Positions 1-48,001 of a stretch of 48,001 nt of DNA are shown here, in pieces. Source of the DNA: Rhodospirillales bacterium 69-11 (GTDB taxonomy: Bacteria > Pseudomonadota > Alphaproteobacteria > Acetobacterales > Acetobacteraceae). The position numbers were made by a program, and so were the translations under genes. Positions within the stretch are counted from its first letter, which is position 1; each line of letters begins with the position of its first letter. The stretch is from assembly GCA_001898425.1 (NCBI GenBank), contig MKTV01000049.1, positions 47,667 through 95,667 of the forward strand. Reading direction: 5' to 3'. Under the pieces are notes generated by a model. The model was not told where the DNA came from. It worked only from the letters and a program-made list of their open reading frames with translations, and did not search any database.

Positions 1-1
1 C

Positions 2-1342
2 GTATTGGCCAGCGGCAGCAGCACCAACGACACGAATCTCACCGTCACGCTGAATCTGGCCGGAACCAACGCGAGCGCTGGCGATACGGTGCAGCTGTAC
101 AACGGAACTGGTACCGGCTCACCACTAGGTCCGGCGGTCACCCTGTCGGCCGCAGACATCGCGTCCAACAGCATCCAGGTCCAGACTGGGCTGCTGACCA
201 ACGACACCACGTATCAGATTTCCGCTCGGATCACGGATCAGGCCGGCAACCAGAGCGGCGCGTCGGCCGCCTTCACGGTCAGGGAGGATTCCACCGCGGT
301 CTGCTACGTGGCAGGTACCCATATCGCGACGGTCGACGGAGAGAAGCCGGTCGAAGCGCTGCAGGCAGGCGACCTCGTGCTGGTGGCGGACGGCGAGGGC
401 TGGAGGCCGCGACCGGTGCAATGGATCGGCCATCGGTCCATCCGGCTCGACCGGCACCCCGATCCGCGGCTTGTCGCGCCTGTTAGAGTATTGCGGGACG
501 CGTTTGCCGATGGTGAGCCACACCGCGATCTCGTCCTTTCGCCGGACCATGCGGTCTTCGTCGACGGCAAGCTGATCGCGATCCGTCAGTTGATCAACGG
601 TGCAACGATCCAGCCAGAGGCGGCCATGGCCTCGGTCGCGTATTTCCATGTGGCCCTCGATGCGCACGGCATCCTGCTTGCCGAGAATCTGCCGGCCGAA
701 AGCTATCTGGATACAGGCAATGTCGGCTTCTTCAGCAACGCCGAAGTGCCAATGGTCCTGCATCCGGACCTCCTCACGGACTCGACGAATGCGGACCGTG
801 CGGCCGGATCCTGCGCTCCTTTCGTCTGGGAGGAGGCGCACGTTAGGCCCGTATGGACGCTATTGGCAGATCGCGCTCGCGCGATGGGTTTCGCGACTTT
901 CGAGGCGAAGACTGCGAGTGATCCCGGTCTGCGGGTGATGGCGAAGGGCCGGACCCTGCGCCCGCTCTACGCGGAAGCCGGGCTCTACCTTTTCGCACTG
1001 CCTCCCGGCACACGGACGGTGCGTCTGCTGTCGGGCAGCGGTTCCCCGGCCGACACGCATCCCTGGCTGGATGACAGGCGAAGGCTGGGCGTGAACGTCG
1101 AGCGGATCACGCTGCGTAGCACGGTCGCGCTGGAGGAGGTGCCACTGGACCATCCGGCCCTGGATGCGGGCTGGTGGGCGATCGAGCGCACGGACATGAC
1201 GATGCGTCGCTGGACGGACGGCAATGCGGTACTGCCGCTGCCCGAAGGGGACGGCGCCACTGTGCTCGAGATCCGGATCGCCCCGACCGACCTGGTCCAT
1301 TCTGAGGCGGGAGATGTTCGGGCGAGAACGCTGGCGGCCTGA
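2..1342 (+). CDS. Hint-domain protein, 5' end outside the window
   Basis: The reading frame is open from the left edge, so the N-terminus is missing; a TTG at 5 is not a convincing start. The first ~90 visible residues look like a bacterial Ig-like/adhesin module rich in Thr, Ser, Asn and Gly. A Hint (Hedgehog/intein) module follows, opening with Cys at about residue 99 in CYVAGTHIATVDG, then VEALQAGDLVLVADG and the later LSPDHAVFVDG block. The remaining ~220 residues are a C-terminal region often found after Hint_2 domains in Alphaproteobacteria. Family knowledge: Hint modules can self-cleave, and these proteins are usually secreted. Substrate and function here are unknown. It converges on the glycosyltransferase downstream. 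Confidence 0.8.
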   Translation, partial: VLASGSSTNDTNLTVTLNLAGTNASAGDTVQLYNGTGTGSPLGPAVTLSAADIASNSIQVQTGLLTNDTTYQISARITDQAGNQSGASAAFTVREDSTAVCYVAGTHIATVDGEKPVEALQAGDLVLVADGEGWRPRPVQWIGHRSIRLDRHPDPRLVAPVRVLRDAFADGEPHRDLVLSPDHAVFVDGKLIAIRQLINGATIQPEAAMASVAYFHVALDAHGILLAENLPAESYLDTGNVGFFSNAEVPMVLHPDLLTDSTNADRAAGSCAPFVWEEAHVRPVWTLLADRARAMGFATFEAKTASDPGLRVMAKGRTLRPLYAEAGLYLFALPPGTRTVRLLSGSGSPADTHPWLDDRRRLGVNVERITLRSTVALEEVPLDHPALDAGWWAIERTDMTMRRWTDGNAVLPLPEGDGATVLEIRIAPTDLVHSEAGDVRARTLAA

Positions 1343-1458
1343 ACATCCTCTCAACACCGGGCGTCATCGGCGGGTGCCGTCGATGACGCAGGTCCGGTTC
1401 ACTGCACGCAACATTCGCGTCTGGCCGTAGCGCGGCTGTCCGGTAGCGCGGATCGGGA

Positions 1459-4455
1459 TCACCCGGCCCCGATCACCCGATCCAACACCCGCCGGATGAC
1501 CGCGGCATACGCCTCCTCGCTCGTCTCTTCGGCGAGACGGGCGAGCGCGTTGTCACGCAACCGGGTCCAGAGCGCATCGTCACGGTAGAGCTGGATCACT
1601 GCGGCAGCGAAAGCCGCGGCATCGGTCTGCGGGGCGGCCAGCAGGTCGCGGCCGGACTCCCAACCCACCTGCGCTCGCAGCAGCTCCGTCGCCACGACCG
1701 GCAATCCGAAACTCGCCGCCTCGTGCACCTTGTACGGCGTGCCGGCGGCGACGCGGGTGGGCGCGACGAAGATCCGATGTGCGTCGTATAGCGGCTCCGT
1801 GTTCTCCACCGCGCCCCGCAGCGTCACGCGCGGATGGTCGGCGAAGCGGGCGAGCGAGACCTCCGGCCCCTGGAATCCGACGACGGTCAGCCGTGTCTCC
1901 CATCCGAGAGTCTGCTCGATCATCGGCAGCACCTCGTCGACGAACCATGTCAGGCTGTCGTAGTTCGGGCTGTCCTCCTGGTGCAGGGCGCCGACGAACA
2001 GCAGGCCCGCGCGACGCGCGAACGGGCGCGGTGTGGGCCGCAGCGGACGCATGTGACCGAGCACCACGGGGTCGGGGACGCCGCGGGTGCGAAGCAGGCT
2101 GGCTTCCGCCTCGTTGACGGCGATCACCTGGGCGCAGTCGTCGATCTGCGAGAACTCCAGGTCGAGAGCGGCGTCGAGATCGAACGGCTCGCCGCGACGC
2201 ATTGCGAGCTGAGCCGCGCGTACGGCAAACAATGCTTCGGTGTCGAGGATGACGGGCGGCACGGCGCCCTCCTGCCGGAGCCGTTCGAGCATCGGGCGGA
2301 TGCGGCCGAGATTGTGCGTGCGCTCGACCCAGATCGCGTCGTAGTAGCCTGCGCGGCCCAGCAGGAAGGCCTGGAACTGGTCGAGCCAGCGGTCGTGCAT
2401 CACCTCGACCGTGTCGGGCATGTCGGCGAAGACCAATGCGAGGTCGAAGCCGTTCGGCAGCAGCGGATAGACCGTGACGGCGCAGCCGAGGCCGGCCAGC
2501 ACGCACAGGATGTCGTTCGAGCGGACGAAGCCGGAGCCGATCGCGCGCAGCGGGATCTGATCTTCGACGAACAGGATGCGCCGACGTCGCGGGCCGGCCT
2601 CGCGGGCTCGAAGTTGCGCGGCGGGATCGGGCAGGCTCCGACCGTCCAGCACCGCGGCGTGCTTGGCGGCGAACAGGGCGCGGCGTTCGGCGATCGCCGT
2701 CTCCGCCGCCTGCGCACTGGCGGCGCTGCCGTATTCGTGGTGATGGATCACCACCGAGGGATCGTAGACCACGCGCAGCCCGGCGGCGTGTATGCGCAGG
2801 CAGAGATCGGTGTCCTCGTAGTAGGCCGGCGCGAAGGCGTCGTCGAACCCGTCCAGCCTGCGCAGCAGTTCGGCGCGCAGCATCAGGAACACCCCCGAAC
2901 AGAAATCGACGTCGCGCACGAAGTTGGCCTCGGGCGCGAGCGGGGAGGCATCGCGCAGGTAGCCGCTGGTGTGCCCGTCTGCCCAGACGATGCTGCCGGC
3001 TTCCTGCAGCAGCCCGTGCGTGCGCACGACCTTGCCGCCGACGGCGCCGATCGTCGGATCGGACCGCAGCCGTCGCAGGGCCGCGTCCACGGCGTCGGGG
3101 GCGAGCTCCACGTCGTTGTTCAGCAGCAGCACGCACTCGACCGTCGGCGCGACCGCCTGCAGCGCGGCGTTGCAGCCGCGCAGGAATCCGATGTTCTGCT
3201 CGAAGCGCAGGAGCGTCGCGCCGCGGACGAAGCGGGTGATGAACTGCGTCTCGTCCATCGATCCGGAATCGACCAGGATGAGCTGGATCGGTTCCGCGTG
3301 GTTCGCGCGCAGCGAGGCGAGCGCCATCATGGTCAGCGGGAACTTGTCGTGCACGACCACGATCACCGCCAGCGCCGGCGGCGTGGGTGTTTCGAAGGAG
3401 AGAGGCGTGCGCGCGAAGATCGGCAGCAGCAGCTCCGCCTTGCGGCGGAACATCGCCTTCGCCTGCGGCTCCGCCAAACGCTGCTGTGCCGGTTCGGCCG
3501 CGAGCAGGCCCGCCTTGCGTCCGATCGTAAGGTAGTGCGCGAAGGGATCGGCGGCGAGGCCGCGGCGCAGGTCGTGCCGCACCGTCTCGTGTGTCATGTA
3601 GTAGGCGAGGTCGATGTCCTCCGTGGGTGCGCGGAGTTCATGCACACCGTGGCGCAGGAAATGCGCATAGCCGTTGCGGAACTGGCCGGCCTCGATGGCC
3701 GGCAGCAATTCGCGGTAGCGGCTGAGGTAATAGGCCTCCGAGAAGTCCGGCAAGGGATCGAAGTCGCGCGGTGTATCGTTGCAAAGGTAATGATGCAGCG
3801 CGCACAGCCACGTGCCGGCGTCGATCGCCGTCGCCACGTCAGGATACCGCTCCAGGTACCAGGCCGGGTCGAAATAGGCGGAGACCTGCGGTTCGGCGGC
3901 GCTCGGAAGCTGCGCGAGGAAGTGGCGGAACGGACCATGCGCCAGGACAGCCGGCTGCTCATCCTCCGGCTGTGCCGCGACGTAGCGCCGGGAGTCGAAC
4001 ATGAGATGGCCGATCCGGCCTTCGCGGCTGCCGTCTCGCAGGAAGTGGTCGTATCCGTTGGCGAAGCCGGCGCCGCCCAGCGCTTCGTCGGTCAGGTCCG
4101 GATGCCGGCGGCGATAGGCCATCTCCTCGAACAGCCAGTGCGGCGAGCGGTCACCGCCGCCGCGGCAATACGAGTCGAAGGCGGAGGCATACTCGCCATC
4201 GGCGATCCGGGCGAGGACACCGGGATAGCTCCGTCGGTGCCAGGCTTCGTCGAACAGCGGGTTGGGCGAGTGGCCCAGGCCCTGGCCGAACGTGAAGTAG
4301 AACTCCAGCACGGCCTCGGGCGGGGCGTCGGCCAGGTCGGCCGTCGCCTCGGGATAGGTCCGGCGGTACCAGGCCGCGTCGAACACCGCCCAGGGCACCA
4401 GCGTCTCCCCGGGCAGCTTTAGCATCGCCCGCACCGGCCGATCGATCAGTGGCAT
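1459..4455 (-). CDS. Large glycosyltransferase: N-terminal repeats + GT2 + GT4 domains
   Basis: About 998 residues. Residues ~1-330 hold about seven degenerate repeats of 45-60 residues, each opening with an FD-x-x-WY-like motif followed by a YPD-like motif and ending near an HYL/HFL-x-x-G motif. A GT2 domain starts near residue 360 (LAVIVVVHDKF) with LLLNNDVELAPDA near 445 as the likely nucleotide-sugar/metal motif. A GT4-like domain runs from ~625 (RRILFVEDQIPL) to ~990 with HEAASFGLPVVAT. Such proteins usually build surface polysaccharide or glycosylate proteins; the acceptor is unknown. I chose ATG 4455 because GGGAGG lies just upstream; a TTG at 4467 is less likely. No other polysaccharide genes adjoin it. 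Confidence 0.85.
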   Translation of the reverse strand: MPLIDRPVRAMLKLPGETLVPWAVFDAAWYRRTYPEATADLADAPPEAVLEFYFTFGQGLGHSPNPLFDEAWHRRSYPGVLARIADGEYASAFDSYCRGGGDRSPHWLFEEMAYRRRHPDLTDEALGGAGFANGYDHFLRDGSREGRIGHLMFDSRRYVAAQPEDEQPAVLAHGPFRHFLAQLPSAAEPQVSAYFDPAWYLERYPDVATAIDAGTWLCALHHYLCNDTPRDFDPLPDFSEAYYLSRYRELLPAIEAGQFRNGYAHFLRHGVHELRAPTEDIDLAYYMTHETVRHDLRRGLAADPFAHYLTIGRKAGLLAAEPAQQRLAEPQAKAMFRRKAELLLPIFARTPLSFETPTPPALAVIVVVHDKFPLTMMALASLRANHAEPIQLILVDSGSMDETQFITRFVRGATLLRFEQNIGFLRGCNAALQAVAPTVECVLLLNNDVELAPDAVDAALRRLRSDPTIGAVGGKVVRTHGLLQEAGSIVWADGHTSGYLRDASPLAPEANFVRDVDFCSGVFLMLRAELLRRLDGFDDAFAPAYYEDTDLCLRIHAAGLRVVYDPSVVIHHHEYGSAASAQAAETAIAERRALFAAKHAAVLDGRSLPDPAAQLRAREAGPRRRRILFVEDQIPLRAIGSGFVRSNDILCVLAGLGCAVTVYPLLPNGFDLALVFADMPDTVEVMHDRWLDQFQAFLLGRAGYYDAIWVERTHNLGRIRPMLERLRQEGAVPPVILDTEALFAVRAAQLAMRRGEPFDLDAALDLEFSQIDDCAQVIAVNEAEASLLRTRGVPDPVVLGHMRPLRPTPRPFARRAGLLFVGALHQEDSPNYDSLTWFVDEVLPMIEQTLGWETRLTVVGFQGPEVSLARFADHPRVTLRGAVENTEPLYDAHRIFVAPTRVAAGTPYKVHEAASFGLPVVATELLRAQVGWESGRDLLAAPQTDAAAFAAAVIQLYRDDALWTRLRDNALARLAEETSEEAYAAVIRRVLDRVIGAG

Positions 4456-4493
4456 GCCGCCTCCCAATCACCGGCCGATGGGCGCGGTGACGT

Positions 4494-5741
4494 CTAGACC
4501 CGGCGCTTCACGTGCAGGACGCCGTCCCGCTGCAGCGCGGCGATCTCCTCCTCCGAGTAGCCGTGCGCCGTCAACACATCCGTTGCGTTTTCGCCAAATT
4601 TCGGCGGCGGACGGCGCGTGCCGCCCTGGGTGCGGCTGAACTTGATCGGCGTGCCGATGCCCCGGTACCAGTCGAGCTCGGTCACCATCTCCCGATGTTC
4701 GGTGTGTGGCGCGGCCGTGGACTCATCGACCGGCAGCACCGGCCCGGCGGGGACGCCGTTGCGGATCAGCCTCAGCGACAGCTCGTTGCCGTCCTGGTCG
4801 GCGAAGGCGGCGGCCAGCGCCTCGGTGAGCGCGGCGCGGTTGACGTTGCGCTCCCCATTGTTGGCGAAGCGCGGATCGTCCGCCATCTCCGGCCGGCCGA
4901 TCAGCTCGCACAGCTTGCGGAACTGGCCGTTGTTGCCGCTGGCGATGAAGATCTCGCAGGTGCGCGTGGGATACTTGTCGTACGGCACCAGGTTCGGATG
5001 CGGGTTGCCGGTGCCGGCCGGGCGCTTGCCGTTCAGGAAGAAGTTGGCCGCCTGCGGATGCAACAGCGCCATGCCGCAATCGTACAGCGTCATGTCGAGA
5101 TACTGGCCACGCCCGGACGTCCCGCGCTCATGCAGCGCCATCAGGATGCCGACCGCGGAATAGAGGCCGGTGCCCATGTCGACGATCGCCGTGCCCAACC
5201 GCATCGGGCCGGTGGAGGCGTCGCCGTTGATGCTCATCAGCCCGGTCATCGCCTGCAGGATGGCGTCGTAGCCCGGCAGCCCGCCCAGCGGGCCGTCCGC
5301 GCCGAAGCCGGAGATGCGGCAATGGATCAGGCCGGGGAACTTCTCCGACAGGACGTCGTAGCCGATGCCCCATTTCTCCATCGAGCCCGGCTTGAAGTTC
5401 TCGATCAGCACGTCCGCATCCTCGAGCAGGCGCATCAGCACCGCGCGCCCGTCGGGCTTGCTGATGTCGAGGCCGATCGAGCGCTTGTTGCGGTTCACGC
5501 CGATGAAGTAGCTGGCGTCGCCCTCATGGAACGGAGGGCCCCAGTCGCGCACCTCGTCGCCCTGTGGCGGCTCGACCTTGATCACGTCCGCGCCGTGATC
5601 CGACAGGATCATGGTGCAGTACGGCCCCCCCAGCACGCGGGTCAGGTCCACGACCTTGATGCCCGCGAGCGCGCCCGCGGTGCGGGCCAGCCCCTTGCCG
5701 GCCGCGGCCGGCTTCGTCGAACCATCCATCGGCGCTGTCAC
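4494..5741 (-). CDS. CaiB/BaiF family (class III) CoA-transferase
   Basis: 415 residues, full length for the family. It opens with a poorly conserved ~25-residue leader, so ATG at M5 is also possible. The core begins GIKVVDLTRVLGGPYCT, then ADVIKVEPPQGDEVR and NRNKRSIGLD. The catalytic aspartate expected to form the acyl-anhydride intermediate is D159 in PGYDAI. Family members move CoA between carboxylic acids (formate/oxalate, carnitine, arylic acids, itaconate-type acids); the substrate cannot be read from sequence. The next gene downstream on the same strand is the glycosyltransferase, and a dienelactone hydrolase lies upstream, so a catabolic role is plausible. A second family member lies at 26349-27488. 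Confidence 0.9.
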   Translation of the reverse strand: MTAPMDGSTKPAAAGKGLARTAGALAGIKVVDLTRVLGGPYCTMILSDHGADVIKVEPPQGDEVRDWGPPFHEGDASYFIGVNRNKRSIGLDISKPDGRAVLMRLLEDADVLIENFKPGSMEKWGIGYDVLSEKFPGLIHCRISGFGADGPLGGLPGYDAILQAMTGLMSINGDASTGPMRLGTAIVDMGTGLYSAVGILMALHERGTSGRGQYLDMTLYDCGMALLHPQAANFFLNGKRPAGTGNPHPNLVPYDKYPTRTCEIFIASGNNGQFRKLCELIGRPEMADDPRFANNGERNVNRAALTEALAAAFADQDGNELSLRLIRNGVPAGPVLPVDESTAAPHTEHREMVTELDWYRGIGTPIKFSRTQGGTRRPPPKFGENATDVLTAHGYSEEEIAALQRDGVLHVKRRV

Positions 5742-5903
5742 TCCCTCCGCAGCACGATCTGCGGTTTCATACGGCGGTCACGCACGCTCGGCCAGGGCCG
5801 CGTCGGTTGCAAAAAGCCGGTGCGCCGGCCTGGGTCCCGACGGGCGACCGCGCGACCATTCGGCGTGCCCTCCGCAATCCTGCCCGCCGGATTCCGCGAC
5901 GGA

Positions 5904-6602
5904 TCAGCCCAGCGCCGCGACGAGCGCTTCGGCGCTGCGGCCATTGGCGATCGTGGCCGACCGCCCGTCCCAATGCACGCCGTTCACCCGCGCGAACGCA
6001 TGGTTCGCGTTCGGATAGACGTAGGTCGCGACTTGCGCATGGCCCTTGGTCGCCTCGACCACCTTGGCGCGGCCTTCGGGCGGGAAGAACTCGTCCTTGT
6101 CGGCGACGTGGACGACCAGCGGGCGCGTGACCTTGCCGAGGTCCCCCAGCAGCCCGTCGAGCCCGACCCCGTAATAGGAAATGTTCACGTCGGCGTCGGA
6201 CTGTTCCGCCATCATGAAGGCGAGCCGCCCGCCCAGGCAGTAGCCCATCGTCGCGACCTTGCCGTTCGCGCCCGACAGGGTGCGCGCCGCGGCGACGGTC
6301 GCCTTCAGGTCCTCGATGCCTTTCGCCTGGTCGAAGGCGTTGAACAGCTCGAATGCCTTCTTCCACTCCGCCTCGGACTTGTCGGTGATGTCGATGCCGG
6401 GCTCGAGCCGCCAGAACAGGTCGGGGCAGACGGCGATGAAGCCGAGGTCGGCCACCCAGGCGGCGGTGTCGCGCATCGCCTGGTTCACGCCGAAGATCTC
6501 CTGGATCAGCACGACGACGCCGGCCGGCTTCGCCTTGGGTTCAGCGACGAAAGCCGAGAAGCTGCCGCTGCCGTCGCTCGCCTGGATCGTGATGCTGGCC
6601 AT
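5904..6602 (-). CDS. Dienelactone hydrolase family protein
   Basis: 232 residues, the usual length of carboxymethylenebutenolidase-type alpha/beta hydrolases. The nucleophile is Cys122 in GYCLGG rather than Ser, as in true dienelactone hydrolases. Other expected residues are visible: Glu36 in QEIFG, an Asp near 168-170 in ADKDEFF and His201 in NANHAF. Family members hydrolyse cyclic lactones in aromatic ring-cleavage pathways, but many paralogues act on unknown esters. No other aromatic-degradation gene is present, so the exact substrate is open. The start ATG at 6602 is preceded by a purine-rich GGGAGAG. It could be co-transcribed with the CoA-transferase 162 nt downstream. Confidence 0.88.
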   Translation of the reverse strand: MASITIQASDGSGSFSAFVAEPKAKPAGVVVLIQEIFGVNQAMRDTAAWVADLGFIAVCPDLFWRLEPGIDITDKSEAEWKKAFELFNAFDQAKGIEDLKATVAAARTLSGANGKVATMGYCLGGRLAFMMAEQSDADVNISYYGVGLDGLLGDLGKVTRPLVVHVADKDEFFPPEGRAKVVEATKGHAQVATYVYPNANHAFARVNGVHWDGRSATIANGRSAEALVAALG

Positions 6603-6669
6603 CGTGTCTCTCCCTGCTCGAGCGGGCGAGGATAGACCAGATCGCCCCCACAGGGGCAGGGGCAGGGGA

Positions 6670-7245
6670 CTATGGCGGCGGCGGCACCCAAGGGACCAAT
6701 GGCGCGTCGCGGCGCACGTAGAGCGGATGCTTCGGGCTCCCGTCGGCGTTGATCGCGAAACACATGGGCTGCACGCCGATCTCCGACAGCAGCCGTGCGA
6801 TCGCCGCGCCGCGGCCGCGCAGGGACTGCGGTGGCTGGCCCCAGCCCACCACCACCAGCGGCGCGGCCGCAGCGAAGCGGCGGATCGTGGCGTCGTTCTC
6901 CGCGCCCACCGGATCGTCGACCGCCAGCAGGTCCTCCTTGCGGGTGGCGCGGTAGCCGAACGCGTTCAGCATCACCAGCCCGCCATAGCCCCAGCGCCGC
7001 GCACGGTCGCAGCATCCCGCCACGGTCGGGTCGTTGCAGTCGATATCGGCGGTGCTGGGATTCATGCCGATCTGCACGGGAAGCCCGCCGCTGCCGATCG
7101 GCATGCCGTCCCAGCGCCGCTCCAACCACCAGCGATAGCGATCGTCGGCGGAGAACGCGGCGTCGGACACGGTGTCGGCCGCCACGCGCAGCCGCACCTT
7201 GCCGCCCGGATCGTGCTGGCGGCGGGACGGTGCGTCAGCGCGCAT
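6670..7245 (-). CDS. DUF1643 domain-containing protein
   Basis: 191 residues. The family signature GMNPSTAD sits near residue 60, followed by CNDPT and RWGYGGLVMLNAFGYRAT, and later VVVGWG and HPLYV. DUF1643 proteins are small, widespread in bacteria and phages, and have no established biochemical role; their fold is thought to resemble nucleotide-processing enzymes, which is not demonstrable here. The C-terminus ends in a proline run. The ATG at 7245 lacks a strong ribosome-binding site, and the first ~20 residues are poorly conserved, so a later start is possible. The gene stands alone between the hydrolase and ornithine decarboxylase genes. Confidence 0.75.
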   Translation of the reverse strand: MRADAPSRRQHDPGGKVRLRVAADTVSDAAFSADDRYRWWLERRWDGMPIGSGGLPVQIGMNPSTADIDCNDPTVAGCCDRARRWGYGGLVMLNAFGYRATRKEDLLAVDDPVGAENDATIRRFAAAAPLVVVGWGQPPQSLRGRGAAIARLLSEIGVQPMCFAINADGSPKHPLYVRRDAPLVPWVPPPP

Positions 7246-7266
7246 GGCGGCGCATATCGAGATGAA

Positions 7267-7356
7267 GCGGGAGAGGGGCGCATCCCGTCCGCCTCAGCGA
7301 AGCCGGATGGACCGGGAGAAGAGCGCATCCCGTCCGGCTCGGCGAAGCCGGACGGC
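7267..7356. repeat. 45-bp tandem duplication with stem-loops
   Basis: Two imperfect copies of a 45-bp unit containing CGCATCCCGTCCG. The second copy contains a 10-bp inverted repeat CCGTCCGGCT/AGCCGGACGG around a CGGCGA loop; the first carries a degraded version. It lies between the stop of the ornithine decarboxylase gene and the start of the DUF1643 gene. It may act as a transcript-end structure for the decarboxylase, but no T-tract follows. Confidence 0.7.
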
Positions 7357-7400
7357 GCGTCACCACGTGCGCGCGGGGCGGTGACCCCGGCGCGTCATGG

Positions 7401-8531
7401 TCAGAGGTAGTGTTCCTGCAGCGGCGCGAAGCCGTTGAACCTTTGGCTGGCATAGGTCGTGACATACGCGCCGGTGGAGAGCAGTTCCACCCGGTCCCCG
7501 CAGGCCAGCTTCAGCGGCAGCCGGTAGTTCGACTTCTCGTACAGGATGTCGGCGCCATCGCAGGTCGGGCCGGCGATCGCCACCGGACCCATCGGCGTTC
7601 CGTCATGCGGCGTGGCGATGCGGTACTTGATCGCCTCACCCTCCGTCTCCGCCAGACCGCCGAAGCGGCCGATGTCCAGGTATACCCAGCGCACCGGGTC
7701 GGCCGGATCCTTGCGGCTGACCAGCACCACCTCGGCGCTGACCAGGCCCGCGTCGCCGACGACGAAGCGGCCCGGCTCGATCAGCATCTCCGGCAGGTTG
7801 TTGCCGAAATGCGCGACCATCGCGCCCATGATCGCGTTGCCGAACATGTCGATCTCCGGCACGTCGTCGCGATACCGGGTGGGGAAGCCGCCGCCCAGGT
7901 TCATCATGCGCAGGTTGACGCCGGCCTCGGTCAGGTCGGTGAACAGCATCGCAGCCTTGCCGATCGCGAGCTCATAGGCGCGCGTCGAGGTCTGCTGGCT
8001 GCCGACATGGAACGACAGGCCGTACGGATCGAGTCCCATCTCGCCCGCGCGCAGCATCAGCGTGCGCGCGTTCTCGATAGTGGTGCCGAACTTACGCGAC
8101 AGCGGCCAGTCGGCGCCTTCGTTCTCGACCAGCAGGCGGCAATAGACGCGCGCGCCGGGGGCGTTCTGCGCGAGCTTCTCCAGCTCCTCGGCAGAATCGA
8201 AGGCGAACAGCGACACGCCCTGCGCATGCGCGCGGCGGATCGCCGAGACCTTCTTGATCGTGTTGCCGAAGCTGATGGCTTCCGGCCGCGCCCCGGCCTC
8301 GAGGCAGGCGGCGACCTCTTCCCAGCTCGCCGCATCGAAGAAGCTGGACAGGCGCACCAGCCGCTCCAGCACCGGGCGCGCCGGGTTGGCCTTCACCGCG
8401 TAGTAGATGCGAGCCAGCGGCAGAGCCGATTGCAGCGCGCGGAACTTCTCCTCCACGCGGTCCACGTCGAGCACCAGGCACGGCGTCGCCGGCTGCTGCT
8501 CAGCAAGGAATCGGGCGATTTTCGGAGTCAT
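7401..8531 (-). CDS. Ornithine decarboxylase (fold-III PLP enzyme, LysA/ODC family)
   Basis: About 376 residues. The PLP lysine is K47 in YYAVKANP. Other family landmarks are SFGNTIKK, ENEGADWPLSRKFG, SFHVGSQQ, GGGFPTRY and, near residue 322, CDGADILYE with the active-site Cys contributed across the dimer. This is the eukaryote-like alanine-racemase-fold ODC common in Alphaproteobacteria, giving putrescine from ornithine; lysine or both may be used, as some members are bifunctional. ATG 8531 fits known N-termini better than the upstream in-frame start at 8561. A long, less GC-rich leader precedes it (8532-8680), and such genes in this class often carry the speF leader RNA. The gene is divergent from the YihY-family gene. 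Confidence 0.9.
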   Translation of the reverse strand: MTPKIARFLAEQQPATPCLVLDVDRVEEKFRALQSALPLARIYYAVKANPARPVLERLVRLSSFFDAASWEEVAACLEAGARPEAISFGNTIKKVSAIRRAHAQGVSLFAFDSAEELEKLAQNAPGARVYCRLLVENEGADWPLSRKFGTTIENARTLMLRAGEMGLDPYGLSFHVGSQQTSTRAYELAIGKAAMLFTDLTEAGVNLRMMNLGGGFPTRYRDDVPEIDMFGNAIMGAMVAHFGNNLPEMLIEPGRFVVGDAGLVSAEVVLVSRKDPADPVRWVYLDIGRFGGLAETEGEAIKYRIATPHDGTPMGPVAIAGPTCDGADILYEKSNYRLPLKLACGDRVELLSTGAYVTTYASQRFNGFAPLQEHYL

Positions 8532-8680
8532 CGCACCGGGCCCCCTCTGTTGGACGCCCACCTGTCAAGGCGATGGACGTAGTTGACGAAACGGTCGAAC
8601 GAACCAGCGACCAGACGATTGCCAGAACGCTTGACGTCGTTGCGTAACCACGGTGGGCCAGAGGCACGTGCGTTGCTGCG
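8532..8680 (-). ncRNA. Putative structured 5' leader of ornithine decarboxylase (speF-type candidate)
   Basis: About 150 nt upstream of the decarboxylase are clearly less GC-rich than the surroundings and contain several short complementary segments, such as GGTCG/CGACC around a CTGGTTCGTT loop and CCACC/GGTGG-like pairs. Family knowledge: the speF RNA motif was described upstream of COG0019 ornithine decarboxylases in Alphaproteobacteria. I cannot run a covariance model, so identity with that motif is inference from gene context and composition. Confidence 0.4.
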
Positions 8681-8715
8681 TGGGGGGCGACATAGGACCC
8701 CCCACCCCCCCACGC
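8678..8715. repeat. G6/C-tract inverted repeat with two alternative pairings
   Basis: GCGTGGGGGG at 8678-8687 can pair with CCCCCCACGC at 8706-8715 (10 bp), or its GTGGGGGG part with CCCCCCAC at 8698-8705 (8 bp). The two hairpins are mutually exclusive. It sits just upstream of the decarboxylase leader. The pairing is directly visible; any regulatory role is inference. Confidence 0.65.
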
Positions 8716-8853
8716 AATAGGGAAATGTGCGGGCGGGGGAAAAAATCGGGATGGCGGGATGCGGCGCGAAGGCGGCACGACGGCAAATCCAGACCCTGGC
8801 CGCGCACGTAGCCACGGGATAGACCGTCCACGACGGCAGAGGAGCCGCGCCGC

Positions 8854-9753
8854 GTGCACCAGAGCCCCATTCCACCACGTTCGCAGGGCCGCAAGCGGCG
8901 CCGCCGACTCATCTCCTGGCGGCACAGCCGCGCCGTTCTCCTGGCGGCGTTCCATGCGAGCATCACCGATCGCGTGTCGCTCGCCGCCGCAGGCTGCGCC
9001 TTCTACGCGACCATGGCGCTCTTCCCGGCGATCAGCATGCTGATCTCGGTCTACGGCCTCGCCTTCGACCGTGGCGCCGTCGCCTCCCAGCTCGAGCTGC
9101 TGTCCGGGCTACTGCCGGCACCCGCCTACACGCTGATCGAGGCCCGCGTGCACCAATTGCTGGCCCAGCCGCCGGGGGATCTCAGCACCAACCTGCTGGT
9201 GAGCTTCCTCGTGACGTTCTGGAGCGCCTCGACCGGCGCGAAATCCGTGCTCTCGGCGCTCAACGTCGCCTACGACGTGACCGAACAACGGCCGTTCCTG
9301 CGCTTCCAGGCGATCGGACTCGCCATGACGCTCGCCGGTGTGCTGTGCGCGACGGTCGCCATCGCGGTGCTGGTGCTGATGGGACCGGCGGTCGCCTATC
9401 TCGGCATCTCGCAGCATGGCGGCCGGCTGGTGCATGCGGCCGGACTGGCGATGCTGGTGGGCTCGTTCACCGCCGCGATCGGCCTGCTCTACCGCTTCGG
9501 ACCCTCGCGCCCGACACCGCCCGATCCGCGCATCATCCCCGGCGTGGCGCTCGCCACCGTGCTGTGGCTGGTCGCCTCGGAACTGCTCAGCGTCTACATC
9601 TCCCGCCTCGTGTCGTTTTCCGCGACCTACGGCCCACTGGGCGCGGCGGTGGGCGTCATGCTCTGGTTCTATGTCTCCGCCTACGCCGTGCTCCTCGGCG
9701 CCGAGTTGAACGCGCAGCTCGAGCTGGAGGCGGAGCAGAGCGCCGCCGCGTGA
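8854..9753 (+). CDS. YihY/virulence factor BrkB family membrane protein
   Basis: 299 residues, the usual length. A basic N-terminus (RRRR near 14-20) precedes about six hydrophobic segments. Family motifs visible are SLAAAGCAFYATMALFPAIS near residue 42, the FWSASTGAKSVLSALNVAYDV segment near 124 (the family's S-x-x-x-G-x-x-x-L block) and the C-terminal YGPLGAAVGVMLWFYVSAY. The family was once called ribonuclease BN, but that assignment was withdrawn; function is unknown, and transport or envelope roles are suggested. GTG start at 8854. It is divergent from the decarboxylase gene and convergent with glpK, leaving only 21 nt between the stops. Confidence 0.88.
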   Translation: MHQSPIPPRSQGRKRRRRLISWRHSRAVLLAAFHASITDRVSLAAAGCAFYATMALFPAISMLISVYGLAFDRGAVASQLELLSGLLPAPAYTLIEARVHQLLAQPPGDLSTNLLVSFLVTFWSASTGAKSVLSALNVAYDVTEQRPFLRFQAIGLAMTLAGVLCATVAIAVLVLMGPAVAYLGISQHGGRLVHAAGLAMLVGSFTAAIGLLYRFGPSRPTPPDPRIIPGVALATVLWLVASELLSVYISRLVSFSATYGPLGAAVGVMLWFYVSAYAVLLGAELNAQLELEAEQSAAA

Positions 9754-9774
9754 GCCTCTGCCGCCCGCGCGCGC

Positions 9775-11256
9775 CTACAGCAGCGCGCGCCGCACCGCGT
9801 CCTGCCAGCCGGCGATCATGCAGTCGCGCCGCGCGGGCTCCATCCGCGGCGTGAAGCTCCGCGCGCAGCTCCAGGTGGCGGACAGTGCGTCGAGCCCCGG
9901 CCAGACGCCGGTTGCGAGCCCCGCCAGGAACGCGGCGCCGCGGGCAGTGGTCTCGAGATCGGCCGGCCGCTCCACCGGCGCCTGCAGCATGTCGGCCAGG
10001 AACTGGCAGAACCAGTCGTTCGCCGCCATGCCGCCATCCACGCGGATCGCCTGCGCGCGGCCGGCCCCGTCGGCGCGCATCGCCTCCGCGAGGTCGTGCG
10101 TCTGGTAGGCGACCGATTCCAGCGCGGCGCGCGCGAGATGCGCGGCGGTGGCATCCAGCGTCAGCCCGCAGATCAGCCCGCGCGCCTCGGGCTGCCAGTG
10201 TGGCGCGCCGAGCCCCACGAAGGCCGGCACCATGTAGACGCCGTGATTGTCCGCGACGCGCGTCGCCATGTCGTCGGTCTGCGAGGCGTGGGTGATCAGC
10301 CCGATCCCGTCGCGCAGCCACTTCACCGCGGCGCCGGCGACGAAGATCGCACCCTCCAGCGCATAGGTCGTGCGCCCGTCGAGCCGGTAGGCCGGCGTGG
10401 TCAGCATGCGGCTGCCGGAGGTCACCGCCTCCGTCCCGGTGTTCAGCAGCATGAAGCAGCCGGTGCCGTAGGTGGATTTCGCCATGCCGGTGGAAAAGCA
10501 GGCCTGCCCCACCAGCGCCGCCTGCTGGTCCCCTGCCATGCCGGCGATCGGAATGGGCGCCCCCAGCAGGTCGGCGGTCGCATGGCCGAACAGCGTGCTG
10601 TTGTCACGGATCTCGGGCAGCAGTGCTGCGGGGATCCGGAACAGGCGCAGCAGCTCCTCGTCCCAGCACCCGCGGTGGATGTCCATCAGCAGCGTGCGCG
10701 CCGCGTTGGTCGCGTCCGTCGCATGCACCTGCCCGCCGGTGAGGCGCCACAGCAGGAAACTGTCGATCGTGCCAAACGCGAGTTCGCCCCGTTCGGCGCG
10801 CGAGCGGGCGTCGGGGATGGTGTCGAGCAGCCAGGCGAGCTTGGTCGCGGAGAAATACGGATCGATCAGCAGGCCGGTGCGGAACTGGACCAAGTCCTCC
10901 GCGCCGTCGCTGCGGAGCTGCGCGCAGGCCGCAGCGGTGCGCCGGTCCTGCCAGACGATGGCGCGATGGATCGGCTGGCCGGTGGAGCGGTCCCACACCA
11001 CCACGGTCTCACGCTGGTTGGTGATGCCGATCGCGGCGATCTCCGTCACCGCGACGCCGGCCTCGGCGACGGCCTGGCGCAGCGTGGCGACGGTGTCGCG
11101 CCAGATATCCTCGGGATCGTGCTCCACCCAGCCGGGCTGCGGATAATGCTGCGCGAACTCGCGGCGTGCGACCGCGCGGGGCTGGGCCGCCTCGTCATAG
11201 ACGATGCAGCGCGTGGACGTGGTGCCCTGGTCGATCGCCAGCACGAATCGGCTCAT
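9775..11256 (-). CDS. glpK: Glycerol kinase
   Basis: 493 residues, standard for FGGY-family glycerol kinases. It phosphorylates glycerol to sn-glycerol-3-phosphate in the cytoplasm. Seen are the N-terminal phosphate-binding segment [25 protein letters not shown] with IVWQDRRT, the [12 protein letters not shown] block and, near the C-terminus, [17 protein letters not shown] followed by [12 protein letters not shown]. The open frame continues 102 codons upstream through repeat DNA (start 11562), but that extension is not kinase-like. ATG 11256 begins MSRFVLAID; an ATG at 11274 is a less likely alternative. No glpF, glpD or glpR lies nearby. The upstream side is the repeat-rich region with the first inverted-repeat element. 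Confidence 0.95.
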
Positions 11257-11345
11257 CCGGACGGTCCCTCTCATTCCCGGCGGGAGTTTACACGAGGTCG
11301 GGGGCGAGGGCGCGTCGGGGATGGGAGGTCCGGACGGGAGTGCTG

Positions 11346-11406
11346 AGGTGCGTCCGGGTGGGTGGTCCGAGCGGGAGCGGGAAGGTGCGTCCGGGTGGGT
11401 GGTCCG
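11346..11406. repeat. Direct repeat, period 37 bp
   Basis: A 24-bp segment beginning AGGTGCGTCCGGGTGGGTGG occurs at 11346-11369 and again at 11383-11406. It directly abuts the left arm of the first inverted-repeat element. No function is apparent. Confidence 0.65.
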
Positions 11407-11807
11407 TGCTGGCAGCGGCAGTTTTGATTCAGCACAGAGTTGAGGCGAGCTGAGGCGAGCCACAGAGGGGTTGGAATCGGCAGCGCCGCCTCGGGGCCAT
11501 GCCCGGCGATCCGCCGCCTGTGGATGCCCACGAGATCTTCGGTACGGCTTGAAGCGCGGCAACCGGCCTCAAAGCGTGTCGATCGAGGGCTCCGTCGCCG
11601 CGACCGAGCGGCGCGAAGCGCAGTGATTTCGATGATCCGAGAGGCGCGTGGCTCCGTGCCGAAGACCGCGGCCCGAAGATCGCAAACGCGCGCGCCTCAC
11701 GCCGGCATCCGGCGCGAGCCGCTTCGCCACAAGGGTCCGTTCCGCTCTGTGGCTCGCCTCCACTCGCCTCAACTCTGTGCTAAATCAAAGCTGCCGCCGC
11801 CAGCACG
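11405..11807. repeat. Inverted-repeat element 1 (49-bp core arms)
   Basis: Core arms 11419-11467 and 11745-11793 are inverted copies of a 49-bp sequence; homology extends outward to CGTGCTGGC/GCCAGCACG, giving ~62-bp arms. Each arm reads CAG-YTTTGATT-YAG, CACAGAG, TT, GAGGCGAG, a variable dinucleotide, GAGGCGAG, C, CACAGAG, pointing inward. The 277-bp interior has no gene. The same arm occurs twice more in element 2 (14609-15008), around an unrelated interior. No transposase is present. It resembles a non-autonomous mobile or intergenic palindromic element; classification is inference. Confidence 0.8.
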
Positions 11808-11810
11808 AAT

Positions 11811-11912
11811 GGAGCCGCCCGGGCGCACAAACAGGGCCGCCGCGACGGGCACGACCGGAGCCGCCCGCACGCACAAACAGGGCCGCCGCGACGGGCACGA
11901 CCGGAGCCGCCC
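11811..11912. repeat. 46-bp tandem repeat, 2.2 copies
   Basis: A 46-bp unit beginning GGAGCCGCCC and ending GGGCACGACC occurs at 11811-11856 and 11857-11902, with a third partial start at 11903-11912. Copies differ at about two positions. It follows the right arm of the first inverted-repeat element immediately and may be part of the same accretion of repeats. Confidence 0.85.
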
Positions 11913-12023
11913 CGCCGTTCTCCACCCCCGTTGACGACGCGGCACCCTCCCGGCGACTCTCACCCAGCCCAGCCGACAGGATTTCCGCTTGCCCTTGCCT
12001 CCCGACCGACTGGCCGCCCGTCC

Positions 12024-13106
12024 GTGAACGAGGCCGGCCACCACCTCGAAATCCGCGACTTGCGGAAGCTCTACAACGGACATGCCGCCGTCGCCGGCCT
12101 CGACCTCGACGTGCGCCGCGGCGAGATGGTCGTGCTGCTGGGTCCGTCCGGCTGCGGCAAGACCACCACGCTGCGGCTGATCGCCGGGTTCATCCAGGCG
12201 GATGGCGGCGACATCCGCGTGGACGGGCGCAGCATCCTCGGCCTGCCGCCGCATCGGCGCGACATGGGCATCGTGTTCCAGTCCTACGCGCTGTTCCCGC
12301 ACCTCTCGGTCGCGCGCAACGTCGCGTTCGGGCTGGAGATGCGGCGCCAGCCGCGCGCCGCCATCGCCGCGCGTGTCGCTTCCATGCTCCAGCTCGTGAA
12401 GCTCGAGGCGTTTGCGGACCGGCTGCCCCGGCATCTCTCGGGGGGGCAGCAGCAGCGCGTCGCCCTCGCCCGCGCGCTGGCGATCCAGCCCAACGTGCTA
12501 CTGCTGGACGAGCCGCTGTCCAACCTGGACGCCGCGCTGCGCCAGGACGTGGCGCGCGACATCCGCCTGCTGCAACGCGACGGCGGACTGACCGCGATCA
12601 TGGTCACGCACGACCAGGACGAGGCCATGGCGATGGCCGACCGGCTCGTGGTGATGCGCGACGGCGGCGTGCAGCAGATCGGCACGCAGGAAGACCTGTA
12701 TGAGCGGCCCGCCACGCCCTTCGTCGCCCGCTTCATCGGCCGCAGCAACGTGCTGACCGGCACGCTGCGCGAGGGGTCGGTGCTGGTGCTGGAGGACGGA
12801 ACGCCGGTCCGTCTCGCCGGCCGATATGCCGCGTCGGGTCGCTGCACCCTGGCCCTGCGCCCAGAACGGATCACGATCGGCACCGAGGGCCGGGTGCCCG
12901 CGCGCGTCACGCTGGGCACCTATCTCGGGGCCACGCTCGAGCACGTCCTGACGCTGGGTGGCGAGACCAGCGTGGTGGTGCGCCAGCCCACCGGCACCGA
13001 CATGCACGCGCCCCTCCGGACCTCGGGCGACGCCGTGTCGCTCGACTGGGCCGCCGGGGCGGAGCGGGTGTTCGACGCCGGGGAGCGCCCGATTTCCCCC
13101 GCCTGA
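12024..13106 (+). CDS. ABC transporter ATP-binding protein (PotA/FbpC/UgpC-like)
   Basis: About 360 residues. Walker A GPSGCGKTT, Q-loop IVFQSYALFPHL, signature LSGGQQQR, Walker B VLLLDEPLSNLD and switch His in MVTHDQDEA are intact. The last ~110 residues form a TOBE-type domain, as in importers for polyamines, iron or sugars. It would energise an inner-membrane importer. No permease or binding-protein gene is next to it, so the substrate is unknown and it must work with components elsewhere. GTG 12024 is chosen because similarity begins shortly after; a TTG at 11931 would add 31 atypical residues. It is the first gene of a three-gene block flanked by the two inverted-repeat elements. Confidence 0.85.
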   Translation: MNEAGHHLEIRDLRKLYNGHAAVAGLDLDVRRGEMVVLLGPSGCGKTTTLRLIAGFIQADGGDIRVDGRSILGLPPHRRDMGIVFQSYALFPHLSVARNVAFGLEMRRQPRAAIAARVASMLQLVKLEAFADRLPRHLSGGQQQRVALARALAIQPNVLLLDEPLSNLDAALRQDVARDIRLLQRDGGLTAIMVTHDQDEAMAMADRLVVMRDGGVQQIGTQEDLYERPATPFVARFIGRSNVLTGTLREGSVLVLEDGTPVRLAGRYAASGRCTLALRPERITIGTEGRVPARVTLGTYLGATLEHVLTLGGETSVVVRQPTGTDMHAPLRTSGDAVSLDWAAGAERVFDAGERPISPA

Positions 13107-13146
13107 CCCACGGGTCTAGGGTCACGGGACCGTTCGGGAGCCCGTC

Positions 13147-13950
13147 ATGGACATCGCACTCGCCGTCATCGCCGCGGCCGTCCTGCTGATCCTGCTGCGC
13201 TCGATCCGCATCGCCACCGAATGGCAGCGTGCCGTCGTGCTGCGGCTGGGCCGATTGCATCGCGTGAAGGGGCCCGGCCTCTATTTGCTGCTGCCGCTGA
13301 TCGACCAGGTGGCCCAGGTGCTCGACCTGCGCATCCAGACCACCACCATCACCGCCGAACAGGCCCTGACCCGCGACACGGTGGCGGTGGGCGTCGATGC
13401 GATCGTGTTCTGGCAGGTCGAGGATGCGGAGGCTGCCGCGATCCGCATCGCCAATTACCGGGAGGCGATCGAGCGCGTCTCCCAGACCAGCCTGCGCGAG
13501 ATGATCGGCAGCACGGACCTCTCCCGCCTGCTCGCCGACCGCCAGTCGGCCGACGAGGCATTGCGGCGCAGCATCATCCAGAAGACCGCCGATTGGGGCG
13601 TGACCGCGCGCAGCGTGGAGATCAAGGACGTGGTGATCCCGCGCGAGCTGCAGGACGCCATGAGCCGCCAGGCGCAGGCGGAGCGGGAGAAGGATGCGCG
13701 GGTCACGCTCGCCTCGGCGGAGCGCGAGATCGCGGAGCAGGTGCTGCAGGCGGCGCGGCTGTACGGCAGCGAGCCGAACGCGCTCAAGCTGCGGCAGATG
13801 AACCTGCTCTACGAGATGAACAAGGAGCGTGGCGCCACGGTGCTGATCCCGACCGACATGGCGGCGAGCCTCGGCTCCGTCGTGGGGCTGGAGGAGGCGC
13901 TGGCCGCCACGCGCGCTCAGCCGCCGGTCCGGCCGAACCAGATGCCGTAG
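13147..13950 (+). CDS. Slipin family (SPFH/stomatin-like) membrane protein
   Basis: 267 residues. An N-terminal hydrophobic hairpin/anchor (residues ~3-20) is followed by the SPFH domain with EWQRAVVLRLGR, GPGLYLLLPLIDQV and the DTVAVGVDAIVFWQV block, then RQAQAEREKDARV and an alanine/glutamate-rich coiled coil. Slipins scaffold membrane microdomains and are often encoded with an NfeD protease partner; no nfeD is adjacent. GGGAG upstream supports the ATG at 13147. The gene starts 40 nt after the ABC ATPase and may be co-transcribed with it. Its 3' end overlaps the convergent DUF202 gene by 34 bp. Confidence 0.92.
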   Translation: MDIALAVIAAAVLLILLRSIRIATEWQRAVVLRLGRLHRVKGPGLYLLLPLIDQVAQVLDLRIQTTTITAEQALTRDTVAVGVDAIVFWQVEDAEAAAIRIANYREAIERVSQTSLREMIGSTDLSRLLADRQSADEALRRSIIQKTADWGVTARSVEIKDVVIPRELQDAMSRQAQAEREKDARVTLASAEREIAEQVLQAARLYGSEPNALKLRQMNLLYEMNKERGATVLIPTDMAASLGSVVGLEEALAATRAQPPVRPNQMP

Positions 13951-14321
13951 AGCGCGCTGAGCGCGACCAGGGCGAGGAACCCGTTCACCGCCAGGAGCAG
14001 CGGGGGCGAGATCCGCCGCGTGTCGGGCTTCGGCGGCGGTGTGCCGGGCCGCAGCTCCCGCCAGACCCCGGCGGCGAAGGAGAAGGCGGCGAACAGCACG
14101 AGCACCGATCCCATGAGGGAGATCATGATGTCGGGCACCACGCCGCCGAGCACCTTCTTGGCGCCCACGCCGCTGGCCAGCGCCGCGAGGCCGGTGCGGA
14201 CCCAGGCCGCATAGGTCCGCTCCGCCGCGAGCACGGTGCGGTCCGCTGCGAGTTCGGTGCGCCGGTCGGCGGTGTCCGTCAGTTTCTCGGCAGTGCCGGT
14301 GTTTACGCGTGCGTCTGTCAT
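13917..14321 (-). CDS. DUF202 (YidH-type) membrane protein
   Basis: 134 residues. After a hydrophilic ~28-residue N-terminus comes the family signature LAAERTYAAWVRTGLAALASG, then three hydrophobic segments at ~41-58, ~65-85 and ~107-127. DUF202 proteins are small inner-membrane proteins of unknown function; some relatives belong to eukaryotic VTC complexes. The open frame runs much further upstream (to 14969) through 21-bp repeats and inverted-repeat element 2, but only the part from ATG 14321 is protein-like. No strong ribosome-binding site is visible. Its stop lies inside the slipin gene on the other strand, so the two 3' ends overlap. Confidence 0.78.
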   Translation of the reverse strand: MTDARVNTGTAEKLTDTADRRTELAADRTVLAAERTYAAWVRTGLAALASGVGAKKVLGGVVPDIMISLMGSVLVLFAAFSFAAGVWRELRPGTPPPKPDTRRISPPLLLAVNGFLALVALSALYGIWFGRTGG

Positions 14322-14385
14322 GAAGGCGAAAGCGTCCGGGGCGGGGGGTGGTTTCCGGGGGGAGGGGCCGGAGGTGCGGGAGGGA

Positions 14386-14577
14386 GTCGCCGGGCGCTCC
14401 ACCGTCGTCGCCGGGCTCCACACAGTCGTCGCCGGGCCCCTCACCGTCGACTCGAGCCCCCACACCATCGTCGCTGGGCCCCTCACCGTCGTCGCCGGGC
14501 TCCACACAGTCGTCGCCGGGCCCCTCACCCTCGTCGCCGGGCGCCCCACCGTCGTCGCCGGGCTCGACCCGGCGATC
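14386..14577. repeat. Degenerate 21-bp tandem repeat array, about nine units
   Basis: Units are variants of GTCGTCGCCGGGCYCCWCAC. The last unit leads into GGGCTCGACCCGGCGATCC, a short palindrome of the same style as repeats at 22206-22288 and 39453-39606. Units abut with no unique spacers. Both strands stay open because the period is a multiple of three, which explains spurious long ORFs here. Confidence 0.8.
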
Positions 14578-14608
14578 CCCACCGGCACCACGGGTGCGTG
14601 CGGCCGGA

Positions 14609-15008
14609 GGTTCGTGCCGAACCGGCTCAGCTTTGATTCAACACAGAGTTGAGGCGAGCTCAGGCGAGCCACAGAGAGATTCGGACCCTGGACGGCCCCG
14701 GGGTTCGTTCCGCATGCCATGGCCCTCGCCAGAGCCGGACGACTCCCGGGCGAGCCGTGGCGGGTGGTCTCCCGAGCGTACGCACGTCCCGGCCAACCAC
14801 TCGGTTGGCCGAATTTTTTCGGCGCTTCGCGCCGCGCGAACGCACCATTGGGAGTCCTTGGCGGCGCCTCGTGCGTCACCGGCCCTCCGGCGGGACCTCC
14901 CTGCCCCCAGATCGCCCCCGCTGCCGCGGACCGCGCGATCCCTCTGTGGCTCGCCTCATCTCGCCTCAACTCTGTGTTGAATCAAAACTGATGCATCCCG
15001 CACGAACC
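14609..15008. repeat. Inverted-repeat element 2 (49-bp core arms)
   Basis: Core arms 14628-14676 and 14942-14990 are inverted copies of the same 49-bp sequence as in element 1, differing at only a few positions, mainly the dinucleotide between the two GAGGCGAG-like blocks. Outer flanks also match as GGTTCGTGC/GCACGAACC (14609-14617 and 15000-15008) around a variable ~10 bp. The 265-bp interior differs from that of element 1, except for a short CGGCGCGAAGCGC motif in opposite orientation, and holds an intrinsic terminator. No coding capacity for a transposase exists. Confidence 0.8.
14790..14819 (+). terminator. Intrinsic terminator inside inverted-repeat element 2
   Basis: CGGCCAACC at 14790-14798, loop ACTC, GGTTGGCCG at 14803-14811, then AA and six T. 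This is a textbook Rho-independent terminator for rightward transcription. No rightward gene lies directly upstream; the nearest is the slipin gene ending at 13950. It may end a small transcript starting inside the element. Confidence 0.75.
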
Positions 15009-15046
15009 ACGCCCGAGCACGCACCCTCCCGTCACCCGCCGCCGGT

Positions 15047-15120
15047 CACCCTCCCGCAACCGTCACCCTTCACCCTCCCGCGTCCGTCTCACCCTCCCGC
15101 GTCCGTCACCCTCGCCGTCC
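15047..15120. repeat. CACCCTCCCG tandem repeats
   Basis: Four imperfect units of 17-24 bp, built on CACCCTCCCGCGTCCGT, run up to the 3' end of the ThDP enzyme gene. Low complexity and C-rich on the plus strand. No role is apparent. Confidence 0.6.
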
Positions 15121-15122
15121 TC

Positions 15123-16742
15123 TCACCCACGGCCAGGAGAGATGAACTCCCACGGTGCGACCTCCTTCCCGATATCGGTCATGACCTCGATCAGCGTGGG
15201 GCTGTTCGCGGCCAGGGCCTGCCGTAGCGCGTCGCGCAGGCCGGCGGCGTCCTCCACGCGCCAGGACGGCACGCCGAATGCGCGGGCGAAGGTCTGGAAG
15301 TCGGGGTTCTGCAGCACCGACCCGGAGTCCCGGCCGTCGAACAGGCGGCGCTGGTCGCGCAGCACGTTGCCGTAGGCGCCGTTGTTGAACAGCACCGTCA
15401 CCAGGTTGATCCCGTGCTGCGCGGCCGTCGCCAGCTCTGCGCCGCCGAACAGGAACCCGCCATCGCCGGTGACCGCCACCACCGGCCGATCCGGTTGCCC
15501 CACCTTCACGCCGAGCGCGGTCGGGAAGCCGGCACCCAGGGTGCCCGAAAACCCCGAGGTCACCAGCGTTCGCGGCTGGTGGAACGGAAAGCCGAACCAG
15601 GAAACGTAGCCGACTTGCGTCATCTCGTCGCAAAGGATGCCGTCCTCGGGGAGGACCTCGCGGATCGCCTCCAGGTAGCTCATCTGCGGCTGGATCGCCT
15701 GGATGCGCGACGCGGCGCTGTCCTTGGCCGCCGCGATCGCCGCGGCGCGGGCGGGATCGCGACGCTCCGCCATCACGGCGACCAGGGCGCGCGCGGCGTC
15801 CGCCGTGTCGGCGACGATCCCGAGGTCGACGCGCAACCGCCGCATCTCGGCGGGGTCGATGTCGATGCGGGCGATCTTCAGGCCGGCGGGCATCTTGCCC
15901 CAGCGGCCGGTCGGCACCTCGAGCCGCGTGCCGAAGGCGACCAGCAGGTCGGTGTCGGGCCACAGCTCGTAGGCGGCCGGGACGGTGAGACCGAGTGGGT
16001 GGCGGTCGTCGACGATGCCGCGGCCGCCGCGAAAGGAGACGACCGGCGCGCCGACCCGTTCGGCCAGGGCGCGGATCTCCGGCGCAGCGTCCAACGCGCC
16101 GCCACCCACCCAGATCATCGGCGCGCGGGCGGTGTCGAGCAGCTTGGCCAGCGCGGCGATCTTCTCGGGGTCGGGTACCGGGTTCGGGAAGGTCGGCAGC
16201 GGATCCTGCGGGGTGACCTCGGCCTGGGCGGGGAACTGGTCCCACGGCATTTCCAGCGCGACCGGACCGCGGCGGCCGGAGAGCATCTCCTGGAAGGCGC
16301 GGGCGACCTTGATGGGCGCCTCGGACGGGTGCTCGATCCGGTCGGCGTGCTTGAGCAGGGAGCGCAGGGTGGCGAGCTGGTCGGGCAACTCGTGCAGCTG
16401 GCCCCGGCCGCGGCCGATCATCATGCTGGGCACCTGGCCGGTCAGGCACAGCACCGGCGCGTTCACGCCCCAGGCGGTGGCAAGCGCCGCCGTGGTGTTC
16501 AGCACGCCCGGCCCGGGGACGACGGCGTAGGCGGACGGCTTGCCGGTCGCGCAGGCATAGCCCAGCGCCATGTAGGCGGTGGTCTGCTCGTGCCGCGCAT
16601 TGATGAGACGGAGGCGGTTGGCGTTGCGGGCGAAGGCGTCGAACAGGCCGTAGACCTGCACGCCGGGCAGGCCGAACACGGTGTCGATCCCGTGCCGCAG
16701 CAACCCGTCGACGATCGCCTCACCCCCGGTCATGCGCGGCAT
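15123..16742 (-). CDS. Thiamine diphosphate-dependent enzyme (acetolactate synthase large-subunit-like)
   Basis: 539 residues, complete. N-terminal PYR domain with the catalytic Glu in ARHEQTTAYMALGYA, central Rossmann-like domain with PMIWVGGGA, and C-terminal PP domain with the ThDP/Mg motif GDGGFLFGGAELATAAQ ending in VLFNNGAYGN. Related enzymes are acetolactate synthase, benzoylformate decarboxylase and other 2-oxoacid enzymes; no ilvN regulatory subunit follows, so a catabolic decarboxylase/carboligase is as likely as valine synthesis. ATG 16742 has GGAGG five bases upstream; 16781 is an alternative in-frame start. The ribosome-binding site and the A of the ATG lie in the 3' arm of a 12-bp hairpin. 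Confidence 0.88.
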   Translation of the reverse strand: MPRMTGGEAIVDGLLRHGIDTVFGLPGVQVYGLFDAFARNANRLRLINARHEQTTAYMALGYACATGKPSAYAVVPGPGVLNTTAALATAWGVNAPVLCLTGQVPSMMIGRGRGQLHELPDQLATLRSLLKHADRIEHPSEAPIKVARAFQEMLSGRRGPVALEMPWDQFPAQAEVTPQDPLPTFPNPVPDPEKIAALAKLLDTARAPMIWVGGGALDAAPEIRALAERVGAPVVSFRGGRGIVDDRHPLGLTVPAAYELWPDTDLLVAFGTRLEVPTGRWGKMPAGLKIARIDIDPAEMRRLRVDLGIVADTADAARALVAVMAERRDPARAAAIAAAKDSAASRIQAIQPQMSYLEAIREVLPEDGILCDEMTQVGYVSWFGFPFHQPRTLVTSGFSGTLGAGFPTALGVKVGQPDRPVVAVTGDGGFLFGGAELATAAQHGINLVTVLFNNGAYGNVLRDQRRLFDGRDSGSVLQNPDFQTFARAFGVPSWRVEDAAGLRDALRQALAANSPTLIEVMTDIGKEVAPWEFISPGRG

Positions 16743-16776
16743 GCCACCCTCCGTCTGATTTTGGCGGAGGGTGGCA
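16742..16776 (-). promoter_or_regulatory. Hairpin sequestering the ribosome-binding site of the ThDP enzyme
   Basis: A perfect 12-bp inverted repeat: TGCCACCCTCCG, 11-nt loop, CGGAGGGTGGCA in the transcript sense. The second arm contains the Shine-Dalgarno GGAGG and overlaps the first base of the start codon at 16742. No T-tract follows, so a terminator is unlikely. This would block ribosome access unless opened, by an RNA, protein, temperature or upstream translation. Confidence 0.6.
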
Positions 16777-16826
16777 CGCAAGGCGGATCAGGAGAAGCGG
16801 GCGATCGGCTCCGGTGCGGGGCCCGC

Positions 16827-17543
16827 TCAGGTGCGCGGACGGGCCGGCGGCGCGATCGGCTGCGGGTCGGTGGAGACGGTCCAGAGGCGCGGCTGGTCCG
16901 GGCGGCGCAGCGCCGGAGTCGCGGGGACCGGTGCGGGCGTGGGCGTCGCGGCGTTCGGCGTCGTCTCCGTCATGCCGGCGGGCAACGGCATCAGCGCGTC
17001 GCAGGCGCCGCCGCTGCGCGACACCTGCGTCACGGGCCGGCCGTCGGGACCCGGCGCGCCGGTGCGGATCATCTGCTGGCAGGTGCCGGCCGGGGTGGAG
17101 ATCGTGGTGACGAGGACGCTGCCGGGGGCGGGGACGGCAGCGCCGTCGCGGGCCAGGATCGGGTCACCGGCGAACCCGCGTGCGGCGCCCTGGCGCATCG
17201 CGGCGTCGATGAGCTGTTGCGGATCGGGCATCGGCATCGCCATCAGCGCGTCCATCTCCGCCATCATCTGCCGGATCATGCCGAACGCGGGGGGCACCGG
17301 CGCGGCCACCGGGACGAAGCCGGGGGGCAGCGCCACGGAACGCGCCGGCAGGGCGGTGGCGCCGGCGGGCAGGACGATGACCGTGGCGCCGGCCGGGACG
17401 TCGATCACCTGCGCGCCGTGCGCCTGGACGATGGCGGGGGCCGCGCCGTCCCGCGGGGTGAGGCGGCTCTGCGCCACGGCGGGCAGGGCGACCGTCAGGG
17501 CCGCGAGGGCGGACATGGCCACGAGTGCTGGCGTTCTGGGCAT
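16827..17543 (-). CDS. Secreted proline/alanine-rich protein, unknown function
   Basis: 238 residues with a clear Sec signal peptide: MPRT, a hydrophobic core to about residue 20, and AVAQS as cleavage site near 25. The mature part has alanine/proline/valine-rich stretches, a methionine-rich segment (MIRQMMAEMDALMAMPMPDP, ~89-108) and two cysteines in TCQQM and ACDAL that could form a disulfide. No recognised domain. It is transcribed in the same direction as the ThDP enzyme 84 nt downstream, but no functional link is evident. Likely periplasmic or envelope-associated. Confidence 0.7.
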   Translation of the reverse strand: MPRTPALVAMSALAALTVALPAVAQSRLTPRDGAAPAIVQAHGAQVIDVPAGATVIVLPAGATALPARSVALPPGFVPVAAPVPPAFGMIRQMMAEMDALMAMPMPDPQQLIDAAMRQGAARGFAGDPILARDGAAVPAPGSVLVTTISTPAGTCQQMIRTGAPGPDGRPVTQVSRSGGACDALMPLPAGMTETTPNAATPTPAPVPATPALRRPDQPRLWTVSTDPQPIAPPARPRT

Positions 17544-17625
17544 TGCAACTCTCCCGGTGCGAACGTGACGGCGGGAGTGTGCGCGGCCGGGTTTGCACGG
17601 CTTTCTCCCGCGCGTGAACTCGCGT

Positions 17626-18978
17626 TCACGTCTCCTGCAGGGTCGCCAGCTCCTCGAGACGCAGCGGCTTGGTGGGGAAGCGCGGCTGCAGCGGCTCGAT
17701 GTGATGCGGCGGCATGTGGCGCGCGGCGGCGATCACCTCGGCGGCGATCGGCGCGCAGGTGCGGCCCTGGCACGGACCCATGCCGCAACGCGTATACGCC
17801 TTCAGCTGGTTCGGCCCCAGGCAGCCGAACTCCACCGCGCGGCGGATCTCCCCGGCGGTGACCTCCTCGCAGCGGCAGACGATGGTCGCGTCGTCCGGCT
17901 GCATGGGACGTGGGGCGTAGAGCGCGTCCAGGAACGGGCGCAGCGCGCGGTGCCGCCCGAGGCGGGCGCGCCAGGGACGCGCGGCGGCGTCGCGCGTCGC
18001 GGCGTCGATGCGGCCGAGGTCGTGGGCGATGCCGAGGGCGGCGAGGCGACCGCCGCAGGTGGCGGCCCAGGCGCCCGCGATGCCGGCCCCGTCGCCGGCG
18101 ATGGACACGTGCGGCACCGAACTTGCGCCCCAGGCATCCAGTTCGGGATGCCAGCACCGTTGCGCCTTGCTCCAGGCATGGCGGCAGCCGATCGCGCGGG
18201 AGAGCTGCACGGACGGGATCACGCCGTCATGCAGCAGCAGCGTGTCGGCCGTCTCGGTGCGCGTGTGGCCTTGCGTGGTGAACACGATGCGCTGGAGCCG
18301 GTCCTCGCCGTCCGCGCGGAGCGTGGTGGCGCGCAGCCAGGGCACGCCCCCCTTGGCGATGCGCCGCCGCCAGAGCAGGCCCTTGGCGAGATCGGGCGCG
18401 GCGCGCAGGGCGCCGGGCAGGTGCGTGGCGGCGGACGCGCGGCGGTCGGGGTCGGACAGGTCGATGATGCCCGCGATGTCGCCGCCGGCCTTCAGCGCCT
18501 GCACGGCGTAGAGCAGCAGGAGCGGCCCCTGTCCGGCGATCCAGGTGCCGCCGTGGGGCACCAGCCCGCCGGTCTTGAGCGCGATCTGCGCCGCGCCGAC
18601 CGTCATGACGCCAGGCAGGGTCCAGCCGGGGATCGGCATCGGCCGTTCGGTGGTGCCGGTGGCGAGCAGGATGCGGCGCGGGTGCGCAACGGCAGCGGTG
18701 CCGTCCTGGGTCCAGAAGACGCTGCCATCGGGCTCGATCGCCCAGACCACGGCGCGGAAGCGGAGGTCCGCGCCGCATGTCCGCGCGTCCCGGATCAGGG
18801 CGAGGGCGCGGTCGTCGTCCCGGTCGGACGGGCCGCGCGCCTCGAGCGCCTGCCAGATCCGGCCGCCGGGAGCCGGGTTTTCGTCGAGCAGCAGGACCGA
18901 GAGGCCCCGCGCGGTGGCTTCGACGGCGGCGGACAGGCCGGCCGGGCCGGCGCCGACGATGAGCAGGTCGGGGGTCAT
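17626..18978 (-). CDS. FAD-dependent oxidoreductase with C-terminal [2Fe-2S] cluster (opine oxidase subunit A / HcnB-like)
   Basis: 450 residues. N-terminal FAD-binding Rossmann motif LLIVGAGPAGLSAAVEA, second dinucleotide motif near LLATGTTERPM, and a C-terminal BFD-like cluster with CRCEE and CGMGPCQGRTC. This architecture is typical of subunit A of octopine/nopaline oxidases, hydrogen cyanide synthase HcnB and proline dehydrogenase alpha subunits. Its ATG overlaps the stop of the upstream 2Fe-2S gene (ATGA, 18975-18978), so the two products are probably made in equal amounts as a complex. The usual third, DadA/SoxB-like FAD subunit is not present next to it. Confidence 0.88.
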   Translation of the reverse strand: MTPDLLIVGAGPAGLSAAVEATARGLSVLLLDENPAPGGRIWQALEARGPSDRDDDRALALIRDARTCGADLRFRAVVWAIEPDGSVFWTQDGTAAVAHPRRILLATGTTERPMPIPGWTLPGVMTVGAAQIALKTGGLVPHGGTWIAGQGPLLLLYAVQALKAGGDIAGIIDLSDPDRRASAATHLPGALRAAPDLAKGLLWRRRIAKGGVPWLRATTLRADGEDRLQRIVFTTQGHTRTETADTLLLHDGVIPSVQLSRAIGCRHAWSKAQRCWHPELDAWGASSVPHVSIAGDGAGIAGAWAATCGGRLAALGIAHDLGRIDAATRDAAARPWRARLGRHRALRPFLDALYAPRPMQPDDATIVCRCEEVTAGEIRRAVEFGCLGPNQLKAYTRCGMGPCQGRTCAPIAAEVIAAARHMPPHHIEPLQPRFPTKPLRLEELATLQET

Positions 18979-19307
18979 GGACCGGCCGCCGCGCCGTCAC
19001 GCTCCCCATCGCCGCCCGCCGCGCCGCCGAGGGTGCGGGCGCCGTCCTGGCTTGCGACGACCATCCCGTCCCGCACCGGGGTCATGCAGGTCTGCACGTT
19101 GGGCACGCCATCGACCTCGGCCAGGCACTCGAAGCAGGCGCCCATCATGCAGTAGGGGCCGCGCGCCACCCCGCCACGTGGGGTGTGGCGGGTGACCTGC
19201 ACCCCGGCGGCCAACAGGGCGGAGGCGACGCTGTCGCCCTCCCGCGCCGGGATCGGCCGCCCGTCGAAGGTCAGCGTCAGGGAGCCCGGTTCGGCGCGGA
19301 CCAGCAT
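18975..19307 (-). CDS. (2Fe-2S)-binding subunit of opine-oxidase/HcnA-like complex
   Basis: 110 residues. Plant-type ferredoxin fold with Cys pattern C-x4-C-x2-C-x12-C in PYCMMGACFECL and QTCM. Such small proteins carry electrons within opine oxidase, HCN synthase or heterotetrameric amine dehydrogenase complexes. The start ATG shares a base with the stop of the amidohydrolase gene upstream (TGATG at 19305-19309), and its stop overlaps the next start, so all three genes are translationally coupled. The last ~20 residues are a low-complexity Gly/Ala/Asp tail. Confidence 0.88.
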   Translation of the reverse strand: MLVRAEPGSLTLTFDGRPIPAREGDSVASALLAAGVQVTRHTPRGGVARGPYCMMGACFECLAEVDGVPNVQTCMTPVRDGMVVASQDGARTLGGAAGGDGERDGAAAGP

Positions 19308-20485
19308 CAGTCGGGCGTGCCCTTGGGCAGCTTGCGCTCCACGATCCCGGCGTAGACCGCGACGCCGTAGGGAATGGCCTCGTCGTTGAAGTCGTAGAGG
19401 TGGTTGTGCAGCGCTGCGCTGTCGCCGTTGCCGAGGTTGATGTGCGCGCCGGGCACCAGCTCCATCATGAAGGAGAAATCCTCCGACCCCATGCCCGGCG
19501 GGGTGTCGCGGCGGACCTTGTCGCCGCCCACCAGGTCGGAGGCCACGTCGCCCAGCAGCTCCGCCTCGGCGTCGTCGGCCACCATGGGGGCGAAGATCAG
19601 GCGGAAATCGACCGTGGCCTCGGCGCCGAACCCGGCGGCAATCGAGGTCGCGAGGCGCTTCATGTTGGTCTCGACCAGCTCCATCACCTCCCGCTTCATC
19701 GCGCGGACCGTGCCGGCGAGCGTCGCGGATTGCGGGATCACGTTGTACGCGTCGCCGCCGACGATGCGGGTGATCGAGAGCACCGCGCTCTCGGCCGGCG
19801 CGACGTTGCGGGCCACCACGGTCTGCAGCGCGGTGCCGAGATGGCAGGCGACGACGACCGGGTCGATGCTCTGGTGCGGGTGGGCGCCGTGCGCGCCCTT
19901 GCCGGAGATGGTGATGTCGAAGAACGCGCCGCCCGCCGCGCGGGGGCCCTTGCCGGTGGTGAAGTGCCCGACCGGCAGGCCGGGGCGGTTGTGCATGCCG
20001 TAGACCGCGTCGCAGGGAAAGCGCTCGAACAGCTTGTCCTTCAGCATGGCGAGCGCACCGCCCACGCCTTCCTCGGCCGGCTGGAAGATGAAGTTGACGG
20101 TGCCGTTGAAGTTGCGCGTCTCGGCCAGGTACTTGGCCGCGCCCAGCAGCATGGTGGTATGGCCGTCATGGCCGCAGGCATGCATGACGCCGGCGTTGTG
20201 GCTGGCATGCGGCAGCCCGGTCGCCTCGTTGATCGGCAGTGCGTCCATGTCGGCGCGCAGGCCGACCGACCCCTGGCCGTTGCCGTTGCGCAGCACGCCG
20301 ACCACGCCGGTGACGCCGACGCCGCGATGCACCTCGATCCCCCATTCCTCGAGCTTGCGGGCGACCAGCTCCGCGGTGCGGTGCTCCTCCAGCCCGAGTT
20401 CCGGGTGCTGGTGAATGTCGCGGCGGATGGTGGCGAGCTCGTCCTGGTAGGTGCGGGCGCGATCGATCGGGGCGGTGTCGCTCAT
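19307..20485 (-). CDS. M20 family amidohydrolase (hippurate hydrolase/IAA-amino acid hydrolase-like)
   Basis: 392 residues, full length for M20D. Metal-binding and catalytic motifs are in place: GLRADMDALPI, MHACGHDGHTTMLLGAAKYL, QPAEEGVGGA with the catalytic Glu, and GMGSEDFSFMM near the C-terminus. The enzyme cleaves N-acylated amino acids or similar amides in the cytoplasm. As first gene of a coupled operon with a 2Fe-2S protein and an FAD oxidoreductase, it may release an amine or amino acid that the redox pair then oxidises; this is inference. The start at 20485 follows GGAGCCCCG, a moderate ribosome-binding site. Confidence 0.92.
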   Translation of the reverse strand: MSDTAPIDRARTYQDELATIRRDIHQHPELGLEEHRTAELVARKLEEWGIEVHRGVGVTGVVGVLRNGNGQGSVGLRADMDALPINEATGLPHASHNAGVMHACGHDGHTTMLLGAAKYLAETRNFNGTVNFIFQPAEEGVGGALAMLKDKLFERFPCDAVYGMHNRPGLPVGHFTTGKGPRAAGGAFFDITISGKGAHGAHPHQSIDPVVVACHLGTALQTVVARNVAPAESAVLSITRIVGGDAYNVIPQSATLAGTVRAMKREVMELVETNMKRLATSIAAGFGAEATVDFRLIFAPMVADDAEAELLGDVASDLVGGDKVRRDTPPGMGSEDFSFMMELVPGAHINLGNGDSAALHNHLYDFNDEAIPYGVAVYAGIVERKLPKGTPD

Positions 20486-20860
20486 CGGGGCTCCTCGGGG
20501 TGGGTTGCGACGAGATTGCCACCGGGCGAAGTGGGTTGCCAGCGGGGCTCAGCCAGTCGTTGGAGGCCTGTCGCGCCGTCGCGGCATGATGCCGGGGTTC
20601 GGCACACGGATGCGGCTCCGGAGGTCAGGCTGGAACCGGGCGCGGGCGTTCAACCACGGAGGGCGCGGAGAGCCACGGAGGGCCACGGGAGTCGTGCCAC
20701 GTCCGACGGGCTTGCGCGGAGGGCATCATGTCGGCCGCCTTCGGCGGGGCTGGATGATCTCCGTGGTCGTCCGTGGTGCTCCGTGTTCTCCGCGGTGAAC
20801 TCTGCGGTCGCCCAGCGTGCACCGGGCTGGAGCGATCGGCACGGCACGGCACGTGCGCCC
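20486..20860. other. Gene-free region with an inverted repeat
   Basis: A 375-nt stretch upstream of the amidohydrolase operon and downstream of the ThrE-type gene. It contains the imperfect inverted repeat 20648-20800 built on CCACGGAG. I see no gene. The amidohydrolase promoter should lie in its left third. Confidence 0.6.
20648..20800. repeat. CCACGGAG inverted-repeat element
   Basis: Left arm 20648-20690 begins GTTCAACCACGGAGGGCGC; right arm 20759-20800 is its imperfect inverse, ending TCTCCGCGGTGAAC. Each arm is itself made of three or four ~9-bp CCACGGAG-like units. The ~68-bp centre is unrelated. CCACGGAG-type intergenic repeats are found in many bacterial genomes; this copy has no coding content. 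Confidence 0.75.
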
Positions 20861-22147
20861 TCAGCGTCGCCGAGTGTCCAAGAGCGCCAGCGGGACGGCG
20901 ACGCCGATGCCGATCGCGACCACCATTCCAGCGGTCTCCACCAGCAGGCCCAGCGTCTCGGCGATCTGTGCGGCCGGCGCGGCGGCGCCCGCCTGCATGA
21001 TGCCGACGGCGCCCACCACGACCCGGAACGCGTAGGCGCCCGGCACCATCGCCACCACGCCGGGGAAGACGAACGCCACCGGCGGCACGCGGAACCGCCG
21101 CGCCCAAAGCTGGGCCAGCACGCCCGCGACGGCGGCCGCGACGAAGGAGCCGGGGACCAGTCCCACGCCCGCCAACCCCAGCGCACTGCGCAACGCGTGG
21201 CTGGCCAGCCCGCACAGCATGCACGCCCAGAGCAGCCGGGACGGGACGCCGAACAGCAGCGCGTAGCCGATCGCGGCGAGGGCCGAGAACAGCGCGTCCT
21301 CCAGCAGCGGCGGGCCCTGCGGCGCGGCGTCCAGCGGGATAACGACGCCGCTCAGCCGCGTCACGGTCACCAGCCCGACCGCGATCGCCAGGGTCAGCAG
21401 CCCGGCGAAGGCGAGCCGCGCCAGGCCGAACGTCATGTGGTTGCGGATCACGTCGCGGATGCCGTTGATGAATGGCACGCCGGGGACGAGGATCATCCCG
21501 GGCGCGACCAGGCACAGCGCCGGGGTCGCCGTTCCGCCCAGCCGCGCGCCGGCGGCGCCCAGCGCGCCGCTGAACAGCGCGGTCAGGAACGTGACCAGCA
21601 GCGGGCTCCAGTGCCGCTCGGCCATGGCGAGCCGCGCCCAGGTGCCAACCGATCCCGCGACCAGGGCGGCGGTGGAGGCCGCCCAATCGCCGCCGAACAG
21701 CCGCACCAGGCTCGCGGCCGTCACGCCGAGGGCGAGCGCGGTCGCCGCGCGGGGCCAGGTCGGTGTACCCGCCTCGATCGCGGCCAGCCGCGCCGCGACG
21801 CCGGCCCGATCGATCGCACCGGCGTCGAGTGCATCCAGCACGGCGTTCAGGCGTTCGATCGCACCGAGATTGACGCCCAGCGCCGGCACGTGCGCGCCGA
21901 CCCGCGTGCGGAAGCGCGTGCCGCGCGACACGGTGAGCAGCAGCGCCTCGTAGGTGACGGTCAGGTGTGCCTCACACCCGAACCGCGCGGCGACGTCGGC
22001 GACGACGTGGTGCACGCGTTCGGTATCGGCTCCGTTCACCAGGAACAGGCGTCCGAGTTGAAGGAGGACGTGCGCGGCATCTTCCAGGTCGCCGTCCGTC
22101 CGGTCAGACGGGAGAGCGGAGGCCGTGGCTGTCGCCTCCCCCGTCAT
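20861..22147 (-). CDS. Threonine/serine exporter family (ThrE/YjjP-YjjB fusion) membrane protein
   Basis: 428 residues. The N-terminal half is the ThrE hydrolase-like/DUF1212 domain with FLVNGADTERVHHVVADVA and later APGMILVPGVPFINGIRD; the C-terminal half is the DUF3815/ThrE_2 region, with VFPGVVAMVPGAYAF near residue 370. About ten hydrophobic segments follow residue 130. ThrE exports threonine and serine in Corynebacterium; E. coli splits the same architecture into YjjP and YjjB (succinate export), so amino-acid or dicarboxylate export are both possible. The ATG at 22147 lies in a CATGGCCGGCCATG palindrome and has no clear ribosome-binding site. The gene is downstream of the fumC-maeA pair on the same strand. 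Confidence 0.88.
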   Translation of the reverse strand: MTGEATATASALPSDRTDGDLEDAAHVLLQLGRLFLVNGADTERVHHVVADVAARFGCEAHLTVTYEALLLTVSRGTRFRTRVGAHVPALGVNLGAIERLNAVLDALDAGAIDRAGVAARLAAIEAGTPTWPRAATALALGVTAASLVRLFGGDWAASTAALVAGSVGTWARLAMAERHWSPLLVTFLTALFSGALGAAGARLGGTATPALCLVAPGMILVPGVPFINGIRDVIRNHMTFGLARLAFAGLLTLAIAVGLVTVTRLSGVVIPLDAAPQGPPLLEDALFSALAAIGYALLFGVPSRLLWACMLCGLASHALRSALGLAGVGLVPGSFVAAAVAGVLAQLWARRFRVPPVAFVFPGVVAMVPGAYAFRVVVGAVGIMQAGAAAPAAQIAETLGLLVETAGMVVAIGIGVAVPLALLDTRRR

Positions 22148-22288
22148 GGCCGGCCATGACGGGACGACGGGGCGTGCCGGCCGGCCACCGGCGCGGCCGT
22201 GTGCCGGTGGGGGTGGCCGGGTCGAGCCCGGCCATGACGGGAGAGCGAGTGCTGGTGGGGGTGGCCGGGTCGAGCCCGGCCATGGCGG
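22145..22288. repeat. REP-like palindromes, two 48-bp spaced copies
   Basis: GGTGGGGGTGGCCGGGTCGA followed by GCCCGGCCATGRCGG occurs at 22206-22240 and 22254-22288; a related palindrome CATGGCCGGCCATG lies at 22145-22158 and overlaps the ThrE-type start codon. Each unit is a stem GGCCGGG/CCCGGCC with a TCGAG loop. The same family recurs at 39453-39606. They lie between the ThrE-type gene and maeA and may protect or end the maeA transcript. Confidence 0.8.
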
Positions 22289-22307
22289 ACGACTGGGGCC
22301 ATGGCGG

Positions 22308-23927
22308 TCAGCGATAGACCGGCTGGTAGGCGAGCTCCTGCAGGCGGGCGCCGATATCGGCCGGCCGCTCCGTGCGCGCGAGGCCCTGGTCGTAGATGTA
22401 GGCCGCGATCTTCTCCGCCACGTGCAGCGAGGCCGTGAAGATGCGCGACTGCGAGGGATAGATCAGGCCCTGGTCCAGATCCTCCTGTCGGACCTGCTCC
22501 GCCACGCCCTTCGCCGCGATGATGAACATCTCCTCCGTCACCCGCTTGGAGCCGGTGGCGAACACCGCCATGCCCATCGCCGGAAAGATGTAGACGTTGT
22601 TGCCCTGACCGGGGACGAAGGTCCTGGCGTTCAGGTGCACGGGCGGGAACGGGCTGCCGCTGGCGAAGATCGCGCGGCCATCGGACCAGCGATACGCTTC
22701 CTCGGCCGTGCACTCGGAGCGGGAGGTCGGGTTCGAGTAGGGGAAGATGATGGGGCGCTGGTTGACCGCCGCCATCGCCTCGATCACCTCCTGGTTGAAC
22801 AGCTTCGGCACCGTGCTGACGCCGATGATCCCGGTCGGGCACAGCGCCTTCACCGCCTCGGCGAAACTCGCGACCGGCGCATGATCGATCGCGAAAGGCT
22901 TCTGGAAATCCGCGAGGTCGGTGCGGGATGTCGTCATCAGCCCGTTGACGTCGTAGAGCGCGATGCGTGCGCGCGCCTGGTCGATCGGCAGACCTTCCTG
23001 CGTCATCGCGAGGCTGATCAGCTCCGCGATGCCCGTGGCGGCCGATCCGCCGCCCAGGAACAGGAAGCGCTGTTCGGTCAGCTTGCCGCCAGAAATCCGC
23101 AGCGCCCCGAAGATGCCGGCGAGCGCGACCGCGGCGGTCCCCTGGATGTCGTCGTTGTAGGTGCAGATCCGGTCGCGGTAGCGCGCCAGGATCGGTTCGG
23201 CGTTGATGTTCGCGAAGTCCTCCCACTGCAGGCAGCATTGCGGGAACAGGCTCTCGACCGCCTGCACGAACTCGTCGATGAAGGCCATGTACTCGGCGCC
23301 GCGCACCCGCGGCTGGCGCAGCCCGAGATAGAGCGGGTCTTCCAGCAGCTCGTGGTTGTTCGTGCCGACATCCAGCGTGATCGGCAGGCAGTGCCGCGGC
23401 GGGACGCCGGCGCAGGCGGTGTAGAGCGAGAGCTTGCCGATCGGGATTCCCATGCCGCCGACGCCCAGGTCGCCCAGGCCCAGGATTCGCTCGCCGTCGG
23501 TCACGACGATGAAGCGCACGTCGGGTTCGGGCCAGTGCGCCAGCAGCTCCTTCAGCCGGCCGCGCGCGGTGATCGGCAGGTAGATGCCGCGGGCCGCGCG
23601 GAACACGTGGTCGAACTTCTGGCACGCCTCACCCACGGTCGGCGTGTAGACCAGCGGCATGAACGTCGCCGGATCCGACATCAGCACTGCATAGAACAGC
23701 GTTTCGTTGCGCGCCTGCAGGTCCGACAGCAGCAGGTATTTCTGCAGGTCGTCGGTGAGGTTCGCGAGCTCCGCATGGATGCGCGCCACCTGCGTCTCCA
23801 GCGTGTCGACGCCGGGCGGCAGCAGGCCCTCGAGCCCGAGGGCGCGGCGTTCCTCCGCCGAGAAGCCGGACCCCTTGTTGCGCCGCGCGTCGTGCAGGAC
23901 CGCGTAGCCTTTCGCCTCGTCGGTCAT
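22308..23927 (-). CDS. maeA: NAD-dependent malic enzyme
   Basis: About 539 residues, the E. coli MaeA/eukaryote-like large type. It converts malate to pyruvate, CO2 and NADH. Motifs: VYTPTVGEACQ, RFIVVTDGERILGLGDLGVGG, the metal/malate site FANINAEPILARYRDRICTYNDDIQGTAA, dinucleotide motif LFLGGGSAATGIAEL and PYSNPTSRSECTAEEA. It follows fumC directly; the fumC stop overlaps a GTG at 23936 (GTGA) that could also be the start, but ATG 23927 has GGAG at good spacing. Together the pair turns fumarate into malate and then pyruvate, which suits growth on C4 dicarboxylates. Confidence 0.93.
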   Translation of the reverse strand: MTDEAKGYAVLHDARRNKGSGFSAEERRALGLEGLLPPGVDTLETQVARIHAELANLTDDLQKYLLLSDLQARNETLFYAVLMSDPATFMPLVYTPTVGEACQKFDHVFRAARGIYLPITARGRLKELLAHWPEPDVRFIVVTDGERILGLGDLGVGGMGIPIGKLSLYTACAGVPPRHCLPITLDVGTNNHELLEDPLYLGLRQPRVRGAEYMAFIDEFVQAVESLFPQCCLQWEDFANINAEPILARYRDRICTYNDDIQGTAAVALAGIFGALRISGGKLTEQRFLFLGGGSAATGIAELISLAMTQEGLPIDQARARIALYDVNGLMTTSRTDLADFQKPFAIDHAPVASFAEAVKALCPTGIIGVSTVPKLFNQEVIEAMAAVNQRPIIFPYSNPTSRSECTAEEAYRWSDGRAIFASGSPFPPVHLNARTFVPGQGNNVYIFPAMGMAVFATGSKRVTEEMFIIAAKGVAEQVRQEDLDQGLIYPSQSRIFTASLHVAEKIAAYIYDQGLARTERPADIGARLQELAYQPVYR

Positions 23928-23932
23928 CCGCG

Positions 23933-25336
23933 TCACTCCGTCGCCACGTGGGGAGAGATCATCTTCGACGGGTCGACGATCGTGTCGAACTCCTCCGCGC
24001 TGACGTAGCCGAGTTCGAGCGCGGCTTCGCGCAGGGTCTGGTCGTGGTCCATGGCGTGGTGCGCGATCTGCGACGCCTTGTCGTAGCCGATCACCGGCGC
24101 GAGCGCGGTCACCAGCATGAGCGAGCGCTCCACGTATTGCGCGATCTTCTTGCGGTCGGGTTCGGTGCCCTCGATCATGTATTTGCGGAAGTTCGTGCAG
24201 CCATCGGACATGATCGTCAGCGAGTGCGTGATGTTGAAGATCATCAGCGGCTTGTAGACGTTCATCTCGAGATAGCCGCCGGCGCCGCCGAACCCGACCG
24301 CGACATCGTTCGCCATCACCTGCACGGCGATCATGGTCAGCGCCTCGGCCTGGGTCGGATTGACCTTGCCCGGCATGATCGACGAGCCGGGCTCATTCGC
24401 CGGCACGATCAGCTCCGCGAAGCCGGCGCGAGGCCCGCACGACAGCAGGCGGATGTCGTTGGCGATCTTGTAGAGCGACACCGCAAGCGTGCGCAGGCTG
24501 CCGGAGAGCTGCACCAGCGCATCATGCGCGCCCTGCACCGCGAACTTGTTCGGCGCCGGCTCGAACGGCAGCTTCGTGTACCGCGCGATCTCGGCGATCG
24601 CGGCTTCGGCGAAACCGGGGGCGGCGTTGATGCCGGTGCCCACGGCGGTGCCACCGAGCGCGAGGCGGTAGACGTGGCGGAGGGAATCTTCGATGCGTTC
24701 GAGATTCTCGGTCAGCATCTCCGCATAACCGGACCATTCCTGGCCGAGGGTCAGCGGGGTCGCATCCTGCATGTGGGTGCGGCCGATCTTGACGATGTCC
24801 TTCCACGCCTCGGCCTTGGCGGCGATCGCGTCGCGCAGCGCGGCGGCCGCGGGCAGCAGGCGCTGCTTCGTCTCGATGGCGGCGGCCATGTTCATCGCGG
24901 TCGGGAACGAATCGTTCGACGACTGCGACATGTTGACGTGGTCGTTGGGATGCACCGGGTGCTTGCTGCCCAGCTCCGAACCGGCGATCTGGCAGGCGCG
25001 GTTCGAGACCACCTCGTTGACGTTCATGTTGAACTGGGTGCCGCTTCCGGTCATCCAGACATGGAGCGGGAACATGTCGTGGTGCTGGCCGGCGATGATC
25101 TCGTCGCAGACCTGCAGGATCAGCGCGTGCTGCTGGTCGGGCAGCCGCTTGCCGTCATGGTTGGCGATGGCGGCGCTGCGCTTGAGGATCGCGTAGGCCG
25201 TGATCATCTGCCGCGGGATCAGGTCGTGGCCGATGCTGAAATGCTCGAGCGAGCGCTGGGTCTGGGCGCCCCATAACCGGTCGGCGGGAACCTCCACCTC
25301 GCCGAGACTGTCGGACTCCTTCCGCATCGTCGTCAT
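23933..25336 (-). CDS. fumC: Class II fumarate hydratase
   Basis: 467 residues, standard for the oxygen-stable FumC homotetramer. It hydrates fumarate to malate in the TCA cycle. Seen: [74 protein letters not shown] and the lyase signature [18 protein letters not shown] 25336 has GGAGG six bases upstream; a GTG two codons earlier (25342) is less likely. First gene of the fumC-maeA operon; the AT-richer 100 nt upstream probably hold the promoter. Confidence 0.95.
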
Positions 25337-25342
25337 GCTCAC

Positions 25343-25440
25343 CTCCGGTTACGCCGGCGCGGGTGCGAAGGCGTTGACTGAACAGAACCTTATGGAAGTG
25401 GAAGTTCCAGAACGATTCAATGACAACTTCGTGCTGACCG
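25343..25440 (-). promoter_or_regulatory. Likely promoter region of fumC-maeA
   Basis: The 98 nt between the deacetylase stop and fumC contain the AT-richest stretch nearby. Reading leftward, TTGAAT (25412-25417 area) followed 17-18 nt later by TCCATAAGG is a possible -35/-10 pair, and TGGAAGTTCCA is an 11-bp palindrome within it. Assignment of exact boxes is uncertain; a regulator site is possible. Confidence 0.35.
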
Positions 25441-26352
25441 TCACCGATAACGCCCCTGTGGCTTCAAACCCCCGTTCCGCTCGGTGTTCGTCGCCGGAAA
25501 CCAGAGTTGTTGTATATCCCGGTACCCGACCGATACGATCCCGCCGGCGGCGCACCACCCCGCGACGGCGCCGCCCGCGAGCAGCGCGTATTCGCGCGTC
25601 CGCCACGGCGCGTGCAGGGGCGAAATCGCCTCCAGATCGCCCGGGACCGCGCAGTGCAGCGCCACATGGGTGATGCCGTTCGGCAAGCCCTCGATCATCC
25701 GTTCATAGCCGGCGCGCGTCTCCTCCGCCGGAACGGCAAGCGTGCCGCGGAAATTGTCCGGCAGCCCGCGATGCTTCAACGCGGCGACCGTCGCCTGATA
25801 GGCGGCCGGATCGGGCGCGAAGCGGATCCGGCGCGGCAGCACGGGCACGAGACCATGGGCCTCGGCCACCGCCACATGGCATGGCAGCAGCTCAGGCAGC
25901 ATCGCCGCCGCCATGTGCGCATCGCAATGCGTGGGCCGCAGCCCGGCGGCAAGAGCCCGCTCCACCTGAGCGCGCAGTTCGACCTCCGCCGCCTCGACCA
26001 CCATGTGTCGACAGAGGGAGGCGACGTCGCGCCAGAAGAAGCCGTCGTCATCGATGAGGCCGGAGGCTCGGCTGGTGGTGGAGATCGGCGCCCAGCGGTA
26101 ATGGGCCCACTCGCTGGTGAGCGTCAGGTGCACGCCGAGGTCGAGCCTGGGGTCCGCGGCGCCGGCCTCCGCGATCTCACGGAACCAGGGACAGGGGACC
26201 ATGACCGAGCCGGTGGTCACCAGGCCGGCGGCGGCGAGCTCCAGGAAAGCCTGGTTGCCGCCATGGCACATGCCCAGGTCGTCCACGTGCAGGATCACCC
26301 CGCGCGCGACGCCGAGGCGTTCCGCGAGAGGCGATCCCTCCGTTCCCGTCAT
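25441..26352 (-). CDS. ChbG/HpnK (YdjC-like) family deacetylase
   Basis: 303 residues. The metal-binding HVDDLGMCHGGN near residue 22 (family H-x-DD motif), LDLGVHLTLTSEW near 77 and PTHCDAHMAA near 145 match the YdjC fold. Family members remove acetyl groups from chitooligosaccharides or hopanoid N-acetylglucosamine; close relatives in catabolic clusters have no known substrate. The ATG at 26352 overlaps the stop of the upstream CoA-transferase gene (ATGA, 26349-26352), so it is the last gene of a coupled three-gene operon. That context suggests a substrate related to acyl-CoA metabolism rather than chitin, but this is inference. Confidence 0.85.
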   Translation of the reverse strand: MTGTEGSPLAERLGVARGVILHVDDLGMCHGGNQAFLELAAAGLVTTGSVMVPCPWFREIAEAGAADPRLDLGVHLTLTSEWAHYRWAPISTTSRASGLIDDDGFFWRDVASLCRHMVVEAAEVELRAQVERALAAGLRPTHCDAHMAAAMLPELLPCHVAVAEAHGLVPVLPRRIRFAPDPAAYQATVAALKHRGLPDNFRGTLAVPAEETRAGYERMIEGLPNGITHVALHCAVPGDLEAISPLHAPWRTREYALLAGGAVAGWCAAGGIVSVGYRDIQQLWFPATNTERNGGLKPQGRYR

Positions 26353-27488
26353 TCGGCGGGAAGGCTTCCGAACACCTCGGCGTTGTGCTGGCCGAGCTTG
26401 GGGGAGTCGGTGACGGGATGGGGGCGCTGGCGATCGAAGGAAATCGGCAGGCCGACGATCGTCAGCCCGCTGCCGGGCAGGGTGCGCATCACGTCCATCG
26501 CCTCCATCTGCTCGCTCGCGGCGAGTTCGGCGATGTCGTTGACCGGCGCGCAGGGGACCCCCGCCTCGCCGATGATGCCCAGCCACTCCTGCCGCGAGCG
26601 GGTGCGCAGCACCGGCTGCATCGCGTCCACCACCACCTGACGGTTCGCGGCGCGCTTGCGTCCGTCCGCCATGCGCGGGTCGTCGAGCCATTCGGGATGG
26701 CCCATGGCCCGCGCGAGCTTCACAAACAGCCGGTCGTTGCCGGCCGCGATGCAGAGCGGGCGATCGGCGGTCTCGAAGATCTGGTAGGGCGCGAGCGTCG
26801 CGCTGGCGGCGCCGTGCCGTTCTGGCACCTTCTTCGTCACATGGTAGGCGTTGAGGTGAGTCTGCACCCAGCCGACCGCGCTTTCGAACAGGGACGTGTC
26901 GACGACGCAGCCCTCCCCGGTGCGCGCGCGTTGCTGCAGCGCGGCCAGCGCGCCGATGACGCACCACATTCCGGTGGCGTAGTCGTTGATCGCCGGCGCG
27001 CAGAAGGTGGGCGGATCCTCCGGCCGGCCGGTCAGCGTGACGACCGCGCCGTAGCATTGCAGCAGCGGATCGAAGCCCGGCGCCATCTTCAGCGGGCCGG
27101 AATGGCCGAACGCCCAGATGGAGCAGTAGATCAGCCGCGGATTGACGGCGCGCAGCGCGTCGGGGCCGATGCCGAACTGGTCCACGATGCCGGGCCGCAG
27201 GTTCTGGATCAGCACGTCGGCCGTCGCCACCAGCGTCTTCAGCTTGGCGACGTCCTCGGGGTTCTTGATGTCCAGCGTGACGGAGCGCTTGTTGCGGTTG
27301 TTGGCGTGGAAGCCCACCGCGTCGCCCTCATGGAACGGAGGCCCCCAGAGGCGGGCGTCGTCACCGCCATCCGGCTTCTCCACCTTGATGACGTCGGCGC
27401 CCATGTCCGCGAGCACCACCCCGGCATAGGGGCCGGCCAGCGCCTGGCCGACCTCGATGACCTTGATCCCTTCGAGCGGTCCCGGCAT
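26349..27488 (-). CDS. CaiB/BaiF family (class III) CoA-transferase
   Basis: 379 residues, full length. GIKVIEVGQALAGPYAG at the start, ADVIKVEKPDGGDDAR, NNRNKRSVTLD and the expected catalytic Asp140 in PGFDPLLQ. The ATG at 27488 shares a base with the stop of the SDR gene (TGATG), and its own stop overlaps the deacetylase start, so translation is coupled through all three. It probably activates a carboxylic acid as its CoA thioester by transfer from another CoA ester; the acid is unknown. It shares the WGPPFHEGDA segment with the transferase at 4494-5741, but the two are otherwise diverged. Confidence 0.9.
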   Translation of the reverse strand: MPGPLEGIKVIEVGQALAGPYAGVVLADMGADVIKVEKPDGGDDARLWGPPFHEGDAVGFHANNRNKRSVTLDIKNPEDVAKLKTLVATADVLIQNLRPGIVDQFGIGPDALRAVNPRLIYCSIWAFGHSGPLKMAPGFDPLLQCYGAVVTLTGRPEDPPTFCAPAINDYATGMWCVIGALAALQQRARTGEGCVVDTSLFESAVGWVQTHLNAYHVTKKVPERHGAASATLAPYQIFETADRPLCIAAGNDRLFVKLARAMGHPEWLDDPRMADGRKRAANRQVVVDAMQPVLRTRSRQEWLGIIGEAGVPCAPVNDIAELAASEQMEAMDVMRTLPGSGLTIVGLPISFDRQRPHPVTDSPKLGQHNAEVFGSLPAE

Positions 27489-28255
27489 CACACGCCCCCC
27501 AGTCCGATGCGCCCGCGAAACGCCTCGTCGCGCAGGCTGAACTCCTGGCCGGAGAGGTCGTCCGACTCCGGCGTGCAGAGATAGACGATTGCCTGCGCCG
27601 GCTGCGCGACAGGGATCAGGTCGCCGCGCGGGATCTGGCTGATCGGGTTCATGCGGGACGCGCGGATCTGCACCTGCATGTCGGTATCGGTGGTGCCCGG
27701 CTGGAAGCCGAACACGCGGATCCCCTGCTCCGCCGTCTCCAGCGCGATGGCGCGGGTCAGCATGTGCAGTCCCGCCTTGCCGGAGCAATACGCGCTCCAG
27801 CCCTCGAGCGGGCGGATGGCGGCGCCGGAGGACACGTTGACGATGCGGCCACCGCCCGCCGCGGCCATGCGCGGCAGCACGGCGCGGATCGCGTGATAGG
27901 CGCCCACCAGGTTGATCTGGATGTTGCGCGCCCAGGCCGCAGGATCGCTGTCGGCGATGCGCGCGATCGGTTCGATCACCCCGGCATTGTTGACCAGCGC
28001 GTCGATGCGGCCATGGCGCCGTTCGATCTCGGCGACCAGCGCCTCCACCGCCGCGTAGTCCGACACGTCGCAGGCCTGCGCCGTCGCGCGTCCGCCGGCC
28101 GTGGTGATCGATTGCGCGACCTCGCCGGCCAGCTTGCCATCGCGCGCGGTCAGCACGACCGCGGCCCCCTCGCGGGCCAGTGCTTCGGCGGCGGCGGCAC
28201 CGATGCCGCGGCTCGCGCCGGTCACGAGGATCGTCTTGCCGTCCAGCCTGCTCAT
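27488..28255 (-). CDS. Short-chain dehydrogenase/reductase
   Basis: 255 residues, classical SDR. NAD(P) motif TGASRGIGAAAAEAL near residue 13, NNAGV near 90, catalytic Ser in VNVSSGAA near 140 and Y-x-x-x-K in YCSGKAG near 155. ARDGK after beta-2 suggests NADP preference, weakly. The ATG at 28255 has GGAGGA at good spacing. It is the first gene of an operon with a CoA-transferase and a ChbG-like deacetylase, and is divergent from a luciferase-like oxidoreductase 88 nt away. It likely oxidises or reduces a hydroxyl/keto group on the same substrate. Confidence 0.92.
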   Translation of the reverse strand: MSRLDGKTILVTGASRGIGAAAAEALAREGAAVVLTARDGKLAGEVAQSITTAGGRATAQACDVSDYAAVEALVAEIERRHGRIDALVNNAGVIEPIARIADSDPAAWARNIQINLVGAYHAIRAVLPRMAAAGGGRIVNVSSGAAIRPLEGWSAYCSGKAGLHMLTRAIALETAEQGIRVFGFQPGTTDTDMQVQIRASRMNPISQIPRGDLIPVAQPAQAIVYLCTPESDDLSGQEFSLRDEAFRGRIGLGGV

Positions 28256-28343
28256 GCGCTTCCTCCCACGGGCCTTCTGCCGCTTTACGAGACCTGGGAT
28301 ACGACCGCAAATTGCCGGGACGAAAACACCGGGGGAGAAGCGG

Positions 28344-29399
28344 ATGCGCGTTTCGATGAGCCTGCCGTGCGAGGACTGGACCGCTTGCGGCCCGGCGGCG
28401 CGCCAGGCGGAGGAAGACGGGTTCGACAGCGTCTCGAGCCACGAGCTGAAGCACGACCCGGTCATGCCGCTCGCCTTCGCGGCGCTGGCGACGGAACGCG
28501 TGCAGCTCGTGACCTCCGTCGCGATCGCCTTCCCGCGCAGCCCGACCACCGTCGCGCAGCAGGCGTGGGACCTGCACACCCACTCGAAAGGGCGTTTCGT
28601 CCTCGGGCTCGGCAGCCAGGTGAAGGCGCACAACGAGCGTCGCTTCGGCGTGCCCTGGATCGCGCCGGCCGCGCGAATGGGCGAGTATGTCGAGGCGCTG
28701 CGCGCGATCTTTCGCTGCTGGGAGTATGGCGAGAAGCTGAACTACCAGGGCAAGCACTACACCTTGTCGCTGATGACGCCCGAGTTCTCCCCGCCCAAGC
28801 AGGGCCTGCCGCTGCCGCCGATCGCGATGGCGGCGGTCGGGCCGCTGATGCTGAAGACCGCGGCGCGCGTCTCCGACGGCGTCCGGCTGCACAGCTTCGC
28901 CACGCGCGCCTATCTCGAGCAGGTGGTGCGCCCACAGCTCGAAGCGGAACTCGGCGCCGTCGGCAAGAGCTTCGCGCAATGCGAGATCAGCGGCGGCGGC
29001 TTCATCGCGACCGGTCCTGACGAGGCGGCGGTCAAGAAGGCCGCGGAGGCCGCGCGCTATCGCGTCGCGTTCTACGGCTCCACCCCCGCCTATCGCGGCG
29101 TCTTCGACCTGCACGGCGTGACCGATCTCGGCGTCAAGCTGACCGAGATGTCGAAGCAGGGGAAATGGAGCGAGATGGCGAAGCAGGTGCCGGACGACGT
29201 GCTGGACCTGTTCGTGGCGCGTGCGCCGTACGAGGGCCTCGCGGCGGCGATCGAGACGCGCTACGGCGGCATCGTCGACACGGTCTCGGTGGATTTCGCG
29301 CCCGGCACGCCGGCTTCCGTACGGCGGGAGACGGTTGCGGCGATCCAGAGGATCCCCAGCAGCTTCGAGGCGTTCCGCACCGAGGCGCGGGCCGCGTAG
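28344..29399 (+). CDS. LLM (luciferase-like) class oxidoreductase
   Basis: 351 residues, TIM-barrel luciferase-like monooxygenase family. Motifs: VSMSLPCEDW at the start, ERVQLVTSVAIAFPRSPT, KGRFVLGLGSQ and RMGEYVEALRAIFRCWEYGE. The family uses F420 or FMN; cofactor and substrate cannot be told from sequence, and many alphaproteobacterial members are probably FMN enzymes. GGGGGAGA precedes the ATG at 28344; the open frame begins upstream at 28101 inside the SDR gene on the other strand. It shares an 88-nt divergent promoter region with the SDR operon, so co-regulation is plausible. Confidence 0.88.
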   Translation: MRVSMSLPCEDWTACGPAARQAEEDGFDSVSSHELKHDPVMPLAFAALATERVQLVTSVAIAFPRSPTTVAQQAWDLHTHSKGRFVLGLGSQVKAHNERRFGVPWIAPAARMGEYVEALRAIFRCWEYGEKLNYQGKHYTLSLMTPEFSPPKQGLPLPPIAMAAVGPLMLKTAARVSDGVRLHSFATRAYLEQVVRPQLEAELGAVGKSFAQCEISGGGFIATGPDEAAVKKAAEAARYRVAFYGSTPAYRGVFDLHGVTDLGVKLTEMSKQGKWSEMAKQVPDDVLDLFVARAPYEGLAAAIETRYGGIVDTVSVDFAPGTPASVRRETVAAIQRIPSSFEAFRTEARAA

Positions 29400-29502
29400 T
29401 CGTCCGGGACCATGCGGCGGGACCCGTGGCACTCCGCAGGTCCGCCGCGCACCAGGTCTGCGGGGCGCCGTCGCTGGTTCATTGGCGGCGCCCGCTCGCC
29501 CA

Positions 29503-29877
29503 TCAGCCGCGGAGTGCGAATACGCGCAGGCGGTTGCCGTCCGGATCGAGGGCGGTGAACGTTCGGCCGAAATCCATCTCGGTTGGGGGCTGCGCGATCG
29601 TCACGCCCTGCGCGGCCCATGCGGCGTGCAGCATCTCGACCTCCTCTGGAGAGTCGGTGCGCCACCCGAGCTCCCCGGCCGCACCGGTGGAGGGTGCCGC
29701 CGCGGGTTCGACCCCGTCGCGCTGCCAGAGACCGATCATGGTGCCGTTGGGATGGCCGACGAACAGGACGAAGGTTGGCGAGGCGTCGACAGGCTCGCGC
29801 TGCAGCAGCGTGGCGTAAAAGCGCGAGGAGGTGGCGGGATCGCGGACATAGAGCTGGATGTGACCGAAGCCGGACAT
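29503..29877 (-). CDS. VOC (glyoxalase/bleomycin resistance-like) family protein
   Basis: 124 residues, one VOC unit with two beta-alpha-beta-beta-beta modules. The N-terminal metal-ligand position is His in GHIQLYVRDP; the C-terminal ends in ALDPDGNRLRVF, where the usual Glu is near the end as part of the DPDGN block. Such small proteins act as lyases, dioxygenases or binding proteins; the substrate is unknown. It lies 57 nt downstream of a YafY-type regulator, a very common gene pair, with a palindrome in between that could be the regulator's site. Confidence 0.85.
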   Translation of the reverse strand: MSGFGHIQLYVRDPATSSRFYATLLQREPVDASPTFVLFVGHPNGTMIGLWQRDGVEPAAAPSTGAAGELGWRTDSPEEVEMLHAAWAAQGVTIAQPPTEMDFGRTFTALDPDGNRLRVFALRG

Positions 29878-29922
29878 GGGACTCTCCCGAACTGATGACG
29901 GGACCAGTCTGCGATGCGGTGG

Positions 29923-29937
29923 TGACAGATCCTGTCA
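29923..29937. promoter_or_regulatory. Palindrome TGACAG-N3-CTGTCA, candidate YafY-type operator
   Basis: A perfect 6-bp inverted repeat around ATC, located between the regulator gene and the VOC gene and overlapping the regulator's stop codon. It is ~46 nt upstream of the VOC start, a suitable place for an operator. Binding by the neighbouring regulator is inference. Confidence 0.45.
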
Positions 29938-30651
29938 GCAGTCGTCGGTTGCCAGAACGCCGGTTTCCGCCCGCCAGCGCCGCAGCAGCGCCGCGCGGCG
30001 CTCCGGCATGCGCCCGCCCGCCTCGAGCGCTGCGATCCGGTCGATGCGGAAGTGCCGGAAGTCGCGGCGCAACTCGCACCACGCGACCAGAACCTGCGCG
30101 CTACCGAAGAAGCCGACCGCGAGCGGCCACACGGTGCGCCGGCTGTCCTCGCCTTCGAGGGTCCGGTATTGCAGCGTCATGGTGCGTTCCCGGCGGATCG
30201 CCTCCCGCAAGGGCGGCAGCGCCCAGGCGGGGGCCATGTCGCGCGGCGGCACCAGCAGCGCAGTCGTCTCGGCCGCATCGCGCAACGCGCCGGGCAGCAC
30301 CGCCGCTATCCGCGCCTGGGCGCTGCGGGCCGCGGCGGCGAGGCGCGCATCGCCCTGCTGCGCCACCCAGCGGGTGCCGAGGACGAGCGCCTCCACCTCT
30401 TCCTCGGAGAACATCAGCGGCGGCAGCAGAAAGCCGGGGCGCAGCAGATAGCCGATGCCCGCTTCGCCCTCGATCGGCGCACCCTGACCGCGCAGCGCCG
30501 CGATGTCGCGATACAGCGTACGCCGGCTGACGCGCAGACGCGCAGCCAGGCTCTCCGCTGCGACGGGGCGGCGGTGCTGGCGCAGCAACTGCAGCAGCGC
30601 GAGCAGCCGTTCGGGGCGCGGGTCGCGGTCGGCGGTCGGACGATCCGTCAT
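29935..30651 (-). CDS. YafY-type HTH/WYL-domain transcriptional regulator
   Basis: 238 residues. N-terminal winged HTH (residues ~13-60) with LAARLRVSRRTLYRDIAALR as recognition region; a WYL-type domain follows (~145-215) with TLQYRTLEGEDSRRTVWPLA and FRHFRIDRI. YafY-family regulators are usually local; they often sit next to VOC genes as here. The ligand is unknown. It is transcribed toward the VOC gene and probably in the same transcript, with an additional operator-like palindrome between them. Confidence 0.9.
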   Translation of the reverse strand: MTDRPTADRDPRPERLLALLQLLRQHRRPVAAESLAARLRVSRRTLYRDIAALRGQGAPIEGEAGIGYLLRPGFLLPPLMFSEEEVEALVLGTRWVAQQGDARLAAAARSAQARIAAVLPGALRDAAETTALLVPPRDMAPAWALPPLREAIRRERTMTLQYRTLEGEDSRRTVWPLAVGFFGSAQVLVAWCELRRDFRHFRIDRIAALEAGGRMPERRAALLRRWRAETGVLATDDC

Positions 30652-30678
30652 TCATGCTCCCCTGCTGGAGGGGGCGCG

Positions 30679-31311
30679 TCAGGCGGGCGGGATCTCCAGC
30701 ACGCAGCGCTCCCCCGGCCGGGTGTAGACGAAGAAGTCCGCAAAGGATGTTTCGTCCGGCCGAGCGGGATCATACGGGAACAGGTTGGGGATGTGGGCGG
30801 CGAGGCGCCAGTCCGGAAAGCGGGCGGCAACGAGTGGCGTGAAGGCGCGATGCCGCACATGCGGCACGGGCCAGGCGAGGTCCACGTTGCTCGCATAGAC
30901 CAGCACATAGCGCGTGGCGCTGCCGAAGAGCCGGTCGAGATAGGTGTCGAACACCGTGTCCTCGACGAGGTGGAACAGGATGTCCATCGACAGCGCGAGC
31001 TCCGCCGGTTGCAGCGGCGCGTCGGCAAGCTGGAACCTGCGTCGCGGATCGCCGGCGAACCGACGCCGGCAGCGTGCGATCGTGGTGGGGGAGACGTCGA
31101 CCCCGACATAGTTCGCGACATCGAGCAGCGCCGCCTGCCGGCCGTCCCCGCAGCCGAGATCGAGCAAGGACGCGACACCATTGTGGCGCATGAACGCGTT
31201 GACGAACCCCGCCTTGAAGCCGGCGAGCCGGCCTTCGGACCCGGTGCCCGATGTGCCGCCCGCGCCATAGCGCCGCTCCCAATACGCGGCGGAGTCAAAG
31301 GGCGTCGTCAT
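30679..31311 (-). CDS. Class I SAM-dependent methyltransferase
   Basis: 210 residues. Motif I LLDLGCGDGRQAALL near residue 50 with the acidic residue of motif II in VGVDVSPTT, then LSMDILFHLVED. The N-terminal FDSAAYWERRYGAGGTSGTGS is typical of a group of glycan- or small-molecule methyltransferases found in sugar clusters. Substrate unknown. ATG 31311 was preferred to 31401, which would add 30 atypical residues. It lies between the PfkB-family kinase gene upstream and the YafY-type gene downstream on the same strand. Confidence 0.82.
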   Translation of the reverse strand: MTTPFDSAAYWERRYGAGGTSGTGSEGRLAGFKAGFVNAFMRHNGVASLLDLGCGDGRQAALLDVANYVGVDVSPTTIARCRRRFAGDPRRRFQLADAPLQPAELALSMDILFHLVEDTVFDTYLDRLFGSATRYVLVYASNVDLAWPVPHVRHRAFTPLVAARFPDWRLAAHIPNLFPYDPARPDETSFADFFVYTRPGERCVLEIPPA

Positions 31312-31351
31312 CGCCCGTGCGGGATCATCGGCGCATCTCCTCCGATCGGGG

Positions 31352-32296
31352 TCATTCGCCGATATCGGCGCGTTCCGCGAGGCGACGAAGCTGCGCCTCA
31401 ACCTCCACGCGGGTCACGCGGGCCGTGCCTGCGCAGACCACCGCGGCGGTGCCGGCCGCAACGGCCCAGGCCAACGCTGCGCGGTCCGACTTGCCCTGCG
31501 CGAGCGAGAGGACGAGCGCGGCCAGGAAACTGTCCCCCGCGCCGACCGCGCTGCGGAACGGCACCGGCACGGCCGGCATGTGCACGACGCCTCGCGCCGA
31601 GGCGAGGAAAGCACCCTCCTCCCCCTTGCTGACCGCCACGGCCTGGGCTCGCCCCGCATGGATGAGCTCGAGCGCCGCCTGTTCCTGCGCCGTCTCCGTC
31701 GGCAGCTTGCGCCCGACCAGCGCCTCGAATTCGCCCAGGCTTGGCTTGATCACGTCGAGCCCCGCATCCAGTGCGAGCGCGAGCGGCGTGCCGGACGTGT
31801 CCACCGCCACGCGCTGTCCCCGGCTGCGCGCGAGCCGCGCTACCTGGGCGTAGATGTCGGGCGGCATGCCATGCTCCAGGCTGCCGCTGGCCACCACCCA
31901 GTCGCCCTGCAGGCGGTGCAGCAGGTCCAGCGTCGCCTGCCAGTCGTGCGGTTCCGCCGTCGGACCCTCCGGCACGAAGCGGTATTCGACGCCGGCGGTC
32001 CGGTCGAACACGTTGAACGAGATGCGCGTGCGGCCGCGCATGCGCACGGTGCGATGCGGCACGCCGGCCTCGTTCAGCAGATCCTCGATCAGCGCGCCGG
32101 TGACGCCGCCGGCCAGGATGACGGCCAGCGTGTCGGCGCCGAGCGCATGCAGGACGCGGGCGACGTTGATGCCGCCGCCGCCGGGATCGATATGCTCCTC
32201 CCCCGTGCGGATCTTGTGGGTCGGGCGCACCGACTCCGCCGAACAGGCCAGGTCGATCGCCGGATTGAGGGTCAGCGTGATGATGCGGTTCGACAT
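31352..32296 (-). CDS. PfkB family hexose kinase (1-phosphofructokinase/PfkB-like)
   Basis: 314 residues. Opens TLTLNPAIDLACSAESVRP as in 1-phosphofructokinase and minor PfkB; GGGGINVARVLHALGA is the first PfkB signature and SAVGAGDSFLAALVLSLA, near residue 250, holds the catalytic Asp. It phosphorylates fructose-6-P, fructose-1-P or tagatose-6-P; no fructose PTS genes are nearby, so an ATP-dependent 6-phosphofructokinase is the better guess. It is divergent from the flavoprotein-nifJ operon, and an FNR/FixK-like box ends 35 nt upstream of its start, suggesting low-oxygen control. Comparable PfkB genes belong to hypoxia regulons in mycobacteria and proteobacteria. Confidence 0.88.
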   Translation of the reverse strand: MSNRIITLTLNPAIDLACSAESVRPTHKIRTGEEHIDPGGGGINVARVLHALGADTLAVILAGGVTGALIEDLLNEAGVPHRTVRMRGRTRISFNVFDRTAGVEYRFVPEGPTAEPHDWQATLDLLHRLQGDWVVASGSLEHGMPPDIYAQVARLARSRGQRVAVDTSGTPLALALDAGLDVIKPSLGEFEALVGRKLPTETAQEQAALELIHAGRAQAVAVSKGEEGAFLASARGVVHMPAVPVPFRSAVGAGDSFLAALVLSLAQGKSDRAALAWAVAAGTAAVVCAGTARVTRVEVEAQLRRLAERADIGE

Positions 32297-32330
32297 CGGT
32301 CCAGCATGCGCGGCATGTGCGTGTCATACG

Positions 32331-32344
32331 TTGATTCAGGTCAA
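32331..32344. promoter_or_regulatory. FNR/FixK-like box 1
   Basis: TTGATTCAGGTCAA, one mismatch from TTGAT-N4-ATCAA and a full TTGA-N6-TCAA core. It lies between the divergent pfkB-like gene (start 32296) and the flavoprotein-nifJ operon (start 32500), closer to pfkB. Confidence 0.65.
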
Positions 32345-32368
32345 CGGAAACTTAACCGCGCGAGTTGA

Positions 32369-32382
32369 TTGATCAGGATCAA
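32369..32382. promoter_or_regulatory. FNR/FixK-like box 2, perfect consensus
   Basis: TTGATCAGGATCAA, an exact TTGAT-N4-ATCAA match. It is centred 38 bp from box 1 and ~124 bp upstream of the first codon of the flavoprotein gene, leaving room for a promoter and leader. The sequence is seen; activation under low oxygen is inference from the known CRP/FNR family site. Confidence 0.72.
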
Positions 32383-32499
32383 TGACCGCGCCGCCCGCCG
32401 CGCCTTTCCTGCGGCCCATTCAGCGGGGCTTCCGGGGACGAACCCGGCACAGCGCACCCAACCCGCATCGCCGGCCGTGTCGGCGCAGGAGGGCCCAGC

Positions 32500-34143
32500 A
32501 TGACGCATGCCCCTGATCTGACCCCGGTCGTCGCACCGGCCCGCGACGGCGGCACCGGCCCGTTCCGGGTACGCCGCCCGATCTGGGAGAACCTGCTGCC
32601 GCCCTGCAACGCCGCCTGCCCGGCCGGGGAGGACATCCAGGCCTGGCTCGCGCTCGCGCAGGCCGGGGAGTTCCGCCGCGCGTGGGAGGTGCTGGTCGCC
32701 GACAACCCGCTGCCCGCGACCCATGGCCGCGTCTGCTATCACCCGTGCGAATCCGCCTGCAACCGCGGCGAGATGGATGCGTCCGTCACGATCCATGCGG
32801 TCGAACGCTTCCTCGGCGACAGGGCGAAGGCGGAACGCTGGGACTACCCTGCGCCCGCCGCAGCGTCCGGCCGGCGCGTGCTGGTCGTGGGCGCCGGCCC
32901 GTCCGGCCTGTCCTGCGCCTACCACCTCGCGCGACTGGGCCATGCGGTGGAAATCCACGAGGCAGGGCCGGTCGCCGGTGGCATGCTGCAGTTCGGCATC
33001 CCCGCCTATCGCCTGCCGCGTGCGGAACTCGCCGCGGAGATCGCGCGGATCGAACAGCTGGGCGTGCGCATCGTCCTGAACCACCCCGTCACCGACGTGT
33101 TGGCCGAGAAGGACGCGGGTGCGTTCGATGCCGTGTTCGTGGCGATCGGCGCGCATGTGGCGCAGCACGCCGCGATCCCGGCGCGCGATGCGGCGCGCGT
33201 GCTGGATGCGGTGAGCATGCTGCGTGAAGCCGGCACCGGCGGGCGCCCGCAACTCGGCCGCCGTGTCGTCGTGTATGGCGGCGGCAACACCGCCATGGAC
33301 GCCGCCCGCACCGCGCGGCGGCTCGGGGCCGACGAGGCGTTGATCGTCTACCGCCGCGACCGCGACCACATGCCGGCGCACAGCTTCGAGGCGGACGAGG
33401 CGATCGAGGAAGGCGTCAAGATCCGCTGGCTCACCACGATCAAGGAGATCGTCGGCCCGTCCCTGACCGTGGAGCGCATGCGGCTGGACGAGCATGGCCG
33501 TCCGCAGCCGACCGGCGAATTCGACACGCTGGAGGCGGACAGCGTCGTGCTGGCGCTGGGCCAGCAGACGGATAGTGGTTTCCTGCGCAACGTTCCCGGC
33601 ATCGCACCGCGTCCGGACGGGACGGTGGTAGTCGACGGCGCCATGATGACCGGGCACGCGGGGATCTTCGCCGGCGGCGACATGGTGCCGAGCGAACGGA
33701 CGGTGACGGTGGCGGTCGGACATGGGAAGCGGGCGGCCCGGCATATCGATGCCTGGCTGCGCGGTGCCGAATACGTCGTCCCTCCGCGGCCGGAGCGCGC
33801 GGACTCCACGAAGCTGCATCTGCCGGTGTTCAGCGACGTGGATCCCGGCGCGCAGCGGCGGCTTGCGGACACGGAGCGGCTGAGCGGGTTCGGGGAGGTG
33901 CTCGCGGGCTTCTCGGAGCGGGAGGCGCAGCGGGAGGCGAAGCGCTGCCTGTCCTGCGGCGTCTGCTACGAGTGCGACAACTGCTTCGCCGCCTGTCCCG
34001 AGCAGGCGATCGCGAAGCTCGGGCCCGGCTTGGGCTACCGGCTGGACACGACGCTGTGCACCGGTTGCGCGACATGCTTCGAGCAGTGCCCGTGCCACGC
34101 CATCCAGATGGCGCTGGAGGCCGACCTGGTGGACCCGCCATGA
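32500..34143 (+). CDS. GltD-like NAD(P)/FAD oxidoreductase with fused 2[4Fe-4S] ferredoxin domain
   Basis: 547 residues. N-terminal Fe-S domain with CNAACPAGEDI and CYHPCESACNRG, FAD motif VLVVGAGPSGLSCAYHL near 126, NAD(P) motif VVVYGGGNTAMDAARTARRL near 260, and a C-terminal Cys-rich part with CLSCGVCYECDNCFAACPEQ and CTGCATCFEQCPCHAIQ. The architecture of a glutamate-synthase small subunit plus ferredoxin suits electron exchange between NAD(P)H and ferredoxin. GGAGGG precedes the ATG. It is the first gene of the operon with nifJ, so it probably takes electrons from, or delivers them to, pyruvate:ferredoxin oxidoreductase. It is not a classic gltD because no gltB is present. Confidence 0.9.
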   Translation: MTHAPDLTPVVAPARDGGTGPFRVRRPIWENLLPPCNAACPAGEDIQAWLALAQAGEFRRAWEVLVADNPLPATHGRVCYHPCESACNRGEMDASVTIHAVERFLGDRAKAERWDYPAPAAASGRRVLVVGAGPSGLSCAYHLARLGHAVEIHEAGPVAGGMLQFGIPAYRLPRAELAAEIARIEQLGVRIVLNHPVTDVLAEKDAGAFDAVFVAIGAHVAQHAAIPARDAARVLDAVSMLREAGTGGRPQLGRRVVVYGGGNTAMDAARTARRLGADEALIVYRRDRDHMPAHSFEADEAIEEGVKIRWLTTIKEIVGPSLTVERMRLDEHGRPQPTGEFDTLEADSVVLALGQQTDSGFLRNVPGIAPRPDGTVVVDGAMMTGHAGIFAGGDMVPSERTVTVAVGHGKRAARHIDAWLRGAEYVVPPRPERADSTKLHLPVFSDVDPGAQRRLADTERLSGFGEVLAGFSEREAQREAKRCLSCGVCYECDNCFAACPEQAIAKLGPGLGYRLDTTLCTGCATCFEQCPCHAIQMALEADLVDPP

Positions 34144-34205
34144 GCGCGCTTGTTCTCGCCGCCCCGACCCTCCTCGAACCCGCTCCTCCCGGAACTCCCC
34201 GATGA
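34140..34205 (+). CDS. 21-codon ORF linking the flavoprotein gene and nifJ
   Basis: ATG at 34140 overlaps the stop of the flavoprotein gene (ATGA) and the TGA at 34203 overlaps the nifJ start (ATGA at 34202). The predicted peptide is MSALVLAAPTLLEPAPPGTP plus Arg. There is no good ribosome-binding site for nifJ on its own, so the small ORF may carry ribosomes into nifJ by reinitiation. A real peptide function is doubtful; a coupling device is more likely. Confidence 0.4.
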   Translation: MSALVLAAPTLLEPAPPGTPR

Positions 34206-37200
34206 CCGACCTGCATGCCACGATGGACGGCAACACCGCGGTCGCGCATGTCGCGTACCGGGTGAACGAAGTCTGCGCCATCTTCCCCATCACACCCTCC
34301 TCCACCATGGCGGAATTGGCGGACGAGTGGGCCGCGCAAGGCGTGCGGAACATCTGGGGCAACGTGCCCGTGGTGCAGGAGATGCAGAGCGAGGGCGGTG
34401 CCGCCGGTACCGTGCATGGCGCGCTGCAATCCGGCGCGCTCACCACGACCTTTACGGCCTCCCAGGGCCTGCTGCTGATGCTGCCCAACATGTTCAAGAT
34501 CGCGGGCGAGCTCACGCCGACCGTCTTTCACGTGGCGGCGCGCGCGGTCGCCACCCAGGCCCTGTCGATCTTCGGCGACCACTCCGACGTCATGGCCGCG
34601 CGGAGCACCGGCTTCGCCCTGCTCGCGTCGGCCAACGTGCAGGAGGCGCATGACGCGGCCCTGATCGCCCAGGCCGCGACGCTCGCCGGCCGCGTGCCGG
34701 TGCTGCACTTCTTCGACGGGTTCCGCGTCTCGCACGAGGTCAACACGCTCTCGCTGCTGTCGGATGCGCAGATCCGCGCCATGATCGACGACGGGTTGGT
34801 GCACGCCCATCGCGCCCGCGCCCTGAATCCGGAGCGGCCGGTGGTGCGCGGCACGGCCCACAACCCCGACACGTTCTTCCAGGCGCGGGAAACAGTGAAC
34901 CCGTTCTACGTGGCGTTCCCCGACATCGTGCAGCAGCAGATGGACCGGTTCGCCGCGCTCACCGGCCGGCAGTATCACCTGTTCGACTACGAAGGCCCGG
35001 ACGACGCCGAACGCGTGATCGTGCTGATGGGGTCGGGCGCCGAGACCGCCGCCGTCACGGCCGCGGCGCTGCGGGCGCGCGGGGAGCGTGTCGGCGTGCT
35101 GCGCGTGCGGCTGATGCGCCCGTTTGCCGGAGAGGCGTTCCTCGCCGCCCTGCCGCGCTCCGTGCGCACCATCGCCGTGCTGGAGCAGTGCAAGGAAGCG
35201 GGCGCGCCGGGTGAGCCGCTGTACCTCGACGTGGTAACCACGCTCGCCCAATCCGTGGTGGCCGGCCGGCGCCGCGCCATGCCGGGGGTGATCGGCGGGC
35301 GCTACGGCCTGTCCTCCAAGGATTTCTCCCCCGCGCTGGTGAAGGCGGTGTTCGACGAGCTCGACGGGACCGCCCCGCGCAACGGCTTCACCGTCGGCAT
35401 CACCGATGACGTGAGCCACACGAGCCTCGTGCCCGACGCGGATTTCCGCATCGAGCCGCCCGAGACGGTCTGTGCGGTGTTCTACGGCCTGGGCGCGGAC
35501 GGAACCGTGGGCGCCAACAAGAACACGGTGAAGATCATCGCCGAGGATGCCGGGCTGCACGCACAGGGCTACTTCGTCTACGACAGCCACAAATCGGGCG
35601 CGCAGACCATCTCGCATCTGCGCTTCGGCAAGCAGCCCATCCGCGCGCCCTATCTGATCCAGCAGGCGAGCTTCGTCGCCGTGCATCAGTTCCAGTTCGT
35701 GGAGCGGCACGACATGCTGCGGCTCGCGGCACCCGGCGCGACCCTGCTGCTGAACAGCCCGTACGGTCCGGAGGAGGTGTGGGATCACCTGCCGCGCGCC
35801 ATGCAGCAGCGGATCATCACGCTGGGCCTGAAGGTGTTCGTGATCGACGCTTCGCGCGTCGCCACCGAGGTCGGGCTGCGCGGCCGCACCAACACGGTGT
35901 TGCAGACCTGCTTCTTCGCGCTGTCCGGCGTGCTGCCGCGGGAGCGCGCGATCGCCGAGATCAAGCACGCGATCGAGAAGACCTACGGCAAGCGCGGCGC
36001 CGAGGTGGTGGCGCGCAATTTCCAGGCGGTGGACGACACGCTCGATCGCCTGTTCGAGGTGCGCGTCCCCACCGCCGTCACGAGCGACTGGGAGCGGCAG
36101 CCGCCCGTCTCCGCCGATGCGCCGGATTTCGTGCGGACGGTGACGGCCCTGATGCTGGAAGGCCGCGGCGACGAGATCCCGGTGAGCCGCCTGCCGGTCG
36201 ACGGCACGTGGCCGGTCGGCACCGCCGCCTGGGAAAAGCGCAACATCGCGGAGACGGTGCCGCTCTGGCACGAGGACCTGTGCATCCAGTGCGGCCAGTG
36301 CAGCTTCGTGTGCCCGCACGGCGTGATCCAGGCGCGCTACTTCGATGCCGCCCAGCTCGACCGCGCACCCGGCGGCTTCCGGTCCGCTCCAATCAACACG
36401 CGCGGCTTCCCCGACGTGCGGTTCACCTTGCAGTTCTCGCTCGAGGATTGCACCGGCTGCGGCCTCTGCGTCGAGGCGTGTCCCGCGGTCGACACCGCCA
36501 TCGACGCCGCCACCGCGCACAAGGCGCTGACGATGGAGGACAAGCAGCCGCTGCTCGCGCCGGCGCGCGCCGACCAGGCGTTCTTCGCGACCCTGCCGGT
36601 GAACGACCGCGCCCGCGTCGACTTCGCGAACGTGCGCGGGGTGCAGTTCCTCGAGCCGCTGTTCACCTACTCCGGTGCCTGCGCCGGCTGCGGCGAGACG
36701 CCCTACCTGAAGTTGCTGTCGCAACTGTTCGGCGACCGGCTGCAGGTGGCGAACGCGACCGGCTGCTCCTCCATCTACGGCGGCAACCTTCCCGTCACGC
36801 CCTGGTCGGCCAACAAGGAAGGCCGCGGGCCCGCCTGGTCCAACTCGCTGTTCGAGGACAATGCGGAATTCGGGCTGGGCTTCCGCCTCGCCGCGGACCA
36901 GCACGTGGCGCTCGCGCGCACCCTGGCGCAGGCCCTGGCGCCGATGGTGGGGGAGGATCTCGTGGCCGCGATCCTCGCCGCGCCGCAGGTGCGCGAGTCC
37001 GACATCCGCGCCCAGCGTGCCCGCGTCGCGGCCCTGGTCGGGCGGCTGCGCGCGCATCCGGACGTCCCGGCGGCGAGGGACCTGCTGTCGGTGGTCGAGC
37101 ACCTCGTGCGCCGCAGTGTCTGGATCGTCGGCGGCGACGGCTGGGCCTACGACATCGGCTATGGCGGGCTCGACCACGTGCTGGCGAGCGCGCGCGACGT

Positions 37201-37849
37201 GAACGTCCTGGTGCTCGACACCGAAGTCTATTCCAACACCGGCGGCCAGGCGTCGAAGGCCACGCCACTCGGGGCCGTCGCCAAGTTCGCCGCCGCGGGC
37301 AAGCGGGTTGCGCGCAAGGACCTCGCCTTGCAGGCCATCGCCTACGGCAACGTCTATGTCGCGCAGGTCGCGATGGGCGCCAATCCGCAGCAGACCCTGC
37401 AGGCGTTCCGCGAGGCGGAGGCCTATGCCGGCCCGTCCATCATCCTGGCCTACTCGCATTGCATCGCGCACGGGATCGACATGCAGAAGGGGCTGAGCCA
37501 GCAGGACCTTGCCGTTGCGACGGGCTATTGGCCGCTATTCCGCTACGATCCGAGGTTGCGTGAGGTGGGCGCCAACCCCTTCGTGCTCGACAGCCCGCGG
37601 CCGTCGCGCCCGTTCAAGGACTATGCCGGCAACGAGATGCGCTACCGCAGCCTGATGCAGACGCGCCCCGAGGAGGCGGCGCAGCTGATGGAAGCGGCGC
37701 AGGCTGCGATCCTCGAGAAGTATCGCACGTATGAGGAGATGGCCGGCTGGTCCGGCACGCGCTTCCATCCCGCCGGCGTCGACCGCGCGGCCCCGCATGG
37801 CGGCGCGTACGTGCCGCACCTCGACGAGGCGGTGGGCGTCCGCGGCTGA
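34202..37849 (+). CDS. nifJ: Pyruvate:ferredoxin (flavodoxin) oxidoreductase
   Basis: 1215 residues, the full homodimeric NifJ type. It converts pyruvate and CoA to acetyl-CoA, CO2 and reduced ferredoxin, or the reverse. Domain I begins MDGNTAVAHVAYRVNEVCAI; ferredoxin motifs CIQCGQCSFVCPHG (~694) and CTGCGLCVEACP (~750); the ThDP domain has CAGCGETPYLKLL (~826), GCSSIYGGNLPVTPW and NTGGQASKATPLGA. C-terminal extension present. The enzyme is oxygen-sensitive, which fits the FNR/FixK-like boxes upstream. Being in an operon with a ferredoxin-fused NAD(P) flavoprotein suggests the pair links pyruvate oxidation to NAD(P). A nitrogen-fixation role is possible but no nif genes are seen. Confidence 0.96.
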   Translation: MTDLHATMDGNTAVAHVAYRVNEVCAIFPITPSSTMAELADEWAAQGVRNIWGNVPVVQEMQSEGGAAGTVHGALQSGALTTTFTASQGLLLMLPNMFKIAGELTPTVFHVAARAVATQALSIFGDHSDVMAARSTGFALLASANVQEAHDAALIAQAATLAGRVPVLHFFDGFRVSHEVNTLSLLSDAQIRAMIDDGLVHAHRARALNPERPVVRGTAHNPDTFFQARETVNPFYVAFPDIVQQQMDRFAALTGRQYHLFDYEGPDDAERVIVLMGSGAETAAVTAAALRARGERVGVLRVRLMRPFAGEAFLAALPRSVRTIAVLEQCKEAGAPGEPLYLDVVTTLAQSVVAGRRRAMPGVIGGRYGLSSKDFSPALVKAVFDELDGTAPRNGFTVGITDDVSHTSLVPDADFRIEPPETVCAVFYGLGADGTVGANKNTVKIIAEDAGLHAQGYFVYDSHKSGAQTISHLRFGKQPIRAPYLIQQASFVAVHQFQFVERHDMLRLAAPGATLLLNSPYGPEEVWDHLPRAMQQRIITLGLKVFVIDASRVATEVGLRGRTNTVLQTCFFALSGVLPRERAIAEIKHAIEKTYGKRGAEVVARNFQAVDDTLDRLFEVRVPTAVTSDWERQPPVSADAPDFVRTVTALMLEGRGDEIPVSRLPVDGTWPVGTAAWEKRNIAETVPLWHEDLCIQCGQCSFVCPHGVIQARYFDAAQLDRAPGGFRSAPINTRGFPDVRFTLQFSLEDCTGCGLCVEACPAVDTAIDAATAHKALTMEDKQPLLAPARADQAFFATLPVNDRARVDFANVRGVQFLEPLFTYSGACAGCGETPYLKLLSQLFGDRLQVANATGCSSIYGGNLPVTPWSANKEGRGPAWSNSLFEDNAEFGLGFRLAADQHVALARTLAQALAPMVGEDLVAAILAAPQVRESDIRAQRARVAALVGRLRAHPDVPAARDLLSVVEHLVRRSVWIVGGDGWAYDIGYGGLDHVLASARDVNVLVLDTEVYSNTGGQASKATPLGAVAKFAAAGKRVARKDLALQAIAYGNVYVAQVAMGANPQQTLQAFREAEAYAGPSIILAYSHCIAHGIDMQKGLSQQDLAVATGYWPLFRYDPRLREVGANPFVLDSPRPSRPFKDYAGNEMRYRSLMQTRPEEAAQLMEAAQAAILEKYRTYEEMAGWSGTRFHPAGVDRAAPHGGAYVPHLDEAVGVRG

Positions 37850-37947
37850 TCCGTGCGCGGCGGTGCGGATGGTGTCACCGTGTCACGGCCGCCGGGAGAG
37901 GGCGCAGTGTCGCACAGTGCGCCGGCGAGCGCGGCCACGCCTTGTCG

Positions 37948-39411
37948 ATGGCGGCGCGGTCGCTCACGATGCCGGCGCGTCTTCACGGCATCGACGAGGC
38001 TCCGTTGCAGGATATCGATCTCGGCTTCCTTCCGGCCACCGAACTGGCCGCCCTCTATCGGCGGAAAGCGCTCTCTCCGGTGGAGGTCGCCAAGGCGATC
38101 CTGCGCCACATCGAAACCCAGGAGCCGCGGCTCAACGCCACCACCATGCTGACCACGGACCTCGCGCTGCAGCAGGCGCGTGCGGCCGAGGCGATCTTCC
38201 AGAAGGGTGAGGCGGCCGGCCCGCTGACCGGCATTCCGGTCACGCTGAAGGACCTGCATCCCACCAAGGGCATCGTCACCGAACACGGCTCGCGCATCAT
38301 GAAGGGGAACGTGCCCGAACAGGACACGCCGTCGATCGCGCGGCTGCATGCGGCGGGAACGGTGACGGTGGCGAAGACCACCTCGCCCGAGTTCGGCTGG
38401 AAGGGCGTGAGCCAGAGCCCGCTCAGCGGCATCACCAGCAACCCGTGGAAGCTGGGCTACAACGCCGGCGCGTCCTCGGCCGGCGCCGGGGCCGCCGCGG
38501 CGGCCGGTTATGGCCCGCTGCATCTCGGGTCGGACGGTGCGGGCTCGATCCGCATGCCGTCGCATTTCTGCGGCATCTACGGGCTGAAGGCGACGTTCGG
38601 GCGCGTGCCGATCTGGCCGATGTCGAACAACGACTACGCGACGCATATCGGCCCGATGACCCGCACCGTCGCCGACGCCGCGCTCATGCTTCAGGCGATG
38701 GCCGGCCCGCATCCGTGGGACGCGGCCTCGTTGCCCGCCGACCCGACGGACTACGCCGCCAACCTGAAGCGCGACATGAAGGGGGTGCGGATCGCGTACT
38801 CGCCCGATCTCGGCCATGCGCGCGTCGATCCCGAGGTGGCTGCGCTGGTCGAGAAGGCGGTGCAGGCCTTCGTCGAGATGGGCGCGACCGTCGAGCAGGT
38901 CACGCCCGCCTGGGGTCCCCTCGGCCCGGAGATCGAGCGCGTCCTGTGGCCCTGCGCCTATGTCGCCCGCGCCCGCTACCTGCCGGAGTGGGAGGCCCAG
39001 ATGGATCCCGGCCTGGTCGCACTGATCAAGGAGGGGCTCACCCTGTCCGCGCGCGACTTCACCACGGCGCGGGAGCGGAAGTTCGCCTGGATCGGGCAGA
39101 TCCACGACTTCTTAGAGGAATGGGATTTCCTGCTGACCCCCGCCGTCAGCGTCGCGGCCTTCCCGGCGGAGCGCCTGCAACCGGAGCACTGGCCGCAGCA
39201 CCCGTGGGACTGGCTGATGTGGGCGGAGTTCTCCTATCCGTTCAACCACTCCGGCAATCCGGCGGCGAGCGTCCCCTGCGGGTTCACTCCGGCGGGCCTG
39301 CCGGTCGGGCTGCAGATCGTGGGCAAGCGGTTCGACGATCTCGGCGTGCTGCAGGCCTCGGCCGCGTTCGAGCAGGCGCGGCCTTGGGCGGACAAGCGCC
39401 CGCCGGTGTAG
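37948..39411 (+). CDS. Amidase signature family enzyme
   Basis: About 487 residues. The Ser-cisSer-Lys triad is recognisable: Lys in PVTLKDLHPTKG, cis-Ser in GASSAGAGAAAAAGYG and the nucleophile in GSDGAGSIRMPS. The glycine-rich loop is GASSAG instead of the common GGSSGG, a mild variant. It hydrolyses an amide, possibly of a small carboxylic acid or an aryl-acyl amide; no partner gene indicates which. Not a GatA, since gatB/gatC are absent. The start could be TTG 37942, ATG 37948 or ATG 37969 (MPARLHGIDEA); none has a strong ribosome-binding site. It begins 98 nt after nifJ and may be read from the same promoter. Confidence 0.85.
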   Translation: MAARSLTMPARLHGIDEAPLQDIDLGFLPATELAALYRRKALSPVEVAKAILRHIETQEPRLNATTMLTTDLALQQARAAEAIFQKGEAAGPLTGIPVTLKDLHPTKGIVTEHGSRIMKGNVPEQDTPSIARLHAAGTVTVAKTTSPEFGWKGVSQSPLSGITSNPWKLGYNAGASSAGAGAAAAAGYGPLHLGSDGAGSIRMPSHFCGIYGLKATFGRVPIWPMSNNDYATHIGPMTRTVADAALMLQAMAGPHPWDAASLPADPTDYAANLKRDMKGVRIAYSPDLGHARVDPEVAALVEKAVQAFVEMGATVEQVTPAWGPLGPEIERVLWPCAYVARARYLPEWEAQMDPGLVALIKEGLTLSARDFTTARERKFAWIGQIHDFLEEWDFLLTPAVSVAAFPAERLQPEHWPQHPWDWLMWAEFSYPFNHSGNPAASVPCGFTPAGLPVGLQIVGKRFDDLGVLQASAAFEQARPWADKRPPV

Positions 39412-39452
39412 TGCCGGCGTGAGGGCGTGGTCTCGGGGCATGCCCTTGCGAG

Positions 39453-39606
39453 GGGGGCGAAGGGCTCGCCGAGGGCCGCGGCAGGGTGCGGGCGGGGGTG
39501 GCCGGCTCGAGGGCCGGCCATGACGGGGAGGGGGCGAAGGGCTCGCCGAGGACCGCGGCAGGGTGCGAGCGGGGATGGCCGGCTCGACGGACGGCCATGA
39601 CGGGGA
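39453..39606. repeat. 77-bp tandem repeat with REP-like palindrome, two copies
   Basis: Copies at 39453-39529 and 39530-39606 each contain GGCGAAGGGCTCGCCGAGG, CCGCGGCAGGGTGCG and a stem GGCCGGCTCGAGGGCCGGCC or a decayed version, followed by ATGACGGGGAG. The palindrome belongs to the family at 22206-22288. They lie between the convergent amidase and pirin genes, where they could serve as transcript-end structures. Confidence 0.85.
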
Positions 39607-39661
39607 GGAGGCGACCGGCGCCGCGCTCCGTCCCGCCGCGGGATTGATCCTCGCGCAGTCC

Positions 39662-40360
39662 CTACAGCGCGACCTCGACCGCGACCAGGTCCGCCTGCTT
39701 GGTTGCGGTGATCACCAGCTCCGGCTCGTCTTGGATCGCGGCGCCGTCGCGCGGCCCGATGGGGATGCCGTTGACCGTCACGCTGCCCGTGGCGGGCACC
39801 AGATAGCAGCCTCGCCCCGTCGCCAGCGGCAGATGCAGGGTTTCGCCGGCCCGCAGCACGCCTGCGCGCAGCTGGGCGTCGGCGTGCAAGGGCAAGGCAC
39901 CGGAAACCGCGTCGTCGACCCGTCCACTCGCCAGCACGGCCACGCCGCTGCCGCGTGGGAAGCGGCGCGTCGCCCAACCGGGCGCGACGCCGGTGCGGTC
40001 CGGCCGGATCCAGATCTGGAACAGGCGGGTGGTCTCGTGCTCCAGGTTGTACTCGGCGTGGACGACCCCGGTCCCGGCATGCATCACCTGCACGTCCCCA
40101 GCCTCGGTGCGGCCCTCGTTGCCCAGGCTGTCGCGGTGGGTGATCGCGCCCTGCCGGACATAGGTGACGATCTCCATGTCCGCGTGCGGGTGCGGGTCGA
40201 AGCCCTTGCCGGGGGCGATCTCGTCGTCGTTCCAGACGCAGAGGGGGCCGAATCCCATGCGCGCCGCCTCGCGGTAGGCGCCGAAGCTGAAATGGTGGCG
40301 TGCCGCCAGCCAGCCGTTCTGGAAGCCGCCCAGCGTGTCGAAGGGACGCACGTCGATCAA
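39662..40360 (-). CDS. Pirin family protein (YhaK-like bicupin)
   Basis: 232 residues with a TTG start at 40360. It then begins MIDVRPFDTLGGFQNGWL, just as YhaK-type pirins do, and GGGAGG lies five bases upstream; the longer frame to 40429 would overlap the MarR gene and add atypical residues. Metal-binding positions HPHADMEIVTYV (~60) and HAGTGVVHAEYN (~100) are present in the N-terminal cupin. Pirins act as quercetinase-like enzymes or redox-sensing partners. It follows a MarR-type gene, a common pairing, and probably forms an operon with it and the universal stress gene upstream. Confidence 0.88.
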   Translation of the reverse strand: MIDVRPFDTLGGFQNGWLAARHHFSFGAYREAARMGFGPLCVWNDDEIAPGKGFDPHPHADMEIVTYVRQGAITHRDSLGNEGRTEAGDVQVMHAGTGVVHAEYNLEHETTRLFQIWIRPDRTGVAPGWATRRFPRGSGVAVLASGRVDDAVSGALPLHADAQLRAGVLRAGETLHLPLATGRGCYLVPATGSVTVNGIPIGPRDGAAIQDEPELVITATKQADLVAVEVAL

Positions 40361-40391
40361 CCAGACCTCCCGAACCGGACTTACGTGCCGA

Positions 40392-40889
40392 TCAGGTCCG
40401 ATCGTGACCGTCCGATGACGGGTCGGCAAGCGCGGGGCCCGCGGCGCCGCCCAGCTTGCGGAGGAGCCGACCGAGCTCCTGGAGTTCGGAATGGGTGAGG
40501 GTGTCCATGGTGGCGGCGATGTCGCGGGCGTGCCGGGGGAACAGCGCTTCGATCAGCGCGCGGCCCTCGGCGGTGAGGTCGACCGTCACGGCGCGCCGGT
40601 CGGCGGCGCTGCGTGCGCGCGATACCAGGCCGCGGCGGGCGAGCTTGTCCACCACGTCGGTCATGTTGCCGGGGCTGGTCAGCACCTTGCGCAGCAGCTC
40701 GCGCTGCGTGAGCGGGCCCTTGTGCAGGATGGCCTCGAGCACGCCGAACTGTGTCGCGGTCAAGCCCTCCGCGCTCAGTCCCGGTTCCAGCCGCGCCAGC
40801 ACCGACTTGCCGGCGCGCAGCAGCTTCACATAGACCCTGAGCGCCTCACGGACCCGGTCGGTCTCCGGCACCGGCCCGGCATCCGCCAC
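40392..40889 (-). CDS. MarR family transcriptional regulator
   Basis: 165 residues. Winged HTH with LTATQFGVLEAILHKGPLTQ, the recognition helix region TSPGNMTDVVDKLARRGLV and wing SAADRRAVTVDLTAEGR, typical of MarR proteins. Usually a repressor of its own operon, responding to phenolic compounds or oxidants. It starts 4 nt after the universal stress protein stop and lies 31 nt before the pirin gene, so the three appear to be one transcript. An operator was not identified with confidence. Confidence 0.9.
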   Translation of the reverse strand: MADAGPVPETDRVREALRVYVKLLRAGKSVLARLEPGLSAEGLTATQFGVLEAILHKGPLTQRELLRKVLTSPGNMTDVVDKLARRGLVSRARSAADRRAVTVDLTAEGRALIEALFPRHARDIAATMDTLTHSELQELGRLLRKLGGAAGPALADPSSDGHDRT

Positions 40890-40893
40890 CGGC

Positions 40894-41757
40894 TCAGCGG
40901 TTCATCATCACCGGCAGGGTCGCGTGCTCCAGCACGTGGCGCGTCACGCCGCCCAGGATGAGCTGGCGCAGGCGGGAGTGCGAGTAGGCGCCCATCGACA
41001 GCAGGTCGCAGCCGAACTCGGCCGCGGCGGAGAGCAGTCCGGCGCCGACCGACCCCTGCGAGTGGAACATGGCGATGTCCGCATGCACGCCGTGCAGCGC
41101 GAGATAGGCGGCAAGGTCGGGCGCGCCGGGGCCGCGGCGCTGGTAGCCCTCGGCCGAGAGGATGCGCACCGCCTGCGCCCGCTGCATCCAGGGCAGCGCG
41201 GCCTGGACGGAGGACGCCGATTCCGCCGTGCCGTTCCAGGCGATGCAGATGCGGGTGCCGACGCTCTGGGTCGGCACCTGGGGGGAGATCAGCACGGGGC
41301 GGCCGGAATCGAATAGCACCGCGTGCAGCGCGTCGGAGGAGGAGACGTCCTCGTCCGCCTCGGGATGCGGCACCACCGTCAGGTCGGCGAGGCGCGCCTG
41401 CTGGGCGACGATGTCCTCCTCCCGGCCGGTGACCGAGGCGAAATGCGCCGTGGCGTGATCCAGGTTCGGATGGGCCTCCTGGACCACGACCTGGTGCTGC
41501 GCGACGAAGCGCTCGAACATCGCACGCACGGCATAGGCGCGGTCGCTGCTCTCCTTCTCGGTCGCCGACATCATCTCCTCGATCATCGCGCCGGACAGGC
41601 CTTCGCCCGCCAGCGGCGCCACGTCGCGGCTGTCGACGCGCACGTGCAGCGCGGTGACGTGCGCGTTCCAGTGCCGCGCGACGGTCAGCGCGGTGGCCAG
41701 GGCAGCCTCTCCGGCCGCGGTGCCGGTCAGCGGGAGGAGCAGCTTGCGGATCGCCAT
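40894..41757 (-). CDS. Tandem universal stress protein (UspA family)
   Basis: 287 residues, two USP-like halves. The second half ends with MGAYSHSRLRQLILGGVTRHVLEHATLPV, matching the ATP-binding USP motif G-x2-G-x9-G-G except that the second Gly position is Ser. The first half starts KLLLPLTGTAAGEAAL and lacks a clear nucleotide motif. Such proteins assist survival during growth arrest, low oxygen or stress. First gene of the usp-marR-pirin transcript, divergent from the MBOAT gene. No FNR-like box was seen in the 114 nt upstream. Confidence 0.88.
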   Translation of the reverse strand: MAIRKLLLPLTGTAAGEAALATALTVARHWNAHVTALHVRVDSRDVAPLAGEGLSGAMIEEMMSATEKESSDRAYAVRAMFERFVAQHQVVVQEAHPNLDHATAHFASVTGREEDIVAQQARLADLTVVPHPEADEDVSSSDALHAVLFDSGRPVLISPQVPTQSVGTRICIAWNGTAESASSVQAALPWMQRAQAVRILSAEGYQRRGPGAPDLAAYLALHGVHADIAMFHSQGSVGAGLLSAAAEFGCDLLSMGAYSHSRLRQLILGGVTRHVLEHATLPVMMNR

Positions 41758-41871
41758 CGGTCAGTCCTCTGGAGTGCGCAGGGCAGGCTTGCGATTCTGG
41801 CGAGCAACATGGTCCGGCCGCTCCGATTTGGGAAGAGCGATCGGGGAGGGGGCCGGGGAAACGGAAGATTC

Positions 41872-43524
41872 ATGGCCGGCTGCGATGCTGCGGGCGTGCT
41901 GTTCACCGACCCGATCTTCCTGTTCGGTTTCCTTCCGGCCGCGCTGGCGGGGTTCTTCGGCGCCGCCCGCCTGGGGCAGTCCTGGGCCTGCGCCTGGCTC
42001 GTCATCGCCTCCCTCGTGTTCTACGGCTGGTTCGAGCCGCGGTTCGTGCCGCTCCTGTTGGGCTCGCTCCTGCTCAACCACGGCGTGGCGCGGCTGCTGG
42101 AGGCCACGCGCGAACGCAGGCTGCAGCGCGTCGTGCTCTGGGCGGGGATCGGGATCAACCTGGCGGCGCTCGCCTACTGCAAATACCTGGCCTGGCTCAT
42201 CTCCCTGCTGGATGACTGGGTCGGCCTCGGGGTCGCGCCGCCCTCGATCGCGCTGCCCCTGGGCATCTCCTTCTTCACCTTCACGCAGATCGGCTACCTG
42301 CTCGACGTGCGCGACGGCGAGCCGCATGACCGGTCGGCCGTGCGCTACGCGGTGTTCGTGACGTTCTTCCCGCACCTGATCGCCGGTCCGATCCTGCATC
42401 ACCGGGAGATCATGCCGCAGTTCGCCGACCCTGCGACGTACCGGTTCGCGCCGGGCAACCTCGCACTCGGCGCGTCGATCTTCATCGTGGGGCTGCTCAA
42501 GAAGACCGTGTTGGCCGATCCCACCGCGACCGGCGTGGCGGAGGCGTTCGCGCATCCGGAGGCGTTGCCGCTGTTCGCCGCGTGGAATGCGACGCTCAGC
42601 TACTCGCTGCAGCTCTATTTCGACTTCTCGGGCTACTCCGACATGGCGATCGGCCTCGCGCGCATGGCCAATGTGCGGTTCCCGCTGAATTTCGACAGCC
42701 CGTACAAGGCGCAGAGCGTGATCGCATACTGGCAGCGCTGGCACATGACGCTGACGCGCTATCTCACGCGCTACCTGCACGACCCGCTGACCTTGTGGGC
42801 GATGCGCCGGCGCCGGGCGCGGCGGTTGCCGGTGGACCGCGCGGCGCAGGTCACGCTGCGGGGCTTCGGCTCCATGATCCTGGTGCCGGTGTTCGTCACG
42901 ATCGGGCTCGCGGGCATCTGGCACGGCAGCGGGGCGCAGTTCCTCGTGTTCGGCCTTCTGCACGCGACCTGGCTGACCATCGCCCGTCTCTGGGGGCTGT
43001 TCCGCCCCGCCAGGGCGGAGCCGGGCCCGTTCGGCCGCCTCTGGCGCGTGGCCCTGACCTATCTCTGCGTGCTGGTGGCGGCGGTGTTCTTCCGCGCGCC
43101 GTCGGTGGACGCGGCGCTCGCGATGCTGGCGGGCCTGTCCGGGCTGCACGGCATCGGTCCCGCGCTGCCGCTCCCCGCATCGTGGCTGGACGCCCCGGCC
43201 GCGCTGCCGCTGCCGGCGTCGTGGGCGGAGGGCGCGGGCGCCCTGCTGCACGGCATCGCCCGTCCGGCCGAATGGCACGAGGGTTCGGCGGTGATGCGCC
43301 AGGTGCTGTGGCTGGCCGCGCTCTACGCGATCGTCTGGGGGCTGCCGAACACGCAGCAGATCTTCGTGCGCTTCGACCCGGCGCTGGACACCGTGCGTCC
43401 CGGCGGGCCGGCATGGCTGCGCTGGCGTCCGACCGCGCCGTGGGCGCTGGCGGTCGGGGCGCTGGGCATGGTCGCCCTGCTCTCGCTGGGCGGCACGCGG
43501 GAGTTCCTCTACTTCCAGTTCTGA
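41872..43524 (+). CDS. MBOAT family membrane-bound O-acyltransferase
   Basis: About 550 residues, many hydrophobic segments. Motifs typical of the AlgI/DltB branch: LFTDPIFLFGFLP at the start, LPLGISFFTFTQIGYLLDV, YFDFSGYSDMAIGLARM, YWQRWHMTLTRYLTRYL and the conserved His in GIWHGSGAQFLVFG. Enzymes of this type acetylate or acylate extracellular polysaccharide across the inner membrane, normally with an AlgJ/AlgX (SGNH/DHHW) partner; none is next to this gene. ATG 41872 has CGGAAG upstream; GTG 41896 is an alternative that would start directly at LFTDP. The large glycosyltransferase at 1459-4455 is too far away to be linked. Confidence 0.9.
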   Translation: MAGCDAAGVLFTDPIFLFGFLPAALAGFFGAARLGQSWACAWLVIASLVFYGWFEPRFVPLLLGSLLLNHGVARLLEATRERRLQRVVLWAGIGINLAALAYCKYLAWLISLLDDWVGLGVAPPSIALPLGISFFTFTQIGYLLDVRDGEPHDRSAVRYAVFVTFFPHLIAGPILHHREIMPQFADPATYRFAPGNLALGASIFIVGLLKKTVLADPTATGVAEAFAHPEALPLFAAWNATLSYSLQLYFDFSGYSDMAIGLARMANVRFPLNFDSPYKAQSVIAYWQRWHMTLTRYLTRYLHDPLTLWAMRRRRARRLPVDRAAQVTLRGFGSMILVPVFVTIGLAGIWHGSGAQFLVFGLLHATWLTIARLWGLFRPARAEPGPFGRLWRVALTYLCVLVAAVFFRAPSVDAALAMLAGLSGLHGIGPALPLPASWLDAPAALPLPASWAEGAGALLHGIARPAEWHEGSAVMRQVLWLAALYAIVWGLPNTQQIFVRFDPALDTVRPGGPAWLRWRPTAPWALAVGALGMVALLSLGGTREFLYFQF

Positions 43525-45047
43525 ACGGCGCGGCGGGCGGGCGCGAGCGGGTCGGTGGCGTCGATCGCCTGCCACGTGCCGGCGCCGGGATCCCGCGCCG
43601 CGGCCGCGTGCAGCACGGCAACCGTGGCATCCGACGCGTCGCCCCGCCGCGCGGCGATGCGCGCTTCCAGCACCGGCAGCGGCGCTTGCAGCCACAGGCC
43701 GAGGAACGGCACGCCGGCCCGCGCCGCCGCGGCCGCGATCGCCGCCCGATGCGCCGGGTCGAGGAAGGTGGCGTCGGCGATCACCGCATGTCCCGCGCGC
43801 GCCGCGATCTCCGCCCCGGCCGCGAGCTCGCCGATCACCGCCGTGCTGACCGTCTCGGCATAGGCGTCGGGCGGCAGGCGCTGCTCCGGCGGCACGCCGA
43901 AGCGCCGCTTGCGGATCTCGTCGCTGCGCAGGATCAGCGCGCCGGGCGCGACGCCCAGCTCCGGCGCCAGGCTGCGGGCGAGGGTGGACTTGCCCGTGCC
44001 CGGCAGCCCGCCGATGGCCACGATCCCCACCGGACCCGGCTGCAGCGCGGCGCGCGCGGCGGCGAGGTAATCCGCGGCCGCGTCCTTCCGGCGCCGCTGC
44101 TCCACATGCGCGCGCACCATGGCCCGCAGCGACAGGAACGCCGGCAATCCGCGCAGCATGTCCACGTCGCCGGTGCCGCCGACGATGCGGTTCATCACCC
44201 GGTTCGCCGCGGCGCGGTCCACGCGGCAATCGAGGTCCATCAGCAGGAACGCGCGGTCATAGGCGAGGTCGATCGTCGCCATCGCCTCGTCGAACTCGAG
44301 CGCGTCGAACGGCACCGGACGGCCTTGCCACAGACACAGGTTGCCGAGGTGCAGATCGCCATGGCACCGGCGGACGAACCCGGCCTCGGCGCGGGCCGTC
44401 ATCCAGGGGCGCATCGCATCGAGCGCGGCCAGGATGCCCGTCTCCCAGGCCGCGACGTCCGCCTCCGGCAGTCCCGCCTCCCGCGCGGACCGGACGTTGC
44501 CACGGGCGATCGCGTGCATGTCGGGCGGCACGCCGCGGATCGGCGGCAGGGCGGCGTGATAGGCGACCACCGCATCCGCGACGCCATCGAGCGTCGCCGC
44601 ATCGAGCAGACCCCGCGCCGCGCGGACGTCGAGGAAATCGTCGGCCGGGACGCGCGCCATGCGCAGCACCCAGTCGACCGGGATGCCCTCGGTCGCGTCC
44701 GGCGGGCCGGCGCCGGGGTGTCCCAACGCCAGCGTGCCGTCGGGGCGGCGCAGCACCGGGACCACGTCGCGGTACAGGCCGGGCGCCGCCGGCGCGTTCA
44801 GCGCCAGCTCACGGTCGGCGAAGCGGCGGCGGTCCTCGGGGCGGGTGAAGTCGAGGAAGGCCAGCTTCACGGCCTTCTTCAGCTTCCACACCGTGTCGGC
44901 GCCCACGAACACGACGGAGATGTGGGTCTCGATCGGATCGGCCCCGTCCGCCAGCCGCTGCAGGAGTGCGGCGGTCGCCCGTTGCCCAGGTGGGAGTCCG
45001 CCCAGTCGGGGCGGGTCCGTCGCGTCCGCGGCGGGCTCGTCCGGCAT
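43509..45047 (-). CDS. Aminoglycoside phosphotransferase-like / AAA kinase fusion protein
   Basis: 512 residues. The first ~330 resemble aminoglycoside/choline-type phosphotransferases with VWKLKKAVKLAFLDF near residue 55, catalytic HGDLHLGNLCLW near 235 and FDALEFDEAMATIDLAYD near 255. The C-terminal ~170 residues form a P-loop kinase with GLPGTGKSTLARSLA near 347 and RSDEIRKRRFG. The two-domain protein is widespread but has no assigned substrate; the N-terminal part need not act on aminoglycosides. It starts 7 nt after the pdxH stop and is probably in the same operon. Its 3' end overlaps the convergent MBOAT gene by 16 bp. Confidence 0.88.
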   Translation of the reverse strand: MPDEPAADATDPPRLGGLPPGQRATAALLQRLADGADPIETHISVVFVGADTVWKLKKAVKLAFLDFTRPEDRRRFADRELALNAPAAPGLYRDVVPVLRRPDGTLALGHPGAGPPDATEGIPVDWVLRMARVPADDFLDVRAARGLLDAATLDGVADAVVAYHAALPPIRGVPPDMHAIARGNVRSAREAGLPEADVAAWETGILAALDAMRPWMTARAEAGFVRRCHGDLHLGNLCLWQGRPVPFDALEFDEAMATIDLAYDRAFLLMDLDCRVDRAAANRVMNRIVGGTGDVDMLRGLPAFLSLRAMVRAHVEQRRRKDAAADYLAAARAALQPGPVGIVAIGGLPGTGKSTLARSLAPELGVAPGALILRSDEIRKRRFGVPPEQRLPPDAYAETVSTAVIGELAAGAEIAARAGHAVIADATFLDPAHRAAIAAAAARAGVPFLGLWLQAPLPVLEARIAARRGDASDATVAVLHAAAARDPGAGTWQAIDATDPLAPARRAVQNWK

Positions 45048-45054
45048 CCGCGGC

Positions 45055-45639
45055 CTATGGGTACAGCTTGCCTTCCACCCAGCCTCCGTCGGCATCGCGG
45101 CGGAAGGTGGCGCGGTCGTGCAGGCGGAACGGCATGTCCTGCCAGAACTCGAAATACTCCGGCAGCACGCGGTAGCCGGACCAGTACGCCGGACGGGGGA
45201 TGTCGTCGCCGGAGAACTCGGCCTCGTATTCCGCCAGCCGGCGTTCCAAGGTGGCGCGCGCATCGAGCGGGCGGGATTGCTGGGACGCCCAGGCGCCCAG
45301 GCGGGAGATGCGGGGGCGGCTCGCGTAGTAGGCGTCGGCCTCGGCGTCGGTGACGGACTCGACCTTGCCCTCGATCCGGACCTGGCGGCCCAGCGACTTC
45401 CAGTAGAACAGCAGGAACACCTGCGGATTGGCCGCAAGCTCGCCGGCCTTCCGGCTTTCCTTGTTGGTGTAGAAGACGAAGCCGCGCGGATCGATGCCCT
45501 TGAGCAGGATGGTGCGGGCCGACGGCTTTCCGTCCGGCGTCGCGGTCACCACGGTCATGGCGTTCGGGTCTTTGGGCTCGCTCGCTTCCGCCTCCGCGAA
45601 CCAGGTGGCGAACTTGGCGAACGGATCGACGCTGGACAT
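45055..45639 (-). CDS. pdxH: Pyridoxamine/pyridoxine 5'-phosphate oxidase
   Basis: 194 residues, the usual length. It makes pyridoxal 5'-phosphate using FMN and O2. Motifs: AMTVVTATPDGKPSARTILLKG, FVFYTNKESRKAGEL, VFLLFYWKSLGRQVRIEG, RPRISRLGAWASQQS and the C-terminal substrate-binding part PEYFEFWQ...RLHDR, ending in KLYP. The C-terminal FRRDADGGWVEGKLYP matches the family ending closely, with Pro as final residue like most members. ATG 45639 has GAGGG upstream. It precedes the phosphotransferase-kinase fusion gene, an arrangement that may link the latter to cofactor chemistry, though this is only contextual. Confidence 0.93.
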   Translation of the reverse strand: MSSVDPFAKFATWFAEAEASEPKDPNAMTVVTATPDGKPSARTILLKGIDPRGFVFYTNKESRKAGELAANPQVFLLFYWKSLGRQVRIEGKVESVTDAEADAYYASRPRISRLGAWASQQSRPLDARATLERRLAEYEAEFSGDDIPRPAYWSGYRVLPEYFEFWQDMPFRLHDRATFRRDADGGWVEGKLYP

Positions 45640-45782
45640 CGGCTTTTCCCTCGGGGCTGCAAGGCGCGGCGGCACTCTGCCGCCCTCGGACGGGCGTCGC
45701 AACGGCCGACCGCGTGTTCGCCGCACGCGCCACGCCCCCCTGCTCGGCGTGGCAGCAGGGGCCACGATCGCCGCTCCGCTCG

Positions 45783-45796
45783 TTGACATGGCTCAA
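45783..45796 (+). promoter_or_regulatory. FNR/FixK-like TTGA-N6-TCAA box before the CBS gene
   Basis: TTGACATGGCTCAA matches the TTGA-N6-TCAA core of the CRP/FNR family but departs from the optimal TTGAT/ATCAA half sites. It ends 55 nt before the ATG of the CBS-domain gene, between it and divergent pdxH. Part of it could also be a -35 element (TTGACA). Confidence 0.45.
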
Positions 45797-45851
45797 GGCG
45801 CGGGACGGCGCGGAGGTGGAGGATCCGCGCCGTCCCGCGAAGGAGGTTGCC

Positions 45852-46307
45852 ATGAACGTCCAGGCCGTGATGTCCCCCCGGGTCGCGTGGGTGCATCCCT
45901 CGCTGCCCGTCCGCGAGGCGGCGCGCAGGATGCGCGGGCTGAACGTCGGGTGCCTGCCGGTGGGCGAGAACGGCAAGCTGCTCGGCGTGATCACCGACCG
46001 CGACATCGTCTGCCGGAGCGTCGCCGATGCCCTCGATCCCGACAGCCTGCACGTCTACGACGTCATGACCGCCGGGGCCGCCTGCTGCTTCGCCGACCAG
46101 GACGGTGAGGCGGCCGCGGAGATCATGCGGAGGAAGCGGGTCCGCCGCTTGCCGGTGCTCGACCGCCGCGAGCACCTGGTCGGGCTGGTCTCGCTGGACG
46201 ATCTGTGCGGCCGGATCCCGGATGCGGTCTTCGTCTCGACGCTGGAGGCCATCACGCGCGGCGACCACGACGGCGCGGAGCCAGGTCCGGCGGCGGCCCG
46301 CTCGTAG
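45852..46307 (+). CDS. CBS-domain pair protein
   Basis: 151 residues: two CBS motifs at ~1-65 (VMSPRVAWVHPSLPVREAA ... LLGVITDRDIV) and ~68-130 (VMTAGAACCFADQDGEAA ... LVGLVSLDDLC), and a short tail. A Bateman pair like this binds adenosine nucleotides and may sense energy state. A perfect AGGAGG sits upstream of the ATG at 45852. A FixK/FNR-like box lies upstream, and similar stand-alone CBS proteins (mycobacterial Hrp1, for example) are hypoxia-induced. Function here is unknown. Confidence 0.9.
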   Translation: MNVQAVMSPRVAWVHPSLPVREAARRMRGLNVGCLPVGENGKLLGVITDRDIVCRSVADALDPDSLHVYDVMTAGAACCFADQDGEAAAEIMRRKRVRRLPVLDRREHLVGLVSLDDLCGRIPDAVFVSTLEAITRGDHDGAEPGPAAARS

Positions 46308-46314
46308 TCCGTCG

Positions 46315-46406
46315 CAGGGGGCGGCTGCCCAGGGGGCGGCTGGTCAGGGGGTGGCTGGTCAGGGGTTTGCTGCCCCCAGGGGGTGGCTGCCCAAGGGACA
46401 GCTGCC
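46315..46406. repeat. 15-bp tandem repeat, about six units
   Basis: Units of CAGGGGGCGGCTGCC with variants (GGT at the end, one 17-bp unit) fill the gap between the CBS-domain gene and the antiporter gene. As the number of bases is nearly a multiple of three the frame stays open upstream of the antiporter, but the protein itself starts at 46437. Unit number could vary between strains. Confidence 0.8.
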
Positions 46407-46436
46407 GGCCGAGCGCCGGGTGCAGGGAATGCTTGC

Positions 46437-47450
46437 ATGAGTCCGATCGCACTGGTGTGCGTGGCGTTCGTGGCCTGCCTCGTGCTGATCGGCCTGGCAG
46501 GCCCGAAGCTCGCATGGAGCGGCGACATCATCGCCGAGAAGACGGGGCTGTCGGGGAACTGGATCGGCCTGATCCTGATCGCCACCGTCACCTCCCTACC
46601 GGAACTGGCGACCGGCGTCAGCGCAGTGACCATCGCCGGGGAGCCGGACATCGCGGTGGGCGACGTGTTCGGCAGTTGCGTCTTCAACCTGGCGCTTCTG
46701 GTCGTCCTGGACTTCATCCAGCGGGGCGAAAGCGTCTACCGCCGGGTGCGGCAGGGCCACATCCTGTCCGCCGCCTTCGGCGTGGTGATGATCGCATTCG
46801 CCGGGATGAGCCTGCTGCTGCACGGGCATGGCGCCTCCATCGCGATCGGCGGGATCGGCAGCTATACGCCGATCATCTTCGGCCTCTATGCGCTGGGGGT
46901 CCGCGCGGTGTTCAGCTACGAACGCGCGCAGCGGGTGGCGGCGGAGGAGCGGGTCGAGAGCCGTCATCCGGGTGTCAGCCTGCGCCGCGCCGGCTGGACC
47001 TATGCCGCGGCGGGAGCCGTGGTCGTGGCGGCCGGCACGGTGCTGCCCTTCGTCGCCGGCGAGCTCGCAGCAGTGACGGGGTGGCAGCGCAGCTTCGTGG
47101 GCACGCTGCTCGTCGCCGCCGTGACCTCCCTGCCGGAAGCCGTGGTCTGTCTCGCCGCGGTGCGGCTGGGCGTGCTCGACATGGCGGTGGCCAACCTCCT
47201 GGGCAGCAACCTCTTCAACATCCTCATCCTCGGCATCGACGACCTGTTCTCGCGCGGGCCGCTGTTCGAGCGGGTCTCGCCGGTGCATGCCGTCTCGGCC
47301 ATGTCGGCGGTGCTCATGTCGGGCATCGTGATCGCCGGCATCGTCTACCGGCCGCAGCACCGCCTGTTCCGTACGGTCGGCTGGATCAGCCTGGGGCTGT
47401 TCACCGTCTACCTGCTGAACGCCTACTTCCTCTATCTGCACGGCGCCTGA
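46437..47450 (+). CDS. Sodium/calcium exchanger family membrane protein
   Basis: 337 residues with about ten hydrophobic segments. The two alpha repeats are recognisable: TVTSLPELATGVSAVTIAG with GDVFGSCVFNLALL, and AVTSLPEAVVCLAAVRLG with ANLLGSNLFNILIL. These form the ion-binding core of Na+/Ca2+ exchangers (CaCA superfamily). It probably moves Ca2+ against Na+ or H+ across the inner membrane; the ion pair is not provable from sequence. The start ATG at 46437 follows GCAGGGAAT, weak as ribosome-binding site. A 16-bp palindrome lies 22 nt after its stop. Confidence 0.92.
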   Translation: MSPIALVCVAFVACLVLIGLAGPKLAWSGDIIAEKTGLSGNWIGLILIATVTSLPELATGVSAVTIAGEPDIAVGDVFGSCVFNLALLVVLDFIQRGESVYRRVRQGHILSAAFGVVMIAFAGMSLLLHGHGASIAIGGIGSYTPIIFGLYALGVRAVFSYERAQRVAAEERVESRHPGVSLRRAGWTYAAAGAVVVAAGTVLPFVAGELAAVTGWQRSFVGTLLVAAVTSLPEAVVCLAAVRLGVLDMAVANLLGSNLFNILILGIDDLFSRGPLFERVSPVHAVSAMSAVLMSGIVIAGIVYRPQHRLFRTVGWISLGLFTVYLLNAYFLYLHGA

Positions 47451-47471
47451 GGCGCGCGATCCCGGCATATC

Positions 47472-47487
47472 GCCCCCGCGCGGGGGC
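47472..47487. terminator. Perfect 16-bp palindrome after the antiporter gene
   Basis: GCCCCCGCGCGGGGGC, self-complementary, 22 nt past the stop codon. It would form a very stable but loop-less hairpin or cruciform; there is no T-tract, so Rho-independent termination is uncertain. Confidence 0.35.
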
Positions 47488-47561
47488 GGCGGGACGGTCC
47501 GCCCGGTGGTCCGACCCGCCGAGGCCGCTTATATACGGGCCCAACAGAGGAGCATGGACCG

Positions 47562-48001
47562 ATGGCGGACACGGCACAGGTGCCGGTGACGGTGCTCACC
47601 GGCTATCTCGGGGCGGGCAAGACCACCCTGCTCAACCGCATCCTGACCGAACAGCACGGCCGCAAATATGCGGTCGTCATCAACGAGTTCGGGGAACTCG
47701 GCGTGGACAACGACCTCGTCGTCGACACCGACGAGGAAGTCTTCGAGATGAACAACGGCTGCATCTGCTGCACCGTGCGCGGCGACCTGATCCGGATCGT
47801 CGGCGGGCTGATGAAGCGGCGCGACAAGTTCGACGGCATCATCATCGAGACGACCGGCCTCGCGAACCCCGCCCCGGTCGCCCAGACCTTCTTCGTGGAC
47901 GAGGGCGTCAAGGAGAAGGCGCGGCTCGACGCGATCGTCACGGTGGTGGACGCCAAGCACCTGCCGGCGCGGCTCGCGGACAGCAACGAGGCGGCGGACC
48001 A
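47562..48001 (+). CDS. G3E family GTPase (CobW/P47K type metallochaperone), 3' end outside the window
   Basis: About 146 residues are visible before the window ends. Walker A GYLGAGKTTLLNR near residue 14, INEFGELGVDNDL with the family's conserved Glu/Asp, and the metal-binding CxCC motif in NNGCICCTVRGDL near 68, followed by IIIETTGLANPAPV. G3E proteins with CxCC use GTP to load metals, mostly zinc (ZNG1/YeiR/CobW-related). Which metal and client are unclear. ATG 47562 is preceded by AGAGGAG; an ATG at 47554 is out of frame. No convincing Zur-type palindrome was seen in the ~110 nt upstream. Confidence 0.92.
   Translation, partial: MADTAQVPVTVLTGYLGAGKTTLLNRILTEQHGRKYAVVINEFGELGVDNDLVVDTDEEVFEMNNGCICCTVRGDLIRIVGGLMKRRDKFDGIIIETTGLANPAPVAQTFFVDEGVKEKARLDAIVTVVDAKHLPARLADSNEAAD

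Follow-up and report, generated by a model that had tools for sequence, protein, structure and literature searches.

Among the closest described systems are the REPIN/RAYT elements, in which, according to portions of PMC3116915 and PMC2817692, helper genes lie between inverted ends and many gene-less inverted doublets occupy intergenic positions; the ends and the gene co-evolve, the gene is fast-changing, and the abundance of the ends correlates with the gene. The Rpn or YhgA-like nucleases (PF04754) are presented, in the part of PMC5350276 drawn on here, as a PD-(D/E)XK family tied to gene acquisition; a section heading there states that rpnC was inserted independently at one and the same location, and RpnA is described as showing little sequence specificity. 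The MITEs of insertion sequences provide a further comparison, which the elements described below resemble in being short, gene-less and bounded by inverted ends.

The window analysed was a stretch of 48,001 nucleotides of Rhodospirillales bacterium 69-11 (genome G000), in which two such elements and their neighbours were located as follows:

9775 to 11256, minus strand: FGGY carbohydrate kinase, a neighbour outside the element
11405 to 11470, plus strand: element 1 left arm, 66 nt, with a 49-base core at 11419-11467, CACAGAG-TT-GAGGCGAG-NN-GAGGCGAG-C-CACAGAG
11471 to 11741, no strand: element 1 interior, containing the core CCGAGCGGCGCGAAGCGC (about 11600-11670), common to other gene-less elements
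11742 to 11807, minus strand: element 1 right arm, core at 11745-11793
12027 to 13106, plus strand: ABC transporter ATPase with a TOBE domain, a neighbour
14627 to 14680, plus strand: element 2 left arm, core at 14628-14676
14681 to 14937, no strand: element 2 interior, carrying no more of the core motif than its hairpin, on the minus strand at about 14820-14835
14938 to 14991, minus strand: element 2 right arm, core at 14942-14990
15123 to 16781, minus strand: thiamine-pyrophosphate enzyme, a neighbour of element 2

The four arms formed two inward-facing pairs and lay where the preliminary description had placed them. With up to three mismatches allowed, the window had four matches to the 35-base arm core, and 100 shuffled sequences gave none. 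A length of exactly 49 bp holds for the cores, but the arms themselves extend farther, as pairing covered 66 nt at 91% in element 1 (11405-11470 with 11742-11807) and 54 nt at 93% in element 2. Among 49 arms of two genomes, the own genome and that of the congener G030, the conserved stretch ran from about -31 to +36 around CACAGAG and included an outer GTCCGTGCKG. As first reported, the dinucleotide between the GAGGCGAG blocks differed from copy to copy, and interior lengths of 277 and 265 bases were right by coordinates. These interiors had been considered unrelated save for CGGCGCGAAGCGC; this sequence is indeed shared, but it forms part of a common core, some 60 nt in length and reading approximately CCGAGYGGCGCGAAGCGC...GAACCGAGNGG...CGCGTGCC. 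The interior hairpin was present at 17 element sites of the own genome and G030, and the core alignment comprised the 14 sites at which the core was alignable; the other three, including element 2, showed little beyond the hairpin and were left out. A folded RNA received no support (covariation term +0.3; both-side change in one of nine pairs), for which reason the core was treated as a sequence motif. Rfam gave no matches within 11300-15100. At the matching place in G030, element 2 and the gene of the thiamine-pyrophosphate enzyme were both missing.

The own genome contained 20 exact copies of the 17-base arm core, and one congener had more. Allowing up to three mismatches, the arms of the proposed paired element were matched 16 times in the own genome, versus 0 for the reversed control, and 20 times in G030, with none in the other 57 of the 59 genomes searched. 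The pattern that the preliminary description had named as an argument against a paired element, arms lacking elsewhere or always single and randomly spaced, was therefore not what these genomes showed. Neighbouring arms less than 600 nt apart comprised 18 inward pairs, three same-strand pairs (all in G030:C99) and no outward pair. Five elements were common to both genomes at matching places and, therefore, movement would be slow, at least there. At two shared sites, arms were 86-96% identical between the species and its congener, versus 55-61% for interiors and 62-72% for intergenic flanks, in agreement with the earlier proposal of a non-autonomous mobile element conserved in its ends and not in its body. 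Mobility is what we infer, because movement itself was not observed and the target duplications that the preliminary description had suggested looking for were absent (17 elements; mean longest match 5.65 versus 6.01 shuffled). Near-identical copies within a genome, a sign of recent jumping, were found neither for the two window elements nor among the 72 GxxExxY loci described below; a plasmid search with element 1 gave no matches, and the exact arm pattern was absent from the viral contigs.

Two compact arm pairs folded into one long hairpin each, as the inverted doublets of REPIN/RAYT do, at -43 and -41 kcal/mol (z -11.1 and -10.9). Such strong folding could indicate that the arm pairs are intergenic hairpins serving the host, as terminators or mRNA stabilisers, the GxxExxY gene being a chance passenger in some of them; the conservation of arms at the two shared sites, which approaches that of coding DNA, and a higher arm identity within than between elements (0.846 versus 0.783, p 0.0003), would agree with this. 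However, element 1 sits between divergent genes, a setting with no obvious use for a terminator, and with the arm classes reported below also against it we regard this explanation as unlikely.

GxxExxY was the one gene found between arms of the window type. At L138 of the own genome (3956-4481), arms exactly equal to those of the window over the 17-base core enclosed a frame matching TIGR04256 (E 8.3e-42, profile positions 3-115 of 116), with PF13366 (PDDEXK_3) as its sole Pfam match. Three GxxExxY genes were found in G000 and G030, each flanked by inverted unit arrays; since the gene was present in one of the 12 exact-core elements of G000, the family may be a relic. The window elements carried no such gene, their interiors being shorter than it (about 350 bases), and outside the arms showed no alignment to the gene-bearing copy; they are therefore called non-autonomous. 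They appear to be short representatives, lacking the gene, of a so far undescribed mobile family in which full-length members, present in many unrelated bacteria, hold the tiny, nuclease-like GxxExxY gene between ends of this kind. Copy number, intergenic location and inverted ends also resemble those of MITEs or REPINs, and an ordinary element of that kind could depend on a transposase that went undetected elsewhere in the genome, either of a DDE insertion sequence or a RAYT. This is improbable, considering that the related full-length copy encloses a PDDEXK_3 gene and no known transposase, that the target duplication of insertion-sequence MITEs is lacking, and that a lone arm, unlike REP, formed no significant hairpin of its own (two arms; z -0.67 and -1.74; 44 and 10 of 200 shuffles folded as well).

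Residues E22, D62, E72, K74, Q86 and Y90 were invariant in all 18 chosen GxxExxY proteins; E, D, E-x-K and Q would be the residues of the PD-(D/E)XK active site. The protein appears to keep the site residues of the RecB/Cas4 type and is a putative nuclease. Its nearest weak sequence match was 4ic1 (E 0.47; titled uncharacterized), which we take to be a Cas4, and the PADLOC Cas4 search gave E 0.0016 for the L350 protein and no match for the G000 protein. Judged from these alignments, the matches to Cas4 seem too weak for membership, and the GxxExxY protein is far shorter than the Cas4 models; in a portion of PMC8934634, a GxxExxY domain of one pipeline corresponds to cas4 in another tool. An AlphaFold model (three sequences) had a pLDDT of 40.7 and was not used.

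The association of gene and arms was studied at 72 GxxExxY loci, 71 from at least 100 genome places (30 loci, 39 fetched and two of G000) and one gene of G030, a non-random sample skewed to high scores from which L213 was left out. Inward two-unit arrays, consisting of 7-base units, reached 5.9 and 7.6 per kb beside the gene versus 0-0.5 per kb farther out, and were present on both sides of it at 45 loci and not so at 27. A control with permuted left-right pairing often scored as high as the true pairs, because the units are common to different taxa; we therefore relied on the positional profile and on a tree test. The arm classes RAG, GAT, GAA and GAC required three changes on the protein tree, which is the minimum, among 60 classed rows (shuffled mean 12.6; 11 of the 72 loci were not assignable to a class), arms and protein subfamilies having evolved together. 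Arm class also varied between copies inside one genome (G271, G086 and G232), which, together with its agreement with the protein tree, argues against host-serving hairpins.

Arm patterns occurred in 39 of 65 genomes with GxxExxY versus 12 of 333 without it, leaving 26 genomes with a hit and no pattern and 12 with a pattern and no hit; the reversed pattern was found in none of the 398 genomes. Arms flanked the gene at four of eight loci from plasmid records (Bernardetia, Bacteroides, Gemmatirosa and Sphingomonas), and long inverted arms were not found at the other four (Prevotella, Fusobacteria, Persicobacter and Treponema). Viral contigs yielded four GxxExxY loci in the alignment search, all with arms, and none in the single-protein search; phage records contained none. 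The GxxExxY family is widely tied to such unit arrays, which suits the protein-binding array suggested at the outset, the GxxExxY protein being the probable binder.

Whole elements appeared, vanished or were exchanged at fixed spots between housekeeping genes, with recurrent hot sites at fabD|fabG, trpD|trpC and hslV|hslU. The filled or empty state of fabD|fabG required 12 changes, at least seven of them forced, on a host tree of 45 rows (45 of 62 loci were kept, the others being without the fabD end motif; L242 was omitted as a duplicate of L208), and the filled state was weakly clustered (29 of 500 shuffles equally low). At least 32 gapped loci were counted by eye at this site, and 29 of those were retrieved. 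GxxExxY identity was 0.730 within arm types versus 0.672 between them (p 0.0002; 28 elements). Host identity was 0.734 versus 0.739 (p 0.55; 20 rows), so that arm type was not predicted by host relatedness, a further point against host-serving hairpins, and a host-versus-protein Mantel test was not significant (r 0.14, p 0.19; 20 rows). Arm match was 0.71 within and 0.45 between elements, with a 95th percentile of 0.81 for the latter because many elements share a type. At trpD|trpC, the elements of L181 and L184 differed (proteins 61% identical) between flanks that were 90-94% identical. Recurrent hot sites could be explained by homologous exchange, and GxxExxY with its arms could then be a non-mobile chromosomal system of chromosome upkeep, DNA repair or defence whose swaps are recombination of the flanks. 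We assign little probability to this, since the agreement of both flanks of L181 and L184 means that the ends of exchange must lie close to the element, and the origin of new sites would still need a route.

Taken as an arm, a GxxExxY gene and an inverted arm, a full member would measure about 0.45-0.85 kb, each arm comprising three or four units of 7-8 bases spaced by roughly one helical turn. Most likely, each GxxExxY protein binds arrays of its own subtype, and its probable target is the pair of arms, perhaps folded as a cruciform or as a hairpin in single-stranded DNA; the protein may cleave there, and would copy or move its own element and, in trans, gene-less relatives to intergenic sites. 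The window elements are, with fair probability, non-autonomous copies spread in trans by such an arm-reading nuclease. This arrangement resembles REPIN/RAYT in its gene-flanking inverted ends, gene-less intergenic doublets, end-gene co-evolution, a fast-changing gene and end abundance tracking the gene, but the helper is a PD-(D/E)XK protein, PF13366 alone being found between the arms, instead of a tyrosine (Y1) transposase, and direct 7-8-base units in arrays take the place of small palindromes at the ends. With Rpn it shares a PD-(D/E)XK nuclease family and, as far as the section heading of PMC5350276 indicates, insertions recurring at one place; the Pfam family is another, and flanking unit arrays are unmentioned in the abstract of that paper.

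Among the matches listed in the open literature (preprints and most subscription papers being outside its scope), none linked GxxExxY or PDDEXK_3 with flanking repeats; no description of the arm-element family was found in one open library, nor a described function of the GxxExxY family in the literature searched. Through the link to its own flanking arrays, GxxExxY acquires a role that can be tested, and a class of short repeats in intergenic DNA gains a possible explanation. The chances seem even that a widespread, unrecognised class of one-gene mobile DNA exists with GxxExxY proteins as its enzymes. Its PD-(D/E)XK nuclease would read phased 7-base arrays as ends, the element would enter between operon genes and leave them unbroken, and large populations of gene-less hairpins would be driven by it; the CACAGAG, CGCAGAG, CACGAAG and CACAGATGAA repeats scattered across many bacterial genomes would be its footprints. 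If GxxExxY does move DNA, it would parallel REPIN/RAYT as a nuclease-driven system with an enzyme of quite another kind. Insertion inside operons with genes left intact, and recognition types that can be swapped, would then make it relevant to the study of genome evolution and perhaps useful for targeting DNA.

The four arms of the window, two in element 1 (11405-11807) and two in element 2 (14627-14991), lie where the preliminary description had placed them (11419-11467, 11745-11793, 14628-14676 and 14942-14990), and their 35-base core was present four times in the window and in 0 of 100 shuffles. The length of 49 bp assigned to them there is not their full extent, as they sit inside longer inverted repeats of 66 nt (91% identity) in element 1 and 54 nt (93% identity) in element 2. 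Conservation around CACAGAG, compared across 49 arms of two genomes, extends from about -31 to +36, with an outer motif, GTCCGTGCKG, about 30 bases outside CACAGAG. Tandem repeats of 21, 37 and 46 bases adjoin the elements (window 14386-14574, 11319-11405 and 11783-11920), and GTGCGTCCGGGCGGCTCCG-like repeats are present in the flanks of several elements.

The arms, taken earlier for the ends of a possible mobile element, do recur in their own genome, G000 (6.48 Mb in 124 contigs): the core gave 16 matches with at most 3 mismatches and its reversed control none, and 20 exact copies of CACAGAGTTGAGGCGAG were distributed over 12 elements. The core was detected in two of 59 genomes searched, G000 and its congener G030, and was absent from 31 other congeners among them. 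A looser pattern matched 13 stretches of the named-genome collection, a scan that may omit G000 itself, all of them in one Rhodospirillales MAG (JAFKLG), apparently G030. In an inventory of 50 arms (window and fetched loci L131-L160; seed with at most 1 mismatch), neighbours less than 600 nt apart formed 18 inward-facing pairs (core starts 68-509 nt apart), three same-direction pairs, all in G030:C99, and no outward-facing pair; some arms were unpaired. Two compact pairs, when folded, were hairpins (z about -11). In G030:C99 (L156, 4011-4450) four consecutive same-strand arms are spaced by 188, 187 and 64 bases, as if compact hairpins had been copied in tandem. An inward pair 3.7 kb apart in G030:C33 (L145, 4019-7738), with ordinary-looking genes between its arms, may represent either one composite element or two separate unpaired arms.

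Elements of G030 were located at places matching window element 1 and the G000 elements C42, C21, C19 and C65b, the last match being interrupted by a contig end. For window element 1 and C42, identity between the two genomes was 86-96% in the arms, 55-61% in the interiors, 62-72% in the intergenic flanks and 90-95% in the genes. The place in G030 that corresponds to element 2 lacks both the element and the adjoining gene for a thiamine-pyrophosphate enzyme, an indel of about 2.3 kb (window 14346-16827), and therefore does not qualify as a clean empty site; several relatives carry that gene and the SPFH gene on different contigs. No target duplication was detectable around the elements, which speaks against a simple DDE transposase.

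Window-type arms at G000:C65:147,855-148,380 surround a frame matching TIGR04256 (GxxExxY, 8.3e-42, profile positions 3-115 of 116) and PF13366 (PDDEXK_3, 4.9e-39). The TIGR04256 search detected three GxxExxY genes in G000 and G030 combined; the second of G000 (C5) lies between inverted arrays of CACGGAG-type units and that of G030 (C69) between inverted arrays of CGCAGATGAA-type units. A gene-less CACGGAG-type element (L347, G000:C60) has the same interior core as the window family, and thus gene-less bodies are common to two arm types. GCGCGAAGCGC, a motif of gene-less interiors in G000, is also located between the GxxExxY gene and the right arm in L350, an unrelated metagenome contig. Thirteen columns were invariant across 18 aligned GxxExxY proteins, likely active-site residues included, and the closest known sequences are weakly Cas4-like.

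Of 398 genomes from the phylum, 65 contained TIGR04256, and 72 loci were read for flanking arrays. Within 160 nt of the gene, the density of gene-facing two-unit arrays was 5.9 per kb (left) and 7.6 per kb (right), versus 0-0.5 per kb farther away and 0.6-1.1 per kb for outward-facing arrays near the gene; 45 of the 72 loci had a gene-facing array within 250 nt on both sides. Arm class was assignable, by a looser count, in 61 loci, 60 of them on a 71-row protein tree, where the classes RAG, GAT, GAA and GAC required three changes, the minimum possible (shuffled classes: mean 12.6, 0 of 200 as low as 3). As two classes coexist in several genomes (G271, G086, G232), this match does not reflect host composition. 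A three-unit arm pattern, which covers one class and thus misses the others, was found in 51 of 398 genomes (maximum 66 copies; reversed control 0 of 398), in 39 of 65 with GxxExxY versus 12 of 333 without (p 4e-26). The corresponding counts were 37 of 45 versus 11 of 29 in the richest family (p 1.5e-4) and 2 of 20 versus 1 of 304 outside it (p 0.01). Beyond the phylum, arms were found in Bernardetia, Bacteroides finegoldii and Gemmatirosa records and at all four viral-collection GxxExxY loci; long inverted arms were not seen at four other plasmid-record loci. A Fusobacteria plasmid record (L239) has seemingly direct, not inverted, repeats (AGATTTAATCCGTGTACCTAT) flanking GxxExxY.

Gain, loss and replacement were compared between fabD and fabG across 121 genomes from a single sphingomonad genus, with at least 37 matches without insert, at least 29 with a gap of 369-518 nt and at least three with a gap of 92-123 nt. 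Between the fabD end motif and the start of fabG lay 31-63 nt in empty loci (20 measured) and mostly 480-522 nt in filled ones. A GxxExxY frame was recognisable in 25 of the 29 gapped loci fetched: 24 through the motif, and L312, whose motif is GLLESAHE; frames were broken in at least L311 and L315, and L313 is a decayed element. The remaining three of the 29, the short gaps (L303, L309, L320, in three sphingomonads), hold hairpins with no relation to the GxxExxY element, GTCATCCCGGCGAAAGCCGGGAT in L303 and other sequences in L309 and L320, which makes this gap a hot spot shared by more than one repeat family. On the fabD-fabG tree (45 loci) the filled state required 12 changes, at least seven forced by well-supported branches, and showed only weak clustering, with 29 of 500 shuffles giving a count as low. 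Arm types were CGCGGAG (9 elements), CGCAGAG (9), CGCGAAG (6), CGCAAAG (2) and CGCRACG (2), with left-right agreement of 0.71 within elements and 0.45 between them. Protein identity was 0.730 for the same arm type versus 0.672 for different types (p 0.0002, 28 elements), whereas host identity was 0.734 versus 0.739 (p 0.55, 20 rows); hosts of L237 and L317 are 92% alike, with GxxExxY proteins 74% alike and different arms.

The trpC start signature lies beside 15 of the 72 loci (trpD|trpC site; gene names confirmed in L184). There, L181 and L184 share 90-94% identity in their flanks but hold different elements, with proteins 61% alike. Between hslV and hslU, six of 11 gapped loci fetched had a GxxExxY frame. 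These loci together indicate that arms and gene change as one unit at fixed sites. In L169, L183 and L184 the stop codon of trpD is supplied in frame by the left arm's outer TGA (TGAACC); in some loci (L165, L172) the GxxExxY start codon is just outside the left arm, which is thus translated.

In one open full-text library, GxxExxY was named only in passing and a mention of PF13366 exists; long repeat strings matched works that, by title, concern vertebrates, and short 9-mers matched very many papers, of which a small part was covered by title. No prior description was found in this one open library, which is no proof of novelty. The behaviour of the GxxExxY-arm system mirrors that of REPIN/RAYT, as PMC3116915 and PMC2817692 describe it, but the protein and palindrome tests that define REPIN/RAYT were negative, and the system is therefore not classed as a member.

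The phased unit arrays, the likeness of both ends and the protein subfamily matching the unit type point, at the sequence level, to a GxxExxY protein predicted to read the arms. Its conserved PD-(D/E)XK residues point to a predicted DNA-cutting activity, and the many gene-less arm pairs to a protein that would also act on them in trans.
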